Positions 1-64,000 of a DNA stretch of 64,000 nt are shown here, one piece after another. Every line of letters begins with the position of its first letter. Position 1 is the stretch's first letter. Under the pieces are notes generated by a model. That model worked only from the letters and a program-made list of their open reading frames with translations, did not search any database and was not told the origin of the DNA. The position numbers and the translations under genes are program-made. Origin of the DNA: Cyclobacterium sp. SYSU L10401 (lineage in GTDB: Bacteria; Bacteroidota; Bacteroidia; Cytophagales; Cyclobacteriaceae); assembly GCF_010993705.1 (NCBI RefSeq), contig NZ_WOFO01000008.1, positions 110,112 through 174,111 of the forward strand, in the 5' to 3' direction.

Positions 1-2
1 AC

Positions 3-197
3 CGGGATATCAGACAACCTATGGTAAAATTGGATGATCAGGTAGACCTGGAAGATGACCAAAAGATTCTCGGGGAAGTGGTGGATGTAGCAGAGGAGTA
101 TTCAGGAAGAAGCAAATATGCCAGGATTTTGAAAAACACCGAATCTGCCAGAGATGCGGTGATTTTGACCGAAATTTTCAATAGAAGGCATTTCTAA
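3..197 (+). CDS. C-terminal fragment of an unrecognised protein
   Basis: An open frame enters from the left edge and ends at a TAA at 195-197, giving the last 64 residues of a protein. The fragment is charged, with an acidic stretch (VDLEDDQKILGEVVD) followed by a helical basic tail ending in FNRRHF. I recognise no family motif in so short a piece. The stop lies 46 bases upstream of the Nramp-like gene on the same strand, so the two could be co-transcribed, but the fragment gives no clue to a shared job. The reading frame itself is fairly convincing because it stays open from the edge with ordinary codon usage. Confidence 0.6.
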   Translation, partial: RDIRQPMVKLDDQVDLEDDQKILGEVVDVAEEYSGRSKYARILKNTESARDAVILTEIFNRRHF

Positions 198-243
198 AAT
201 CCTGTTAACGACCAATTTTTGTAATGAATAACTCCTATAACCT

Positions 244-1440
244 GTGATCATTCGCTGGATAAAATCCCTGGGTCCCGGATTGATTACTGCTGCGCTGGTA
301 TTTGGTCCGGGAAGTCTGACCATAACCTCTAAATTGGGCGCTGTCTATGGCTACCAATTGCTGTGGGTGATTCTCGCTGCAGTGGTACTCATGCTGACCT
401 TTACTGGGATGGGCGCCAGAATAGGGATGGCATCTGATGCATCCCTGATTAGCTTGTTTAGAAAAAAGTGGGGAAATGCTGCGGCATGGATTGCCGGGTT
501 TGGGCTTTTCTTTGTGACAGCTTCCTTCCAGGCAGGGAATACGGTAGGAGCCGGGCTTGCCCTTTCTGAGTCACTTGGAGGTGCCAATGCCTGGTGGATC
601 ACTGGTATCTCCCTGTTGGCGATTTCCTTGTTGTTTTTCAAAAGTTTTTACAAGGTATTGGAAAAGGTCATGATTTTGATGGTAGCTGTGATGTTGGTTT
701 CCTTTCTTCTCACACTTATATTGGCCCCTCCTGATTGGAGACAGGTGTTTTCAGGCCTGGCTCCATCTATTCCGAAAGGTTCCTTTGTTTTGGTCATCGC
801 CCTGGTAGCATCCAGTTTTTCTATTGCAGGAGCATTCTACCAGTCCTATCTGGTTCAGGAGAAGGGCTGGCATACCTCTCAGAAGCGGGAAGCACTTACC
901 GAAAGTTTTACCGGGATACTGGTCCTGGGTATCATTTCTTCCATGATCATGTTAAGCGCAGCAACTATTTTGTATCCGAAAGGTGTGGGCGTAAGTTCTG
1001 CAGGAGATATGGGCCTGGCTTTGGCACCGGTTTACGGTCAGTTTTCTTTTCTGGTCTTTATGGTAGGTTTATTTGGTGCTTCCTTTTCCTCCTTACTGGG
1101 TAATGCCAGCATAGGAGGCACCCTCCTGGCCGATGCCCTTTCTTTGGGTAGGGACTTGAATAGCTTTTCCGTTAAATTACTGATTTCCCTGGTCATTGTT
1201 ATTGGAGCAGCTGTGGCGCTTATATTTGGCCGTTTGCCACTGGAACTGATTGTTTTTGCCCAGGGAATCACCATTTTTGCCGTTCCATTTATAGGCCTGG
1301 GCCTGTTTCTGATTGGAAATGATAAGGAAATAATGGGGAAATTGAGGAATAAAAAGCCCTCCAATGTCCTTGGCCTTATCGGTTTACTGGTATTGCTTAC
1401 CCTGGCTGTCAGCAATGCAGTAAATTTGTTTTTCAGCTGA
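244..1440 (+). CDS. Nramp-fold membrane transporter with altered metal-binding motifs
   Basis: A 398-residue polytopic inner-membrane protein with about eleven hydrophobic segments and the Nramp (SLC11) opening, residues 9-24 (LGPGLITAALVFGPGS). In Mn/Fe Nramps this segment ends in DPGN, whose Asp and Asn bind metal; here it is GPGS (21-24). The helix-6 metal motif MPHN is also gone: the corresponding stretch, about 193-204, reads SIAGAFYQSYLV. So the fold is Nramp-like but the classical divalent-metal ligands are missing. The start is GTG at 244; an in-frame TAA at 229-231 rules out an earlier one. An SDR gene and a DapA-like aldolase gene follow on the same strand, suggesting uptake of an organic substrate or an unusual cation. 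That last point is inference; automated annotation would probably call it MntH. Confidence 0.85.
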   Translation: MIIRWIKSLGPGLITAALVFGPGSLTITSKLGAVYGYQLLWVILAAVVLMLTFTGMGARIGMASDASLISLFRKKWGNAAAWIAGFGLFFVTASFQAGNTVGAGLALSESLGGANAWWITGISLLAISLLFFKSFYKVLEKVMILMVAVMLVSFLLTLILAPPDWRQVFSGLAPSIPKGSFVLVIALVASSFSIAGAFYQSYLVQEKGWHTSQKREALTESFTGILVLGIISSMIMLSAATILYPKGVGVSSAGDMGLALAPVYGQFSFLVFMVGLFGASFSSLLGNASIGGTLLADALSLGRDLNSFSVKLLISLVIVIGAAVALIFGRLPLELIVFAQGITIFAVPFIGLGLFLIGNDKEIMGKLRNKKPSNVLGLIGLLVLLTLAVSNAVNLFFS

Positions 1441-1498
1441 GAATAGTAAAAATTGCATTTGTAATAAAATTGAAATATCATGAATCCATGAAATTGAG

Positions 1499-1514
1499 CC
1501 TGCCTACCGGCAGG
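1499..1514. repeat. Small intergenic palindrome CCTGCC-TACC-GGCAGG
   Basis: A perfect 6-bp inverted repeat with a 4-base loop lies between the Nramp-like gene and the SDR gene. No T-run follows, so it is not a simple terminator. From memory, GC-rich palindromes of this kind are scattered between genes in Bacteroidota genomes; that this is one of them is inference. It could also act as a processing or attenuation hairpin inside the cassette transcript. Confidence 0.5.
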
Positions 1515-1541
1515 AATCTGACCGATGAAAAAAAATAGGAC

Positions 1542-2558
1542 ATGAAATCTGTAGCAGAACTTGAAGAAAAACTCAGCAGGCCATCCTTGGCTCTTATGGA
1601 TGACTTAAGGCGAATGGAGGGGGATATCATCATTTTAGGGGTGGCAGGAAAGATGGGACCCAGCCTGGCAAAACTGATCTTAAGGGCTGTGAAAGCTGCT
1701 AATTTGAATAAAAAGGTGATTGGAGTATCCCGTTTTTCTGACGCTACCACAAAAGCCGATTTACAGGATCATGGACTGCAGTGTATCAGTGCCGACCTGC
1801 TGGATGACGAATCCTTACAAGCCCTCCCGGATGTGAAAAATGTAATTTTTATGGCCGGAAAAAAATTTGGAACTTCCGGAGACGCACACACTACCTGGGC
1901 CATGAATGCCTATCTTCCCGGACGCGTGGCAGAAAAATTTAAAAACTCCCGCATGGTAATTTTCTCCAGTGGAAACATCTATCCGTTTGTTCATTATGCT
2001 TCTGGTGGAGCCACCGAAGATACCCCTCCGGAGCCTCTGGGAGAGTATGCTCAATCCTGTCTGGGCAGGGAAAGGGTATTCGAGTATTTCAGTCACCGCT
2101 ATGGTGTACCCATGCTCATTTATCGGTTAAATTACGCCATTGATCTGCGGTACGGAAATTTACTGGAAATTGGGAAAATGGTCTATGAAGGGCATGCCAT
2201 TGACCTGAGCAGCGGACACATGAATGTGATATGGCAGGGAGATGCCAACGAGGTTGCTGTACGTTCCCTTTTGCATGCCACCTGTCCTCCAAAATTGTTG
2301 AACGTTACCGGTCCTGAAACCATCAGTATTCAGCAAGTGGCCCAAAGTTTTGGGCGTATTTTTGATAAAAATCCGGTTTTTAAAAATGAGCCGGAGCCTT
2401 ATGTTTTACTTAACAATGCCTCCCGCTGTCACCGCATGTTTGGATACCCAGGGACCTCCCTGCTTGAAATGATAGAAATGACAGCCGAATGGATACAGCA
2501 GAAGGGAGAGACTTTAGATAAACCCACTCATTTTCAGGAAAGGAAAGGAAAATTTTAA
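1542..2558 (+). CDS. NAD-dependent epimerase/dehydratase-like extended SDR
   Basis: A 338-residue protein with a Rossmann nucleotide-binding start at residues 29-40 (IIILGVAGKMGP, a GxxGxxG type), a conserved Ser region near 142 (FSSGNIYP) and the position of the catalytic Tyr at 169. The usual YxxxK reads Y-A-Q-S-C, so the catalytic Lys is Cys173; the DNA at 2065-2079 (tat gct caa tcc tgt) confirms it. The family normally oxidises, reduces, epimerises or dehydrates nucleotide sugars or related alcohols with NAD(P). It probably has a modified mechanism or a binding role. The stop is 3 bases before the start of the DapA-like gene, so the two are translationally close and likely act on the same compound. 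ATG 1542 is chosen because it leaves a plausible helical lead before the Rossmann strand. Confidence 0.85.
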   Translation: MKSVAELEEKLSRPSLALMDDLRRMEGDIIILGVAGKMGPSLAKLILRAVKAANLNKKVIGVSRFSDATTKADLQDHGLQCISADLLDDESLQALPDVKNVIFMAGKKFGTSGDAHTTWAMNAYLPGRVAEKFKNSRMVIFSSGNIYPFVHYASGGATEDTPPEPLGEYAQSCLGRERVFEYFSHRYGVPMLIYRLNYAIDLRYGNLLEIGKMVYEGHAIDLSSGHMNVIWQGDANEVAVRSLLHATCPPKLLNVTGPETISIQQVAQSFGRIFDKNPVFKNEPEPYVLLNNASRCHRMFGYPGTSLLEMIEMTAEWIQQKGETLDKPTHFQERKGKF

Positions 2559-2561
2559 TTT

Positions 2562-3641
2562 ATGAACCCTCTAGATCCCATAAAAAACAAGTATCTGCAA
2601 GAAGGCTTGGTGATTCCGGCCCATCCCCTGGCCCTTAAAGCCAACAGGAAATTAGATGAAACCCACCAAAGGGCGCTCAGCAGGTATTACCTGGCCTCAG
2701 GCGCAGGGGGTATGGCGGTAGGCGTTCACAGCACGCAGTTTGAAATCAGGGACAAGCAATATGGACTACTGGCTCCGGTGCTTAAAATGGCCATGGAGGA
2801 AGTTCAGGCAGCAAAGCCGGAAAAGCCTTTTTTAATGGTCTCCGGGATAGTTGGCGATACCGATCAGGCACTGGAAGAAGCTTACCTGGCCAAAAGTTTG
2901 GGATATGATTTGGGCCTGTTGAGTGCGGGTGGACTGGGTGACTGGTCAGAAACGCAACTGATAAGGAGAGCAGAAAAAGTAGCGGAGCTGATACCGCTCT
3001 TTGGGTTTTACCTGCAACCCTCTGCAGGAGGGAGGTTGCTCAGTCATGAATTCTGGAAGGATTTTGCAGCTATTCCGAATGTGCATGCGATAAAGATGGC
3101 ACCATTTAACCGTTACCAGACCCTGGACGTGGTTCGGGCCGTATGTGCATCGGAAAGGAAGCATGAAATAGCCTTGTATACCGGAAATGATGACAATATT
3201 GTAGCTGATTTACTCAGCTCATTTTCTTTTATGGTCGATGGACAGTTGGTTACCAAAAGAATCGTTGGGGGATTGCTCGGGCATTGGGCAGTTTGGACCA
3301 GCAAGGCAGTAGCACTATTGAACAGGGTGAAGGACTGCCTGGATAGGGATGAAGGTGACATGGCCGATCTGCTGGCGCTGGGTGTACAGATTACCGATAC
3401 CAATGCCGCTATATTTGATCCTTCCCACCAGTTTAAAGGGTGTATTCCCGGTATTCATGAGGTTTTGAGGCGCCAGGGTTTGCTTCAGGGAAGGTGGTGC
3501 CTAAACCCGCAGGAAGTCCTTTCACCGGGACAAATGGAAGAAATAGACCGGGTCTATTCGGATTACCCGGAATTAAATGACGATGATTTTGTGAAAAAGC
3601 ACCTTTCTGCTTTTTTAAAACCCCGTCAGGGGGAAAGGTAA
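2562..3641 (+). CDS. Dihydrodipicolinate synthase/N-acetylneuraminate lyase family aldolase
   Basis: A 359-residue TIM-barrel aldolase of the DapA/NanA family, longer than the usual ~290-300 residues. The Schiff-base Lys is K178 (NVHAIKMAPF) and the catalytic Tyr is Y150 (GFYLQPSAGG), with the 28-residue spacing seen in DapA (Y133/K161). These enzymes cleave or form a C-C bond using pyruvate or a related 2-oxo acid. Together with the SDR immediately upstream and the Nramp-like transporter, it suggests a short catabolic route for an unidentified sugar acid or amino-sugar acid. The 3' end overlaps the convergent esterase gene by 16 bases. It is unlikely to be the lysine-biosynthetic DapA, given its length and context. 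Confidence 0.85.
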   Translation: MNPLDPIKNKYLQEGLVIPAHPLALKANRKLDETHQRALSRYYLASGAGGMAVGVHSTQFEIRDKQYGLLAPVLKMAMEEVQAAKPEKPFLMVSGIVGDTDQALEEAYLAKSLGYDLGLLSAGGLGDWSETQLIRRAEKVAELIPLFGFYLQPSAGGRLLSHEFWKDFAAIPNVHAIKMAPFNRYQTLDVVRAVCASERKHEIALYTGNDDNIVADLLSSFSFMVDGQLVTKRIVGGLLGHWAVWTSKAVALLNRVKDCLDRDEGDMADLLALGVQITDTNAAIFDPSHQFKGCIPGIHEVLRRQGLLQGRWCLNPQEVLSPGQMEEIDRVYSDYPELNDDDFVKKHLSAFLKPRQGER

Positions 3642-5434
3642 TACTCAAAAAAGGAATAGATGATTTCGTTGGATTCCGGGTTGGGTGCGTGGGTTTCCCG
3701 ATTACTCATGCCGACCCGGTTTTTTACGCCGAAGAGTTCGTTAGCGCGCAGGCTGTAGTTTAATGGAACCCAGCGATCCTGTGGATCTTCGGCTCCTCCC
3801 GATACCAAAAATGGACGGGGTGCCATCAACACGTGAAGTTCATGTAAGTCCATCTTTTTCTCCAGTAATTCAGGGTAAAGCCCCATTGCGGGATTTTTCT
3901 CGGTAGGTAAGCCCCTTTCCCTCCAGGGAGGCGGATGATAGCCCAAATACCAGGGTTCCCAATAGTTGATATTGGGTTTGTCTTTTTCAAAGACTATGCC
4001 CGGGTCTGACCAGGCAGCCGCAGCATATTTTTCAAACAAACAGGAGGCGAACATCGCCCATTTGCCACCATAGGAATGGCCTGTGATGCCTATCTTGTCC
4101 GCATTGACTTCAGGTAGTCCTGCGAGCAACTGCCAGGCGTTGGCTGCAGCGTAGGCCAGCATGGACAGGGGCTGTACCGTGGCACTGTCTATGTGAGGGT
4201 AATACAGGGAATAGGTTTCATTTTCAGTAGTTTGTGTGGTACCCAATGAGAGGGTGACAAAGCCCCGTTTGGCCAATTGCAAGGCAAAATCCCTGTCAGG
4301 CAATCCTTTTCCTATGGCTGTTTCAGGCTCATAATATACCGTTACCACAGCAGGCTTGTTTTTGGCGCCATAGGGAACCAGTAAATACCCCTCTGTCATT
4401 TGTCCGGGAACCCATTCAAACCTGATCTTTTTTTGTACAAAACCTTCCTCCTCGACCGTATGCAGTACTTCGAAAGTAGGAGCGGTGATCAATTCCGGCC
4501 ATTCCCCCATGAGCATGTGCCACTTTTTGAGTATTTCTTTTCTTCTCTCCCGCCAGTCGGCCAAGTCACTGACCACCGTTCCATCCTCAAAAACAAATGG
4601 GTCACTGAAATCTCCTTCCACGTCTTCGTATTCATAGGGCAATGAAAAGTAGGGAGCCAATTCATCCCATTGGATCATTTTTTTCAGGTAGGCAGGAAAG
4701 GTTTGTCCCTCACTGGTACCGCTGCCTTCCATACCCTGACCATAGATAATGCTGTCGCCAAAAAAGACCAGTTTTTTCTTTTGGCTGATTTTATTGCTTG
4801 TTACCAGGAATTCAAAAACCTTTTCAGCAATGATCTGATTGCCTTTGCTGGTGGGATGCACCCCATCGGGTTTTCCCGAATTCGCCACATTCATTATCAA
4901 TGAACCTTTTCCAGGATTTGGTGATTTTCTTTTGATAAATTCCTGGTGTAGATCAATCACCTTTAGCCCATTTTCCCTGGCCAGTTCAGCGATGATTTCG
5001 TTTGCTTTTCTTATTTTGACCAAAGGAGGTGAGTCGAAAAAATCCAGCTCATACCTGTTGGATATGGCATTGGTATCTACAGGAGTAAGGTTAAGCAATA
5101 CGGTTTCTATACCTGCTTGCTCCAGTTTGTTAATGATTTTTTGATAGGCTTTGCGATAGGTGCCATAGTCCAGAAATTTATGCAGGTTGATCATGTCGTG
5201 TATGCCCACCATGATAAAAACCATATCCGGGTTTTCGCTGATGACATCCCGGTCTATCCTCGCCAATAGGTCCAGAGAATTGTTGTTGCCTGCCCCCTTG
5301 TTGATGATACTCCATGTAGGTGCAGGGGCTTTTGCTTCCAGTAAAGTGGAATCCTTCAAAAAAACCGTACGGGCCAGTGTTAAGCTAAAACTGGCCAAAA
5401 GAAAGCCGAAAAGGAAAAGATATTTGAAATGCAT
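3626..5434 (-). CDS. Secreted esterase: SGNH-like domain with permuted motifs plus alpha/beta hydrolase
   Basis: A 602-residue exported protein; the signal peptide covers about residues 1-21. The N-terminal region has SGNH/GDSL motifs in an unusual order: block II (KGAGN, 46-50), block III (VGIHDM, 76-81, with His where Asn is usual), block V (DGVHP, 190-194) and only then block I (FFGDS, 224-228), which normally comes first. From about residue 270 a second domain resembles acetyl-xylan esterase/dienelactone hydrolase, with nucleophile S454 in GHSYGG, an acid around D550-D553 and H582 (RETHAP). Both parts point to deacylation of polysaccharide in the periplasm or outside the cell. The gene is convergent with the aldolase gene and divergent from the lipoprotein gene at 5658. 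The alpha/beta hydrolase call is firm; the permutation could also be two SGNH pieces in tandem. Confidence 0.85.
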   Translation of the reverse strand: MHFKYLFLFGFLLASFSLTLARTVFLKDSTLLEAKAPAPTWSIINKGAGNNNSLDLLARIDRDVISENPDMVFIMVGIHDMINLHKFLDYGTYRKAYQKIINKLEQAGIETVLLNLTPVDTNAISNRYELDFFDSPPLVKIRKANEIIAELARENGLKVIDLHQEFIKRKSPNPGKGSLIMNVANSGKPDGVHPTSKGNQIIAEKVFEFLVTSNKISQKKKLVFFGDSIIYGQGMEGSGTSEGQTFPAYLKKMIQWDELAPYFSLPYEYEDVEGDFSDPFVFEDGTVVSDLADWRERRKEILKKWHMLMGEWPELITAPTFEVLHTVEEEGFVQKKIRFEWVPGQMTEGYLLVPYGAKNKPAVVTVYYEPETAIGKGLPDRDFALQLAKRGFVTLSLGTTQTTENETYSLYYPHIDSATVQPLSMLAYAAANAWQLLAGLPEVNADKIGITGHSYGGKWAMFASCLFEKYAAAAWSDPGIVFEKDKPNINYWEPWYLGYHPPPWRERGLPTEKNPAMGLYPELLEKKMDLHELHVLMAPRPFLVSGGAEDPQDRWVPLNYSLRANELFGVKNRVGMSNRETHAPNPESNEIIYSFFEYYLSP

Positions 5435-5657
5435 TTTTAATGATCTGAAACATATTTTTTTAAATTTAAGAATTTCAATTTTAATTCGCCATATAAAAAT
5501 TATTATTTCGCTTCACATCCTAAATATTTGTCAGCCAATATTTTATAATTTAAAATTAATCAGGGTTTTTTACCATTAATTTCTTCCAATGACTGATTTC
5601 AGAAATGGGAGGATAAATGTATATTGCCTTACATTTTCAATCCATTTTGCCCACTCT

Positions 5658-7790
5658 ATGTTAAGACTCTGTTTTATTCCGTTGATGCTCTGCGTTTTGT
5701 TTTCCTGTACTATCCCTGATTCCAGGCGAATCCATGTGGTGGGTCAGTCCAATAACGATTTATTGAAATGGCTGGATAGCGAAGGTTTTCAACTGGAATT
5801 TCATGAGGATCCAATGGAAGCCGTTGACCGGATGTCCAGGGGGGCTACTTTTTTGATATTGGCAGGAAATTATCCCAGGGAGCGGGTAGCTATTCCGGAG
5901 GGTTTGATTGCCTCATTAAAGGAAAAAGAAATACGGTATTATTTGGAGTATCCGGAAGATTTTGTTGGCTTGGAAAGTACGGGAGAAATATTGCAGACCA
6001 GGCTGGAAAGGGGCGTGGTGGTGACAGGTGATTTTGGAGATCAACTTCCACCAATGCGGATTCTGGGAATTAACGATTGTCATGTTATCCCTGCAGAGGT
6101 AGAGGATCCCATGTTGGTGCTGGCCAAAGTCGCAGGATTAGACCATGCGGCCTATGGGCTGGAGGGAGTACCCGCTTATCCGCTCCTGTATCAGAAGGAT
6201 TCCGGATTCGTTGCATTGACCCGCCTGTCGGAATTTGCAAAAGGGCGCTTTGGACCTCAGAACCATTGGAAAGTCCTTTGGGGCCACCTGATAAGCCAGC
6301 TTACAGGAGAGCATTCACTCACCTATGAGGCCTGGCCCAGGTACCTCGAACCAACATTTGATGAAACCAGTGCCATCGGGGATGAAGACAAGGTCAATAG
6401 CGTAAAAAGGGGAGTGGACTGGTTTTTTAAGGGTAATTTTTTCATTCATAAGGATTGGAAGGAAAGGTGGCTGCAGTACCAGGGGGATGGTACCAACCCT
6501 GTTGGACCACCGGTACCAGGCTATTTGCCCACGGGAGATGGCACAGAAGGCCTTTTGGAAGGGCATTCCTCCAATATCTACCATGATGGTAGCCAACAAT
6601 ACCGCTACTGGATCAGGGCAGATGTTCAGGGTGAAGGGGCCTATGCCCTGGCGGCTGCAGGCAGACTTTTGGATGAAAAGGAATATGATAAAAGAGCAGA
6701 AAACCTGATGGAATTTTTATTCCGGGAAAATTTAAGGGGAGGTCCCAGGAGCCACCCGGATTCCGCAGCTTTTGGACTAATAGGCTGGTCACATACCCAC
6801 CCCCATGTCTATTACGGAGATGACAATGCCAGGGCCATATTGGGCGTGTTGGGAGCCATGGCTCACCTCGAAAAGCAGGATTGGAATTTGGAAATGCTGG
6901 AAGCCATATTGGGAAATTTCAGGACTACTGGTAGCAATGGATTCAGGATTAACCGCATAGAAAACCAGGACCTTCAAAGACAGGGATGGAAGCATTACTG
7001 GAACAGGGATATCGTCAATCCAGCCCCACATTTTGAATCCTGGATGTGGGCGGTATACCTTTGGCTTTACGACAAAACCGGCTATGAGCCCCTATTGGAA
7101 AAGACCAAAACAGCCATCAGGATTACCATGGAGGGCTATCCGGATGAATGGTTGTGGACCAATGGGATTCAGCAGGAGCGGGCACGGATGATTTTACCCC
7201 TGGCCTGGCTGGTCAGGGTAGAAGATACGCCCGAACACCGGGAATGGCTGGACACTGTGGTAAGCAAACTTTTGGAGAATCAGCAAGCCAACGGCGCAAT
7301 CAGGGAAGAACTGGGGGGCAGCGATAAGGGCAGGTATGGCAGGACTCGGTCCAATGAGGAATATGGCCTTCATGAGGCACCCCTGATTTTTGAAAATGGG
7401 GATCCTATTGCAGACATGCTGTATACCAGTAATTTTGCCTTCTTCAGCCTCAACGAAGCGGCCCATGCCACAGGAAACCCGCAATACCAGGAAGCCCTGA
7501 CTAAACTATCCGATTTTTTAACCAGAATTCAGGTCAAAAGTAACCGTTTTCATGATCTAGACGGGGCCTGGTTCCGGGCATTTGATTACGATAAATGGGA
7601 ATTCTGGGCATCAAATGCCGATGTGGGCTGGGGGGCCTGGGGTACCCTCACCGGCTGGACCCAAAGCTGGATTGTAGCCACACAGGTTTTGGTCTTGCAA
7701 CAGCAAAGTTATTGGGAATTAACAAGCGGTTCAGGTATTGCAACCCATATGGAAGATCGGCTGGATCTAATGCTGGAGGATTACCGGTAA
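5658..7790 (+). CDS. Lipoprotein with alpha/alpha-toroid (six-hairpin glycosidase-like) region
   Basis: A 710-residue protein from ATG 5658. An upstream ATG at 5589 would add 23 residues in front of an otherwise perfect lipoprotein signal (MLRLCFIPLMLCVLFSC), so 5658 is preferred. After Cys17 comes an alpha/beta region of about 200 residues, then a Trp/Tyr/His-rich helical region with recurring motifs such as GWSHTHPHVYYGDDNAR that resembles (alpha/alpha)6 barrel glycosidases and lyases. I cannot assign a glycoside hydrolase family or name catalytic residues. The neighbours (esterases, BNR-ThuA, DUF1080) support a role in polysaccharide breakdown at the cell surface or periplasm. It is transcribed away from the SGNH-esterase gene, from a shared AT-rich interval at about 5435-5657. 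Confidence 0.7.
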   Translation: MLRLCFIPLMLCVLFSCTIPDSRRIHVVGQSNNDLLKWLDSEGFQLEFHEDPMEAVDRMSRGATFLILAGNYPRERVAIPEGLIASLKEKEIRYYLEYPEDFVGLESTGEILQTRLERGVVVTGDFGDQLPPMRILGINDCHVIPAEVEDPMLVLAKVAGLDHAAYGLEGVPAYPLLYQKDSGFVALTRLSEFAKGRFGPQNHWKVLWGHLISQLTGEHSLTYEAWPRYLEPTFDETSAIGDEDKVNSVKRGVDWFFKGNFFIHKDWKERWLQYQGDGTNPVGPPVPGYLPTGDGTEGLLEGHSSNIYHDGSQQYRYWIRADVQGEGAYALAAAGRLLDEKEYDKRAENLMEFLFRENLRGGPRSHPDSAAFGLIGWSHTHPHVYYGDDNARAILGVLGAMAHLEKQDWNLEMLEAILGNFRTTGSNGFRINRIENQDLQRQGWKHYWNRDIVNPAPHFESWMWAVYLWLYDKTGYEPLLEKTKTAIRITMEGYPDEWLWTNGIQQERARMILPLAWLVRVEDTPEHREWLDTVVSKLLENQQANGAIREELGGSDKGRYGRTRSNEEYGLHEAPLIFENGDPIADMLYTSNFAFFSLNEAAHATGNPQYQEALTKLSDFLTRIQVKSNRFHDLDGAWFRAFDYDKWEFWASNADVGWGAWGTLTGWTQSWIVATQVLVLQQQSYWELTSGSGIATHMEDRLDLMLEDYR

Positions 7791-7840
7791 ATGATCCAGC
7801 CCATTGAGGGACTTTAACCCGGGTTATTTATTAGGTTTAG

Positions 7841-7963
7841 TTAGGAACGCCGAAATTGCAAGAAAATCAGGCAGTTTGGAAACCAGCACCGCTATGGTGA
7901 AGTTGAAAACTGCAGCGAAGTGACTGATTTTGAAATAATTTCAATCTGCAATAGGATTCCTAA
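7841..7963. repeat. 123-bp imperfect inverted repeat, MITE- or REP-like
   Basis: Between two convergent genes the sequence starts TTAGGAA (7841) and ends TTCCTAA (7957-7963). Nested matching arms follow in register: ATTGCA / TGCAAT, AAAATCAG / CTGATTTT and CAGTTT / AAACTG. The whole segment can therefore fold into one long, bulged hairpin. It carries no open reading frame of note. The design, terminal inverted repeats with a palindromic interior in a convergent gap, fits a non-autonomous mobile element or REP-type repeat. No second copy was noticed in this window, so mobility is inference. Confidence 0.55.
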
Positions 7964-8047
7964 TGCATATTAGGGTTTAATTTGCCAATTTAGATGGGTA
8001 TTATTTCATGCCTTCCCGGAATAGGAAAGGATCAGCCGGCCAAAAGT

Positions 8048-8767
8048 TCAGAACCTTTTGATTTTGATGTTTCTGAAATATACTTTGTCACCATGGTCAG
8101 TGATAAGGATGTGCCCCTCTTCTAACTCCCCGTAACGAACATCATCTTTGAATTTGTTCCCCTGCTTTTTTTTCAAAAAATCCTTGCTTCCCCGGGTATA
8201 GGTTACCACCTTTTTTCCATTCAACCAATGGGTGACCTTATTTCCCCTGGCCACAATTTTTCCTGTATTCCACGTGCCATGTGGTTTAAGTGTTTTATTT
8301 TTTGGGGGATAAAACAGATAGGCAGCGGCTGTTGAGCTCAATCCATTTGGATCTTCCTTTATTCCCGGGTAATTGTAGTCATCAATGATCTGGTACTCGG
8401 GGCCGTTGACCATCATGTTGCCGGTTTTTTCGTGGTATAGGGTGTCCACAAAATATTTGATACCGCTATTGGCACCTTCGGTCAGGTTGAATTCAAATAG
8501 CAATTCAAAATCGCCGTATTTTTCTTTGGTGATGATATCCCCACCACCCTTGCTCTCCAGAAATAGCAGTCCATCGGCCACTTTCCATCCCTTGTCCGGA
8601 AAGGCATCATGCTGTTTGCCACGCCATTTATCTACTGAACTACCATCAAACAGCACTTCATATGTCTCTGATTGGGCCCATATAGTTGAAATGGGCAGGG
8701 AAATACAGGTAAGCAGTAAAAATAACAGGCTTGCTAAAGATTTTGGGGAATTCATATGGGTTTTCAT
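8048..8767 (-). CDS. DUF1080 family protein, probable 3-keto-glycoside hydrolase
   Basis: A 239-residue exported protein (signal peptide about 1-31, ending around TIWAQ) made of one DUF1080 (PF06439) beta-sandwich. It has the family opening VLFDGSSVDKWRG, the GGDIITKEKYGDFELLFEF core and the NSGIKYFVD turn. Members of this family have been shown to cleave 3-keto-disaccharides or 3-keto-glycosides after an oxidoreductase has oxidised the sugar at C3. It is the last gene of a three-gene minus-strand operon, 7 bases after the ceramidase-like gene and behind the BNR-ThuA fusion. No Gfo/Idh-type 3-dehydrogenase lies nearby, so the keto-sugar would have to be made by an enzyme encoded elsewhere. 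Confidence 0.88.
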   Translation of the reverse strand: MKTHMNSPKSLASLLFLLLTCISLPISTIWAQSETYEVLFDGSSVDKWRGKQHDAFPDKGWKVADGLLFLESKGGGDIITKEKYGDFELLFEFNLTEGANSGIKYFVDTLYHEKTGNMMVNGPEYQIIDDYNYPGIKEDPNGLSSTAAAYLFYPPKNKTLKPHGTWNTGKIVARGNKVTHWLNGKKVVTYTRGSKDFLKKKQGNKFKDDVRYGELEEGHILITDHGDKVYFRNIKIKRF

Positions 8768-8774
8768 TTTATGG

Positions 8775-10184
8775 TTATTTACTTTTTAAGGGACTGATTT
8801 GGATTTGTCTGGCCAGGGTATCAAATGCGTCCAGAATTTGTTCTTCCAGACCCGGTTTCCAGGCATTTGGAAGGCCATAGACCATCTGGGAACTGTAACC
8901 TTCATAACCTCCTTCTTCCAGAATTTTTTCTGTAGGAATATAGCCCATCACATCATTGCTGTATGCCATCACAAATATGTCCGGGCCATATTTTTCTTTT
9001 AACTTGTTGGCATAGCCAATGGTGGCCTCTCCTCCCATATTGAATATGGTGTACTCTCCGAGTTTTAGTATTTGCAGGGGAAAAGGATGGGAAGTGGGGA
9101 TGGGTTTCTGATCTTTTATTTCCTCCAACATCCGCAAGGCCCAGGTTTTCATGTATCCCTGCTGTTCGGTGACCATGTTTTTCAGTTCTTCCCTGCCCGG
9201 AGGAGGCTGAAGTGCCAGGTCGATTTCCTGGTATGCATGCTGAATAGCCGATGCTAAGGGAGTCATTTTTTCAGCCAATACCTGATCTACAGCGGCTGCA
9301 AGTGTATTTCCATATTGAACAGCCAGGGATAGGGATCTTCTGGGCAGGGGATTCTGGTCTCCTGCCGCTCCCTGGAAAAACAGGGCCATGGCCCCGGGAT
9401 GGTTGGTTTCCAGTGCTTCCTGGGCATACCCGGGGAAGTCTCCTGACCATTGATAATCGCTTAATACGGTCGGGTGACAGGCATATCCAAAAAGAATATG
9501 GGTCAGTCGATCCTGCATATCGCTGATTTTGATCACCGGAACGGCATGATCCATGGGGCCTTTTAGCTCCGTAAGTAAATGGATGTCACTTTCTTTATTG
9601 TTTCTTCGGTTGACCTGAAATCGGGCAGTACCTTTGCCGGAATAGAGCTTGGATGGTTTCATGTTTGCCAGGGCTTTACCCACACTTTCTACCACGGTTT
9701 TTTCCAGTTTTTGGCTATATGCTGAAATGGCCCGCCGATCTTGATCCTTCAAAGGGTAAATGTCAAACAGTGCTGCTTCCAAAACCGGACCGGAGTGGGT
9801 ATGCGAACTATTTAAAATCACCTGTGACCTGCTCAATCCGTATTGCTGGTAAATGGCCGTGCGGATGTCGTCAGACATGCGTTTCGGAAAACCCAACAGA
9901 TCTGAACTGACCATTATGACCCGATTACCTTGCTGGTCTTCCAGTGCCAGGACTTTGAGCCAAAGGTCCCCGTACTTGCCTTGTGCAGGCTGATCCCTTG
10001 ATGCGTAGCCAGCCATCCACAAGGGAGATTCTGGGGTGATCCTGGATTTGTGGCCACCTACTTTCCAGGAATAGCTGCTTTGACCTGAAGCCGGAGATGC
10101 CATGGACAGCAGCAGGAAAATGAAAAAGGTCATGGTAACGGAGCGTATTGGAATTAATAAATTAGATTTTATCAGGGATACCAT
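8775..10184 (-). CDS. Neutral/alkaline non-lysosomal ceramidase-like secreted hydrolase
   Basis: A 469-residue protein matching the N-terminal catalytic domain of neutral ceramidases (PF04734): ITPESPLWMAGYASRDQPAQ near the start, then the metal-binding stretch NSSHTHSGP and the FQGAAGDQNP loop. Full ceramidases add a C-terminal Ig-like domain, which is missing here. In Bacteroidota and Planctomycetota, single-domain members sit in polysaccharide clusters, where their substrate is unknown and is probably not ceramide. ATG 10184 is chosen over 10229 because its signal sequence (MVSLIKSNLL) parallels the upstream neighbour's (MISLIKNCLM) and avoids overlap with that gene. It is the middle gene of the operon. 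Confidence 0.82.
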   Translation of the reverse strand: MVSLIKSNLLIPIRSVTMTFFIFLLLSMASPASGQSSYSWKVGGHKSRITPESPLWMAGYASRDQPAQGKYGDLWLKVLALEDQQGNRVIMVSSDLLGFPKRMSDDIRTAIYQQYGLSRSQVILNSSHTHSGPVLEAALFDIYPLKDQDRRAISAYSQKLEKTVVESVGKALANMKPSKLYSGKGTARFQVNRRNNKESDIHLLTELKGPMDHAVPVIKISDMQDRLTHILFGYACHPTVLSDYQWSGDFPGYAQEALETNHPGAMALFFQGAAGDQNPLPRRSLSLAVQYGNTLAAAVDQVLAEKMTPLASAIQHAYQEIDLALQPPPGREELKNMVTEQQGYMKTWALRMLEEIKDQKPIPTSHPFPLQILKLGEYTIFNMGGEATIGYANKLKEKYGPDIFVMAYSNDVMGYIPTEKILEEGGYEGYSSQMVYGLPNAWKPGLEEQILDAFDTLARQIQISPLKSK

Positions 10185-10213
10185 TTTTTGGCTGTTTCGG
10201 GGTTTATTGGAGT

Positions 10214-12298
10214 TTATTTTAAGGACCATTCGATGGCATTTTCCAGGAGTTGGAGAAAAGAAGGGTGGGTGAAATCGGTAGGATAGCCCAAAGAGGTGTA
10301 AAACACCCTGCTTTGGCCTGATTTCCTGGTGTATGCCAGGGGGGCATTTTGTCCGGCTGAACTGCCAGATAGCAGGACTTTGGCCCTGGGGTCTAAACTA
10401 TTCTCCATCAGGTATATATTTCCCTGGCTTATCCAGGACTGCCGGGGAATGTTTTTTAAAAGACCCCTTCCAAACTTTTTTTCAGGCAGCACCCTGGTTA
10501 TTTCTTTTGCCGGTCCATAGCCTTTGTTTACATGGCCCAATACTTCGGGTACAAAGTCCCACCAATCCTCATATCCAGCAGGTATGGAATCCTCCCGGAC
10601 AGAAAAAGCATGGTTGGCAGTTCGGATTCCCAAAACCGGTTTGCCCGCTTCAATGTGTTTTTTGATCATGGCCATTTGAGCATTGGAAAGGGCAACTCTC
10701 CTTAAAAAAAAGACCAGTAAATCACAGTTTTCAATTTTTTCCAAGCCGGGTAGATGAAAAGCGTTTTGATCACCCTCACCCATAATGACCTGGGTTTGGT
10801 ATCCCTTTTGTTTGGCCAGCTTCATGGCAAAATAAGGAACGGTCATATCTGCCGCATAGTTGTCCGGGTCCCTGTTGATGAGAAAGGTGATGTTCGTTTT
10901 TTTAGCTTCCTGTGTTTTCTTTTGTTGGGGAAGAACCTTTCCATACACTTTTAATTGATAGTCCCTGTAGCTGCTGTAGCGACCGGTAAGCCAAAGGACT
11001 ACTTCCCTGTCCTGATCTGCCAGTACAATGGGCCGGATATTGTCTTCTTTGGATTGATAGGTAATGGGGCTGAATTGCCAGCTGCTGTTTTCGTCCAACC
11101 TTTCTGCCCTGAAGATTTCATACCTTCTTTCTCCGTCTACCAGCATGGCTTTTCCGGATACCGGATGGACATCTGCCGAAAAATAGAGCACATTTTTATC
11201 CGCAGGATGCAGACTGATCAGTCCGGTGTATTCATTTTCTCCTGGATAAAGTCTGCTGCCGGCAAAAGCGATTTCCTCTTCTATCCAATCCCTGCCGTTC
11301 CAACGGGCATAATGATAGCGGTGGTCATTTCCTCCTAAGGAGGTATTGACGGTTTCACCCCTGCTTATGGGGTCTTTGGTAACAGAGAATACAAAATAGG
11401 GAAATCCTGCCTCATCCAGCTGCATGTCGCTGGTCCAGGCCACATCTGTTCTGGTATTGAGGTCTCCATCGTAGACAAGGGTAAAATCAGAAGGTTTTAA
11501 ACTGCTGGTATCGGCAGTACTCAAGGGAGCTACCAGGCTGCCATCTGAGCGGTAGGCATTACCATTTTCGAGATATCCGTGGTATATGTTGTTATTGAAA
11601 TGCCGGGGGTGGCCATCCGTGGTAATGAAGTGTATTCTTTTTTCCCCGTCTGAAGCATATTTGAGATAGGACCGGCCCTCAAATTGAAATAACCTCCCCC
11701 CAAACTCCCAGGTGTCTCCCTCATCCATGGAGCGCAGGTAATGTGGGTTGTTTTGATTTCCCCTGAAAAAGTTAAAGGTCTCGCCGGTAGCCTTCAGGTG
11801 AAAGAGATTCGCATAACAAACCCTTCCATTGGTTTCAAATACCGATTCTTCCTGCCAATTATCGATATTCAACCCGGAACTGGTGCTTCTGTACCTCACC
11901 AGGCTGTCTATACTGTGTCCGGCATATACGGTGAGTAATTTACCATCGGGCCTGAGCATTAGGGCACCAACATTGTGGTCATCTGGGGGCAGTGTGCCTT
12001 CGGTCAGTACCTTGGTAGAGGTTTGGTTGTCTTCCAGATTCCATTCACTAACGGTATTGTAACCTGCAGCAGTGACTCCGGTAAAAAAAACCTTGTCTGC
12101 TATCAATAGGGCCCGCTTATCCTGAAACCAACACCAGCTGCCGTCTTCCGACAACAGGACAGGTTGAAAAGGATCTTTTGGCTCAACAGTAGCAGTTTGT
12201 GAAAAGCATAAGGTAAAATTGGCAAAACAAACCAAACAGGCTAAAATTGCCTTGCATGGAATAACAGGCATCAAACAATTTTTGATCAGGGATATCAT
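10214..12298 (-). CDS. Secreted BNR-repeat protein fused to a ThuA-like domain
   Basis: A 694-residue exported protein; the signal peptide ends near FTLCFSQ (about residue 34). Residues ~40-455 form a BNR/sialidase-like beta-propeller (BNR_4 type) with Asp-box-like pieces such as SMDEGDTWEF (190-199). From about 468 to the end is a ThuA-like class I glutamine-amidotransferase fold (TFLINRDPDNYAADMTVPYF onward). ThuA-type proteins recur in 3-keto-sugar utilisation loci, and BNR propellers bind or hydrolyse glycans, so the fusion probably recognises and helps process a glycan before the downstream DUF1080 enzyme acts. The catalytic status of either half is not evident. It is the first gene of the operon; the next start lies about 30 bases beyond its stop. 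Confidence 0.82.
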   Translation of the reverse strand: MISLIKNCLMPVIPCKAILACLVCFANFTLCFSQTATVEPKDPFQPVLLSEDGSWCWFQDKRALLIADKVFFTGVTAAGYNTVSEWNLEDNQTSTKVLTEGTLPPDDHNVGALMLRPDGKLLTVYAGHSIDSLVRYRSTSSGLNIDNWQEESVFETNGRVCYANLFHLKATGETFNFFRGNQNNPHYLRSMDEGDTWEFGGRLFQFEGRSYLKYASDGEKRIHFITTDGHPRHFNNNIYHGYLENGNAYRSDGSLVAPLSTADTSSLKPSDFTLVYDGDLNTRTDVAWTSDMQLDEAGFPYFVFSVTKDPISRGETVNTSLGGNDHRYHYARWNGRDWIEEEIAFAGSRLYPGENEYTGLISLHPADKNVLYFSADVHPVSGKAMLVDGERRYEIFRAERLDENSSWQFSPITYQSKEDNIRPIVLADQDREVVLWLTGRYSSYRDYQLKVYGKVLPQQKKTQEAKKTNITFLINRDPDNYAADMTVPYFAMKLAKQKGYQTQVIMGEGDQNAFHLPGLEKIENCDLLVFFLRRVALSNAQMAMIKKHIEAGKPVLGIRTANHAFSVREDSIPAGYEDWWDFVPEVLGHVNKGYGPAKEITRVLPEKKFGRGLLKNIPRQSWISQGNIYLMENSLDPRAKVLLSGSSAGQNAPLAYTRKSGQSRVFYTSLGYPTDFTHPSFLQLLENAIEWSLK

Positions 12299-12394
12299 GT
12301 GGTTAATTTAAGTTATCCTCATGAAACCAGCATGGGAAAAGGGATAAAATACTTTAAAAAAAATACCAACGGTAAAAATAGAAATGAATTCCCC

Positions 12395-13717
12395 CTATCC
12401 GTGGGCCATCAAGCCATTTTCGGGTTCAAAAACTTCTACCGTTCCTTTTTCATTGATGCCAGCTAAAGTGACTTCCTTTATTTCGTTGATCAGAAGCGGA
12501 TCATATTTGGCACTGATCCTGATATAATTTTCAGTAAAACCGTGCATTTTACCCTCTTCGATGTCCTCTTCAAAAAGCACCTGGAAAGTTTTGCCTAAAT
12601 TTTCTTCGTAAAAGGCCCTCCTTTTCTTTTCAGAAAGAATCCGTAGCATTTTCGACCGTTTGTTTCTGATTTTCATGGGGACAACATCCTCCATTTCCGC
12701 TGCCCGGGTATTGGCCCTTTCTGAATAGGTGAAAACGTGGAGGTAGGAAACAGGTAATTCTTTCAGGAAGTTGTAGGTTTCCAGAAACAAGGCCTCAGTT
12801 TCTCCTGGAAAGCCCACAATCACATCTGCCCCGATACAGCAATGTGGCATCAGGCTTTTGATTTTGTATACCCGGTCCTCATACAATTCACGCAAGTACC
12901 TTCTACCCATCTTCCTCAGCAGGGTATTGCTCCCCGATTGCAATGGGATATGAAAATGGGGGACAAAGTGCCTGGAAGCGGCAACAAACTGAATGGCCTC
13001 GTTGGTCAGGAGATTGGGCTCAATAGATGAGATCCGGAACCTGTCAATTCCTTCTACCTGGTCCAGGGCCCGGATCAAATCCAGAAAGCTTTCCTTTCTT
13101 TTGCCATTCTCTATTCCAAAATCACCAATATTTACGCCGGTAAGCACCACCTCTTTGACATCCGTTTGGGCTATTTCTTTTGCGGTGCCAAGAATGTTTT
13201 CGATGGTATCACTTCTGCTTTTCCCCCGGGCAAGGGGGATGGTGCAGAAAGCACACCCATAGTTGCAGCCATCCTGTACTTTCAGAAAAGTCCGGGTTCG
13301 GTCATGCAGGCTAAAAGCATGGTTGAAATCCTTTGCCTCTTTGATTTCAGAGGCATACACTTTGGCTTCCTGATTAGCAGCAAAACCATCCAATAATTCG
13401 ATGAGTCTGAACTTTTCTGCAGCACCCAACACGGCATCCACCCCTGCGATCTCAGAAATTTCCCGGGGTTTTAGCTGGGCATAGCAACCAATTATAGCAA
13501 CAAACCCATCAGGAGAGATTTTTTTGGCTTCCCGGACGATTTTTTTACATTTTTTATCCGCATTTTCGGTGACCGAGCAGGTGTTGATAATGAAAATGTC
13601 CGGTTTATCCTCAAAACCTACTTTTTCATACCCTTTATTATCGAACATCCTGCTGATAGTGGAGGTTTCGGCATAGTTTAACTTACAACCCAGCGTATAA
13701 AATGCTACTTTTTTCAA
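12395..13717 (-). CDS. mtaB: tRNA t6A37 methylthiotransferase MtaB
   Basis: A 440-residue radical-SAM methylthiotransferase that converts t6A37 to ms2t6A37 in tRNAs reading ANN codons. The UPF0004 domain starts MKKVAFYTLGCKLNYAE, with cluster cysteines in TLGCK, NTCSVTE and IIGCY. The radical-SAM motif is CNYGCAFC in VQDGCNYGCAFC (Cx3Cx2C). A TRAM-like RNA-binding tail runs from about 370. The NTCSVTENADKK segment and overall length fit MtaB rather than MiaB or RimO. It is a single gene with its own TAnnTTTG-type promoter element just upstream, in the interval shared with divergent glnN. Confidence 0.93.
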   Translation of the reverse strand: MKKVAFYTLGCKLNYAETSTISRMFDNKGYEKVGFEDKPDIFIINTCSVTENADKKCKKIVREAKKISPDGFVAIIGCYAQLKPREISEIAGVDAVLGAAEKFRLIELLDGFAANQEAKVYASEIKEAKDFNHAFSLHDRTRTFLKVQDGCNYGCAFCTIPLARGKSRSDTIENILGTAKEIAQTDVKEVVLTGVNIGDFGIENGKRKESFLDLIRALDQVEGIDRFRISSIEPNLLTNEAIQFVAASRHFVPHFHIPLQSGSNTLLRKMGRRYLRELYEDRVYKIKSLMPHCCIGADVIVGFPGETEALFLETYNFLKELPVSYLHVFTYSERANTRAAEMEDVVPMKIRNKRSKMLRILSEKKRRAFYEENLGKTFQVLFEEDIEEGKMHGFTENYIRISAKYDPLLINEIKEVTLAGINEKGTVEVFEPENGLMAHG

Positions 13718-13743
13718 ACTTCAAGCCATTTAATTTTGTAGGG

Positions 13744-13751
13744 CAAAGGTA
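13744..13751 (-). promoter_or_regulatory. Probable -7 element TACCTTTG for mtaB
   Basis: On the minus strand the sequence reads TACCTTTG, a perfect match to the Bacteroidota -7 consensus TAnnTTTG, 27 bases ahead of the mtaB start. No clear TTTG -33 partner is visible at the right distance, so the assignment rests on the -7 box and its position. Confidence 0.45.
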
Positions 13752-13888
13752 AGGAATATCAGTGAGTTTTCCATTTTTGTAAAATTTCGTATCCAAACCG
13801 GTTTTTTTTCTTCATATGATGGATATTTCTGCTTTACTTGTTGTCAAATGTGTAATTTTAAGCAGATTGGCCCCTATTTTTCACCATT

Positions 13889-13921
13889 TTTGTTAAAGAC
13901 TCATTTATTTTTCTATTTTTG
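13889..13921 (+). promoter_or_regulatory. glnN promoter: TTTG-N21-TATTTTTG
   Basis: A -33 TTTG (13889-13892) and a -7 TATTTTTG (13914-13921) are separated by 21 bases, matching the Bacteroidota primary-sigma consensus. Transcription would start near 13928, about 24 bases before the glnN ATG. Confidence 0.7.
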
Positions 13922-13951
13922 TAATTAGTTTTTAAACCATAAACTATAACA

Positions 13952-16114
13952 ATGGCAACATTAAGACAAAAAGCATTAATGAAGGTTCAGGGCAGACCAC
14001 AGGTTTCTGCCGTTGCGCCCTCTTTAAAAATTTCCGATTATTTTGGATCGCAGGTTTTTGGCTTGAAAGAAATGCAGGAAACCCTGGCGACTCCTGTTTT
14101 CAAGAAGGTCAGTACAGCTATCGAAAAGGGGACAAAAATTGATATGTCCACCGCAGATGAGGTAGCAACGGCTGTAAAGAGCTGGGCGCTAGGTAAAGGG
14201 GCTACTCATTACACCCACTGGTTTCAGCCTTTGACCGGATCCACTGCAGAAAAGCACGATACTTTCTTCGATGCCATGTCAGGCATGGAGAAATTTAAGG
14301 GAAGTGCCCTGGTTCAACAGGAACCTGACGCTTCATCTTTCCCCAGTGGTGGTATAAGAACCACTTTTGAAGCCCGGGGATATACCGCATGGGATCCCAG
14401 TTCACCCATCTTTATTTTCAATCAGACCCTTTGCATTCCAACCATTTTTGTTTCTTTCACAGGGGAAGCCCTGGATTTCAAAACCCCACTCATCAGATCA
14501 ACTGAAGCCATCAACAATGCTGCAGTTGAAATTTGCCAGTATTTCGATCGGAATGTAAAGAAAGTGAACCCTTCTTTGGGAGTAGAGCAGGAGTATTTTG
14601 TCATAGACAGGGCCTTGTATGCCACCCGCCCGGATCTGGTCATGGCAGGGAGAACGGTTTTTGGCCACAATCCGGCCAGAGGTCAGCAACTGGACGATCA
14701 TTATTTTGGCTCCATTCCTTCCAGAGTAAAGGAGTACATGAAGGACTTTGAAATAGAAGCACTCAAATTGGGGATTCCTGTTTCTACCCGTCACAACGAA
14801 GTGGCTCCTGGTCAGTTTGAGGTGGCACCCCTTTTTGAAGACATCAATAAAGCCACCGATCATAACCTCTTGTTGATGGATGTGATGGAAAAAGTGGCTG
14901 AAAAGCATGGGCTGAAGGTATTGTTTCACGAAAAGCCCTTTGCAGGCTTGAATGGTAGTGGAAAACACAACAACTGGTCCCTGATTACGGATACAGGTGT
15001 CAATCTTTTCCAACCCAGCAATTCAGCCAGAGAAAACCTGCAATTCCTTTGTTTTCTGGTAGCCACCCTGAAAGCGGTTTACAAAAACGCAGACTTGCTG
15101 AGAGCCAGTATTGCTTCTGCAGGTAACGATTTCAGGTTAGGAGCCAATGAGGCACCTCCTGCCATCATATCAGTCTTCCTGGGATCTACCCTTACTGGAA
15201 TTTTGGACGAGCTGGAGAAAAACGGCAACATCAAAATTGAAAAAGGTGACAATATGTATATGAAACTTGGAATTTCTAAAATTCCTGAAATCATATTGGA
15301 CAATACCGATCGTAACAGGACTTCTCCATTTGCCTTTACCGGAAATAAGTTTGAGTTTAGGGCAGTAGGTTCCAGCGCCAATCCAGCCGGTCCCATGACA
15401 GCCCTTAATGTGATTGTGGCCGATGTTTTAAAGGAGCTTAAAAAAGACATCGACAAGGAGATCGAAGCAGGTAAAGAGAAGAAGATTGCTATTGTGAATG
15501 TATTGAGGAAATACATAAAAGAAAGCAAAAAGGTCAGGTTTGAAGGAGACGGCTACTCTGAGGAGTGGGAAAAAGAAGCCGAAAAGAGAGGACTTTCCAA
15601 CCTTAAAAGTACAGCAGAAGCACTGGACGTATTGTTGTCCAAGCAGGTGGCTGACTTGTACAAGCGGCACAATGTGTTGAATGAAAAAGAACTCCACGCC
15701 CGCCATGAAATCAGACTGGAAAACTACATCATGAAAGTCCAGATTGAGTCCAGGGTTATGGGAGATCTTGCCTTGAACCACATCATTCCAACAGCCATCC
15801 GCTATCAGAACAAGCTCATTGTCAATGCCAATGGTCTGAAAGGACTGGGGCTTGATCACAGGGCAGCAATTGAAACCATAGAGGAAATTTCAAAGCATAT
15901 CGAATCCCTTAAATCAAATGTTAGTAACATGATTGAAGCCCGTAAGCGGGTCAATAAGGTGGAGGATATAACTGAAAAAGCCAAGTTGTACAGTTCTGAA
16001 GTAAAAGATGCCTATTTTGATAAAATCAGGTATGCAGTAGATAAAATGGAATTGCTTGTTGATGACGAGTACTGGCCATTGGTTAAGTACAGGGAAATGC
16101 TTTTCCTTAAGTAA
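13952..16114 (+). CDS. glnN: Glutamine synthetase type III
   Basis: A 720-residue GSIII-type glutamine synthetase (glutamate + NH3 + ATP to glutamine), the large form typical of Bacteroidota and some cyanobacteria. Characteristic stretches are the N-terminal KISDYFGSQVFGLKEMQETL, the catalytic HYTHWFQPLTG, GVEQEYFVID, RHNEVAPGQFEVAPLFEDIN (substrate-binding loop) and NGSGKHNNWS. The length matches the family (~700-730). It is the main ammonia-assimilating enzyme expected in this group. It is a single gene with a well-formed promoter upstream and a strong intrinsic terminator downstream, so it is probably regulated on its own. Confidence 0.96.
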   Translation: MATLRQKALMKVQGRPQVSAVAPSLKISDYFGSQVFGLKEMQETLATPVFKKVSTAIEKGTKIDMSTADEVATAVKSWALGKGATHYTHWFQPLTGSTAEKHDTFFDAMSGMEKFKGSALVQQEPDASSFPSGGIRTTFEARGYTAWDPSSPIFIFNQTLCIPTIFVSFTGEALDFKTPLIRSTEAINNAAVEICQYFDRNVKKVNPSLGVEQEYFVIDRALYATRPDLVMAGRTVFGHNPARGQQLDDHYFGSIPSRVKEYMKDFEIEALKLGIPVSTRHNEVAPGQFEVAPLFEDINKATDHNLLLMDVMEKVAEKHGLKVLFHEKPFAGLNGSGKHNNWSLITDTGVNLFQPSNSARENLQFLCFLVATLKAVYKNADLLRASIASAGNDFRLGANEAPPAIISVFLGSTLTGILDELEKNGNIKIEKGDNMYMKLGISKIPEIILDNTDRNRTSPFAFTGNKFEFRAVGSSANPAGPMTALNVIVADVLKELKKDIDKEIEAGKEKKIAIVNVLRKYIKESKKVRFEGDGYSEEWEKEAEKRGLSNLKSTAEALDVLLSKQVADLYKRHNVLNEKELHARHEIRLENYIMKVQIESRVMGDLALNHIIPTAIRYQNKLIVNANGLKGLGLDHRAAIETIEEISKHIESLKSNVSNMIEARKRVNKVEDITEKAKLYSSEVKDAYFDKIRYAVDKMELLVDDEYWPLVKYREMLFLK

Positions 16115-16141
16115 AGACCATTATTTCTATTACAATAAAAT

Positions 16142-16170
16142 AAAGCCCGGAAGTATTTCCGGGCTTTTTT
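16142..16170 (+). terminator. Intrinsic terminator after glnN
   Basis: AAAGCCCGGAA (16142-16152) pairs with TTCCGGGCTTT (from 16157) around a four-base loop and is followed by a run of T. It lies 27 bases after the glnN stop. Confidence 0.85.
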
Positions 16171-16422
16171 CATTGAATTGCCTGAAATCATCCTGTGGGG
16201 TTGAATCTTTAGCCTTTTCAGTAATCAAAAAACCTGTTGGATAAACCTGTTGCTATTGAAGAAGCCGTTTTTTAATTCCTAAAACCCTAAAGACTGCATT
16301 GAAAAAAAACCCGGTTTTGCAAGCAGCAGGGATCTGCTAAACGAGGTTGGTAAATAAGCGACCAGTCTAAGGCTTTCTACTCCAGGTCCCTCTGGCAGAA
16401 CACATAAAAGTACTCAAAAACA
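16171..16422. other. Intergenic stretch without recognised features
   Basis: Past the glnN terminator up to the convergent small secreted-protein gene, no ORF, promoter consensus or strong hairpin was found. Confidence 0.5.
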
Positions 16423-16896
16423 TCAATAGGTGTAAAGGGGGATATACCAGCTCATCAACTTGTCTTCAAACTTTGACAGGCAATCTGTGTTTTTTTCCAC
16501 CCTCATTTTTCTTCTGAGGACTTTTTCCAGTTTTCTAAAATCAATGGCATGCCTCTCCGGATCACTTTCACAGATGAAGTATAGGTCTTGCACATTTCCC
16601 CGAATATCAATGTAAACCCTGCTCTGGATTTTAATGTTGCGAAACAGGTTTTTGGTATCCTCATCAAAATAGGGGGCGATAAGGTCGAAATTCAATTCTT
16701 TACTCAAAGCCATGGAAGAACAATCCAGGCTAAGTCTTTCGGTATCTATCTGCGTATAATCTTTACCTTTCGTTTTGACCACATAGGCCCGGTTGGTTTT
16801 CAATACTTCATAATCTCCCTGAACTTGCCCATATGTCATGAATGGGTAAGTTACCAATCCTAAAATAGTGAGTAACAACAGCAATAATTTATTCAT
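16423..16896 (-). CDS. Small secreted protein of unknown function
   Basis: A 157-residue protein with a clear signal peptide (MNKLLLLLLTILGLVTYPF, cleavage near MTYGQ, about residue 23). The mature part is about 134 residues, charged, with two cysteines (DCSSMA and TDCLSKF) and a third in FICESDPE. The central IKIQSRVYIDIRGNVQDLYF is predicted beta-rich and faintly recalls TonB C-terminal-type folds, but not enough to claim. It stands alone, with no obvious operon partner. Codon usage resembles its neighbours, so it is likely a genuine periplasmic or secreted protein. Confidence 0.7.
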   Translation of the reverse strand: MNKLLLLLLTILGLVTYPFMTYGQVQGDYEVLKTNRAYVVKTKGKDYTQIDTERLSLDCSSMALSKELNFDLIAPYFDEDTKNLFRNIKIQSRVYIDIRGNVQDLYFICESDPERHAIDFRKLEKVLRRKMRVEKNTDCLSKFEDKLMSWYIPLYTY

Positions 16897-16991
16897 AATC
16901 GAATCAAATCAGCATTCAATCTGGAAATTTTCAAACTGAATCACAAAAACCTATCCATAATCGGCCTAAACGTTTTATTAATGGTTGGTAA

Positions 16992-17999
16992 TTAAAAAGT
17001 TATCATGGCTTTGATCACCTGCATGGATGGGTCAGTGAGTTGGGAAAACCGCTCCGGTACCTCATCAAATGGTAAATCATGGGTATGGTACTTTTCGGTA
17101 GGGAATTTTTTCTGCGATAAAACTTTTATTACCTCAAGAAAATCGGCCTTGGTCGCATTTCTGCTGCAAAGCAAGCTCAGTTCCTTTGCGTGGATAGAAG
17201 GGTGGTGGAAACACAACTGATCCTTGTAAAGCCCTACCAGAATAAAACTTCCTCCATGCCCTGCAAAATAAGGCCCGGATTCCATGGCTTGTTTGTTTCC
17301 GGTAGCATCAAAGACGACCTGGAAAGCGCTCGAAAAATTGGTTTTTTTCTCCGGGGCTGATTCCATCTGCTTTGCATCAATGGTTGTCCCGGCAAAAAAA
17401 TAGTCTTTTGCCAATTGAAGGCGATTCCTATTGGTGTCGAGGGCTGTGACCCTGGCTCCGGCAAGGTGGGCAAATACCATAATGGCCAATCCTATGGGGC
17501 CACAACCCATGACCAATACCTCATCCCCGGTCTGAATGCCAGCTCTCTTGACCGCATGTGCAGCAACGGAGAGGGGTTCCACCATGGCCATTTCCTCCCA
17601 GCTCAGTTGGGGACAAGCAAGCAAAAGGTCTCCGGACAGGGACATGTATTCCTGCATGGCACCATCGGTATGTACTCCCAAAACCTTTAGGTTTGAACAA
17701 CAATTGGTTTTCCCGGATTGGCAGGCACTACATTTTCCGCAGTGGAGGTAGGGAATCACGACTACCGGGTCTCCCGGCTGAAAAGGAGACCCATTGGTCT
17801 GGCTGACGGTTGCGGCAATTTCATGCCCCAAGATGCGGGGATAGGTAAAAAAAGCCTGGTTTCCTGCAAATGCATGTAAATCTGTTCCACATACCCCGAT
17901 TTGCCGGATCCTTATTTGTACCTCTCCCGGTTTTAATGGAGGGATACTGATATTTTGATGTATTAGGGAGCCTGGTTGCTCACAACTGATTGATTTCAT
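16992..17999 (-). CDS. Zinc-dependent alcohol dehydrogenase (MDR), L-gulonate 5-dehydrogenase/RspB-like
   Basis: A 335-residue medium-chain dehydrogenase. The catalytic-zinc site is visible: C in GVCGTD (about residue 37) and the GHE of ILGHEIAA. The structural-zinc cysteine cluster is CGKCSACQSGKTNCC. The NAD-binding motif is GCGPIGLAIM. The spacing and the LGVHTDGAMQEY stretch resemble RspB/L-gulonate 5-dehydrogenase and related sugar-acid or polyol dehydrogenases. A YiaK-type 3-dehydro-L-gulonate dehydrogenase gene is divergent from it across a 274-bp gap, which supports a sugar-acid substrate. The exact substrate cannot be read from the sequence. Confidence 0.87.
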   Translation of the reverse strand: MKSISCEQPGSLIHQNISIPPLKPGEVQIRIRQIGVCGTDLHAFAGNQAFFTYPRILGHEIAATVSQTNGSPFQPGDPVVVIPYLHCGKCSACQSGKTNCCSNLKVLGVHTDGAMQEYMSLSGDLLLACPQLSWEEMAMVEPLSVAAHAVKRAGIQTGDEVLVMGCGPIGLAIMVFAHLAGARVTALDTNRNRLQLAKDYFFAGTTIDAKQMESAPEKKTNFSSAFQVVFDATGNKQAMESGPYFAGHGGSFILVGLYKDQLCFHHPSIHAKELSLLCSRNATKADFLEVIKVLSQKKFPTEKYHTHDLPFDEVPERFSQLTDPSMQVIKAMITF

Positions 18000-18273
18000 G
18001 TTTTTGATTCAATGGTATTCTAGGATGTAAAAGTAAAGAAAGCCATCCTAAGACCAATATAACTTGCCATAAAACTGAGCAGGCAGCCATGCCTGAAGCA
18101 TGTCGGAAATGAATTTTGTTAACCTCCTGCCAGGCTTTACCATTTCCCAGGTGAAAGAAAGTTGGTTTTACCAGGTAATGGCAAAGGTTGGGATTGATTG
18201 AACTGAAATCTTTTTTCAGCTAAAAAAAATCATTTAATTAGTAAATTGAGTTTTAACATGTATCCTTAGAAAA

Positions 18274-19290
18274 ATGGAAAATAGTATTCGCATCCCGTAC
18301 AGGCAATTGACAGCTACATTGGAGGAAATTCTGAGAAAAACAGGATTTGATGCTGAAAAAGCCACTGTCTGTGCTTCCCTCTTTGCCAAAGCCAGTTTGG
18401 ATGGGGTGGCATCTCATGGCCTGAACCGCTTTCCGTCTTTTCTCGAGCAGGTGGCCAAAGGGCATGTGAAGGCTGATACCATTCCTGTCAAGGAGTTTTC
18501 CTTGCCCGTGATGGAGCGTTGGGACGGAAGACTTGGACCTGGCATGTACAATGCCCATTTTGCCATGGAAAGGGCGATCACCATGGCTTCAGAAAATGGC
18601 CTGGGATCAGTGGCCATGAACAATACCAACCATTGGATGAGAGCAGGGAATTATGGCTGGCAGGCAGCGGAATCAGGTTGCATAGGCATTTGCTTTACCA
18701 ATACCATTCCCAATATGCCTGCCTGGGGGGGTAGTGAACCAAAATTAGGTAACAATCCGTTGGTAATGGCTGTTCCTTATGGGGATGAAGCTGTCGTGTT
18801 GGACATGGCCATGACCCAGTATTCCTATGGGAAAATGAGTATTTTCGGGAAGGAAGAAAAATCAATGCCGCATCCGGCGGGCTTTGACAGCAAGGGAGCC
18901 CTTACCAAAGACCCCCTTTATGTATTGGAAAAGCAGCTGGCTTTACCCATTGGGTTATGGAAAGGGGCAGGTTTGTCTTTGATGTTGGATTTAATGGCTG
19001 CTGGCTTATCTGATGGAAAGACTACCCGGGATATAGGCCAACAGGGAGAAGAATACGGAATCTCTCAGTTTTTTTTATGTTTTCATATGGAAAAGTTGGG
19101 AATTGACCCCCTGGAATTAAAAAACAAGGTAGATGGGGTATTGGATGATTTAAAGGCTTCAAATGTGTTTGAGGGCATGGAAGTAAGCTATCCGGGAGAA
19201 AAATCCTTTCAAAGAAGAAAGGAAAACCTGGCTTTCGGCGTACCGGTGGCCACTGATACCTGGACAGAGGTTTTGCAAATGATTAAATAG
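18274..19290 (+). CDS. yiaK: 3-dehydro-L-gulonate 2-dehydrogenase-like (malate/L-lactate dehydrogenase family)
   Basis: A 338-residue cytosolic NAD(P)-dependent oxidoreductase of the Ldh2/MDH2 family, close in length to E. coli YiaK (about 332). Recognisable pieces are DGVASHGLNRFPSFLEQV, GLGSVAMNNTNHWMRAG (with the conserved His), PKLGNNPLVMAVPYG and the C-terminal GLWKGAGLSLMLDLMAAGLS. YiaK interconverts 2,3-diketo-L-gulonate and 3-keto-L-gulonate. The divergent RspB-like dehydrogenase suggests that both act on L-gulonate or related acids. An inverted repeat CTGAAA-N5-TTTCAG at 18203-18219 lies 55 bases upstream and might be an operator. No yiaMNO transporter or kinase is present nearby. 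Confidence 0.88.
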   Translation: MENSIRIPYRQLTATLEEILRKTGFDAEKATVCASLFAKASLDGVASHGLNRFPSFLEQVAKGHVKADTIPVKEFSLPVMERWDGRLGPGMYNAHFAMERAITMASENGLGSVAMNNTNHWMRAGNYGWQAAESGCIGICFTNTIPNMPAWGGSEPKLGNNPLVMAVPYGDEAVVLDMAMTQYSYGKMSIFGKEEKSMPHPAGFDSKGALTKDPLYVLEKQLALPIGLWKGAGLSLMLDLMAAGLSDGKTTRDIGQQGEEYGISQFFLCFHMEKLGIDPLELKNKVDGVLDDLKASNVFEGMEVSYPGEKSFQRRKENLAFGVPVATDTWTEVLQMIK

Positions 19291-19348
19291 GTGCGGCGGA
19301 TGATTTCCATCAGACCCTTGGTTTCTATCTGAAAAATATAGCTGTATT

Positions 19349-19852
19349 ATGTTGGTATTGGTAATGGGTTTACCCGGATCAGGGAAAAGTTTTTTTGCCA
19401 AAAGGTTGGCTGCTGTTACCGGCATGACCTATCTAAACAGCGATCAGGTAAGAATAGAAATGGGTGTAAGGGGCAAATACAGTGAAGAAGACCGCCAAAA
19501 AGTTTACGCTGCCATGGCTGCCAGGTCTGAAGAAAGGTTGGGCCAGGGAGTATCGGTTTTGGTGGACGCCACTTTTCAAAGACAGAAAAACCGGATCGAT
19601 TTTCAGCAACTGGCCAGCAGGAAAGGCCATCTCTGGGCTGGTATCCGGGTGTGGGCAGATGAAAATCTGATAAAAAAGCGATTGTCATCGGAAAGGGAAA
19701 TGAGTGATGCGGATTTTTTGGTTTACCAGAAATTGAAAGCTGATTTTGATCCGCTCGAGGGAGAATACCTGCCTATTCAATCTGAGGATGGCTGCATTGA
19801 AAGCATGATACAAGAAGCACTTAAATATTTGAAACGATACGATGAAGGCTAA
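19349..19852 (+). CDS. P-loop kinase/AAA ATPase (COG0645-like)
   Basis: A 167-residue P-loop protein with Walker A GLPGSGKSFF at residues ~8-17, a LNSDQVRIEM stretch typical of zeta-toxin/chloramphenicol-phosphotransferase-like kinases, and a DATFQRQKNR segment acting as Walker B and lid. The fold predicts phosphoryl transfer to a small molecule; the substrate is unknown. The last 11 bases overlap the next gene, an APH-like kinase. In many Proteobacteria these two proteins are one polypeptide (APH domain first, ATPase second), so here they appear as a split pair in reversed order, presumably still working together. Confidence 0.83.
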   Translation: MLVLVMGLPGSGKSFFAKRLAAVTGMTYLNSDQVRIEMGVRGKYSEEDRQKVYAAMAARSEERLGQGVSVLVDATFQRQKNRIDFQQLASRKGHLWAGIRVWADENLIKKRLSSEREMSDADFLVYQKLKADFDPLEGEYLPIQSEDGCIESMIQEALKYLKRYDEG

Positions 19853-20819
19853 AGATATTCAAAAACTGGCCTCAGAAGGATTGTATTTGGGCCGCAAAGT
19901 AAATGGGCAGGTCCTCGAAACCCACATTTCCTGGCTTATCATAAGTCAAAAGTGGGTCTTTAAAATCAAGAAGCCGGTCAAGCTTTCTTTTCTGGACTAT
20001 TCTACACTTGAATCAAGAGCGCATTTTTGCGAAAAAGAGATTCAATTGAATGGTCGTTTTTCGTCCATTTATATCCGGAGCTGTCCGGTTACCTGGCATG
20101 AAGGAAGTTGGGTATTGGATGGCAAAAAGGGTACGATTTACGATTATGCCGTGCTGATGAAGCGTATCCCGGAAGAATTTCGAATGGATAAGATGCTGCA
20201 AATGGGTCAAGGCTCTGACCTACTGATAGCTAAACTCGCTAAAAAAGTAGCCTTTTTTCATCGCAGGCAGCCGGTAGAGGAATCCACTTTCGATATGAAT
20301 GAAGCGAAAGCCCTTTTTAACGATATCATCCACCCGGAGTTTAGGTATAGTTCCGAACAGGCAAAATTTCTTCAGAAGGCTGTCCAATGGAGCGATGGCT
20401 TTTTGGAAAAACACGAGCAGCGATTTAAAGAAAGAGCCCGGCTGGGTTGGGTGAGGGATTTGCACGGGGATTTACATACGGGTAATGTCTTTCTGACCGA
20501 TCCCCCGGTAATTTTTGACTGTATAGAGTTCAGCAAAAGGATACGGACCATAGATTTTTTGTATGAAGTGGCTTTTATTTGCATGGATTTGGAGCGTTTT
20601 GGCAAGGAGCACTGGGCAACTTATTTTCTGGAAACCTATCTCAAGAGTATTCCGGTATTTGAGCCAGACAAGGATGAGGCAATTTTCACTTATTTCAAAT
20701 GTCTGAGAGCCAATGTCCGTGCCAAGGTTTTAGGTCTGGATCCTGCCAGAAATAAACAGAAAAAAGAAGCCCAAAACGCCTATTTTCAATTGATGGAGCA
20801 ATACATGAAGCAACATTGA
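19842..20819 (+). CDS. Aminoglycoside-phosphotransferase-like kinase (COG2187)
   Basis: A 325-residue protein-kinase-like phosphotransferase. The catalytic loop is VRDLHGDLHTGNVFL (about residues 205-219), with the Asp and Asn expected of APH enzymes, and the metal-binding Asp follows in VIFDCIEFSKR. Early Lys residues in WVFKIKKPVKLSFLDYSTLE act as the ATP lysine region. COG2187 proteins are not resistance enzymes as a rule; their substrate is unknown. It is translationally coupled to the preceding P-loop gene by an 11-base overlap. Its 3' end faces the pyruvate kinase gene 17 bases away. Confidence 0.83.
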   Translation: MKAKDIQKLASEGLYLGRKVNGQVLETHISWLIISQKWVFKIKKPVKLSFLDYSTLESRAHFCEKEIQLNGRFSSIYIRSCPVTWHEGSWVLDGKKGTIYDYAVLMKRIPEEFRMDKMLQMGQGSDLLIAKLAKKVAFFHRRQPVEESTFDMNEAKALFNDIIHPEFRYSSEQAKFLQKAVQWSDGFLEKHEQRFKERARLGWVRDLHGDLHTGNVFLTDPPVIFDCIEFSKRIRTIDFLYEVAFICMDLERFGKEHWATYFLETYLKSIPVFEPDKDEAIFTYFKCLRANVRAKVLGLDPARNKQKKEAQNAYFQLMEQYMKQH

Positions 20820-20836
20820 AAGCTTTGTAGAGACGA

Positions 20837-22306
20837 CTAGGATGATTGGATGAATGTCTGGGCCATGGACAGGGAGCCAAGGGTAAATCTTTTTTTATTT
20901 CGACTGCCACTGGTTCGAAGCATGATTTCTTTGAGGCTTTCCAGTACGGATATAGTGTGTTCTCCCTTGTTGATCATGATGCACTCGGCCAGGGAGGCCT
21001 GGATGGCATCTGTTATTTCTGACCGGGTGGGCATCCCGGATTTTTGGAGGTTTTCCAGAACCTGTGTGGCCCATACCACAGGTACATGTGCTGCCTCGCA
21101 TATCCATAGTATTTCTTCCTGAATTTCCCCCATCCGTTCAAAACCAATTTCTACTGCCAGATCTCCCCTGGCAATCATGATTCCAAATGGGGGGTTTTTC
21201 ATGCCTTCCAGAAGCAATGCCGGTAAATTGCTTACCGAATCAGGAGTTTCAATTTTGTAAACAAGAGAAGGGAAGGGACCATCAATTCTCTGCAACGCTT
21301 CCCGCAGGTTTTGGATATCTCCAGGGTTTTTTACAAAGGAATATCCCAGAATGTCTGCATGGCGGCAAATAAAGGGCAGACAAGTCTTGTCATAAGCTGT
21401 CAGGGACGGAATGTCCAGGCCAGTGTCCGGAAAATTAATTCCTTTCTCAGATTTGATCCGGCCTTTTTTGGAAGAAACCCGGTCTATGGTAACCGCCGCC
21501 CTTCCGGGTCCCGTTTCGCTGACCCTGCCAGCGATTTCACCATCATCAATGAGGATACGGTGTCCGGGTGCCAATGAGGAGATAATGCCTTTTTCGTTTG
21601 GGTGCAATACGATCTGCTCATCCGTAAAATGGTCCATGGTTTCCGATAGCCAGATGGTATCTCCAACCGCAACCTTCACTTTGCCTTTCTTTTTCCCTTT
21701 TCCAAGCAACACGGTTCTGATTTTCGGCCCTGCCAGATCCATGTGGATTTTACAACTCTTGCCGGTCTTTGTCTCTGCCTTCCGGATTTGATCGATCATG
21801 GATTTCCAGACATTTTCATCATCGTGGGCGCAGTTTATCCTGGCGACATTCATGCCGTGAAGCAACAGGTTTTCAATCAGGTCGGGATCAGTTGCAAAGG
21901 CACTGTCAAAAGTAACCATTAGTACAGGCAGGCCAGCTTTGTCAGGCTTCCCAAATAGCAGGCGGCTGTTTTCCTTTATTTTTTCCTTGCTATAGGTATA
22001 GGTACAGGGGTTGAGTTGATCCTTTTCGTAGGCCTGACCCAGTCTTTCGCGAATGGTTTGAATTTGCCGGTGGATGTGGTTTTCCGAATTAGACAAGGCG
22101 GAGAGGCCGTACAGATGCAATTGTTCCTGCAGGACCTTCCGGTCTTCGCTTCGGAAGTACAGGTACTGTATCAGGTTTTCGGCCGACACCCCTTGTGCTT
22201 TCGGGAGGGATTTCAGGTAGATCTGACGGTGTTGAGTGGCCTGAATCAGGTTTTCTTCCAACTCTCCCAGTTCCTGGTTTAGTTTTTCCAATGCAGCTTT
22301 CATCAA
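20837..22306 (-). CDS. Atypical pyruvate kinase with N-terminal extension and no C-terminal allosteric domain
   Basis: A 489-residue pyruvate kinase-family protein. The barrel is recognisable from LLHGMNVARINCAHD (~150-164), KIHMDLAGPKIRT, INFPDTGLDIPSLTAYD, VYKIETPDSV (the KIE motif), IMIARGDLAVEIG and ATQVLENLQKSGMPTRSEITD. Three differences from the canonical enzyme stand out. About 125 predominantly helical residues precede the barrel. The usual glycine-rich start TLGPAS is MVTFDS. The protein ends shortly after INKGEH, so the C-terminal allosteric domain is absent. It may be a secondary or regulatory isoform, or act on another phospho-enol compound. It is a single gene, convergent with the APH-like kinase. 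Confidence 0.85.
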   Translation of the reverse strand: MMKAALEKLNQELGELEENLIQATQHRQIYLKSLPKAQGVSAENLIQYLYFRSEDRKVLQEQLHLYGLSALSNSENHIHRQIQTIRERLGQAYEKDQLNPCTYTYSKEKIKENSRLLFGKPDKAGLPVLMVTFDSAFATDPDLIENLLLHGMNVARINCAHDDENVWKSMIDQIRKAETKTGKSCKIHMDLAGPKIRTVLLGKGKKKGKVKVAVGDTIWLSETMDHFTDEQIVLHPNEKGIISSLAPGHRILIDDGEIAGRVSETGPGRAAVTIDRVSSKKGRIKSEKGINFPDTGLDIPSLTAYDKTCLPFICRHADILGYSFVKNPGDIQNLREALQRIDGPFPSLVYKIETPDSVSNLPALLLEGMKNPPFGIMIARGDLAVEIGFERMGEIQEEILWICEAAHVPVVWATQVLENLQKSGMPTRSEITDAIQASLAECIMINKGEHTISVLESLKEIMLRTSGSRNKKRFTLGSLSMAQTFIQSS

Positions 22307-22400
22307 GGGTAAATATAGAATTTATTTTGCTTATTTTTTCAATAAGGGTTGGTAATGGGCATAGGGAAAAACGCCGGGATTTGCCAAAAGAAGACTTCCA

Positions 22401-23201
22401 CTATTTATTTGATTTTGATTCCTTACCCATACCCAACCGAATAGCCGCTTCTACGGGAGAATAGTCGCCAGCGGTTTCCATGACAGACAAGTCAACTTTT
22501 AACATCAAGGGCGGTTGGGCCATAAACCTGGGGGCCTGTCCTTTGTGGGCCTGGGCTGCATGAACCAGAAAAGGGTGGCACAGGTAAATCGTTCCAGCTT
22601 TACCGGTAGCATAGACTTCCTCCCGTTCGGGCAGCCCATTTATTTGACTTGACAGTTCCATAAAGGAAAGACCTAAATCCCCTTTGGCGGACAATAATTT
22701 TGCAACGTCCAGGTGAGACCCTTTAAAAATGATCGTAGGAGCGTCGTTTTCGCTGACATCGGAATACAGGAGCAGCATCAATAAGGCCCTCCCTTTAGAT
22801 TTCACATTGATACGCCATTCCAGAAAATTGTTTGGGTCATTGCCTGGAAAGCTTGCATCTACATGCTTACCGGTATCAGGTGCTTGCTGATCAGATGGAA
22901 AACGAACCGGAAATGTGCCTACACTTTTACAAGGAATCCATTTGCCTTCTCCAATCAATTGATCAAAAATGGCATACAATCTTGGCGAGTTCACGGATTC
23001 AATAAAGGGCTGTTGGCTGTACATTCCCAGACGAATAACGGGTTCCTTCCAGGATTTTGGATCTGACCTGTCACACGGAAGGTCTTTCCATAGAATGCCC
23101 AGGGCCTTATCGGCAATATGCCGGGAAAAAGCTTTGTCTATGCGCACAAAACCATCTTGGATAAATTGGGTGATTTCTTGTTTACTAAGTAATATTGACA
23201 T
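22401..23201 (-). CDS. Phytanoyl-CoA dioxygenase (PhyH) family Fe(II)/2-oxoglutarate oxygenase
   Basis: A 266-residue protein from ATG 23201; the longer frame from 23258 adds 19 residues with no family support. The metal-binding HxD is in DTGKHVDASF, the distal His in YLCHPFLVHAAQAH and the 2-oxoglutarate Arg in KGQAPRFMAQPP. PhyH enzymes hydroxylate small molecules, often lipids or secondary metabolites. The opening helix (LSKQEITQFIQDGFVRID) is a standard family start. Nothing next to it names the substrate. The gene lies after the start of pyruvate kinase on the same strand, with a 94-base gap, so co-transcription is possible. Confidence 0.85.
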   Translation of the reverse strand: MSILLSKQEITQFIQDGFVRIDKAFSRHIADKALGILWKDLPCDRSDPKSWKEPVIRLGMYSQQPFIESVNSPRLYAIFDQLIGEGKWIPCKSVGTFPVRFPSDQQAPDTGKHVDASFPGNDPNNFLEWRINVKSKGRALLMLLLYSDVSENDAPTIIFKGSHLDVAKLLSAKGDLGLSFMELSSQINGLPEREEVYATGKAGTIYLCHPFLVHAAQAHKGQAPRFMAQPPLMLKVDLSVMETAGDYSPVEAAIRLGMGKESKSNK

Positions 23202-23636
23202 GATTTTATGGGTTGGCTTCAAGCCCATCCGCAGCAATACCGGCCTGATTAAAGGCAATGAAGTAATGGATTAAAAGAAGAAGTACGCTATGTATTTAAA
23301 ATAGCGCATGTCCCAGGAGGGGAATTTAAAAAGGGTATTGTAGCATGACAGTTACACACATGCGGTAAATTTACAATAAACCGGTCAAACAAAAAAGGCC
23401 GACAGCAACCTGGTCTAGCAGATAAAATTGGGCAGGCTAAAAATCGATAAAAGTGAATAAACTTTTAAGGACTCCTGTTTTTAAGTATTTTGCAGGCTGA
23501 GTTCCATTTAGCAGGGGCTTTGTCCAACGTACTGTATTAAAAAAATTAGAAAAAATGCTTTCTTAAGGGCTAATACCAAATACATTCCATTTTCAACCTT
23601 CATTCACCGGGCGCAATGTTTCATGACTATAATCAA
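23202..23636. other. 435-bp divergent intergenic region with one inverted repeat
   Basis: This separates the PhyH gene from the metallophosphoesterase gene. An inverted repeat CGCTAT-N9-ATAGCG lies at 23286-23306, about 85 bases ahead of the PhyH start, and could be an operator. No ORF, RNA gene or clear promoter consensus was found in the rest. Confidence 0.4.
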
Positions 23637-24476
23637 ATGATTTCAGGGTTTCTTACGTACATATCCATACTTTTCTTGCTGGTTGCCAGCCTGTCCTGTG
23701 CCGAAAAACAGCCGGAAACCTTCTCTTTTGTTCAACTATGCGATACCCAATTGGGAATGGGAGGATACGAACATGATATCCAAACGTTCAAACAGGCTGT
23801 CCGGCAGATAAATAAACTGGAGACGGACTTTGTGGTGATTTGCGGTGACCTGGTGCACGATGCCAGTGACAGCAGCTATACTGATTTTAAAAACATCCTG
23901 AATGGCCTGGACGTAACCAGTCACCTGGTTTCAGGAAATCATGATGTAGCCAACATTCCAACGGATACCACACTGGATTATTATCGGAAAACCATCGGCG
24001 AGGATTACTACCACTTCGAGCATAAAAACCACTCTTTTGTGGTGACGAATACGCAGCTTTGGAAAGTTGAGGTGGCAAATGAATCAGAAAAACACCATGC
24101 CTGGTTTGAAGAAACCCTTAAGAAGCAGGGCGAGAGACAGCATCCTGTGTTTGTTTTGGGACATTACCCTTTGTATACCGAATTACCCGATGAGGAGGAC
24201 CACTATTACAACCTGCCCCTACCTGCCAGGAAAAGGATATTGGAATTGTTTATCGAAAACAATGTAGTGGCCTACTTGTCAGGGCATACCCATAAATTAA
24301 CGATGAATAATTATGAACATATCCAATTGGTGAGCGGGGAGACCACAAGCAAAAATTTTGACGACAGACCATTGGGATTTAGGGTTTGGCAGGTTTCAAC
24401 TGACAGCATTACCAATAAGTTTGTCCCCCTTGAACTTGCAACCGCTGATTCCATACGGAGTTCTTCTTCAAATTAA
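23637..24476 (+). CDS. Calcineurin-like metallophosphoesterase lipoprotein (CPPED1-like)
   Basis: A 279-residue protein from ATG 23637, giving a lipoprotein signal MISGFLTYISILFLLVASLSC; the ATG at 23616 only adds seven polar residues. The phosphoesterase motifs are in order: QLCDTQLG (D-x-Q instead of the common D-x-H, as in CPPED1-type enzymes), GDLVHD, GNHDVA, GHYPLY and SGHTHK. It would bind two metal ions and hydrolyse a phosphate ester in the periplasm or at the outer membrane; the substrate is unknown. It has no operon partner and codon usage like the neighbours. Confidence 0.87.
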   Translation: MISGFLTYISILFLLVASLSCAEKQPETFSFVQLCDTQLGMGGYEHDIQTFKQAVRQINKLETDFVVICGDLVHDASDSSYTDFKNILNGLDVTSHLVSGNHDVANIPTDTTLDYYRKTIGEDYYHFEHKNHSFVVTNTQLWKVEVANESEKHHAWFEETLKKQGERQHPVFVLGHYPLYTELPDEEDHYYNLPLPARKRILELFIENNVVAYLSGHTHKLTMNNYEHIQLVSGETTSKNFDDRPLGFRVWQVSTDSITNKFVPLELATADSIRSSSSN

Positions 24477-24604
24477 CGGGTAGACCTTGTTTATGTAAGG
24501 CACCTTGACCAAATGCACCGGCCGGATAGCTAGCTGCATGAATAAGAATACCGGATGCCTGGTTTTGGTTCTGAACCCTTGATGGGGCGAAAAGTAAAAA
24601 AGAA

Positions 24605-24814
24605 ATGAAAATAATAAGGCAATCAACGATCAGCTGCCCCTACTGCGGATATCAAAAGAAAAAAACCATGCCTACTGATGCCTGTGTCTATTTTTACGAA
24701 TGTGAAAACTGTAGGAAAGTATTGAAGGCAAAACCAGGTGATTGTTGCGTCTATTGTAGTTATGGGACAGTAAATTGTCCCCCGATACAATCCGGTACCA
24801 ATTGCTGTCGGTGA
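24605..24814 (+). CDS. GDCCVxC domain protein
   Basis: A 69-residue Cys-rich protein. It has a rubredoxin-like CPYC (11-14), CENC (33-36) and the defining GDCCVYCSYG (45-54), then CPPIQ and a terminal CCR. This family includes selenoproteins in which one of these cysteines is Sec; here all are Cys. Its function is not established; the cysteine pairs suggest metal or thiol chemistry. The neighbours are a persulfide dioxygenase-rhodanese and the feo operon, which fits a role in sulfur or metal handling. That link is inference. Confidence 0.85.
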   Translation: MKIIRQSTISCPYCGYQKKKTMPTDACVYFYECENCRKVLKAKPGDCCVYCSYGTVNCPPIQSGTNCCR

Positions 24815-24964
24815 CAATGAATACGTTTAATTTTTAAAAGGCGAAACCTAATCTCTGGACTGAAAGCCGATTTGGTGATACACCTTCCCGAAAGGTCCTG
24901 AAATACCCAATGCAAACGCTTAAGGTATCAGGGGCTTCTGGAATAACAGGATAAAGGCATAAAA

Positions 24965-24996
24965 AAACGGGACAGCCTGAAACTGTCCCGTTTTTT
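24965..24996. terminator. Bidirectional intrinsic terminator (GDCCVxC gene / persulfide dioxygenase gene)
   Basis: AAACGGGACAG (24965-24975) pairs with CTGTCCCGTTT (24983-24993). T-runs are present on both strands. It sits 14 bases past the stop of the minus-strand MBL-rhodanese gene and also faces transcription from the left. Confidence 0.85.
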
Positions 24997-25010
24997 AAAA
25001 CATGCTGCCG

Positions 25011-26393
25011 TTAGGATTTGCTCCAGTCCTCCCAGCCTCCGGCATAATTGACTACATTGTCAAAGCCATTGGCCCTTAGCAGGGAGTAAGCAATGGCCGC
25101 ACGGCCACCACTTTGACAATGGACGATTACCGGTTTGTCTTTGGAGACTTTATCCAGGTTTCGATCCAATTTTCCAACGAAGAGATTTTCCGCCCCTTCG
25201 ATATGACCTTTTTTGAATTCAGATGCTCCCCGTACATCTACTACCTGCACATTGCCACCTTCTAATTTGGCTTTCACTTCTTTTTTATCGATGGCCTGGT
25301 AACTTTCCAGGTTCTTTCCTTCAAAGTCGGCCAATTGACCGGGAGTAATGAAACCATGAATATTATCCAATCCGATTCGCATCAGTTTACGGGTCAGATC
25401 TTCCACATCTTCCTCTTCTGCGATCAGTACAAAAGATTCCTCATAATCCATGTACCAGCCCATCCAGGTAGAAAAGGTGTTGGTGTTCGGGATATTCAGC
25501 GATCCCTGAAGGAAACCTTTGGAGAAAGCCTCCGGTGTGCGTACATCGATGATTTTTAAACCTTCTTTTTTGGCCTTTTCAAATGCCTCCTGAGACAGGT
25601 TTTGAATTTCCGGGACTTCCGTCAACAGCTTACGGTCAATTTTGTTAAGCTTTTTCATCATGGCAAAATACCGGGGAGGTTCCGGTTGGTCGGCCAGAAG
25701 CTCCTGACGAAAAGCTGCCTTATCATCCAGCATTTGCAATGCCCAGTTGCGGATTTTTTCGTAGCCTACTGTGGACAGGGGCACTGCCCCCAGGGATTTA
25801 CCGCAGGCTGAACCTGCCCCGTGGCCAGGCCAAACCTGAATAAAATCCTGAAGCTTATTGAATGTTTGCAGGGAATCAAACATCTGTGCCGCACCGATAT
25901 CCTGTGTGCCCTTCAGACCGGCTGCCTGTTCCAGTAAATCTGGCCTACCCACATCTCCTACGAAAACAAAATCTCCGGTGAACAACATTACGGGTTCCTG
26001 GCTGGCTGGTTTGTCGGTTAGCAGAAAGCTGATACTTTCCGGAGTATGGCCTGGGGTATGCAAGACCTCAAAGTTAAGGTTACCCAGTTTGATATGATCC
26101 CCATGCTTTAGTTTGTTATGGGGGAATTCGTATTTCCAATCCTTATCTCCCATATCGGAAAGGTACATTTCTGCGCCAGTCAATGCTGCCAATTCCCTGG
26201 ATCCACTCAGGAAATCTGCATGGATGTGCGTTTCCAGAATATGGGTAATTTTCATATTGTTGGCTTTGGCTATCTCCAGATAGGTATCCACATCCCTTTT
26301 AGGGTCAATTACAGCGGCTACGCCACCTGCCTGACATCCGATCACATAACTGGCTTGTGCCAGACTTTTGTCATATACTAATTCGAAAAACAT
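25011..26393 (-). CDS. Persulfide dioxygenase (MBL fold) fused to two rhodanese domains
   Basis: A 460-residue cytosolic protein. Residues 1-~235 are an ETHE1/CstB-type metallo-beta-lactamase domain, with ETHIHADFLSG, HTPGHTPES and TGDFVFVGDVGRPDLL supplying the iron ligands. Two rhodanese domains follow. The first (IIDVRTPEAFSKGFLQGS) has no Cys in the active loop (VLIAEEED), so it is probably inactive. The second has VIVHCQSGGRAA, a live persulfide Cys. The enzyme would oxidise glutathione- or protein-type persulfides to sulfite and transfer sulfane sulfur, detoxifying sulfide. A 23-bp near-palindrome in its promoter region suggests control by a repressor or sensor. It is a single gene. Confidence 0.92.
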   Translation of the reverse strand: MFFELVYDKSLAQASYVIGCQAGGVAAVIDPKRDVDTYLEIAKANNMKITHILETHIHADFLSGSRELAALTGAEMYLSDMGDKDWKYEFPHNKLKHGDHIKLGNLNFEVLHTPGHTPESISFLLTDKPASQEPVMLFTGDFVFVGDVGRPDLLEQAAGLKGTQDIGAAQMFDSLQTFNKLQDFIQVWPGHGAGSACGKSLGAVPLSTVGYEKIRNWALQMLDDKAAFRQELLADQPEPPRYFAMMKKLNKIDRKLLTEVPEIQNLSQEAFEKAKKEGLKIIDVRTPEAFSKGFLQGSLNIPNTNTFSTWMGWYMDYEESFVLIAEEEDVEDLTRKLMRIGLDNIHGFITPGQLADFEGKNLESYQAIDKKEVKAKLEGGNVQVVDVRGASEFKKGHIEGAENLFVGKLDRNLDKVSKDKPVIVHCQSGGRAAIAYSLLRANGFDNVVNYAGGWEDWSKS

Positions 26394-26425
26394 CGCTATT
26401 TTTTTATTTTATGGTTAATTCATTG

Positions 26426-26460
26426 TCCAAATAGGTGATCGATCTCGATGATCACCCAAA
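26426..26460 (-). promoter_or_regulatory. Promoter-like region with a 7-bp-arm operator for the persulfide dioxygenase gene
   Basis: On the minus strand a TTTG (26460-26457) is followed by a 23-bp near-palindrome, GGTGATC-N9-GATCACC (26434-26456), and then TATTTG (from 26433), a weak -7-like element, 33-40 bases before the ATG. An operator wedged between promoter elements is the classical arrangement for repression. Confidence 0.45.
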
Positions 26461-26750
26461 CATATTACAAGTTTAAGCATTCCGGTCTGTTAAAAATGTG
26501 ATAATTATTACGGAAGGGCCTGCTTAGCCCGTAAAATGTCGGCATTTGGCTTTTTTTGAACTTAAAATTCTTGGTTTTTTCATGTTGGTCTACAGGAGGA
26601 CGAGATTTTTGACAGGATTAGTCCAAGGTGTCACACTTATAATTTATTCAATCTAAATAAAGGTCAAATTCCTTACAATTCCGCAAAAATTATATTAAAA
26701 TTGCCTTTCCAAATCATCTCAACGGAATTGGTCTCAAATTCAAATTACTC

Positions 26751-26972
26751 ATGACTGCAGCCGGACTTAAAATCAATCAAATCTACGAAATAGAAAGGAT
26801 CACCACTTCGCCCCTAATGGTAAGGATGATGGAAATGGGGGTAATGCCCGGTAAAAGTATCAGTTTACTTCAGAAAGCGCCGTTTAAGGGTCCTATGGCG
26901 TTTTTGATAGAAGGGAATATCCTTGCCCTAAGGATTGAAGAAGCCGAGCTCATCCAGATAAAAGTAGCCTAA
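26751..26972 (+). CDS. feoA: FeoA, ferrous iron transport small protein
   Basis: A 73-residue SH3-like protein with the family pattern MMEMGVMPGKSISLLQKAPFKG and LALRIEEAELIQIKV. FeoA works with FeoB in Fe(II) uptake at the inner membrane. Its stop is 3 bases before the FeoB start, so the genes are coupled. The upstream 357-bp interval presumably holds the promoter of the feo operon, but no convincing consensus or Fur-type box was found. Confidence 0.93.
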   Translation: MTAAGLKINQIYEIERITTSPLMVRMMEMGVMPGKSISLLQKAPFKGPMAFLIEGNILALRIEEAELIQIKVA

Positions 26973-26975
26973 TTC

Positions 26976-29087
26976 ATGGAAGTAACAGAGAAAAAAGCTG
27001 TAAAAAGCATTGCCATTATAGGAAATCCCAATGTAGGGAAATCAAGTATTTTTAACCAGCTGACAGGTCTCCACCAGAAAATAGGCAATTATCCCGGGAT
27101 GACAGTCGACAAGATGCTCGGCTATTTTAATATCGGGGATAAAAGTTTTGAGTTAATTGATTTGCCTGGTACCTATAGCCTCTATCCCAAATCAGAGGAT
27201 GAGATCATCGCACACAAGGTATTGAATGGAATCGGGTTGGAAAAGCCGGATGCGGTAATGGTGGTGCTGGATGCTTGTAACCTGGAGCGAAGCCTTTTGC
27301 TGGGTACGCAGGTCATGGATCTGGGCATACCCATGGCATTTGTGGTTAACATGAAAGACCTGGCCGAAAAACGGGGGCTTTCAATCCAGACTTTTGCGCT
27401 TTATCAGGAATTGGGTGTTCCTTTGGTGATGACAGATGCCAGAAACAATCATGGGCTGGAGGCGGTCAGGGACCTTTTATCCAATGATGATTTCGCAGTT
27501 GGAAAAACCTTTTGTGAGTGTGGCTTCGCCGAATTACTGGAAGAGGTGAGGTTGAAGTTTGGTTTTGAAACTCCCTATCAGGCTTTTCAGCAGCTGGTCT
27601 TTGCGGAATTTGATCCCATGCTGGATCCGGAAATGAAAAATTGGCTGGAGGAGAGGTCGCAAATACATGATTTCGACAGTCAGGTCCAGCAAGCGAGGGA
27701 AACCAACCAAAGGTATGAGCATATAAAATCCATCTTGCTCAAAACCCAGTCTTCAGGAAGCGGAAAACCGAAGAAGCTACATGCTGCTTTGGATGGAATT
27801 TTCATGCATCCCGTTTGGGGTTATGTTACTTTTTTAGCCATCATGCTTTTGATATTTCAGGCGATATTTGCCTGGGCAGAAGCACCTATGGATTTGATTG
27901 ATGGAGCCTTCGCTGCGCTCAGCGGATGGGTGGCAGAAACCCTGCCTCCCGGGGTTTTGACCGACCTGCTTTCAGAGGGCATCATCACCGGCATTGGTGG
28001 TGTGGTGATATTTATTCCCCAGATTGCACTATTGTTTGGATTCCTGGCTTTTCTGGAAGATACGGGATACTTTTCGAGGGTGGTTTTTTTAATGGACCGG
28101 CTCATGCGGCCGTTTGGATTGCATGGAAAGAGCATTGTACCACTCATTTCAGGTATGGCCTGCGCCATTCCCGGGATCATGGCCACCAGAAATATCAGCA
28201 ATACCAAAGAAAGGTTGATTACCATACTCGTGACGCCCTGGATGAGTTGCTCTGCGAGACTTCCGGTTTATATCATTTTGATTGGCCTTACAGTGCCTGA
28301 TGAAGCCTGGCTGGGGGTCAACCTGCAGGCGTTAGCGCTCCTGGTGATGTACCTGATAGGTACCCTGTTTACCCTTTTGGGGGCTTTTGCGTTAAAGTTT
28401 GTGCTGAAATCAAAGGAAAGGAGTTTCCTGATGACGGAATTGCCCATCTACCGAATGCCCCGCTGGCAGACGGTATTGCTGACCATGTTCAACAAATCGA
28501 AAATTTTTGTTTTGGAAGCAGGAAAGGTTATTCTGGCCATTTCAATTGTGCTTTGGGTACTGGCCAGTTATGGACCTTCAGGAGAAATGGAAGCCATTGA
28601 AGCCGAGCAGGAAGCCATGCTGGAAACGGTACTAGAGGAACAAAGGTATGAATTGAACAATGAATTTGCTTCTAAAAAACTCGAAGCTTCCTATATCGGG
28701 ATTTTAGGTAAAGCAATAGAACCGGCCATTAGGCCCCTAGGGTATGACTGGAAAATCGGGATTGCGCTGCTGACCTCCTTTGCAGCAAGAGAGGTTTTCG
28801 TGGCCACGGTAGCCACCATTTACAGTGTAGGTGGAGATGTGGAGGATGAGTTGACGATCAGGGAAAAACTGGAAAAGCAGGTTCACCCAGATACCGGAGA
28901 GAAGGTATTTACCCGGGCCACAGGCTTTTCCCTGATGGTTTTTTATGCACTGGCCATGCAGTGTATGAGTACTGTGGCGGTGGTTTACAGAGAGACCAAA
29001 AGTTGGAAGTGGCCGGTATTGCAGACCATTGGTATGACGATTGTGGCCTATCTGGGAGCATTGCTAACTTATCAAATTTGGAGTTAA
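26976..29087 (+). CDS. feoB: FeoB, ferrous iron transporter
   Basis: A 703-residue Fe(II) permease. The N-terminal G domain has G1 GNPNVGKSSIFNQLTG (~17-32), G3 DLPGTYSLYP, G4 NMKD and a switch region NYPGMTVD. Next come a guanine-dissociation-inhibitor-like helical domain and the membrane part, with Nucleoside-recognition/Gate motifs such as PLISGMACAIPGIMATR and TSFAAREVFVATVATIYSVG. The length is typical for Bacteroidota. The gene lies between feoA and a Cys-rich peptide gene, with gaps of only 2-3 bases. Confidence 0.95.
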   Translation: MEVTEKKAVKSIAIIGNPNVGKSSIFNQLTGLHQKIGNYPGMTVDKMLGYFNIGDKSFELIDLPGTYSLYPKSEDEIIAHKVLNGIGLEKPDAVMVVLDACNLERSLLLGTQVMDLGIPMAFVVNMKDLAEKRGLSIQTFALYQELGVPLVMTDARNNHGLEAVRDLLSNDDFAVGKTFCECGFAELLEEVRLKFGFETPYQAFQQLVFAEFDPMLDPEMKNWLEERSQIHDFDSQVQQARETNQRYEHIKSILLKTQSSGSGKPKKLHAALDGIFMHPVWGYVTFLAIMLLIFQAIFAWAEAPMDLIDGAFAALSGWVAETLPPGVLTDLLSEGIITGIGGVVIFIPQIALLFGFLAFLEDTGYFSRVVFLMDRLMRPFGLHGKSIVPLISGMACAIPGIMATRNISNTKERLITILVTPWMSCSARLPVYIILIGLTVPDEAWLGVNLQALALLVMYLIGTLFTLLGAFALKFVLKSKERSFLMTELPIYRMPRWQTVLLTMFNKSKIFVLEAGKVILAISIVLWVLASYGPSGEMEAIEAEQEAMLETVLEEQRYELNNEFASKKLEASYIGILGKAIEPAIRPLGYDWKIGIALLTSFAAREVFVATVATIYSVGGDVEDELTIREKLEKQVHPDTGEKVFTRATGFSLMVFYALAMQCMSTVAVVYRETKSWKWPVLQTIGMTIVAYLGALLTYQIWS

Positions 29088-29089
29088 TC

Positions 29090-29212
29090 ATGTGGCAGGA
29101 AATCATCGTAGCGGTTTTGTTTGTTGGAGTCATTTCCTTTTGGGTTTACCGGACCTGGGTTAAAAAACCAGCCAAAAGCCAAAATGGATGTGGTTGTGAC
29201 AAGTGTGGCTAA
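29090..29212 (+). CDS. FeoB-associated Cys-rich membrane peptide
   Basis: A 40-residue peptide starting 2 bases after the FeoB stop: one transmembrane helix (IIVAVLFVGVISFWVYRTWV) and a short tail ending GCGCDKCG. This layout matches the FeoB-associated Cys-rich family (PF12669), thought to assist FeoB on the cytoplasmic side. The longer frame opening at 28961 lies inside feoB and is not the real start. Confidence 0.88.
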   Translation: MWQEIIVAVLFVGVISFWVYRTWVKKPAKSQNGCGCDKCG

Positions 29213-29290
29213 ACTCTTTGTAGATTGCCCTTTATTTTTCCGGATTTACGCTTAAATTTGAGGCGGTTTAAATTTTCAGAGAAGAATGCC

Positions 29291-29309
29291 CGGGAATAGC
29301 TCCCGTTTT
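29291..29309 (+). terminator. Weak intrinsic terminator after the feo operon
   Basis: CGGGA (29291-29295) and TCCCG (29301-29305) form a short stem with a five-base loop, followed by TTTT. It lies between the feo operon and the four-helix protein gene. The short stem makes this tentative. Confidence 0.42.
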
Positions 29310-29317
29310 CATGTTTT

Positions 29318-29947
29318 ATGAAGTGGACATACAGTGTAAAGAATAAAATAACAGCTGCAAGCCTGTTATTTGGGGTAATTGTAGTTGTTTTGCTAATCAA
29401 TATCAATCAGCGCAGGCAGATTGGAGATTTGAAATCCGCCTTTGAGGCCATTTATCAGGACCGCTTGGTGGCAGAGGGCTACATTTTGGATTTCTCTGAA
29501 AAGCTTCATGACATGAACGATGCGATCAATGATCCGGAGAAGTCCTTTTCGGAAAAACAGGAAATTGCCAACCATATCCTGAATGAAATTGATACCCTGA
29601 ATCATTTGTATGAAGCCACCCGTCTGACGGATGAAGAAGCCAGGCATTTTGTTCACTTTACCGGGCTCACCCATGAAATGAACCTCCGCTTAAAAGCAGG
29701 GGATTTGGAAAGCGAAGCCCCCATGATTCGATCTGCCTTGCTGGACCTGCATTCCCTTTCTCAAATCCAATTGCATGAAGCGGACAAAATTAAGACGGAG
29801 ACAGATCAGATTTTTTCCCATGGCAGTATCATCCTGCAATTTGAGATGGTGGTGCTGATCATCATCGGTTTATTGATACAAGCCCTGCTTTTTGCCTCAA
29901 AAACAAGCAGGGGATATAAAGTCCCTCAAAATCCCAACCTGAACTAA
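29318..29947 (+). CDS. Membrane-anchored four-helix-bundle sensor-like protein
   Basis: A 209-residue protein with two transmembrane helices (about residues 11-27 and 171-193) flanking a periplasmic helical region of about 140 residues. That region resembles the MCP four-helix-bundle ligand-binding domain (4HB_MCP). No HAMP or methyl-accepting signalling domain follows, so it is a sensor module without an output, ending soon after the second helix with a 16-residue cytoplasmic tail. It lies downstream of feo, across a weak terminator. What it senses or partners with is not evident. Confidence 0.7.
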   Translation: MKWTYSVKNKITAASLLFGVIVVVLLININQRRQIGDLKSAFEAIYQDRLVAEGYILDFSEKLHDMNDAINDPEKSFSEKQEIANHILNEIDTLNHLYEATRLTDEEARHFVHFTGLTHEMNLRLKAGDLESEAPMIRSALLDLHSLSQIQLHEADKIKTETDQIFSHGSIILQFEMVVLIIIGLLIQALLFASKTSRGYKVPQNPNLN

Positions 29948-29956
29948 GTGCTTTTC

Positions 29957-30985
29957 TCAGGCCTGATCCGCCTGCACAGGTCCAGTCCGAAAGGATTGGA
30001 TGGCGGCTGCAGTCAGTTCAAAAGAATGCAATCTCTTTTCATGGTCGTATAGATTCGTGGTAATCATCAACTCGTCAATTTGATGTTGGTGTACAAAACT
30101 TTCCAATCCTGACTGGATGGTATCCTTGCTTCCAATAAAGGTATATTGCATCATGTGCTGTAAGGCAGCAGCTTCCTGCATGGACCAGATCTGATCCATA
30201 TCTTCTACAGGTGCCGGTAGGGGATAGGAGCGGCCCCGGATAATACCCAATGCCATCTGGTAAAAGGAGGTGGCAAGGTAGTGGGCTTCTTCATCGGTAT
30301 CGGCTGAAATCACATTGACACAGGCAATCAGGTATGGCCTGGCGCCATTGCCGGAGGCCTGAAAGTGATTTCGGTAGTAGGATGTTGCCTGCTGAAAATA
30401 GTTTGGGGCAAAGTGACTGGCAAAAACATAGGGAAGGCCTTTGGATGCGGCCAGGTAGGCACTGTCCATGCTGGATCCCAGCAAGTAAATGGGTACGGTT
30501 AATCCCTCTGCCGGAAAGGCCCTGACAGGAGCATCCAGGTTTTCGTCAGAGAAAAATTGTTGTAATTCCTCCAGGTCCTGAGGAAATTCCTGGACAGATT
30601 CCATTCTTCCACGGCGCAGGACGGCAGCCGTTTTCTGATCCGTTCCCGGGGCCCTTCCCAAACCCAGGTCAATCCTTTCGGGATAAAGGGTGGCCAAGGT
30701 TCCGATTTGTTCTGCCACCATCAAAGGGCTGTGGTTGGGCAGCATGATACCTCCGGAACCTACCCTGATGGTGCTTGTTCCCTGCGCTATGTATCCCATT
30801 AACACAGTAGGAGAAGAGCTCCCCACATGGGGCATGTTGTGGTGCTCTGCCAGCCAGAACCGGTGGTAGCCCCATTTTTCGGCATGCCTGGCCAAATCCA
30901 GGCTCCTTTTGTAAGCATCTGCGGCATCATCGCCTTTTCTTAAAATGGCTAAATCAAGAATGGAAAATGGTGTATTTGTCAGCAT
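29957..30985 (-). CDS. Luciferase-like flavin-dependent monooxygenase
   Basis: A 342-residue LLM-class flavin oxidoreductase (TIM barrel, FMN/F420-type pocket) of the alkanal monooxygenase-like group. Typical motifs are [19 protein letters not shown] near residue 35, [36 protein letters not shown] and [18 protein letters not shown]. In organisms without a luciferase system these are general oxygenases. It is a single gene, convergent with the four-helix protein gene (9 bases between stops), and upstream of it, on the same strand, lies an old yellow enzyme gene. Both are flavoproteins, but no shared substrate is evident. Confidence 0.92.
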
Positions 30986-31078
30986 AGGTATTTAAAACTA
31001 CAGGTTCCTTTTTTTGGTTCCTGCGAGTGCAGGGGGTACCTTAAAAAGACATTACTATTGGGGCAAGAAGGGGGAAAA

Positions 31079-31106
31079 TAAAAAAACCACCCCCGGAATG
31101 GGATGG
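31079..31106 (-). terminator. Probable terminator of the old yellow enzyme gene
   Basis: On the minus strand CCATCCC and GGGTGG form a stem with one bulged base, followed by a run of seven T (31085-31079 on the plus numbering). It begins 27 bases past the stop. Confidence 0.5.
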
Positions 31107-31132
31107 CTCCTTATATTTTTCAAAGCTGAATT

Positions 31133-32239
31133 TTAGCTATTGGCAGCTACTTCCATTGGGGGATAATCAATGTATCCTTTAGGGCCTGGGGTGTAAAAGG
31201 TGTCCTGATCCCATTCTGCCAGAGGAGCTTCCAGTTTGAACCGCGCTACCAAATCCGGATTGGAAATAAAGGGTTTGCCATAGGCTACTGCATCCGCCAA
31301 TCCTTCGCTGATAAACCGGTTGCCTTTTTCTTTATCAAATCCTCCATTAATGATGAGGGTGCCCTTGTACATGGGCCTGTACCTGACGGCAATATTTGTT
31401 TCTGCATAAGGAATGTCAGAAACATCAGTGAACGGTTCTGAAAGATGCAGGTATGCCAGGCCGTAGTTGTTCAGTTTTTCAATGATATGATCGAAAGTAG
31501 GAATGGTCTCTTCATCCATGGTCATGCCAAATAAGCCATGAAGGGAAGGATTTAATCTCAACCCGATGCGATTTTCCGGAATTTCCTCCCGGATGGCATC
31601 AATGATTTCAAAAAGGATTTTGGTCCGGTTGGCGATGCTGCCTCCGTATTCATCCATTCTCACATTGGAGGTGCGATTAAAAAACTGGTGCAAAAGGTAT
31701 CCGTTGGAGGAATGAATTTCGACACCGTCAAAACCTGCAGCCCAGGCATTTTTTGCAGCCATTCTGAAATCCTGAATGGTTTCCCTGATTTCTTCAAGAC
31801 TCATTTCCTTAGGCGTGACCGTCTCTTTAAATCCTTTAGGGGTAAAGGCCTTGGCCTTGGGATTTATCGCTGAAGGAGCAAGTGGCAATGCTCCATCATG
31901 AAAATCCGGGTGGGAAATCCTACCTACATGCCAAAGCTGAATGAAAATTTTACCCCCCTTTTCATGTACGGCTGAGGTTACCTTTTTCCAACCTTCTACC
32001 TGGGCAGCGGAATGTATGCCCGGAGTATTGATGTAGCCTACAGCTTTTTTCGATATTTGGGAGCCCTCCGTAATAAGGAGACCTGCCCCCGCCCGCTGTG
32101 TATAATAGGTTTCCTGCAGTTCGGTTGGTGCATTTTCTGGATTATCTGCCCTGCTTCGGGTCATGGGAGCCATCACTACCCTGTTGTTGAGTTCCAGGTC
32201 GCCCATTTTTAATTTTTCTAATAGTGGTTGATTTTGCAT
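31133..32239 (-). CDS. Old yellow enzyme family alkene reductase
   Basis: A 368-residue FMN-dependent NADPH oxidoreductase of the NemA/xenobiotic reductase family. Motifs are NNRVVMAPMTRSRADN (FMN strand 1), HVGRISHPDFHDGALPLAPS, the substrate-binding His/Asn pair region FDGVEIHSSNGYLLHQFFN, and IINGGFDKEKGNRFI near the end. OYEs reduce activated C=C bonds and nitro or nitrate-ester compounds and often answer electrophile stress. The upstream region carries a palindromic, repeated GTTTAAACATA motif that could be a repressor site. It is a single gene. Confidence 0.94.
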   Translation of the reverse strand: MQNQPLLEKLKMGDLELNNRVVMAPMTRSRADNPENAPTELQETYYTQRAGAGLLITEGSQISKKAVGYINTPGIHSAAQVEGWKKVTSAVHEKGGKIFIQLWHVGRISHPDFHDGALPLAPSAINPKAKAFTPKGFKETVTPKEMSLEEIRETIQDFRMAAKNAWAAGFDGVEIHSSNGYLLHQFFNRTSNVRMDEYGGSIANRTKILFEIIDAIREEIPENRIGLRLNPSLHGLFGMTMDEETIPTFDHIIEKLNNYGLAYLHLSEPFTDVSDIPYAETNIAVRYRPMYKGTLIINGGFDKEKGNRFISEGLADAVAYGKPFISNPDLVARFKLEAPLAEWDQDTFYTPGPKGYIDYPPMEVAANS

Positions 32240-32320
32240 GTTTTAGTTGGTTTACAATCAAACAAAATAATTCAAAAGCTGTTCAAACGAGTTGAAACAA
32301 TTATCTTTATATGTATGTAC

Positions 32321-32385
32321 AACTAATGTTTAAACATATTAGTTCAGTTGATGGGATATAAATTCGGCTTTTAGGTTTAAACATA
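32321..32385. promoter_or_regulatory. Candidate operator region upstream of the old yellow enzyme gene
   Basis: GTTTAAACATA occurs at 32328-32338 and again at 32375-32385. The first copy lies inside an imperfect palindrome (arms AACTAAT at 32321-32327 and ATTAGTT at 32338-32344) around ATGTTTAAACAT. The sites are 82-146 bases before the OYE start. OYE genes are often under TetR/MarR-type repressors. Confidence 0.4.
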
Positions 32386-32611
32386 CTGACCGTACGCCAG
32401 GTATAATTGCTTTCTATCCAGATAAAGTCCACCCTGCCCAAGTCAGAAAGGGATGGAAAACTTCATATCGTGACCTGAATATTAATTAGGGGAGATTCCA
32501 TGTCCGCCGACCAGAGAGGCATCTGACCATAAAAGACAATTATAAACAGATAAAAAATACTGAAATGAGGCCTTATTGCAGGTGTATAGTGGTTTAAGCC
32601 CATAGTAAGCC

Positions 32612-32656
32612 AAAAAAAGCCGCCAGTAGCGCCATAAATGGGCTGTTCTGGCGGCT
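32612..32656 (-). terminator. Intrinsic terminator after purL
   Basis: On the minus strand AGCCGCCAG and CTGGCGGCT (32656-32648 and 32626-32618) form a 9-bp stem, followed by a run of seven T. It begins 19 bases past the purL stop. Confidence 0.8.
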
Positions 32657-32674
32657 GCTAAATAGTTCCGGAAA

Positions 32675-35600
32675 TTAATGCTGGTGCTTTTCCACCCAAT
32701 TCCTGGCATTGATAAAAGCCAAAAGCCAGGGGCTAACCTCTCCGGATAAATATTCTTCCGGATAATAGGGCCAGTTCCAGGGGGCAAGAGACCGCTCAAT
32801 ATGCGGCATGATGGCCAGGTGCCTGCCGTTTTCAGAAACCAATCCCGCCACTGCATGATCAGAGCCATTGGGATTGCCGGGATAGCTGGTGTAGCTGTAG
32901 TTCATGCCCATGTGATAGGAAGATTTGTCCTGAGGCAGGTGAAATTTCCCCTCTCCATGCGCTACCCAGACTCCCAGACGGAGGCCTGACAAGGAGCCCA
33001 GCATGACGGATTCATTTTCCGGAATGCTCACATTCACAAAGGCTGACTCAAACTTATGGCTGTCATTATGCAGCATTTTGGTCTTTTGTGCGTGTTCCGG
33101 ATTCACCAGATCCAATGCCACCATCAGTTGACAGCCATTGCAAACCCCCAGGCTAAGGGTGTCTTTTCGGGCATAAAAATCATCCAATGCTTTTTTGGCT
33201 TTTTCATTGTACAGGAATGCACCCGCCCAGCCCTTTGCTGATCCCAGCACGTCAGAATTGGAAAATCCTCCAACAAACACGATCATGTTGACATCCTGCA
33301 GGTTTTCTCTTCCGGTTATCAGGTCGGTCATGTGCACATCCTTGACATCAAAGCCGGCCAGCCAGAGGGCATAAGCCATTTCCCGGTCTCCATTCACCCC
33401 TTTTTCCCTGATGATGGCTGCCTTGGTGCCGGTTGGACTTTTCCTAAGCGGGTCTAAGCCCAAAGACTGGTAGGTTCCCTGCCAGTTTTCCGGGAATGAG
33501 TACGCAAGGGGCTGCTTTTTGTAATGATCAAATCGCTCTCCGGCCAGTTTCTTTCCTGATTGTTGCTGGTCCAGCAAAAAAGAAGAACGGTACCAGGTAT
33601 CCCGTAGCGTGGGGAGGTCCCAACTTTTCTTTATGGCAGGAATTTCCACCCGAGCGGAAGTTTGAATGCTTGCAATTAAGGCGTAAGCGATACCTTTTTC
33701 TTTCAGGTAATTTTCAGCTTCCGATGAGGATGCTACCTGAAGCACTACACCCGGGTTTTCTGCAAACAAAGCTTTTACCGGGTCCTTTACCCTGAGGTTT
33801 TCCAGGTGGATGGTCAATCCGGTATTTTCATTGGGGAAACACATTTCCAACAGGGTAGTGACCAGCCCTCCTGATGAAATATCATGTCCGGCCAGGACCT
33901 TACCCTTTCGGATGAGTTCCTGTACGGTTTCAAAGGCTGAGGCGAAGTAATGTTCATCCTTGATATCAGGCGTTTCATTGCCGATTTTATTCAGGATTTG
34001 CGCAAAAGAACTGCCTCCCAATTTGGCTTCATCGCTGGAAAAGTCGATGTAAATCAGCCTGGAACCGGCTTCCGGCTTGATGGTAGGAGACAGGATTTTG
34101 CGGATGTCCTCACATTCCCCTACTGTAGAAATAATCACTGTGCCGGGCGAATATACTGTTTTCCCATCCGGGTATTTTTGGGTCATGGAAAGGGAGTCCT
34201 TACCGGTTGGAATGTTGATGCCCAGTTGGATGGCAAAATCGCTGGCTGCGGCTACTGCCCGGTACAGGCGGTCATTTTCTCCCGGGTTTTTTGCCGGCCA
34301 CATCCAGTTGGCACTCAGGGATACGGCCTTCAGCCCGCCTGTCAGCGGAGCGAAGAGCAGGTTGGTCAATGCTTCTGCAATGGCCAGTCGTGAACCCGCT
34401 TCAGGATTAGCCAGGGCAGCCACGGGTGCATGGCCGATGGAAGTGGCGATGCCCTTGTAACCGGAATAGTCCATGGCCATCACCGCTACATCATTCAGGG
34501 GCAATTGCAGGGGGCCGGTACTCTGCTGTTTGGCTACCCGGCCGGTGACCGAGCGGTCTACCTTATTGGTAAGCCAGTCTTTGCAAGCGACGGCTTCCAA
34601 TTGGAGAACCTGATTCAGGTAGTCCTCAATCCTACCGGTATCATAACTGAGAGCAGCAAAGGATGCGGTGGATTTTTGGTCTTCCAGAATGGTTTTGGGA
34701 GAAGATCCAAACATGTGGTTCAGGCTCCAGTCTATTGGTTTTTCTCCGGTCAGGCTGTTTTCGAAGGTAAAATTTAAATCACCGGTAGTTTCTCCGATTT
34801 CATAAAACGGAGCCCTCTCCCTCAGCGCAATTTTGCGGATTTTCTCCAGTTTATTTTTGTCCAGGACCAGGCCCATTCTTTCCTGGGATTCATTACCCAC
34901 AATCTCTTTGGCGGAAAGGGTGGGGTCTCCCACGGGAAGCTTGTCCAGGTGAATGGTACCACCGGTTTCTTCTACCAGTTCGGAAAGGCAATTCAGGTGT
35001 CCTCCTGCTCCATGATCGTGGATAGAAAGGATGGGGTTGTCATCGCTCTCGGCCATGGCTCGGATCACGTTGGCCACTCTTTTCTGCATTTCAGGATTGG
35101 AGCGTTGTATGGCATTCAGTTCCAGGGTATGGCTGAGTTCCCCCGTATTGAGGGAAGATACGGCGCTTCCACCCATGCCGATACGGTAATTGTCTCCACC
35201 CATTAACACAATACTGTTTCCCTTTTCAGGTGATTTTTTCAAGCTGTACGGTGCCCTGGTAAAACCCACACCGCCTGCCAGCATGATCACCTTGTCAAAG
35301 CCCCAGTTTTTGCCCTGTTCCAGATGCTCAAAAGTCATCAGGCTGCCACAAATCAAGGGTTGGCCAAATTTATTTCCAAAATCGCTGGCCCCATTGGAAG
35401 CTTTGATCAGGATATCCATTGGACTTTGGTACAGCCATTTTCTGGCACCAGCATTTTTTTCCCATGCCCGGTCGGGAGCTGTTCTGGGATAGGAAGTCAT
35501 GTAGACGGCGGTTCCCGCCAAAGGTATGGATGCCGTACCTCCTGCCATCCTGTCCCTGATTTCACCACCGGAACCGGTAGCGGCCCCGTTAAAGGGCTCC

Positions 35601-36364
35601 ACTGTAGTAGGGAAATTATGTGTTTCGGCTTTCAGAGAGAGTACGGTATCGATTTCCTTTAGCGCAAAGAAATCAGGTTTATCCTGATTCAGGGGAGCAA
35701 ATTGCATTGCTTTTGGTCCTTTGACAAAGGCCACATTGTCCTTGTAGGCGGAAACAATACCATTTGGGTTGGTTGCTGCGGTTTTTTTAATCAACTGGAA
35801 AAGTGACAGGTCTTGTTCCTTACCGTCTATGATAAAGGTACCGTTAAAAATCTTGTGCCGGCAATGTTCCGAATTGACCTGGCTGAAGCCAAAGACCTCA
35901 CTATCCGTGAGGGGCCGGTTCATAGATTGGCTGATTCCTTCGAGGTAAGTAATTTCCTCTGCACTGAGTGCCAGGCCTTCCTTTTCATTGTAAGCAGCAA
36001 TATCTTCGATAAACAGTATGGGGTCCGGCTTTTTTTCGATGAAAAACAAGTCCTGGTCCAATTTTTTATACAATCGCTGCAGCATGGGGTCCATAGAATT
36101 CCCGGCTGTCCAGGGGTAAAAAGCTTCAATTCTAAGGATTCCCCTGATTCCCATGTTTTCACAAATCTCAACGGCATTCGTAGACCAGGGAGTGACCATT
36201 TCTTTTCTTGGCCCCACATACTCGCCGGTTAGGTTGTTCTGGTCGAGCCAGGTAGCATCGCCGAACAGCCAGGTTAATTTTTGAAAGTCCTCATATTCCA
36301 AATTTTGGCGGGTTTCAAGGGCATAAATTGTTTTTTCAGGAGATTGAAAAAAGAAAATTTTCAT
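32675..36364 (-). CDS. purL: Phosphoribosylformylglycinamidine synthase (large single-chain type)
   Basis: A 1229-residue FGAM synthase, the fourth step of purine synthesis (FGAR + glutamine + ATP to FGAM). It is the large fused form with an N-terminal PurS-like part, two AIRS-type synthetase units and a C-terminal glutaminase. Visible marks: NSEHCRHKIFNG (active-site His), FPTTVEPFNGAATGSGGEIRD, GKDSLSMTQKYPDGK, HDISSGGL, and glutaminase motifs SLGVCNGCQLM (nucleophile Cys) and HGEGKFHLP plus the final His/Glu. The length fits the E. coli-type (~1295) somewhat shortened. It is a single gene with a TACCTTTG promoter element and a strong terminator. Confidence 0.97.
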   Translation of the reverse strand: MKIFFFQSPEKTIYALETRQNLEYEDFQKLTWLFGDATWLDQNNLTGEYVGPRKEMVTPWSTNAVEICENMGIRGILRIEAFYPWTAGNSMDPMLQRLYKKLDQDLFFIEKKPDPILFIEDIAAYNEKEGLALSAEEITYLEGISQSMNRPLTDSEVFGFSQVNSEHCRHKIFNGTFIIDGKEQDLSLFQLIKKTAATNPNGIVSAYKDNVAFVKGPKAMQFAPLNQDKPDFFALKEIDTVLSLKAETHNFPTTVEPFNGAATGSGGEIRDRMAGGTASIPLAGTAVYMTSYPRTAPDRAWEKNAGARKWLYQSPMDILIKASNGASDFGNKFGQPLICGSLMTFEHLEQGKNWGFDKVIMLAGGVGFTRAPYSLKKSPEKGNSIVLMGGDNYRIGMGGSAVSSLNTGELSHTLELNAIQRSNPEMQKRVANVIRAMAESDDNPILSIHDHGAGGHLNCLSELVEETGGTIHLDKLPVGDPTLSAKEIVGNESQERMGLVLDKNKLEKIRKIALRERAPFYEIGETTGDLNFTFENSLTGEKPIDWSLNHMFGSSPKTILEDQKSTASFAALSYDTGRIEDYLNQVLQLEAVACKDWLTNKVDRSVTGRVAKQQSTGPLQLPLNDVAVMAMDYSGYKGIATSIGHAPVAALANPEAGSRLAIAEALTNLLFAPLTGGLKAVSLSANWMWPAKNPGENDRLYRAVAAASDFAIQLGINIPTGKDSLSMTQKYPDGKTVYSPGTVIISTVGECEDIRKILSPTIKPEAGSRLIYIDFSSDEAKLGGSSFAQILNKIGNETPDIKDEHYFASAFETVQELIRKGKVLAGHDISSGGLVTTLLEMCFPNENTGLTIHLENLRVKDPVKALFAENPGVVLQVASSSEAENYLKEKGIAYALIASIQTSARVEIPAIKKSWDLPTLRDTWYRSSFLLDQQQSGKKLAGERFDHYKKQPLAYSFPENWQGTYQSLGLDPLRKSPTGTKAAIIREKGVNGDREMAYALWLAGFDVKDVHMTDLITGRENLQDVNMIVFVGGFSNSDVLGSAKGWAGAFLYNEKAKKALDDFYARKDTLSLGVCNGCQLMVALDLVNPEHAQKTKMLHNDSHKFESAFVNVSIPENESVMLGSLSGLRLGVWVAHGEGKFHLPQDKSSYHMGMNYSYTSYPGNPNGSDHAVAGLVSENGRHLAIMPHIERSLAPWNWPYYPEEYLSGEVSPWLLAFINARNWVEKHQH

Positions 36365-36392
36365 AGGAGAATCAATAGCTATTTAGAAAGCA

Positions 36393-36400
36393 CAAAGGTA
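36393..36400 (-). promoter_or_regulatory. Probable -7 element TACCTTTG for purL
   Basis: The minus strand reads TACCTTTG, a perfect TAnnTTTG match, 29 bases ahead of the purL ATG. The -33 region has no exact TTTG at the standard distance. Confidence 0.45.
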
Positions 36401-36731
36401 CAAAATTGCTTTTGAAAATTACTGGCCATATTTAGAGTAAACTGTTTGCGGACTACAAGAAAATGTCCGTTTTCGTATAGTTTGGAAGAAGAGCTGTTCA
36501 TTTTTGAACAGATTGATAGGAAGTCCATGCCTGGTGGGAGATTTTATTTGAAGATCCTGGCAGCCTTTTTTAGTCGAAATGCCAGGTTGTTTTGAGGGAT
36601 AAGGATAATGTATCCTGCATTTAAGTACTTATTTTGTTGAAGAGGAAAAATAATTCATTTAATTTTGGGAAAACTTTGAACCTTTTGAAAGTTTCCTGAG
36701 TTTTTTGGCAAGATGTTTATAGAGGTATAAT

Positions 36732-37334
36732 TTGGAAACGAAAAAGAAAATAATTGAGGTAGCACTGGAGCAGTTTCTGGTTTACGGAATCAGGGCCGTA
36801 ACCATGGATGAAATCGCAAGGCAGGTAGGGATGTCTAAAAAGACCCTTTATGAGGAATTTTCCAGTAAAGAGGATTTGGTGAATGCCTCCTTTGAAGTGG
36901 CCCTCAAAGAAGATGAGTGTGCATTTGATAAAATGATGGAGCAGGATGAAGGGGTAATTGATCATTTATTGCGGATGACCCGATATCTGAGGGAAAGGTT
37001 TTCCAGTATGAATCCCTTATTGATGCATGAAATTCAACGGTTTTATCCCAAATGTTGGAAAAAACTCGAAGAATTTAAAAGGGAGCATGCCTGGAAAGGC
37101 ATTGTGGAGGTACTTGAAAAGGGGAAGCAGTCAGGAGATTTCAGGAGTGAAATCAATTCAGAGATATTGGCTTTTATGCGCTTGGAGCAAATTACCAGTT
37201 CTTTTTCCGGGAATGTTCCCGGTGGCAAATACAGTCTGCTGGAATACCACTTACAGATTGTAGATCATTTTATTCATGGGATACTGACGGAACAAGGAAG
37301 GACGACTTATTATAATAAACTCAGCAATCAGTAA
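36732..37334 (+). CDS. TetR/AcrR family transcriptional regulator
   Basis: A 200-residue TetR-type repressor. The helix-turn-helix is around 17-45 (RAVTMDEIARQVGMSKKTLY then EEFSSKEDLV). The start is TTG at 36732, with an AGAGG ribosome-binding sequence 6 bases ahead; the first in-frame ATG would cut into the DNA-binding domain. The C-terminal ligand-binding part has no recognisable signature. It is the first gene of the tolC-mfp-rnd operon (10 bases to the next start), so it probably represses that efflux system and senses one of its substrates. Confidence 0.9.
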   Translation: METKKKIIEVALEQFLVYGIRAVTMDEIARQVGMSKKTLYEEFSSKEDLVNASFEVALKEDECAFDKMMEQDEGVIDHLLRMTRYLRERFSSMNPLLMHEIQRFYPKCWKKLEEFKREHAWKGIVEVLEKGKQSGDFRSEINSEILAFMRLEQITSSFSGNVPGGKYSLLEYHLQIVDHFIHGILTEQGRTTYYNKLSNQ

Positions 37335-37344
37335 ATATAGTTAT

Positions 37345-38751
37345 ATGAATTTTATAAAAATACTTCTCTTTTCAATGATTTTTGTTTTTGGGTTTGGATC
37401 AATTCCCATGTATGGACAAGAGGTAACGATGACTTTAAGTGAAAGCATTACCTATGCCTTAGAGAACAACGTTGATGTAAAGAATGCCCAATTGGAAACT
37501 TTGATTTCAAAGGCAACAATAGGGGAACAAACATCTCAAGGTCTTCCTCAAATCAACAGTACCCTGGAGTTAACTAAAAATGTGCAACCACCATTAATCA
37601 TTTTGCCTGCAGAGGCAGGATCGGTAATTGGAGGCGGAGATGGAAATGGTGGTGGAAACGGTGGGGGAGCCCCACCACCAGATGACACCCCAAGTGATGT
37701 TACAGTGATCCCATTTGCGGTAAACTTTCAATCCAGTTTGACTACTACCGTTGAACAGATGATTTTTAACGGAAGTTATTTTGTTGGTCTACGGGCAGCA
37801 AAAACATTGAAGGAGTTGACCGATTATGACAAAGAAAAGGCTGAGCTCGACGTAATTGAAGCAGTAAAAAAGGCTTATTTCACGGTGTTGGTCAATGAAG
37901 AACGCAGCCGTTTGGTAGCGGCAAATCTAGAGAGGTTAGAACAGCTACTCAGCGAAACCACTGCGCTTTTCGAAGAGGGATTTGTAGAAAAATTGGATGT
38001 CTCCCGGATAAAGGTTCAGTTGAATAACCTTCAGACAGATTTTGATAAAGCCATAACTGCCGCTAAAGTAAGCAGGTACTTATTAAAAATTCAAATGGGA
38101 ATGCCATTAGAGATGGAACTTGTATTGGAGGAGTCTCTTCAGGAATACAACAATGAGGATAATGGATTTTATTCAACGCTTGAAGCAGAAATGCTCAATC
38201 GGGTGGAAATTTTTCAACTTGACAAAAACATTGAATTGGCGACTTTGGATTTAAAAAACAACCAGGTACAATATATCCCTAATTTTTCAGCCTTTGGAAC
38301 CTTTCAACGGGTCACAGGTGCCCAGGATTTCAGAAATGTTTACCAGGCAGACCGCTGGTTTTCCTCTTCCTTTGTTGGATTAAGGCTTACCATCCCTATT
38401 TTTGACGGGTTAAGAAAGAGCTATGTTATCCAAAGCAACAGGTTGCAGATCAGACAATTGGAGAATGCAAAATTTAATACACTTCAAAATATTAAACTGG
38501 AAGAATTCCAGGCGAAGGCTACGCTGAAAAATAGTCTTAAAGCATTGGAGGTACAGAAAGAAAACAGGGTATTGGCCAAAGAGGTATTTGACATGACTAA
38601 TATCAAATATCAGGAAGGCGTTGGGTCGAATTTGGAAGTGGTTGAAGCTGATGCTGCCTTAAAAGAGGCGGAAACTAATTATTATGCAGCACTTTATGAC
38701 GCATTAATCGCAAAAGTGGATCTGGAAAAGGCATTGGGAATTTTAAAGTAA
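37345..38751 (+). CDS. TolC family outer-membrane efflux channel
   Basis: A 468-residue exported protein (signal peptide 1-~24, ending MYGQ) with the two repeated TolC helical halves: LSESITYALENNVDVKNAQ at the start of the first and QLDKNIELATLDLKNNQVQY in the second. An unusual insert of glycine, asparagine and proline runs from about 93 to 115 (GGGDGNGGGNGGGAPPP), where the beta-barrel strands are expected; it is likely a surface or periplasmic loop. This gene codes for the exit duct of the RND pump whose other parts are encoded by the next two genes. The gene after it starts 23 bases on. Confidence 0.92.
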   Translation: MNFIKILLFSMIFVFGFGSIPMYGQEVTMTLSESITYALENNVDVKNAQLETLISKATIGEQTSQGLPQINSTLELTKNVQPPLIILPAEAGSVIGGGDGNGGGNGGGAPPPDDTPSDVTVIPFAVNFQSSLTTTVEQMIFNGSYFVGLRAAKTLKELTDYDKEKAELDVIEAVKKAYFTVLVNEERSRLVAANLERLEQLLSETTALFEEGFVEKLDVSRIKVQLNNLQTDFDKAITAAKVSRYLLKIQMGMPLEMELVLEESLQEYNNEDNGFYSTLEAEMLNRVEIFQLDKNIELATLDLKNNQVQYIPNFSAFGTFQRVTGAQDFRNVYQADRWFSSSFVGLRLTIPIFDGLRKSYVIQSNRLQIRQLENAKFNTLQNIKLEEFQAKATLKNSLKALEVQKENRVLAKEVFDMTNIKYQEGVGSNLEVVEADAALKEAETNYYAALYDALIAKVDLEKALGILK

Positions 38752-38774
38752 AAAAAAAGGATACCAAATATTTT

Positions 38775-39905
38775 ATGAAAAATACAATCACGTTTTTAAC
38801 ACTTGCCCTGCTGATCGGGGTAGTTTCCTGCTCCGAGCCAAAAGACGAGCTGGCAGAAAAAAAAGACCAACTGGAGGCTTACAAATCAGAAGCCACTGCA
38901 TTGAAAACTTCCATTGAGGAACTGGAAGATGAAATTTCCCGATTGGACCCCGAGTTCCGAAAGAATCAGCGTAAATCCGTATTGATTACCACTGCACAGC
39001 CCGGGCGAGGAAATTTCGAACATTACGTAGAGGTGACCGGCTCCGTGCTGTCCAAAAAGAACGTCAATATCAGTGCAGAGCTTTCCGGTAGAATTGAGGA
39101 AATCGTTACCCGTGAAGGCATGTCTGTGAAAAAAGGGCAGGTGATTGCCAGCATAGATGCAGAATCTGTCGAGAGAAGTATAGCTGAAATTCAGACCCAA
39201 TTGGACCTGGCGCGGACGGTTTTCGAAAAGCAGGAGCGGCTTTGGAATCAGCAAATAGGCACGGAAATGCAATACCTGGAGGCAAAAAACCGGATGGAAA
39301 CACTGGAAAAAAACCTGTCATCTCTGGAACTGCAAAGGGACAGGACCACAGTGCGGGCCCCTTTCAATGGCACCGTAGAAGAATTGCTGGTTAGGGTAGG
39401 CGAATTGGTACAGCCTGGTTCTCCTATAGTCAATATGATAGGTGAAGATGACTTGTTTATAGAGGGAGACATTTCTGAAAGGTACATCGGTATCCTGGAT
39501 CAGGGAGATTCGGTAAGTATCCGCTTTCCCTCTATCGACAAATCCCTGAAAACCAAAGTGAGCGCCATAGGTAGCGTGATCAATCCGGATAACCGGACCT
39601 TTAAGGTGGAAGTGTTTTTGCCCAAAATGGAAAACGTAAAGCCCAATATGCTTTCGGTGTTGAACATTCAGGATTATGAAAATCCCGAGGCAGTGACGGT
39701 ACCCACTTACCTGATCCTACAGGACAATAAGGGAAGTTATGTGTTTGTAGTGGAAGAGGGCATGGCCAGGAAAAAATATGTAGAGAGAGGCATGACCTAT
39801 CAGGGTGAAACCGAAATACTATCAGGACTGGATGGTTCTGAAACACTGGTAGACAAAGGTTTCAGGGAAGTAGGAGATAATTTTAATGTAAACATTGCAT
39901 CATAA
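38775..39905 (+). CDS. RND efflux periplasmic adaptor (MFP) lipoprotein
   Basis: A 376-residue membrane fusion protein. The lipoprotein signal MKNTITFLTLALLIGVVSC is followed by a predicted coiled coil (about residues 27-60, LAEKKDQLEAYKSEATALK). Then come the lipoyl/barrel-sandwich half motifs (RIEEIVTREGMSVKKGQVI), the helical hairpin and RAPFNGTVEELLVRVGELV. It links the RND pump to TolC in the periplasm. The coiled coil in front of the usual domains is a common Bacteroidota variant. It overlaps the RND start region and is co-transcribed. Confidence 0.93.
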   Translation: MKNTITFLTLALLIGVVSCSEPKDELAEKKDQLEAYKSEATALKTSIEELEDEISRLDPEFRKNQRKSVLITTAQPGRGNFEHYVEVTGSVLSKKNVNISAELSGRIEEIVTREGMSVKKGQVIASIDAESVERSIAEIQTQLDLARTVFEKQERLWNQQIGTEMQYLEAKNRMETLEKNLSSLELQRDRTTVRAPFNGTVEELLVRVGELVQPGSPIVNMIGEDDLFIEGDISERYIGILDQGDSVSIRFPSIDKSLKTKVSAIGSVINPDNRTFKVEVFLPKMENVKPNMLSVLNIQDYENPEAVTVPTYLILQDNKGSYVFVVEEGMARKKYVERGMTYQGETEILSGLDGSETLVDKGFREVGDNFNVNIAS

Positions 39906-39912
39906 GGCATTT

Positions 39913-42900
39913 ATGGATACAGAAAACACACCAAAAAAAGGCCTGATCAGGGAATTTGGCATATCTACGCTTTCGGTAAACAACCGTACCAGTGTGGTGA
40001 TCCTCACTTTGATCATCACATTTTTAGGCATGTATGCCTACCGGACCATGCCCAAGGAAAGTTTTCCGGAAATCGTGATACCCACCGTCTATGTGGGTAC
40101 TGCGTATCCGGGTAATTCTCCCGTGGATATGGAAAACCTGATCACCAGGCCCATAGAAAAAGAACTTAAATCGATCAACAATTTGAAAGATGTGAGTTCC
40201 ACCTCTATTCAGGATTTTTCATCCATTGTGGTAGAGTTCAATCCCAATGTGGACATTTCAAAAGCCCTACAGGATGTAAAAGATGCCGTAGACAAGGCCA
40301 AAAGTGAATTGCCCTCAGACCTGGACAGGGATCCGGATGTATTGGAAATCAATACCTCGGAGTTTCCCATCATGAACGTGAATATTTCCGGTAACTATAC
40401 CGAGCAGGAACTGAAAAAATACGGCGAATTTCTGGAGGATGAAATCGAGAAGCTAACGGAAATTTCCAGTGCAGATCTTGGTGGTACGATTGAAAGGGAG
40501 ATTCAGATCAATGCTGACTTGTATAAAATGGAAGCCAATGGGGTTACCTTTTCGGACATTTCAGGCGCAGTAGCGGATGAGAATGTCACCATCTCCGGCG
40601 GCAATATCCTTTCCGGCGATTACCGAAGGACCTTGCGCATCGCAGGCGAATTTACGGATCCCATGCAATTGGAGGATGTAATCGTCAAGACAGAAAATAA
40701 CAAAATAGTTTACCTCAGGGACGTAGCGTCCGTGGCGGATACCTACAAAGAGCGGGAAAGTTATGCCAGAAGCAACAAACTTCCCGTGGTTACCATCAAT
40801 GTTGTCAAAAGAAGTGGAGAAAACCTGCTGGATGCATCGGACAAAATCAAGGATTTGATAGAAGATGTTAAAACCAATCGGTTTCCGGAGGACCTGGAGG
40901 TAAGCATTACCAACGACCAGTCCAAGGCTACCCGATCCCAGGTGGATAATTTGGAGAACAGTATTGTTTCAGGGGTGATCCTGGTAGTACTGGTACTGAT
41001 GTTTTTTCTGGGTTTCAGGAATGCCTTGTTTGTGGGTATAGCGATTCCCTTGTCCATGTTTATTTCCTTTTTGGTGCTCAATTCCCTTGGAGTCACCCTG
41101 AATTTGATGGTTTTGTTTTCCCTGATCCTTGCGTTGGGTATGTTGGTGGACAATGGTATTGTGGTAGTAGAAAATATCTACCGTTTGATGCAGGAAGGAA
41201 AGTCAGCAGTCCGGGCAGCAAAAGAAGGGGTAGGAGAGGTCGCCTGGCCCATCATTACCTCTACAGCTACTACACTTGCGGCATTTCTTCCCCTGGCATT
41301 CTGGGACGATATCATCGGGGAGTTTATGAAATACCTTCCCATTACGCTGATCATCGTATTGTCTTCCTCTCTTTTTGTGGCTTTGGTCATCAATCCTGTG
41401 TTGACTGCCCTGTACATGAAAGTTCAGGATGTAGACAAAAAGAAGCCGGTTCAAAAACCCATGATCGTGGCAGCAGTACTCACTTCCATGGCCATCATAT
41501 GTTACTTTGCCAGCTGGATAGCCTTGGGCAACCTGTTGTTTCTGGGAGCCCTTTTGACAATTTTCAATGTTTTTGCCCTAAGAAAAGCCATCCGCTGGTT
41601 TCAAAATGTGTTTTTGGTCCAATTGGAATCCTTGTATGAGAAAACCCTGTATTTTGCGCTGAAGGGATTCAAGCCTTACTTGTTTTTTGGAGGAACGATC
41701 GTATTGCTCATAGTTTCCCTGGTATTACTTTATGTCAGGGCACCTAAAATCCTCTTTTTTCCGGACAACCAACCTGCCCTGGTGAGCATTTATATGGAGA
41801 AGCCCATAGGTACGGATATCGAGGCTACCAATGAATTTGTTCACCAACTGGAGGACGATTTATTTGAACTTCTGGAACCCTATGATAACATCATAGAGTC
41901 CGTCATTACTCAGGTTGGGGAAGGAACGGGGGATCCGCTGGAGGGTCCCAGCCAGGCAAAGACCCCGCACAAGGCGAAAATTACCATCGGATTTGTGGAG
42001 TATCAGTTTAGGGAAGGCGTGAATACCAATGAAGTCATGGAGAAAATCCGGAACCTTGCAGAAGGGTATCCCGGGGTATTGGTAACGGTGGATAAACAAA
42101 GAAATGGCCCCCCTGTAGGGAAACCCATCAACATTGAAGTAAGCGGAGAGAATTTTGACCAGTTGATCAGCTATGTGAACCAAATGCGGGAACATATCAA
42201 TGAATCCGGAATCGAGGGAATTGAAGAACTGAAGACTGACCTGGAACTGGGAAATCCGGAGCTGATCATCGACATTGATCGTGAAAAGGCCAGGAGATTC
42301 GGTTTGTCTACTTCCACCATTGCCAATGAATTGCGAACGGCCTTGTTTGGATTGGAGGTTTCTAAATATAAAGAAGGAGAGGATGATTATCCCATACAAT
42401 TGCGCTTGTCAAATGAGTTTCGGTACGACATAGGGGCTTTATTGAACAAGAAAATCAGTTTCAGGGACAAGTTTGGCAACCAAAAGGAAATCCCCATATC
42501 CTCCGTGGCCAGTCTGGAATACAGCTCTACTTATGGTTCGGTGAAGCGAAAAGACCTGGAAAGGGTGATTACATTGTTTTCCAATGTCAATGATGGTTTT
42601 AATGCAACAGAAATCAATAATGGAATCAAGCGCCTGATGCAGGACTTTGAGGTGCCCGAAGGCATAGATGTGAGCTTTACCGGGGAGCAGGAAGAACAAG
42701 CCAAATCGGCTGAATTTCTTACCAGGGCTTTGATTATTTCCATTTCCCTGATATTCCTGATTATTGTGGCACAGTTTAATTCGGTTACCACCCCATTTAT
42801 CATCATGGGTTCTGTGGTTTTTAGCACCATTGGTGTCTTTTTGGGATTGCTGGCCTTCAATATGGATTTTGTGATCATCATGACAGGTATTGGGATCATT

Positions 42901-43320
42901 TCCCTGGCCGGTGTGGTGGTAAACAACGCCATTGTATTAATTGATTATACCAACCTGGTCAGGATGAGAAAAAGAGAGGAACTGGATATTCCGGAAGAGG
43001 GATTTTTATCCAAAGAAGATCTCCTGGACAGCATTATTCAGGGAGGTAAAATCAGGTTGCGACCCGTATTACTGACAGCGGTTACCACTGTATTGGGGTT
43101 GATTCCGCTGGCTCTGGGAATGAATATTGATTTCTATGGCTTGTTGTCTTCTTTTGACCCCAAATTTTACATTGGCGGAGACAATGCAGACTTCTGGGGA
43201 CCAATGGCCTGGACAGTAATATTTGGGCTAACCTTTGCAACCTTTTTAACGTTAGTAATAGTACCTGTCATGTATTTATTGGCAGACAAATTAAATGCAG
43301 TTGTTCGCAAGAGCAATTAA
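39913..43320 (+). CDS. RND family efflux permease (HAE1-like)
   Basis: A 1135-residue inner-membrane proton antiporter with 12 expected transmembrane helices and two large periplasmic loops. Start ATG 39913 has an AAGG 6-7 bases upstream; the frame also opens at a TTG at 39895 inside the mfp gene, which is less likely. Key stretches are TMPKESFPEIVIPTVYVGTA, FSLILALGMLVDNGIVVVEN (TM4 with the proton-relay Asp) and GIISLAGVVVNNAIVLIDY. It belongs to the HAE1-like drug/solvent group rather than the metal CzcA type, because the DET metal motifs are absent. It exports unknown compounds with the TolC and MFP partners, under the linked TetR. Confidence 0.93.
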   Translation: MDTENTPKKGLIREFGISTLSVNNRTSVVILTLIITFLGMYAYRTMPKESFPEIVIPTVYVGTAYPGNSPVDMENLITRPIEKELKSINNLKDVSSTSIQDFSSIVVEFNPNVDISKALQDVKDAVDKAKSELPSDLDRDPDVLEINTSEFPIMNVNISGNYTEQELKKYGEFLEDEIEKLTEISSADLGGTIEREIQINADLYKMEANGVTFSDISGAVADENVTISGGNILSGDYRRTLRIAGEFTDPMQLEDVIVKTENNKIVYLRDVASVADTYKERESYARSNKLPVVTINVVKRSGENLLDASDKIKDLIEDVKTNRFPEDLEVSITNDQSKATRSQVDNLENSIVSGVILVVLVLMFFLGFRNALFVGIAIPLSMFISFLVLNSLGVTLNLMVLFSLILALGMLVDNGIVVVENIYRLMQEGKSAVRAAKEGVGEVAWPIITSTATTLAAFLPLAFWDDIIGEFMKYLPITLIIVLSSSLFVALVINPVLTALYMKVQDVDKKKPVQKPMIVAAVLTSMAIICYFASWIALGNLLFLGALLTIFNVFALRKAIRWFQNVFLVQLESLYEKTLYFALKGFKPYLFFGGTIVLLIVSLVLLYVRAPKILFFPDNQPALVSIYMEKPIGTDIEATNEFVHQLEDDLFELLEPYDNIIESVITQVGEGTGDPLEGPSQAKTPHKAKITIGFVEYQFREGVNTNEVMEKIRNLAEGYPGVLVTVDKQRNGPPVGKPINIEVSGENFDQLISYVNQMREHINESGIEGIEELKTDLELGNPELIIDIDREKARRFGLSTSTIANELRTALFGLEVSKYKEGEDDYPIQLRLSNEFRYDIGALLNKKISFRDKFGNQKEIPISSVASLEYSSTYGSVKRKDLERVITLFSNVNDGFNATEINNGIKRLMQDFEVPEGIDVSFTGEQEEQAKSAEFLTRALIISISLIFLIIVAQFNSVTTPFIIMGSVVFSTIGVFLGLLAFNMDFVIIMTGIGIISLAGVVVNNAIVLIDYTNLVRMRKREELDIPEEGFLSKEDLLDSIIQGGKIRLRPVLLTAVTTVLGLIPLALGMNIDFYGLLSSFDPKFYIGGDNADFWGPMAWTVIFGLTFATFLTLVIVPVMYLLADKLNAVVRKSN

Positions 43321-43358
43321 TTAGATTTAATTAAAGGTTGGTGGTTTTTTAAGTGTTC

Positions 43359-43389
43359 AAACCTCCGGGGCATTGCCCCGGAGGTTTTT
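43359..43389. terminator. Bidirectional intrinsic terminator between rnd and araD
   Basis: AAACCTCCGGGGC (43359-43371) and GCCCCGGAGGTTT (43375-43387) form a 13-bp stem with an ATT loop, followed by T. It lies between the convergent stops of the RND gene and araD, and serves both. Confidence 0.88.
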
Positions 43390-43394
43390 ATTTT

Positions 43395-44102
43395 TTAGCT
43401 ATCCTGCCCATAATAAGCCCCTTCACCATGCTTTCTGTCATAGTGTTTCTTAATCAATGCTGCCTTGAGCCTGGGAGCATTGGGGTTGATCTGAAGTGTC
43501 AGGTAGGCCATATGGGCAATTTCTTCCAAGACCCTGCTGTTATACACGGCCTTTGCGGGATCCTTTCCCCAGGTAAAAGGCCCATGATTGCCAATCAATA
43601 CCATTTCCACCTCTTCATAAGACAGGTTTTTTTCGGAAAAACAATCCAATATTTGTTGCCCGGTCATGTGTTCGTAATCCCCTGCGATCAAATCATCTGC
43701 CATTGGGGGAGCACAGGGGATGTCTTTGGTATTGTGATCGGCATGGGTGGTGCCAAAGATCGGAATGTCCATTTGGGACTGCGCCCAGGATACGGCATAG
43801 GTGGAATGGGTATGGCAAATCCCTCCGATCTTTTGCCAGTGCTTATATAAAAAAGCATGGGTTTTGGTATCCGAGGAGGGCCTCATTTTACCCTCCACCA
43901 CCTGGTTATCATAATCTACAATGACGATATCCTCCGGTTTGAGGTCTTTGTAGGGTAATCCACTGGGTTTGATGGCAAAAACAGCCTTTTCCCTATCTAC
44001 GGCACTTACGTTACCAAAGGTATAGACCACCAAGCCTAAATCAGGTAGTTCCATATTGGCCTCATAGCAGGCCCTTTTCAATTCTAAATAGTCACTCTTC
44101 AT
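43395..44102 (-). CDS. araD: L-ribulose-5-phosphate 4-epimerase
   Basis: A 235-residue class II aldolase-fold enzyme that turns L-ribulose-5-P into D-xylulose-5-P, the last step of arabinose catabolism. Zinc ligands are visible in GGICHTHSTYAVSWAQ and IGNHGPFTWG, with the phosphate-binding GNVS and SGLPYKDLKPEDIV early on. The length is standard (about 231). araA lies 1 kb away on the other strand; ribulokinase (araB) is not in the window. A CCGGAG-AAC-CTCCGG hairpin lies 28-42 bases upstream of the start (44130-44144), in the leader. Confidence 0.95.
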   Translation of the reverse strand: MKSDYLELKRACYEANMELPDLGLVVYTFGNVSAVDREKAVFAIKPSGLPYKDLKPEDIVIVDYDNQVVEGKMRPSSDTKTHAFLYKHWQKIGGICHTHSTYAVSWAQSQMDIPIFGTTHADHNTKDIPCAPPMADDLIAGDYEHMTGQQILDCFSEKNLSYEEVEMVLIGNHGPFTWGKDPAKAVYNSRVLEEIAHMAYLTLQINPNAPRLKAALIKKHYDRKHGEGAYYGQDS

Positions 44103-44129
44103 AGGTATTGGATATTTTCTCTATAGTTA

Positions 44130-44144
44130 CCGGAGAACCTCCGG
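44130..44144. promoter_or_regulatory. Leader hairpin upstream of araD
   Basis: A perfect 6-bp stem CCGGAG/CTCCGG with an AAC loop lies in the leader between the GH43 remnant and araD. A T-run follows only on the plus strand, so it cannot terminate araD-direction transcription, but it may terminate antisense reads or shape the araD leader. Confidence 0.35.
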
Positions 44145-44164
44145 ATGCTTTTTTTATTTATATT

Positions 44165-44359
44165 TTAAAGGGTTACTTCAGGCCATCCGGCTGCTGTCCA
44201 TTTTATGCTTCTGATCAATAGTTTTGCCCTTCCCTCCGCTTCAACCGTAACCGGGTCATGCGCGCTGAGCGCTTCTGTGGAAATTGTTTGGCTCAATCCA
44301 GAAAAATGAAGGCCAAATAAAAGAAGAGAAAAAAGACAATGTCTGACGAAGGCAATCAT
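44165..44359 (-). pseudogene. Internally deleted GH43-type arabinanase remnant
   Basis: A 64-residue frame with a signal peptide (MIAFVRHCLFSLLLFGLHFS), then SAHDPVTVEAEGRAKLLIRS and SIKWTAAGWPEVTL. HDPV is the start of the catalytic domain in GH43 arabinanases (its Asp is the catalytic base), and KLLIRSIKW...GWPEV matches the very C-terminus of those enzymes (endo-arabinanase Arb43A ends in a similar IL-LHWD-EGWPQV pattern). The ~280 residues in between are missing. This looks like an in-frame internal deletion of a secreted arabinanase. It sits between araD and the cyclophilin gene and next to araA, which supports an arabinan origin. It could still make a short secreted peptide. Confidence 0.6.
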
Positions 44360-44362
44360 TTC

Positions 44363-44941
44363 TTAAGGGGTTAATTTTTTAATACCGTGAATAAGAACAG
44401 GTTCCAGCAGGTACTGGTCCCGGTTTTCCATGTCCTGAATTTGCTTCACCACATCCATGCCCTCAACTACCTTTCCAAAAGCAGCAAAGCCTAGCCCGTC
44501 CGGATGGCGCTGACCACCGTAGTCCAGTTCCGGTTGATCCCCGATACAAATAAAAAAACTGCTTTGGGCCGTATCTGGACCAAGTCTCGCCATGGAAATG
44601 ACGCCGTTTTTATGCAGGATTCCTGTAGACCGGGTGGTTTCTATGGGTATGGGAGGCAATAGTTGTTCCTCAGGAACGTTCCCCCCTTGTATGACCTGGA
44701 TTTTAATCGTCCTATCGGCCTCGTTCCCGGGCGTACAAACCCTGAAGAATGAGGAAACATCATAGGCACCTATTGCTACATATTGGAGAAAATTAGCCAC
44801 CGTTTTGGGAGCCTTATCAGGATAAAGTTCGACTATGATGGGACCTTTATCCGTTGATATCCTGCAAGTCAAAGCCGATTGGGCGGTGACATGGGAGTAG
44901 CCTAAAAAGAGTAAAAAGATAAAACAAGCTGATTTATTCAT
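44363..44941 (-). CDS. Secreted cyclophilin-type peptidyl-prolyl isomerase
   Basis: A 192-residue periplasmic PPIase with signal peptide MNKSACFIFLLFLGYSHVTAQ. Cyclophilin motifs are STDKGPIIVELYPDKAPKTV near the start, FFRVCTPGNEA, VIQGGNVP, GVISMARLGPDTAQSSFFIC and FAAFGKVVEGMDVV. It catalyses cis-trans proline isomerisation in folding secreted proteins. The stop is 3 bases before the GH43 remnant's start, so the two are co-transcribed on the minus strand. The start is well supported by the signal peptide. Confidence 0.94.
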   Translation of the reverse strand: MNKSACFIFLLFLGYSHVTAQSALTCRISTDKGPIIVELYPDKAPKTVANFLQYVAIGAYDVSSFFRVCTPGNEADRTIKIQVIQGGNVPEEQLLPPIPIETTRSTGILHKNGVISMARLGPDTAQSSFFICIGDQPELDYGGQRHPDGLGFAAFGKVVEGMDVVKQIQDMENRDQYLLEPVLIHGIKKLTP

Positions 44942-45150
44942 AGGGTTTCAGGAATGACAATTTCAATACCTACATATTTTTTTTCAATATCCAGAAAAAG
45001 AATTGCTTCGGCAATTAATTTAGTAGAAGACTGCTTGTGTTTATATGGGATGCATATCACAAAGAAATTTTATTTCAGGGACTACCATTTACACCGGTCC
45101 TGGAAATTTCCTTTTCTGATTTTTTTTATTTCCAAAAATAAGGTGTAATT

Positions 45151-46656
45151 ATGACATTTAAAACACAAACCGGTTCCATGAAGAGTTTTCCCCAATATGA
45201 AGTATGGTTTATCACAGGCAGCCAGCACCTGTATGGTGAAGCCGTCTTGTCTGAAGTAACCTTGCATGCCAGAGAAATAGCATCGGCGTTAGCTGCATCA
45301 GAAAAAATTGCGGTCAATATCGTGTTCAAGCCCATAGTCACCACTGCGGCTGAGATTTATGAGGTATTTGCCCAAGCGAATATGCGAAAAAATTGCATAG
45401 GGCTCATCACCTGGATGCATACATTTTCTCCCGGAAAAATGTGGATCAACGGGTTGAAAATGCTACAAAAGCCCCTTTTACACTTGCATACCCAATTTAA
45501 CCGCAACCTACCCTGGGATACGATTGACATGGATTTTATGAACCTAAACCAAAGTGCCCATGGAGATCGGGAGTTTGGGTTTATCTGTACCCGCATGAAA
45601 ATCCCCAGAAAGGTAGTGGTAGGCCATTGGAAAGAGGGGGCAGTGCATACAGAGATAGACCATTGGTGTCGGGCAGCCTGTGGCTGGCACGATTGGCAGG
45701 GAGCTCAATTTGTACGATTTGGGGACAACATGCGGCAGGTGGCGGTAACAGAGGGGGATAAGGTGTCTGCGGAAATGCATTTTGGCTTTTCGGTGAATAC
45801 CCATGGGGTAGGTGATTTGGTTGCAGAAATAGCAGGAATTTCTCCTGCAGCCGTTGATGGTCTGGTTGAAACCTATGAACAGCAGTATCTGGTGACAGAT
45901 ACATTGAAATCGATGGGAGACAAAAGGGAATCCTTGCGGGATGCTGCCAGGATAGAGTTGGGTTTGAAGCAGTTTTTGGAGCAGGGATCTTTCAAGGGGT
46001 TTACCAATACATTTGAAGATTTGTATGGCATGAAGCAGCTACCGGGGATTGCCGTTCAGCGCCTTATGGCCCAGGGTTATGGGTATGCAGGAGAGGGTGA
46101 CTGGAAGACCATGGCACTGGTCAGGGCCATGAAGGTAATGGGCACCGGTCTGCCGGGGGGCAATGCCTTTATGGAAGACTATACCTATGACTTTGAAGAG
46201 CAGGGAGGACTGGTGTTAGGGGCTCACATGCTGGAAGTGGATGAATGCTTGGCAAACGGAGCGATACGATGTGAAATACATCCTTTGGGGATTGGGGGGA
46301 AGGATGATCCGGTAAGGCTGGTTTTCAATGCCGGAGGAGGAGTTGCGCTTAATGCTTCCCTGGTAGATTTGGGAGATAAATACAGGCTGGTAGTGAATGA
46401 AGTCGAAGCCATCAGCCCTCCCAGGGACCTGCCTCAATTACCGGTGGCCCGGTGCATGTGGCGGCCAAAGCCGGATTTCAAAACGGCTGTTAAGGCATGG
46501 ATTCTGGCAGGAGGGGCCCACCACACCTGTTTCAGCCAAAACCTCCCAGCCGAGGTTCTGGAAGATTTTTCCGAAATGGCAGGCCTGGAATGCTTGTTGA
46601 TCGATGGGGAAACCCGGTTGAAAGATTTTAATCAGAAGCTAAACCTCCTGAAATGA
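45151..46656 (+). CDS. araA: L-arabinose isomerase
   Basis: A 501-residue enzyme that converts L-arabinose to L-ribulose. The family opening [13 protein letters not shown] (19-31) is preceded by about 18 residues. A start at 45178 would give a more typical N-terminus, but ATG 45151 has an AAGGTG about 7 bases upstream and was kept. The catalytic region contains [52 protein letters not shown] and [12 protein letters not shown], supplying the metal-binding Glu/His. Length and order match the standard AraA (about 500). It lies divergently from the ppi-GH43 remnant-araD group and convergent with the antiporter. Confidence 0.96.
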
Positions 46657-48321
46657 TCAGTTGACCGGGTCAATCAATTGTTTCTTCAGATAGGACTCGT
46701 AAAAATGGGTAGCAGCCATATGGTGGGGTATCAACACCTTGTCGGCACCACTTTCTTTGAATAAAGCCTGATCTTTTGCCTTTAAGGCAGTCAGGTAGAT
46801 TTTACCTTTAAAATCATTGTTGATCAGGGTTTCAACCAGGTGTTTGGAGGAGTCCAAAATGGGGACGGTTGATATCACACATTTGCTGGTTTGAAAAGGG
46901 ATTTGGTCGAATATTTCGGGGTCTTCCATATCTGCAAACACCACATCTCTACCTGCTTCTTTTTCCTGTTGGACCACCTGAGGGTCAAAATCAACCCCAA
47001 GGTATTTGATCTCCTTTTGCTGGTCCAGAATATCTGCGATTTTACTTCCAAACCTGCCAAATCCAAAAATGATCAGCTCATAAGTTTTTCCTGTTTGATC
47101 TTGCAGGAATGGATCTTTAATATTTTTCCTTTCAAAAATGCTCAATGCTGGTGCAATGAACTCATAAATGGGATGTGAATAGAGAATTAGGTAAGTGGAA
47201 AGCCCTATGGTAATGAGTCCAACCAGGGTAATCAATCCAACGGTCTCTTCATTGATATGTCCGATGCTGAGTCCCAAACCAGCGAAAATCAAGGAAAACT
47301 CACTGATTTGAGCCACCGTCAGCCCGGCCAAAAAGGATGTTCTTTTCTTATATCCCATCACTCCCATGATAATTAATACGATGATGGGATTGCCAATAAG
47401 TACAAAGAAAGAAAAAACAAAGGCCTTTCCTACCTGATTGCCAATGACATCAAAATTCAAATCCGCACCTAAATTGACAAAAAAGAAAAGTAGTAGGAAA
47501 TCCCGTAGGCTCACCAACCTGCTACTAATAGTTTCTTTGAAGGTGGAAGAAGCTAAGCTGACGCCTGCCAAAAAAGCACCCACTTCTCCACTAAACCCCA
47601 TTATTTCCCCTAAAGATGCCAAGAATACGGCCCAGGCTATGGCAAATAAGACAAGCATTTCCTGGGATTTGGCCAGGAATTTACTCAGCCTGGGAATCAT
47701 CCATTTCATGGCAAGCCAGGTTAAAAAAACGAGCACTGTTCCTGATAAGACGGTTTGCAGAATGGCATGCCAAAGGGGAGACTCATTGTCTTGTCGCATG
47801 GTAGATAAGACAATCATGACAAGGATAACCACTATATCCTGAACAATCAAAAAGCCAACGGCAATTTGCCCGTGTAAGGAATCAATCTCTTTTTTATCGG
47901 ATAATAATTTGACTATAATGATGGTACTTGAAAAGGTAAGCGCAACTGCTATGTAAAAACTATGGAGGGTTGAAAAACCCATTCCAATTCCTATAAGGAA
48001 GCCAATAAGTGAGGTAAATAAAACCTGACCCATTCCCGTCAAAAGTGCAATCCTACCGACCGATTGAATTATCCTTAGGTCCAGCTTTAAGCCAACAATA
48101 AATAATAAGACAACAATCCCAACTTCTGCCAATAGGTGGATATTATCCTTAGAATGAACCACATCCAATACTGCGGGCCCCACCAGGATTCCCAAAGCAA
48201 TGAACATAACAATAAGGGGTTGCTTGAGCAATTGCCCTATACTACCCAAAAGTGCTGCCAGAACCAGGATAATGGTAAATTCATAAAAGGGGTTTGATGC
48301 AATCTCTCCAAGCCAGTTCAT
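46657..48321 (-). CDS. CPA2 cation:proton antiporter with TrkA-N (KefB/KefC-like)
   Basis: A 554-residue inner-membrane protein with about 12 transmembrane helices (Na+/H+ exchanger fold, residues 1-~385) and a C-terminal RCK/TrkA-N Rossmann domain opening YELIIFGFGRFGSKIADIL (NAD-type GxGxxG). It resembles Kef K+ efflux or Na+/H+ antiporters. The stop immediately abuts the araA stop on the other strand. The upstream universal-stress gene overlaps it by 4 bases (ATGA), so the two form an operon and the UspA protein may regulate the antiporter. Which cation it moves is not evident. Confidence 0.92.
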   Translation of the reverse strand: MNWLGEIASNPFYEFTIILVLAALLGSIGQLLKQPLIVMFIALGILVGPAVLDVVHSKDNIHLLAEVGIVVLLFIVGLKLDLRIIQSVGRIALLTGMGQVLFTSLIGFLIGIGMGFSTLHSFYIAVALTFSSTIIIVKLLSDKKEIDSLHGQIAVGFLIVQDIVVILVMIVLSTMRQDNESPLWHAILQTVLSGTVLVFLTWLAMKWMIPRLSKFLAKSQEMLVLFAIAWAVFLASLGEIMGFSGEVGAFLAGVSLASSTFKETISSRLVSLRDFLLLFFFVNLGADLNFDVIGNQVGKAFVFSFFVLIGNPIIVLIIMGVMGYKKRTSFLAGLTVAQISEFSLIFAGLGLSIGHINEETVGLITLVGLITIGLSTYLILYSHPIYEFIAPALSIFERKNIKDPFLQDQTGKTYELIIFGFGRFGSKIADILDQQKEIKYLGVDFDPQVVQQEKEAGRDVVFADMEDPEIFDQIPFQTSKCVISTVPILDSSKHLVETLINNDFKGKIYLTALKAKDQALFKESGADKVLIPHHMAATHFYESYLKKQLIDPVN

Positions 48322-49130
48322 GAAGGTAGGATGATGAGTGGCGTGTTTCCATCATGGATCAGGTCATTGATAAACAATTTCCTAAACAGCTGATCATTTA
48401 GGTTTCTGGACCCTTTTTGCAGGACGATAAAAATCTCCTGCTGATTCCTGTATTTGGATTTTATTTCTGAAAAGGCATCTTTTCCCAGGTAGATGTTGAA
48501 TTTTTTGGGCAATTGCTCATTCAAACCATGTGACAGTTTTTGTAAATAGGAAGTACTTTCTTCCTCTTCAGATTTTTGGTTAATAATTGTGAGTAGTTCC
48601 AATTCCTCGAGATTATTTCCAATAGCCCCAAGAAGCTGTTTCAATGAATTTTCATTCACAGGGTATTTTGGATGACAAGCCAAAACCAATTTTTTGGGGA
48701 TGTTGCGATCGATATTTTTTGGAACTCCAATAACCAGGTTGTTTAATTGATTAATGATTTCTGTTGCCGTACTACCAATAAGGTATTTCTTTAAAAATCC
48801 CGTCCCCTTTAATCCCAAAAGCAAAATATCGTCCGGTTGTAAATAGGTTTTTAAAAATGGAATCAATGGATTATCAATAGCTAAAAATATACCCTCGCCT
48901 TGTGTAAGGTCATTTTTATCCAAGATTTTCAAAAAATTCTTTTTGGCATCCTCCTTTTCATGTTTGATCACCTGAGTACGGGTCTTTTCGTCCGCAATGG
49001 CAGGTACAAGTCCCGGAACACGGTTGATAAAAACCAACCCCATCCCAAAATGCTCCTTCCATTGGTAGGCCATTTGAAGAAGCGGGGAAGAATAGATAGA
49101 AAAATCCAATAAAACAACTAATCTCTTCAT
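48318..49130 (-). CDS. Universal stress protein (UspA family), two Usp halves
   Basis: A 270-residue protein long enough for two Usp domains. It opens with the Usp strand MKRLVVLLDFSIYSSPLLQM, has a LLGLKGTGFLKKYLIGSTAT segment where the G-2x-G-9x-G(S/T) ATP-binding motif lies, and the second half starts near KLVLACHPKYPV. Such tandem Usp proteins bind ATP or nucleotides and often sit with cation transporters. It is coupled by a 4-base overlap to the CPA2 antiporter gene. The second half has no clear ATP motif, suggesting it is a structural or binding partner. Confidence 0.85.
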   Translation of the reverse strand: MKRLVVLLDFSIYSSPLLQMAYQWKEHFGMGLVFINRVPGLVPAIADEKTRTQVIKHEKEDAKKNFLKILDKNDLTQGEGIFLAIDNPLIPFLKTYLQPDDILLLGLKGTGFLKKYLIGSTATEIINQLNNLVIGVPKNIDRNIPKKLVLACHPKYPVNENSLKQLLGAIGNNLEELELLTIINQKSEEEESTSYLQKLSHGLNEQLPKKFNIYLGKDAFSEIKSKYRNQQEIFIVLQKGSRNLNDQLFRKLFINDLIHDGNTPLIILPS

Positions 49131-49227
49131 TTATCAAGGTTATATCTTGGACAATGCAATAGTCCTAAATATATAAAAATATCCAGTGATTTGCCATACT
49201 CAGGCAGCTTAAATGGGGAATTAAACC

Positions 49228-49434
49228 TTACTGGTCTTCATACCATTTTTCGTCAAAGGTATGTGCAGATTCAAAAGCAGCTTTCAAAACCTTTATGACC
49301 ATCCAGATCATCAATACCGGGGAAATCGAAAACATTAACAATATGAGGGCAGTGTTTAGATTTACAGCTACTGCAACAACATAAATCAGTAGAAAGCCCG
49401 TAACCAGGCTTATTGGAACCAGGGGATTTTCCAT
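49228..49434 (-). CDS. Small two-helix membrane protein of unknown function
   Basis: A 68-residue protein with two hydrophobic helices (about 7-25 and 28-48) and a charged cytosolic or periplasmic tail ending TFDEKWYEDQ. No family was recognised. It lies downstream of the HiPIP gene on the same strand (67-bp gap), so it may belong to that run of genes; the next gene down is the UspA gene after 97 bp. Confidence 0.6.
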   Translation of the reverse strand: MENPLVPISLVTGFLLIYVVAVAVNLNTALILLMFSISPVLMIWMVIKVLKAAFESAHTFDEKWYEDQ

Positions 49435-49501
49435 AAGTTTTCCTTTTTAATGGAAACGATTAAACCCTGGCAATTGTTCAGTAGCGTTAATCAATTGTCT
49501 T

Positions 49502-49825
49502 TCAGGCATTTTCTACTCTGGGCGCCCAATAAGTACAATATGCTTGTGGTTTTACTGGTCCTTTAAAAAGCTGGCAGCCACCGCATTTCCTTTTTTCCGT
49601 AGGGGGCAGGTAAAGTTGGCAATTGTCACAACGGTTATCTGATACCGGCGTTTCTTCCTCATAGCCCAGGCTTTTTCTTTTTTCCAGTTCTTCCTCACTC
49701 AGGCCTGTGAGATCAGCACAATCGGTAACCTGATCCAACTGGTATTCTTTTGGGGGACTTCCACAGTTGACCAGGATCAAGCCTGATGATCCGAGCAGGT
49801 ATTTTATGAATATTCTTCTTTGCAT
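49502..49825 (-). CDS. High-potential iron-sulfur protein (HiPIP), Tat lipoprotein
   Basis: A 107-residue protein. The Tat-type signal QRRIFIK (2-8) is followed by a lipobox Cys21, so it would be a folded, exported lipoprotein. The four HiPIP ligands are C66 and C69 (CDNC), C84 (GGC) and C97 (YC); a fifth, C81, sits just before GGC. HiPIPs carry a [4Fe-4S] cluster and shuttle electrons in the periplasm. Its start is 13 bases after the stop of the PVC-type dehydrogenase gene, which lacks the usual cytochrome c, making this a likely electron acceptor for that enzyme. That pairing is inference. Confidence 0.82.
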   Translation of the reverse strand: MQRRIFIKYLLGSSGLILVNCGSPPKEYQLDQVTDCADLTGLSEEELEKRKSLGYEEETPVSDNRCDNCQLYLPPTEKRKCGGCQLFKGPVKPQAYCTYWAPRVENA

Positions 49826-49838
49826 GGAGATTGTTTGG

Positions 49839-51950
49839 TTAAAGGTTGGCCATCAAATCCTGAAGGGGGAATTCGGTATAATTTTCTGCAGCTTCCAGTT
49901 TTTCCAAAAGGCCAGCCAAATTTTCAGAATGACTTTCCTTGGATTTTTCCAGGCCTTTTTTCAGGTTATCCAGCCCAATTGGTTTCCAATGATCCGGGTT
50001 TTTGTCCTGAAGCGAAGATAAAAAGCCGATGTAAGCCTTGATTTGGGTCTCTTCTCCTTTCGCCCCCAATATGTGGGACACCTCCTTCAGGTAGTCATTT
50101 TTCCAGCTTTCTGAGCTTTCAAAAAAGTCGTATTGCGTCTTCAATTTTTCAAGAATCTCAAGACCTGAACCGGCATTTGAACTGAGAATAGCTATCCGAA
50201 ACCATTTATTGGTTCCCTTTTCCATCAGGGCTTCGGCCATTTTTTCAATGACATCCTTGTCTTCCCCGTTGCCAAGGCTAAGGATTGCTTGCAGGGCGAC
50301 CATGGGGTTTTCATCTGTCACTTTTTGGGAGATAGCTTCTTTCAGTGAAGGGAATTCCTCTGCCAGGACCAGCGCATTCTTTACCAAACCCCAGTGATCG
50401 CTTTCCATTGCTGCTTGCACCAAATCCGGCGTCAGGGATCCCAAAGATTGTAACAAGTGGAGGGCGAGAACTTGTGTTTTTGGATTTTCATCCCTTGCTA
50501 CTTCTAATAATGCAGGCACATAATCCTGGCTGGGATTTTCAAGGATCAACCGTTGGGCGGTGGTCCTGTTCCAGCCATTTTCATGAGACAGTTGGGCCAC
50601 CAGGTTTTCAGCATCCATCTGGGAATAATCAGGAACCTGAGGAGCACTTGCCTCAGTTCCTTTTGGTACCAGGCGGTATATCCGCCCGTGATTTTCTCCA
50701 TGCATAAAATCCATTTCCTCTTTCAAATCATCAGGAATGGAAACCGGAGTTTCTATGTGCTGCCGGTAAAAATCCACCATATACAGGTAGCCATCTGGCC
50801 CAACAGTAAACCCTACCGGCCTGAACCAGGGATCTGTTGATGCCAGGAATTCTTTCGTGGTTTCTTCAGATGGACGTTGGGCTATAAGAAATGGTCCGTT
50901 TTTATCCGGCACCAGCCGATCTCTGTGCACCAGGTTTCCGGCTACATCCCCTGTAAAAAGGTCTCCGTAAAATTCATCCGGAAAGGCTCCTCCATCGTAA
51001 ATGGTCCCTCCTGAAGCGCCTGTGAAATAGTCTTCTGCATGCTCTACCCGGTCCAATTCCTGTTCCTGATACTGTTTGTTCCTTCTTCGGGTTCTTTCTG
51101 CCCTCCAATAGGGGGGAGGTGTCATTTGAAACATTTCAAAATCATGGTCGGAAATGTTTTGGTTGACGGATTTACTGGACAAGTGGCCGTGCCGCTCCAG
51201 GTACCTGCCGGGGATAACCGCCTGCTGTATATGCAGGGTGTTTTGTGTAAACAGTTTATTGCCCCAGTCATCGAACGTTTGGCCAAACTGGGCAGTACCG
51301 CTTTCTTTTTCAAAGGCATCCTTGTCAAGCCGAAACCTGAAATCCATCCCCTGTAGGGACAATGGACTTGATTCTGGTTTTTTCTCGAAGGTAACATCAC
51401 TTCTTTGACCATTATTGGCCGCATAGATCCAGTTATCTACACCCAATCGCAGGTTGGTGATCTGGGCCTCCGAATTATTCTCAAAGAAACCGGAAAAAAC
51501 GATTTCTTTGCTGTCTGCAACGCCATCGCCGTCCTGGTCTTTCATGTAATAAATATAGGGGGCTGCTGTTACCAGGAGGCCTCCTTTCCATGGCATCAGG
51601 CTGGTGGCATCTGCTATGCCTTCGGCAAAAACAATGGCAGCATCCGCCTGGCCGTCGCCATCCTCATCTACCAGTTTCTTAATGACTCCCCTTCCTTCGC
51701 CTTTTTCAGGTTTGTAGGGATAATCAGGCATTTCTATGGCGAATGCTGCCCCCATTTCATCAAATACCAGGTCTACCGGATCCTTGATATGTGGCTCAGC
51801 AGCAAATAGCTGTACCTCAAAACCTTCATGCAAATCAAAGGTGGCCATCGAAGCCTCCGGATTTAGGGGCCCGGCGTACTTTTCCTCAGTACAGGATTGA
51901 AAACCTAAGAAAAAGAACATCAAAAGACTAATGGAGGCTGTACTTTTCAT
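49839..51950 (-). CDS. PVC-type membrane-bound dehydrogenase (beta-propeller, HEAT repeats), no cytochrome c domain
   Basis: A 703-residue lipoprotein (MKSTASISLLMFFFLGFQSC). Residues ~35-435 resemble the TIGR02604 putative membrane-bound dehydrogenase domain, a soluble quinoprotein-like propeller (DLHEGFEVQLFAAEPHIKDP, NLRLGVDNWIYAANNGQRSD, GPDGYLYMVDFYRQHIE). From about 445 a HEAT-like helical region follows. Family members usually end with a cytochrome c domain (CxxCH); here the lipobox Cys is the only cysteine in the protein and the sequence ends soon after the HEAT-like region. The HiPIP encoded directly downstream could replace the missing heme. The likely substrate is a sugar or alcohol in the periplasm. 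Confidence 0.83.
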   Translation of the reverse strand: MKSTASISLLMFFFLGFQSCTEEKYAGPLNPEASMATFDLHEGFEVQLFAAEPHIKDPVDLVFDEMGAAFAIEMPDYPYKPEKGEGRGVIKKLVDEDGDGQADAAIVFAEGIADATSLMPWKGGLLVTAAPYIYYMKDQDGDGVADSKEIVFSGFFENNSEAQITNLRLGVDNWIYAANNGQRSDVTFEKKPESSPLSLQGMDFRFRLDKDAFEKESGTAQFGQTFDDWGNKLFTQNTLHIQQAVIPGRYLERHGHLSSKSVNQNISDHDFEMFQMTPPPYWRAERTRRRNKQYQEQELDRVEHAEDYFTGASGGTIYDGGAFPDEFYGDLFTGDVAGNLVHRDRLVPDKNGPFLIAQRPSEETTKEFLASTDPWFRPVGFTVGPDGYLYMVDFYRQHIETPVSIPDDLKEEMDFMHGENHGRIYRLVPKGTEASAPQVPDYSQMDAENLVAQLSHENGWNRTTAQRLILENPSQDYVPALLEVARDENPKTQVLALHLLQSLGSLTPDLVQAAMESDHWGLVKNALVLAEEFPSLKEAISQKVTDENPMVALQAILSLGNGEDKDVIEKMAEALMEKGTNKWFRIAILSSNAGSGLEILEKLKTQYDFFESSESWKNDYLKEVSHILGAKGEETQIKAYIGFLSSLQDKNPDHWKPIGLDNLKKGLEKSKESHSENLAGLLEKLEAAENYTEFPLQDLMANL

Positions 51951-52067
51951 AATTTTATATGGCTTGTTGGATGGATTATCAATATTGGATTTAATGCAAG
52001 AAAATGAAAATTATTTTCCATCAAAGGATGACATTTTTTATTAAAACCTGACATAAGTAAGCAGGAG

Positions 52068-54482
52068 CTATTCAAAGGGCAATTTATTAATGGGATCAAA
52101 ACCGAAATATTTATCCAGAAAGGCATAGGCTTCTTTTCTTGTTTCCGGGGGAAAGTCATGCCCGGCATCCGGGTACCTTACCTGCAGATTATCCGGAAAT
52201 CCCATCCACCGGTATACCGGAGCGAGCCGGTCAATCCCTGATTTGACACCCGCTACAGAAAAATTACTATCCTGTAAGGGTGCATTGGTAAAAACCGGCC
52301 TGGGAGCAATCAAGGCAATGATGTCCGTAAAATCAAAGGGAAGCCTGGCATCCGGAAGCTGATTTTTGATGGCAGGCATGTACCTTTCCTGTGCCCAGGG
52401 ACCAAGTCGTCCCCCGTATTTTTTTGAACCTTCCTCTCCAATGTCATAAAATTCAAATGGCGTCCAACCACAACTGCTGACCACCGCTTTGATCCGCTGG
52501 TCATGGGCAGCGGCGAATAAGGCATTGTGTCCGCCAAGGGAGTGGCCAATCACACCAATCCTATCGGAATCTACTTCCGGCATCTGACCCAGTACATCCA
52601 CGCATCGCATGTGGTTCCAAACGCCCAGCAAGGTTCCGGAAGGGAAGCCGTCTCTGGAAAAATCATGGTTTCTCTGCTCCCCAAAGCTGGGGTAATCGGG
52701 TGCCATCACCACATAGCCTCTCTCTGCCAACTCCCTTGCAATTCCCCTGTTTTCCAGCGGACCTTGTCCATCTACGATTTTTTTCCCCCCTTCACCTGTA
52801 CTATGTAGTACCAGCATAGCAGGCCGGTTTTTGCTTTGGTGGGGCACATACAGGTAGGCCGTGACTTTATTCCTTTCATCAGATGGGAAACTCACCTGGT
52901 GCCTGGTAAAACTGCTTTCCACCAGGGAATCGGAATAGGTAAGCCGGGGTACCGAAAGATGCTCCCGGGAGGGTAGCGTTCCCATGATAGAGGCCACCTT
53001 GTGCTGCCAATCTTTCTTTTTTTCTTTCCATTCCTCGAGGCTTCTGATAGGAACATCACTTTCCCGCTGTAAAAGGTAGGGACTAGTAACCGCCTGACCC
53101 GGGTTTGGCTGGTGCAATAACTTTTTGATGGCCTCCAGGATGACAGGCTCGGCTTCGGCTGTCACCGGGCTGGCGTTGATTTCATAGCCTTGCTCCGGGT
53201 AGGCTGCCGCTGTGCCAATATAAAACGGTCCGTAATCCCCATAAGCAGCCATGGCTACCGATAAATCCGGCCTTACTGCCTTGGCGGCCAATTGGTATTC
53301 CACAAATAGTTCTCCAGGAAGATGGAGTATTCTGGCATCTCCCAGTGTCAGGCAGCTGATGTCAATTTTTTTACCCAGTTGCTGTCGCTTGTACCAGGTC
53401 AGTTTTTGCATGTTGTTGGTCAGCCAGCGAGGGTTTTGCAGGTGCATTTCCTGCTCGATTTTCGCAATCGCTTCATTCGCAGGCAGCAACAGGGGCTCCT
53501 GTTGCCAAAATACATCCTGCGGGTTTAATGCCTGTTTGCGGGTATTTTCCCATGCCTTTTCCATACCTGCTGCCAGCCTTTCAGCCAGCAGTTTGCGGTT
53601 GATTTTTGAGCCATCATTGTATTTGCCTGCAGCAATATTAGCACCAGCACCATTAAAATGCACATGCAGGGCTTCAGGGACAGCCAGTTGTCGCAGGTAG
53701 CGGGCTATTCCGGGGAAATCGGGGTTGGCTACTTTGGTCAGGTAATAGCTCTGCGGGTGCACGGCATAATAACTGAGCACCGCTATGGGTTGATCCCCAT
53801 TCCAGAAACTGATCAGGGAAACTTCAGGATCGATCAGGCCTTCCGGGAAATCCCGGATTTGGGGATCTTGGGTAGAGGAGCTACGAAAATATTGGACTTT
53901 CCCGTCAGCACCTATTATACGGCGGTTGGAAGCCACCTTTTCCACTATTGCCTTCCCTGTTCCCACATGGCTGAGGGGTTGAGCCTCGGTTAACGCTGTT
54001 TCTATGGCCTCTTCCAGTCTGTTCAATAATACATGGTCAAAGGAACTTTCAAAAGCCTGCGGATCCAGTCCGGCATCCACCAGGATTTTTTCCGCACCCC
54101 AATCGCTGATGGGGGCATCATGTTGGTGGACCGTATGGATGGCTACCCTTGAAGGAATGGTGGAGGCTGCCTTTGCCAGGTGCGCTTTAAAGGCATCCTG
54201 GCTTTCATTTCCTATTCCAATCCAGTCCACTGCGCAAAGCACAATGGGAAGGCCGCTGCCGCTGAGGACGATTCCTTTGGCCCTGAGGCCTAAATCATCC
54301 CTGTTTTCCATCCGGTCATAGGCAAGCAAACTTCCAACCGGGGGAGTGGCATCCACATCAAAGACGGCAACTGACAATCCGGTAAGTTTTTCTTTGTTGC
54401 CCTGCCAGGCCAGGGCAGGCATGGACAGGAACAGGCAGAGCAGGCATAAAATCGAGGGAATCGGGCGTTTTATTTTAGTCAT
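52068..54482 (-). CDS. Ceramidase-like domain fused to an alpha/beta hydrolase (acetyl-xylan-esterase-like)
   Basis: An 804-residue exported protein (signal peptide ending near MPALAWQ). The N-terminal half resembles neutral ceramidase catalytic domains: VAVFDVDATPPVGSLLAYDR and AIHTVHQHDAPISDWG carry the metal-type His/Asp residues. The C-terminal half (from about residue 475) is an alpha/beta hydrolase with nucleophile GHSLGGHNAL (GxSxG), an acidic residue within NAPLQDSNFS and the His in DAGHDFPPE. It differs from the ceramidase-like protein at 8775-10184 by this added esterase. Both are probably glycan-active secreted enzymes. It overlaps the upstream double-esterase gene by 8 bases, so the two are co-translated. 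Confidence 0.83.
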   Translation of the reverse strand: MTKIKRPIPSILCLLCLFLSMPALAWQGNKEKLTGLSVAVFDVDATPPVGSLLAYDRMENRDDLGLRAKGIVLSGSGLPIVLCAVDWIGIGNESQDAFKAHLAKAASTIPSRVAIHTVHQHDAPISDWGAEKILVDAGLDPQAFESSFDHVLLNRLEEAIETALTEAQPLSHVGTGKAIVEKVASNRRIIGADGKVQYFRSSSTQDPQIRDFPEGLIDPEVSLISFWNGDQPIAVLSYYAVHPQSYYLTKVANPDFPGIARYLRQLAVPEALHVHFNGAGANIAAGKYNDGSKINRKLLAERLAAGMEKAWENTRKQALNPQDVFWQQEPLLLPANEAIAKIEQEMHLQNPRWLTNNMQKLTWYKRQQLGKKIDISCLTLGDARILHLPGELFVEYQLAAKAVRPDLSVAMAAYGDYGPFYIGTAAAYPEQGYEINASPVTAEAEPVILEAIKKLLHQPNPGQAVTSPYLLQRESDVPIRSLEEWKEKKKDWQHKVASIMGTLPSREHLSVPRLTYSDSLVESSFTRHQVSFPSDERNKVTAYLYVPHQSKNRPAMLVLHSTGEGGKKIVDGQGPLENRGIARELAERGYVVMAPDYPSFGEQRNHDFSRDGFPSGTLLGVWNHMRCVDVLGQMPEVDSDRIGVIGHSLGGHNALFAAAHDQRIKAVVSSCGWTPFEFYDIGEEGSKKYGGRLGPWAQERYMPAIKNQLPDARLPFDFTDIIALIAPRPVFTNAPLQDSNFSVAGVKSGIDRLAPVYRWMGFPDNLQVRYPDAGHDFPPETRKEAYAFLDKYFGFDPINKLPFE

Positions 54483-56847
54483 TATTCGATGGGGTATGCT
54501 GGTGAATCCAGTTAATCATTTCTTTTTGGGATGTCTCTGCGAATCGGTTAAACCCTTTTGGTATATACTGGTAAGGTTTGTTTTTGGCCCCCATTTGATT
54601 GGAAATAATTTCCAGATTTTTCAAATTACTGCTGATGGCTTTCAGGTCTGCATGCCTGTCTTGTTCAGGGCTGACCACCATCAGGGGCCGGGGCAGGATA
54701 GCAGCAAGTATTTCCGGGAAATCCACCGGTATTCCGGAAGGGTCGTCTTTATATAATCCCCATTTTGGGACCAAACCATACAGGTGAGAATAGGCCTTGA
54801 TCCCCTCCAATTCTTCGCCAGCCTCCCTTAAGGAAGTAAAGGCGGAAGCAATCGCTACCCCGTCAACCTGATCTTCCAAAGCAGCAGTAAACAGTGCTAC
54901 TGTTCCGCCCAAGGCATAACCGGCCAGGTAAATGTGGTCGGTATCCACAAATGCCAGTTGACCCAAAGCCTGAATAGCATCACGCGTATCCTTTACCATT
55001 TTGCCCATTTTGGACCAATCCGGATACCTGTCATAAAAATCAGCACCTTCCTCTATGCGACTGCCATAACCCAACAAGTCCATGGTGAATACGGCCATCC
55101 CCTTCTCCAGACAGGTTTCAATAAAATGGTTCATTCCCGTATCAAAGCCGGTGTTGGTATATTTGTGCAGGTAAATGACAACCGGGATTTTGTTACCACT
55201 GTCTGTTTTGAATTTCCCCTGATCATCCGAAGGGAGGTAAAGGGCACCATGCTGGTAATCTCCCAAAGCATTGTAGGGCGCAATATTTCGTCTGATCCCA
55301 TGGGTGACCCGGGGGCGGTTGAGCAACAAATCCAGGTAATCACTATTGGAGCTTAAACTTGATATGGGATCGGCAGCGATCCCCTCGGGCTGTTTTCCAA
55401 GGGTCCACCGGATTTTTTCCCGGACGTTTTCCTGCCAGCCTTTCAGGTCTTCCCTGGTCATGGAGGAAATGTCATTCACCAAGGAGGGTAATTCGACCGA
55501 TTGGTCTTTTGGCAAGGCAGATGGGGTGTTTTTCTTTTCCCAGAGATCAAAGTCAAAGCTATAGTACCTTTTGTTTTCCCATTTTTTGTCGGACCTGCCA
55601 AATTGAATGTCCAGCCAGTCCAGGTAAGATTCGATGTCTCTGGCAGCCACCGCATGTTTTCCATCCCTGAAGCGTATGCCTAATTTTTCTGGCTGCCCCA
55701 AAAATTCATATACCTTCTTCAGGGACTGGTAATTTTGTTCGATGGCCCAGGGATCACCTCCCCCGGCTTCCCTGATGGACGAACTCAATAAAAGGGAGTT
55801 GGGTGCTATCAAGGCCATCAGAGAATTTTGATCAATCGGCAATTTGTGCTCCCTGCCATTAAAAAACCGCAAACGGGGATGAAACCATTGAGGCCTGATG
55901 GAATTAAGGTAATCAATAGATTCATTTTCATGTCTTTCATCCGTATAACGGTAGGGGATCTCGCCGCCTGTGCCTCCGCTACTGCTGATCAGGGCCGTGA
56001 TTCTGGAGTCAAAGGCGGCGGCAAAGATCGATAATTTGGCATTTCTGGAGTGCCCGGTTAAAGCAATTTTATCTTTATCTACTTCTGGTATGGTGTACAA
56101 GTAATCTACGGCCCTTTGTGCTCCCCAGGCCCGGGTCATTAAAGCGGACCAGTCGTATTCCGGGTATACTTCCTGGTAGGCAATGGTTTCATCAAAGACA
56201 TCGGCTCCGGCATAAATCAATCCCATGTAGCCCCTTCTTACAGCTATTTGTACCCAGCCCCGGTGATTCCACTGGCTCATAAATACCGGATGAGGTCCCT
56301 CGCCCGGGGGAGTGTAAACCTCCAGGGTCAACCGGGCTTTTTCATGATTGCCAAACTTCAGCAGGACGGTTTGAACCTTGATGGCACCTTCCATATGTTC
56401 TGAAATTATTTCTGAAGTAAGGTTTTCAGGGGGATTGGGAAAGGTACCGGACAATAAATGGATGGCTTGTTCTTTGATCCACTCTCTTTTGTTTTGCCAC
56501 TGCTCCATCGATTTCACAGGGACCTGCTGACCACCTACCTCCAGGACCAGAGGGTCTGGGAGGAAAGGGATATCAGGCAGTAAGTCGAAATCAGGAGGCA
56601 GTTCACCGGTTCTTTTTTGCCAGGCACCCCATGTGCTGTCCTTAAAGCTAAGGCGTTCAAAGGAGGCAAACACATTTCTGGTCCTTTGATCAGCTCTCGG
56701 ATGGGGTCTGTTATGTTCCAGTAGGTTTTCCAGAAAGGCTTTACGCTTTATGGTATCTACTGACTGGGCAATTCCAAAATAAGGGATCAGGCAGAGTAGT
56801 AGAGGTAGGAGAAGGGGATACAGCGATTTGCCTGTTAAATTTTTCAT
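54475..56847 (-). CDS. Double alpha/beta hydrolase: CE15-like first half, apparently inactive second half
   Basis: A 790-residue exported protein (signal peptide ending near GIAQ, ~28). The first half has LTGHSRNAKLS (S267), the GHSRxxK nucleophile motif of CE15 glucuronoyl esterases, with candidate His398 (DGKHAV). The second half, from about 510, is another alpha/beta hydrolase, but the nucleophile elbow is GYALGG (643-648), so Ser is Ala645; the usual GHD/GHxF His is replaced by KGFNRFAE. So only one half seems catalytic, cleaving ester links between glucuronic acid and lignin or other groups. It is the first gene of a likely minus-strand run and overlaps the next gene by 8 bases. Confidence 0.82.
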   Translation of the reverse strand: MKNLTGKSLYPLLLPLLLCLIPYFGIAQSVDTIKRKAFLENLLEHNRPHPRADQRTRNVFASFERLSFKDSTWGAWQKRTGELPPDFDLLPDIPFLPDPLVLEVGGQQVPVKSMEQWQNKREWIKEQAIHLLSGTFPNPPENLTSEIISEHMEGAIKVQTVLLKFGNHEKARLTLEVYTPPGEGPHPVFMSQWNHRGWVQIAVRRGYMGLIYAGADVFDETIAYQEVYPEYDWSALMTRAWGAQRAVDYLYTIPEVDKDKIALTGHSRNAKLSIFAAAFDSRITALISSSGGTGGEIPYRYTDERHENESIDYLNSIRPQWFHPRLRFFNGREHKLPIDQNSLMALIAPNSLLLSSSIREAGGGDPWAIEQNYQSLKKVYEFLGQPEKLGIRFRDGKHAVAARDIESYLDWLDIQFGRSDKKWENKRYYSFDFDLWEKKNTPSALPKDQSVELPSLVNDISSMTREDLKGWQENVREKIRWTLGKQPEGIAADPISSLSSNSDYLDLLLNRPRVTHGIRRNIAPYNALGDYQHGALYLPSDDQGKFKTDSGNKIPVVIYLHKYTNTGFDTGMNHFIETCLEKGMAVFTMDLLGYGSRIEEGADFYDRYPDWSKMGKMVKDTRDAIQALGQLAFVDTDHIYLAGYALGGTVALFTAALEDQVDGVAIASAFTSLREAGEELEGIKAYSHLYGLVPKWGLYKDDPSGIPVDFPEILAAILPRPLMVVSPEQDRHADLKAISSNLKNLEIISNQMGAKNKPYQYIPKGFNRFAETSQKEMINWIHQHTPSNND

Positions 56848-56954
56848 GATTATGGGCTGGGTTCGGCTTTTGAAATTTAATTATCCTAAAATTAATGACA
56901 AAATTCCACAGAAAAAGGATCAATGGTAAAAATCCCGTCAGGACATCTGTATCC

Positions 56955-56966
56955 GCTGTATACAGC
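56955..56966. promoter_or_regulatory. Perfect 12-bp palindrome GCTGTATACAGC
   Basis: A perfect inverted repeat lies in the interval between the double-esterase gene (start 56847, minus strand) and hppA, 108-119 bases ahead of the esterase start. The TGTATACA core recalls GntR-family operators, a link from memory. It may control the secreted-enzyme operon. Confidence 0.4.
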
Positions 56967-57101
56967 AGGAGAGGGAGGAGTTGATTTTGGGAAAAAGCTT
57001 CATTTACAGGTGAATTTATTAAAAAAATCAGGAATTTTTGAGTGATAAAGCTTCAAATTGATGGATTAGGTCCATCAAATGTATCTTTTACAGTTTCTTT
57101 C

Positions 57102-57131
57102 TTGAAAGGATTAGGAATAATAATATCTTTG
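57102..57131 (+). promoter_or_regulatory. hppA promoter: TTG-N19-TATCTTTG
   Basis: TTG at 57102-57104 and TATCTTTG at 57124-57131, with a 19-base spacer, match the Bacteroidota primary-sigma promoter. Transcription would start near 57138, which puts the real translational start at 57171 rather than at the upstream in-frame ATG 57042. Confidence 0.65.
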
Positions 57132-57170
57132 TCGAAATTAAAAAATCTATATATTTCTTTAATAGCTGAT

Positions 57171-59393
57171 ATGGAACAATTATTTCTCTATTTGGTCCCT
57201 TTTTTGGGTATTTTTGGGTTGGTGGTGATGGCCATTAAATCTGCCTGGGTAACCAAGCAGCCTACCGGTGAACAGAACATGGTAGAGTTGGCGGGTTATA
57301 TTGGTAAGGGAGCGATGTCGTTCCTGAAAGCGGAGTGGAAGGTAATGTTTTATTTTGTAGTGATTGCTGCCATCATCCTGGGATGGTCGGGCACATTACT
57401 GGACAATTCCAGTCCCATTATTGCAGTATCTTTTGTCATTGGAGCCGTTTTATCTGCCTTTGCCGGATACCTGGGAATGAAAATTGCCACTAAATCCAAT
57501 GTAAGAACCACTGAGGCGGCAAAAACAAGTCTTGCCAAAGCATTGAATGTTTCCTTCACCGGAGGGACGGTTATGGGTCTGGGAGTAGCTGGTCTTGCCG
57601 TATTGGGAATGGGAGGCTTATTTATCATATTTTACAACATGTTTGTATTGTCTTCCGGAGGCGATGTCAATGGGCATGAAATGGAGACCGCCCTGGAGGT
57701 ATTGGCCGGGTTTTCCCTGGGGGCAGAATCTATTGCCTTGTTTGCCAGAGTAGGAGGAGGGATCTACACCAAGGCTGCTGATGTAGGAGCCGATCTGGTG
57801 GGAAAAGTTGAAGCCGGAATACCGGAAGATGATGTAAGGAATCCCGCAACCATTGCAGATAACGTAGGTGATAACGTAGGTGATGTGGCCGGAATGGGTG
57901 CAGATTTATTTGGTTCATACGTGGCCACCATATTGGCTTCCATGGTATTGGGAAGGGAAATTGTAAGTAATGACAACTTTGGAGGGATTGCCCCGGTGCT
58001 GTTGCCGCTGGTTATTGCCGGTCTGGGACTGGTTTTCTCTATTATTGGAACCGTTTTCGTTAAAATTAAGTCCGAAACTGGAAATGTACAGGCAGCCCTA
58101 AACCGGGGGAATTGGATTTCAATCCTGTTAACGGTAGCTGCCTCTTTCTTTGTGATCGATTACATGCTGCCTGAGGGAGACCTGGTCATGTCCAGGTTAA
58201 ATTCCATTGCTTTTACCAAAATGGGAGTTTTTGGAGCTGTTTTTATCGGATTGATTGTAGGTGCCCTGATGAGTATCATTACCGAACATTATACCGCCAT
58301 GGGTAAAGGTCCGGTCAATTCAATCATCAGGCAATCGTCTACGGGCCATGCCACGAACATCATCGGCGGTCTGGCAGTAGGCATGCAATCTACCGTGTTG
58401 CCTATTTTGGTGCTTGCCGGAGGAATTTTCTCTTCCTATATGGCAGCCGGATTATATGGAGTAGCCATAGCCGCCGCAGGCATGATGGCCACCACCGCCA
58501 TGCAATTGGCGATTGATGCTTTTGGTCCCATCGCCGATAATGCCGGTGGAATAGCAGAAATGTCCGGCCTTCCCAAAGAGGTCAGGGAAAGAACAGATAT
58601 ATTGGATGCCGTTGGCAATACCACCGCAGCAACGGGCAAGGGGTTTGCTATCGCCTCAGCCGCCCTGACAGCCCTGGCATTATTTGCTGCTTATGTAGGG
58701 ATATCGGGTATTTCTACCATAGACATTTATAAGGCAGATGTATTGTCCGGATTGTTTGTGGGAGCCATGATCCCCTTTATTTTTTCTTCCCTGGCAATAG
58801 CTGCCGTGGGTAGGGCAGCCATGGATATGGTCAATGAGGTGAGGAGGCAATTCAAAGAGATGCCGGGAATTATGGACTATACCCAAAAACCGGATTATGA
58901 AAAATGTGTGGAGATATCCACCAAAGCTTCCATTCGGGAGATGGTGGCACCGGGTGCAATCGCCCTTTTATCGCCCATTATTGTGGGTTTCCTCTTTGGG
59001 CATGAAGTGTTGGGTGGCATGTTGGCTGGAGTAACCGTCTCAGGTGTTTTGATGGGGATTTTTCAGAACAATGCCGGAGGAGCCTGGGACAACGCCAAGA
59101 AATCTTTTGAAAAAGGAGTGGAAATCAACGGAGAAATGTATTACAAAGGCTCTGAGCCCCACAAGGCCTCTGTTACCGGGGACACGGTAGGAGATCCCTT
59201 TAAAGATACCTCAGGTCCTTCCATGAATATTCTGATCAAGCTGACTTCTATCGTTTCCATAGTCATTGCACCTTTTATTCCTTTGGATAGTCCATTGGGG
59301 ATTTCGGATAATGCGGGGAGCGAAGAAATAAAAAAGGTGGTACAGGTACCCGAAACTTCCCCTGAAGCACTGGAAGTTTTGGAAATCAATTGA
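57171..59393 (+). CDS. hppA: Membrane-bound ion-translocating pyrophosphatase, K+-dependent type
   Basis: A 740-residue inner-membrane protein with about 16 helices that couples pyrophosphate hydrolysis to H+ and/or Na+ pumping. Catalytic loops are visible: [40 protein letters not shown], the [15 protein letters not shown] motif, [16 protein letters not shown] and the C-terminal [12 protein letters not shown] region. [17 protein letters not shown] has Ala where K+-independent enzymes have Lys, indicating K+ dependence. Whether it pumps Na+, H+ or both is not settled by eye. The frame extends to an ATG at 57042, but a good promoter lies inside that extension, so 57171 is chosen. Confidence 0.95.
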
Positions 59394-59421
59394 ACCAAAC
59401 CTGAATGTAATATTCTTCATG

Positions 59422-59450
59422 GCCGCCAATACATGCATTGGCGGCTTTTT
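59422..59450 (+). terminator. Intrinsic terminator after hppA
   Basis: GCCGCCAAT (59422-59430) and ATTGGCGGC (59437-59445) form a 9-bp stem with loop ACATGC, followed by TTTTT. It lies 28 bases past the hppA stop. Confidence 0.88.
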
Positions 59451-59520
59451 GGTTCCGAGGGGCTATACCCAAAATACCAGAGATAAGATGCCCTTACTAT
59501 CGGTGATTGTCTATAAATAA

Positions 59521-60540
59521 ATGCTACAAAAGATGCCTTCCTATTTAAAGACCTGTTTGATGTTATGCTTGTTGTCCATTGGTATGGCAGCGTTCGGTTC
59601 ATCTTCAGCTTTCTCTGTTTATGGTTCTCCGGATCAATTGAAAGGAAGAGTGATTTGTATAGATCCCGGTCATGGAGGTACAGCAGATACTGATGCTTAC
59701 CGCGTGGGTCCTACCGGTGAGCGGGAGGAGTGGGTGAATTTACGGGTTGCCCTGTATTTGAGGGATTTGCTGGAAAATGCCGGGGCAAAAGTGGTGCTCA
59801 CCAGAAGAGACGATTCTTTTGTCTCTTTGGAAGACAGGAGTAAAATGGCAGTTGCAAACAAGGCAGAATTATTTGTCTCTATCCACCACAATGCCACAGC
59901 AGATCCGGCGGTCAATTTTCCTATCATTTATTTTCACGGAAGTGCTTTGGAGAACGGTGCCAGTGTGGCACTGGGACAGCAGGTGGCAAAGCACTTGCTC
60001 CAGCACCTATTTGATGATCAGGGTCCCTTTAGTTTGGTTTCTGATTTTACCATTTTTTCCCGAGCCGGGGCAAGTGTACTGCGGGGAACATATGGTATTC
60101 CCGGCATCATTGCAGAGGCATCCTTTTTTACCCATCCTGAGGAAGAAGACAGGCTTAAATTGAGCGCCTACAACAAACGGGAGGCCAGGGCTTATTTCGA
60201 AGCCATTGCTGATTTTTTTTCCATGTCCGTACCAGTGGTAAAAGAGAAAAAAGAACCCCTGGAAATCACCCCTTTTCCGGTTTTTCAGGAGGAGGAAAGA
60301 ATGCGTCCGGAGGCCTTGCAATGGAAAGCCAATTATGAAGAAGGTAAACGCCTTATGGAAACAGGTGATGAAAAAGATCAAGAGAGGGCTTACCGACTGT
60401 TAAGTCTATCTGTGAAATCTTTTCCGGACTCCTATGTAGCCAAACAATGTCATGAATTACGGGCAGCTATTCTCTCCCGGAAGGGTGATGGAAAAGCAGC
60501 GGATATGGAACACAAACGTATAAAGGCTTTTTATCCCTGA
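59521..60540 (+). CDS. Secreted N-acetylmuramoyl-L-alanine amidase (Amidase_3)
   Basis: A 339-residue exported zinc amidase that cuts the lactyl-amide bond in peptidoglycan. The signal peptide covers about residues 1-28. Motifs are VICIDPGHGG (zinc His), REEWVNLRVALYLRDLLENA (zinc Glu helix), LFVSIHHNA (zinc His) and GIIAEASFFTHPEEEDRL (catalytic Glu). A C-terminal tail of ~110 residues includes a TPR-like helical stretch (ERAYRLLSLSVKSFPDSYVA) rather than a LysM or SPOR domain, so binding to the wall would be through partners. It is a single gene, convergent with the HPt gene (6 bases between stops). Confidence 0.93.
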   Translation: MLQKMPSYLKTCLMLCLLSIGMAAFGSSSAFSVYGSPDQLKGRVICIDPGHGGTADTDAYRVGPTGEREEWVNLRVALYLRDLLENAGAKVVLTRRDDSFVSLEDRSKMAVANKAELFVSIHHNATADPAVNFPIIYFHGSALENGASVALGQQVAKHLLQHLFDDQGPFSLVSDFTIFSRAGASVLRGTYGIPGIIAEASFFTHPEEEDRLKLSAYNKREARAYFEAIADFFSMSVPVVKEKKEPLEITPFPVFQEEERMRPEALQWKANYEEGKRLMETGDEKDQERAYRLLSLSVKSFPDSYVAKQCHELRAAILSRKGDGKAADMEHKRIKAFYP

Positions 60541-60546
60541 AAGCGA

Positions 60547-60909
60547 TTAGGATCTTTCTTCCAATTCGGTTTGCAACTGGGAAATGACGGTTTCCAAAAC
60601 GGTATTGGTTTCCATGATCAGCGGGGATAGTTTTTCCGGCTGACTTTCCAATTCAGCCAGCTGCTCAATTTCCCGGATTACTGGAATTAAAATTTCTATT
60701 TTAATATTATCGATACTTGGTTTGATCTGGTGGGCCAGGTTCTTGATTTCCGTGTAATTCTTTTCGTCAAAAGCAGAATTCAGTCCGCTTATGGTTTTTT
60801 TTGCCTGATCAATAAATAATTTGATCATTTCTATGATAAATTCATCACTTCCACCGCTGATTTCCTCCAAATTTATCAGGTCATACAATTTCCCCTGGTG
60901 ATTTTCCAT
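60547..60909 (-). CDS. Stand-alone HPt (histidine phosphotransfer) protein
   Basis: A 120-residue helical protein with the HPt centre LAHQIKPS, phospho-acceptor H60 (the usual form is AHxLKGS). It would relay phosphate between a hybrid histidine kinase and a response regulator. No kinase or regulator lies in the window, so the partners are elsewhere. On the minus strand the sequence TATATTTG (60942-60935), a good -7 match, lies 26 bases ahead of the start. It is convergent with the amidase gene. Confidence 0.85.
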   Translation of the reverse strand: MENHQGKLYDLINLEEISGGSDEFIIEMIKLFIDQAKKTISGLNSAFDEKNYTEIKNLAHQIKPSIDNIKIEILIPVIREIEQLAELESQPEKLSPLIMETNTVLETVISQLQTELEERS

Positions 60910-61058
60910 GTTTGGTTTGGTCTTTTAAAGGCTACAAATATAGGGTTTGAAACGGAAAAAACAGCATAGGGTAATTTCATGTTTTTTTCATGCTTCACAA
61001 AAAAATAGACTTAAATTGCGCCCAGTTATATAAAATCAGCAATAAATAATTTTTATTC

Positions 61059-63320
61059 ATGTCAGATTTGAATCATTATTCAAAGATAGCCAGCGAGTTG
61101 GGTGTGCGAAATGATCAGGTGGTAAGTACCGCCGGGTTGCTGGATGAGGGGGCGACCATCCCATTTATTTCCAGGTATAGAAAGGAGGTTACCGGTAGTT
61201 TGGATGAAGTACAGGTTGCAGCCATCAGGGACCGCCTGCAACAACTCAGGGATCTGGAAAAGCGTAAAGAGGCCATTATCAAATCCATAGAGGAGCAGGG
61301 TAAGCTGACAGCCGAGCTGGAGGCCAGGGTACTGGCGGCCGAAACCATGAGTCTTTTGGAAGACATATACCTTCCTTTCAAGCCCAAACGGAGAACGAAG
61401 GGTACCATTGCCAGGGAAAAGGGTCTTGAACCCCTGGCCAATCAGATTTATGCACAGGATAGACTTCAGCCGGATACTATTGCCCAAGCTTATGTGGACG
61501 AGGAGAAGGGAGTAGGATCTATTGAAGAAGCCCTTCAGGGAGCAAGGGACATCATGGCTGAATGGATAAATGAAGATGTAGAAGTAAGGAAAAATTTGCG
61601 CAAACTGTTTATTGAAGAGGGGAAATTCACTTCCAGGGTGATTCCGGGAAAGGAGCAGGAGGCCATGAAGTACAAAGATTATTTTGATTGGGAAGAGCCC
61701 ATTAAATCCGCTCCTTCGCACCGGGTACTGGCCATGAGAAGAGGGGAAAAGGAACTTTTTCTGATGTTGGATACAGGACCGCTGGAATCAGTCGCCCTGC
61801 AAATGATAGAAAAAAGGGTCTTAAAGACTACCAATCCCTGTGCAACGCAGGTAAGCCTGGCCATTAAAGACAGCTATAAACGATTGTTGAAACCTTCGAT
61901 GGAAACTGAAGTCAGGCTTTATTCCAAGAAAAAGGCGGACGAAGCGGCGATCAAGGTTTTTACAGAAAATCTGAGACAGCTACTCCTGGCTTCTCCGCTG
62001 GGAGAAAAGTCGGTGATGGCCATAGATCCGGGGTTCCGTACGGGATGTAAATTAGTTTGTTTGGGACCTCAGGGGCAGTTGTTGCAAAATGAAACCATTT
62101 ATCCCAATGAACCTCAAAAGAAAACCCATGAATCCGGTGCTTTGGTAAAATACCTGGTAGAGCGACATGGGATTGAAGCCATTGCCATAGGAAATGGCAC
62201 GGCCAGCAGGGAAACAGAGCTCTTCATCAAAAACATTGGACTGGCACCTGAAGTATTGGTCGTCATGGTCAACGAAAGTGGGGCCTCCATTTATTCTGCT
62301 TCCGAGGTGGCCAGGGAGGAGTTTCCTGATCATGACCTGACCGTAAGAGGAGCTGTTTCCATAGGAAGAAGGCTCATGGACCCTTTGGCAGAATTAGTAA
62401 AAATTGATGCCAAATCCATAGGTGTGGGGCAATACCAGCATGATGTAGATCAAACGGCACTTAAAAATTCATTGGATGATACGGTAATGAGTTGTGTAAA
62501 TGGGGTAGGGGTTGAAGTGAATACTGCCTCTAAGCAACTCCTTACTTATGTCTCCGGTCTGGGTCCATCTCTGGCTCAAAATATTGTAGCCTTTAGGAAT
62601 GAGCACGGACCTTTCAAGAGTAGGGAGGACATCAAAAAGGTGCCCCGCCTGGGAGAGAAAGCCTATGAGCAGGCAGCTGGATTTTTAAGGATAAGAAATG
62701 GGGTAAATCCCTTGGATAGCAGTGCTGTGCATCCGGAAAGGTATGATTTGATCAAAAGGATGGCAGAGGACATGGGCGTGTCTGTGGCACAATTGATTAA
62801 GGATGATCAACTGGTCCAGAAGATATCCTTGTCCAGGTATGTGGATGAGCAGGTAGGATTACCTACCCTGCAGGATATCCTGGAAGAATTGGGTAAACCA
62901 GGTAGAGACCCGCGAGAACAGTTTGAGGTTTTTCAGTTTCAGGAAGGCATCAATGAAATGAAGGATTTGAAAGTGGGAATGGAGCTGCCTGGGATTGTTA
63001 CGAATATTACGCAATTTGGGGCCTTTGTAGATATAGGTGTGCACCAGGATGGCCTGGTACACTTGAGTCAGTTGGCAGATCGGTTTGTAAAGGACCCGAA
63101 AGAGGTGGTATCTGTCAATCAAAAAGTAACAGTGACGGTAATGGAAGTGGATCTGCCAAGGAAACGGATTGGGCTGAGTATGAAAGCGGATCCATTTGGG
63201 AAAACGTCTCAGGAACAGAAGGACAGAGGTCCTGCAAAAAAACGGATATCCAAAAAACCTGATAGTAAGGAAAGCATGGAAGAAAAGCTGAACCTGCTAA
63301 AGCAGAAATTTGGAAAATAG
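61059..63320 (+). CDS. tex: Tex family S1 RNA-binding protein
   Basis: A 753-residue Tex/YqgF-type protein. It has the N-terminal helical region with STAGLLDEGATIPFISRYRK, the YqgF/RNase H-like core starting at VMAIDPGFRTGCKLV (~325), helix-hairpin-helix segments around LLTYVSGLGPSLAQNIVAFR and an S1 domain at about 640-715 (MELPGIVTNITQFGAFVDIG). Tex is conserved and binds nucleic acid; it is linked to transcription and stress tolerance, and its exact role is unsettled. It is a single gene with a strong terminator. Confidence 0.96.
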   Translation: MSDLNHYSKIASELGVRNDQVVSTAGLLDEGATIPFISRYRKEVTGSLDEVQVAAIRDRLQQLRDLEKRKEAIIKSIEEQGKLTAELEARVLAAETMSLLEDIYLPFKPKRRTKGTIAREKGLEPLANQIYAQDRLQPDTIAQAYVDEEKGVGSIEEALQGARDIMAEWINEDVEVRKNLRKLFIEEGKFTSRVIPGKEQEAMKYKDYFDWEEPIKSAPSHRVLAMRRGEKELFLMLDTGPLESVALQMIEKRVLKTTNPCATQVSLAIKDSYKRLLKPSMETEVRLYSKKKADEAAIKVFTENLRQLLLASPLGEKSVMAIDPGFRTGCKLVCLGPQGQLLQNETIYPNEPQKKTHESGALVKYLVERHGIEAIAIGNGTASRETELFIKNIGLAPEVLVVMVNESGASIYSASEVAREEFPDHDLTVRGAVSIGRRLMDPLAELVKIDAKSIGVGQYQHDVDQTALKNSLDDTVMSCVNGVGVEVNTASKQLLTYVSGLGPSLAQNIVAFRNEHGPFKSREDIKKVPRLGEKAYEQAAGFLRIRNGVNPLDSSAVHPERYDLIKRMAEDMGVSVAQLIKDDQLVQKISLSRYVDEQVGLPTLQDILEELGKPGRDPREQFEVFQFQEGINEMKDLKVGMELPGIVTNITQFGAFVDIGVHQDGLVHLSQLADRFVKDPKEVVSVNQKVTVTVMEVDLPRKRIGLSMKADPFGKTSQEQKDRGPAKKRISKKPDSKESMEEKLNLLKQKFGK

Positions 63321-63340
63321 GAAATTCGGGAAGATGGTAA

Positions 63341-63378
63341 AAAAGCCCATGCTCAGTTTTTGAGCATGGGCTTTTTTT
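63341..63378 (+). terminator. Intrinsic terminator after tex
   Basis: AAAAGCCCATGCTCA (63341-63355) and TGAGCATGGGCTTTT (63361-63375) form a 15-bp stem with a 5-base loop, followed by more T. It lies 20 bases past the tex stop. Confidence 0.9.
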
Positions 63379-64000
63379 GTAAAAATTCAACTAAAAACAC
63401 TGAGGGTGAATGGCTTGTCTCTATTTGTTAATGCGAGGCATTCAATCGATAAAAAACAGAATAATATTTTATAGTAAGGTGTAAAATACAAAATAAATTT
63501 TATAAATGTTAATAATATTTTTTCTGGTTCAAAATTTAACCATTAATTCGATTTTGAAACTTTAATTAAAGAATATAAGGGTGTTTTAAAATCCAAAAAA
63601 ATAATATGAAACAATAAAAATAGATTATTAAGTTTATTTTAAACCTTTAATAATTTTAATATCATAAAAATAGTATTTGTTAATTTAGTCTTTAAAATTG
63701 AATAATAAAAATTTTAAATTGTTAAAAAGGTTTATAATAAGTTAAAATAATAAAAAATAAAGAATAAATTGTTTTTTTATAATAATATTTAAATATTTCG
63801 TTTTGTTCCTTTATATAAAAAATAATTTGGTAAATTTTTCTTATTCGGTTTACTGTTTTATATTTATACCGAATTGTAGGAAGTAGGGTTATTGGAAACC
63901 TATTTTTCGATAAATACAATTCATTCCCCAAAATAATCTTTTCAGACTGACCCAAAAATAACCACTTGGGCTATCCGGCACTTATCCGGGTTAAAATCTT
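63379..64000. other. Very AT-rich intergenic stretch, no gene supported
   Basis: From the tex terminator to the window end no convincing gene is present. By direct count, 63601-63840 has 26 G/C in 240 bases (10.8%), far below the neighbouring genes. A 77-residue minus-strand frame (63722-63955) is low complexity (Lys, Tyr, Ile) and is not called. The last ~100 bases return to normal composition. The stretch may be a promoter-rich, protein-bound spacer or foreign DNA. Confidence 0.6.

Follow-up and report, generated by a model that had tools for sequence, protein, structure and literature searches.

Locus and domain layout

The window (the whole stretch of Cyclobacterium sp. SYSU L10401 DNA that was analysed, 64,000 nucleotides) carries on its reverse strand a gene for a protein with two hydrolase halves. 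The N-terminal half belongs to the SGNH (GDSL) superfamily, very common acyl hydrolases that are usually recognised by block I at the start of the chain. The features are listed by window coordinates:

3626..5434, reverse strand: whole open reading frame, 602 aa, ATG start, comprising leader, permuted SGNH domain and CE15-like alpha/beta hydrolase
5369..5434, reverse strand: leader, residues 1-22, signal-peptide-like as judged by eye from the sequence alone
5345..5356, reverse strand: KDST (27-30), a motif of the leader, not counted as block I
4781..5314, reverse strand: SGNH core with blocks II, III and V, residues 41-218 (Pfam and 7ddy fold match)
5285..5302, reverse strand: block II, NKGAGN (45-50), from the alignment
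5195..5206, reverse strand: block III, GIHD (77-80), with His79 replacing Asn (residue table)
4856..4867, reverse strand: block V, DGVH (190-193), from the residue table; modelled poorly (pLDDT <50)
4664..4780, reverse strand: permuted block I segment (219-257) with a strand at 221-226, GDS and a helix from 246 (rotation tests, secondary structure)
4751..4759, reverse strand: GDS 226-228 with the predicted nucleophile Ser228 (sequence, residue table)
3629..4663, reverse strand: CE15-like alpha/beta hydrolase, residues 258-602 (OtCE15A fold match, alignment)
4073..4075, reverse strand: Ser454 in GHSYGG, invariant in 29/29 sequences
3785..3787, reverse strand: Asp550, invariant in 29/29 sequences
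3689..3691, reverse strand: His582, invariant in 29/29 sequences
5589..7790, forward strand: divergent neighbour gene, 733 aa, which adjoins the fusion gene and is conserved there

Judging by its leader, the protein is probably secreted. The neighbours at 2562-3641 and 5589-7790 received no Pfam or NCBIfam name (thresholds for 5589..7790: E 1e-5 in Pfam, E 0.01 in NCBIfam). A homologue of the latter (58% identity) lies near L080, a stand-alone permuted SGNH of about 220 aa.

The window protein has the Ser of block I, the Gly of block II and the DxxH of block V. The superfamily order I-II-III-V was replaced by II-III-V-I, with GDS after DGVH. The earlier note had read this permuted order from the sequence, together with the exchange of the block III Asn for His, and both readings held. 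The Pfam GDSL matches began at residue 41, at profile position 33 (PF13472) or 45 (PF00657), so block I is absent from the N-terminus. A block I upstream of the ATG was rejected, as the 26 open-frame codons there contain no GDS. Eight of the 12 Cyclobacterium genomes with the gene had the same block order with every motif recognisable, and so did four fused proteins from two other genera. Because the order recurs in this way, chance, assembly error and a frameshift artefact were rejected.

Rotation tests, structure models and homologues

When residues 219-257 were moved to the front, the PF13472 score of the window protein rose from 63.1 to 74.8 bits and coverage grew from profile positions 35-178 to the full length (1-178). 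This matches the earlier proposal that moving about 219-255 would restore the standard order. The gain on PF13472 was 10.5-12.6 bits in all four proteins tested (of 36 permuted rows), covering profile positions 1-178 in three proteins and 1-177 in L080. With an HMM of 22 conventional SGNH relatives, each of the 36 permuted rows (window included, and near copies such as L015/L016, L018/L020 and L143/L144 among them) gained 12.3-32.1 bits when rotated, and in each the real tail outscored all 200 shuffled tails. The order was G-N-H-S throughout these 36 rows. The conventional rows in the test were chosen for a block I piece ahead of the core, and 13 of the 57 matched rows were left out: L065, L119, L022, L023 and L011 fell outside both definitions, and L107, L110, L010, L102, L104, L101, L112 and L115 were partial conventional rows. 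Without rotation, the permuted sequences matched the two main GDSL Pfam profiles from profile position 31-49. Conversely, an HMM of the permuted family (A2) matched 22 permuted rows as one collinear domain, and on conventional rows it placed the block I piece ahead of the core in 30 of 31, these pieces scoring weakly (-3.4 to 13.5 bits).

The SGNH core resembled PDB entry 7ddy (Z 14.2; model residues 15-190 on residues 36-211). AF2 assigns a strand to residues 221-226 and a helix to 246-256; at this level of secondary structure, the failure to pack as first strand and helix that would have spoken against the earlier note did not appear. The domain model is of moderate quality (mean pLDDT 67.8), with values <50 at 182-195, which holds block V, and in the loop 229-243 after GDS; the full model was similar. 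The sequential aligners used are blind to a permuted match. Among the 50 VIA-align matches listed, 46 stopped no later than model residue 199, and the remaining four, all Axe2, reached 236; as this aligner is sequence-ordered, the result neither proves nor disproves the place of the tail. A permuted-profile search of the PDB matched 38 distinct sequences. The best stretch lay within profile 2-174 in 37 of them; in 4rw0 it was profile 180-197 on chain residues 2-19, its N-terminus. Residue-level alignments cover two of the 38 sequences, and 7ddy was matched in two pieces, out of order. We infer that the block I segment packs as strand 1.

The homologue search proposed earlier found stand-alone proteins with the same block order in Bacteroidota, Planctomycetota and Verrucomicrobiota. 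They keep GDS and terminate directly after block I and helix 1. Homologues with block I at the N-terminus, the other result that would have told against the proposal, did not turn up: block I was last in 12/12 rows fused to the alpha/beta hydrolase. No permuted member besides the window was found in a class-level sample of 295 genomes (E 1e-20), and G516 was the only one among 195 genomes from its class.

The fused rows formed one clade (100/99) nested within permuted Bacteroidota rows (100/98), with L080 as sister (96/84). In a first tree, the permuted rows formed one split (58/70; 60% of bootstraps). A larger tree with more rows gave two changes of order; a single origin appeared in 37% of 200 bootstrap trees and was not rejected (p-AU 0.43). 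Both trees were built without near copies, and the larger one also without five long-branch conventional rows. Four comparisons, each of the window against other Cyclobacterium, gave dN/dS of 0.046-0.059 for the SGNH core and 0.034-0.085 for the block I tail, which means purifying selection on both, with synonymous changes near or at saturation.

Catalytic residues and known systems

The C-terminal half is an alpha/beta hydrolase, as the earlier note had claimed: S454, D550 and H582 (alignment columns S433/D529/H561, plus 21) were invariant across the 29 aligned sequences. The Arg directly after the nucleophilic Ser is generally important in CE15 glucuronoyl esterases. OtCE15A, a member of that family, shares the fold of window residues ~275-602 (Z 29.2, 304 residues, rmsd 2.6, ~20% identity), and the Ser and His of CE15 enzymes are invariant in the window's hydrolase family. 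The two differ after the nucleophile, where OtCE15A has Arg (S267, R268 according to PDB titles) and the window family has Tyr or Phe (29/29). Most likely, this half is the one that cleaves esters in the window protein.

The SGNH half presents a different picture. The five residues Ser, Gly, Asn, Asp and His are all present in each of the 24 permuted rows without this hydrolase fusion, whereas the complete S-G-N-H set was found in none of the 12 fused rows; the "double esterase" of the earlier note was therefore not borne out. The Cyclobacterium fused rows lack the block III Asn, and the two other fused genera lack the Ser, with GDN in place of GDS in 4/4 rows. All eight Cyclobacterium rows with an intact SGNH domain have retained Ser, Asp and His as well as the Gly of block II. 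In two further Cyclobacterium genomes the SGNH half is degraded, with loss of the Ser and His motifs, and in another two (L024, L026) it is missing. The SGNH half is thus dispensable in these four genomes.

In both sequence and fold, the core is matched best by conventional SGNH acetyl xylan esterases such as AlAXEase (7ddy) and Axe2; unlike the window protein, they start with block I. Excerpts of PMC9487903, PMC4148444 and PMC10302187 describe AlgX/AlgJ, DHHW (PatB1) and WssI as circularly permuted SGNH-like O-acetyltransferases, which share with the window protein a permuted fold, a Ser-His-Asp triad and an altered block III residue. However, the order in these families is H-S-G-N or a variant, whereas the window family has G-N-H-S; H-S-G-N did not occur in any of the 36 permuted rows. 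The cut in AlgX/AlgJ/PatB1 would thus lie between blocks III and V, and that of the window family lies between blocks I and II. The motifs differ as well: GTSYS or KDS and DxH or DHHW on one side, conventional GDS and DxxH on the other, the window protein having GDS where AlgX/AlgJ have GTSYS and DGVH where they have DxH (PMC9487903, in the excerpt). The PMC open-licence literature yielded no report of an SGNH order G-N-H-S. Flavimarina Fll4 likewise combines esterase domains within a single bacterial protein, with three CE domains (CE6 and putative CE1); these are other families, and the abstract of PMC12247016 does not mention permutation.

Origin and role of the permuted domain

With rotation gains in 36/36 rows and stand-alone homologues of the same order in three phyla, the natural circular permutation suggested in the earlier note is well supported, and we are confident that the N-terminal half of the window protein is an SGNH (GDSL) hydrolase domain that was circularly permuted in nature. 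The fold would have been opened in the loop that connects helix 1 with strand 2, and its former termini closed by a linker of ~8-10 residues that follows the block V helix; strand 1 with GDS and helix 1 would thereby move to the end. Circular permutations usually arise through a tandem copy followed by trimming, and a hybrid of two fragments fits this. As stand-alone enzymes with this order and complete catalytic residues are present in three phyla, the permutation would predate the window gene. The stand-alone members would be expected to act as ordinary Ser-His-Asp acyl esterases on glycans. In an ancestor of Cyclobacterium and the two other genera, the permuted domain would have been fused via its last helix to a CE15-like hydrolase. 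Since His79 stands in for the block III Asn while Ser228, Asp190 and His193 are kept, weak or altered esterase activity is expected of the SGNH half, or it may bind an esterified sugar. A division of labour, with the alpha/beta hydrolase cleaving and the SGNH half weak, altered or sugar-binding, is the reading we lean towards.

Tentatively, these proteins may represent an undescribed SGNH family, permuted between blocks I and II (G-N-H-S) independently of AlgX/PatB and present in at least three phyla; in Cyclobacteriaceae, its exposed last helix would have become the joint to a second esterase, and the domain would then have lost its catalytic set by different routes and been kept as a non-catalytic module. 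Because the chain starts at block II, motif scans and Pfam would call members of such a clade truncated or inactive. The clade would mark a second, different site where the SGNH fold tolerates new ends, and its members, some with the full catalytic set and some lacking it, are natural examples of use in testing the effects of permutation on folding and domain fusion.

It is possible, if rather doubtful, that the SGNH half is fully working after all, with His79 substituting for Asn, which would make the protein a true double esterase. The retention of the other four residues in the intact Cyclobacterium rows and the purifying selection on core and tail agree with this, and AlgX and AlgJ are active despite a block III Tyr according to excerpts of PMC9487903 and PMC4148444. 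On the other hand, Ser is lost in the sister fused genera and the Ser and His motifs in two Cyclobacterium genomes; catalytic constraint is relaxed across the fused members, while all 24 other rows keep the set.

The circular permutation itself has three rivals, all improbable. One is a tandem remnant: an SGNH domain without strand 1, then the opening piece of a second, deleted SGNH domain, the tail not completing the fold. This would be the usual intermediate of a permutation, and in L065, L119 and L148 block I is out of frame or interrupted by a stop codon. However, stand-alone members from three phyla stop a short way past helix 1 with GDS retained, tail and core are conserved together, and no tandem SGNH came up incidentally. 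About as improbable is a domain swap, with the block I segment of one chain filling the gap in the SGNH fold of the next: it is compatible with the sequence, but AF2 forms the strand and helix in a lone chain, and only ~8 residues link the last core helix to strand 221-226. Least credible of all is a cryptic block I in the leader (KDST 27-30, a motif that the earlier note had passed over) with an accidental C-terminal GDS. (K/N)DS occurs in 9/9 aligned Cyclobacterium leaders, and block I of the SGNH-like PatB1 is KDS (PMC9487903, in the excerpt). Yet only ~18 residues separate KDS from the block II Gly, which leaves no room for helix 1, and residues 22-35 have pLDDT <50. KDST was rejected as block I because the motif persists without the SGNH half (NDS in L024 and L026), and because inspection by eye showed none in the four fused proteins from the other genera (g53/g56) or in the stand-alone members. 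The leader region evolves fast: of the four comparisons, the two that were unsaturated gave dN/dS of 0.30 and 0.19 for residues 1-40.

Block order and rotation of the SGNH domain

The genome carrying the gene is a Cyclobacterium assembly of 5.9 Mb in 22 contigs (phylum Bacteroidota). The features of the encoded protein were as follows (codons given were checked by eye):

3626-5434, minus strand: fusion ORF, 602 aa
Residues 45-50: block II, NKGAGN
Residues 77-80: block III, GIHD (His79 replaces Asn)
Residues 190-193: block V, DGVH
Residues 226-228, codons 4751-4759, minus strand: block I, GDS
4073-4075, minus strand: Ser454 of the hydrolase
3785-3787, minus strand: Asp550 of the hydrolase
3689-3691, minus strand: His582 of the hydrolase

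Motif positions and codons confirmed the order proposed in the earlier note, with GDS after DGVH and blocks II and III before both. The GDSL profiles PF00657 and PF13472 matched residues 41-206 and 41-201, starting from profile positions 45 and 33, respectively, so both alignments lack the opening stretch of the model.

At the sequence level, the C-terminal tail would be this missing first piece, and three tests agree. Moving the tail (residues 219-257 in the window protein) to the front (rotation) was scored with PF13472 in 4 of 36 permuted rows. The score rose from 63.1 to 74.8 bits in the window protein, from 95.0 to 107.3 in L078 and from 84.5 to 95.0 in L120, all covering the whole profile, and from 77.6 to 90.2 in L080 (1-177 of 178 positions). 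On an HMM built from 22 conventional relatives (block I first), rotation added 14-32 bits in 22/22 permuted rows and 12-24 bits in 14/14 Verrucomicrobiota rows, each time exceeding all 200 shuffled-tail versions of the row. Conversely, the permuted-family HMM gave a single collinear match in the 22 permuted rows (profile 2-3 to 215-219), and the block I piece preceded the core in 30 of 31 conventional rows, although such pieces were weak alone (-3.4 to 13.5 bits). In AlAXEase (7ddy), profile positions 179-195 fell on chain residues 21-37 and positions 2-174 on 59-222, again with the block I piece first. These results support the natural circular permutation suggested earlier.

Permuted SGNH-like enzymes themselves are already known: AlgX/AlgJ, PatB1 and WssI show the order H-S-G-N or variants (PMC9487903, PMC4148444, PMC10302187). 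The family of the window protein, in contrast, is cut between blocks I and II and has conventional GDS and DxxH motifs. No report of the G-N-H-S order was found in the open-licence PMC literature, and in a PDB profile search 0 of 38 chains had a best stretch collinear into the tail. With the cut elsewhere, the family with block I last is therefore probably an unrecognised one.

Catalytic residues and structure models

The full set (block I Ser, II Gly, III Asn, V Asp and His) was present in 24/24 permuted rows not fused to the alpha/beta hydrolase (ABH), but in 0/12 ABH-fused rows. Eight of the 12 (Cyclobacterium) have His in place of the block III Asn, and four (genera g53 and g56) have GDN, i.e. 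Asn in place of the block I Ser. In two further Cyclobacterium proteins (L022, L023), the Ser and His motifs are gone. The proposal of a double esterase is thus not supported. No ABH was found in the 24 unfused rows within the ORF stretches examined; several bear other domains.

Comparing the window with four other Cyclobacterium, dN/dS was 0.046-0.059 for the SGNH core and 0.034-0.085 for the block I tail (purifying), and 0.032-0.036 for the hydrolase half (two unsaturated comparisons). Selection thus retains the SGNH half for some purpose, while the catalytic pressure on it has been relaxed throughout the fused group.

Two AF2 models were made: one of the SGNH domain alone, from 6 sequences (mean pLDDT 67.8), and one of the full-length mature protein, from 29 sequences (mean pLDDT 78.8). 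Both contain a strand at 221-226 and a helix from 246, which in the full model extends to residue 263, into the hydrolase start. The block V stretch (182-195) and the post-GDS loop (229-243) had a pLDDT below 50. The SGNH core matched the conventional 7ddy with Z 14.2 (rmsd 3.1, 157 residues).

The SGNH sheet has the order 2-1-3-4-5, and the sole neighbour of strand 2 is strand 1. Strand 2 (42-47) was assigned as a strand in the model and therefore needs a partner; the only free strand is 221-226, which we infer to pack beside it as strand 1. Of the packing expected in the earlier note, the strand and helix were modelled, and strand 221-226 would take the place of strand 1. The hydrolase half has a CE15 fold (OtCE15A, Z 29.2) and lacks an Arg directly after the nucleophile.

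Distribution of the permuted family

The genome samples used for counting overlap in part. The gene occurred in 12 Cyclobacterium genomes (the window's and 11 others): the permuted domain was intact in eight, degraded in two (L022, L023) and absent in two (L024, L026), with leader and hydrolase retained. In one genome of the genus (L026/L028), the SGNH-less hydrolase gene is broken into two ORFs.

Fifteen of 390 genomes in the family sample had a match (E 1e-20): eight Cyclobacterium, four fused proteins in g53 and g56 (one, L076, ended by the contig end), the stand-alone L027 and L064, and L065, with block I in another frame. The phylum sample (395 genomes, E 1e-15) gave three beyond the window, all stand-alone (L078, L079, L080). 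The class sample (295 genomes) held no permuted member beyond the window, its five other matches being conventional, and the class of genome G516 (195 genomes) none beyond G516.

Five of 199 Planctomycetota genomes carried the family, one of them only as L119, with a stop directly after GDSLT. Another of the five encodes two large proteins that open with the permuted SGNH:

L135:244-3729: 1161 aa, permuted SGNH, then DUF6259
L136:2719-6747: 1342 aa, permuted SGNH, then CBM_4_9

Verrucomicrobiota look like the richest source among the sampled groups: 29 of 194 genomes had a match, and 19 reached profile position 213 or beyond (counted from the table). The best locus was read in 15 of these 19; 14 were confirmed as permuted and one (L148) was cut by a stop. 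Up to four permuted-family matches per genome were seen (L138-L152). In three copies of the family (L065, L119 and L148), a frame change or a stop disrupts the C-terminal block I; they are candidates for real decay or sequencing error.

Origin of the fusion and gene neighbourhood

In the tree, the fused rows formed one clade (100/99), sister to the stand-alone L080 (96/84), and both lay inside a Bacteroidota permuted clade (100/98). One neighbour adjoined the fusion at every examined Cyclobacterium and g53/g56 locus:

5589-7790, plus strand: divergent neighbour, 733 aa, without Pfam or NCBIfam match

Its homologue L131:8084-10213 (58% identity) lies ~1.4 kb from L080, with one gene between. 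At L037 (Chitinophagaceae), a hydrolase without SGNH half stands beside Nramp, epimerase and 2562-like genes. This suggests that two genes, drawn from related sugar loci, came to lie together and were fused.

A Pfam scan (E 1e-5) covered 20 proteins selected around the stand-alone and the planctomycete members, both neighbours and large members themselves; four had no match at this threshold. Three of the 20 lie beside L064, with matches to GH88, alpha-L-fucosidase and, weakly, heparinase II/III; an FAD oxidoreductase (PF12831, two loci), a GlcNAc 2-epimerase and a sulfatase-like phosphodiesterase were also among those scanned. Judged by domain content, the neighbours fit glycan breakdown in general terms.

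Elsewhere in the window, two long ORFs overlap, and stretches of both matched the ABH half weakly in a search of the own genome:

52068-54482, minus strand: ORF, 804 aa, with a ceramidase-like half at its start, by eye
54475-56847, minus strand: ORF, 790 aa
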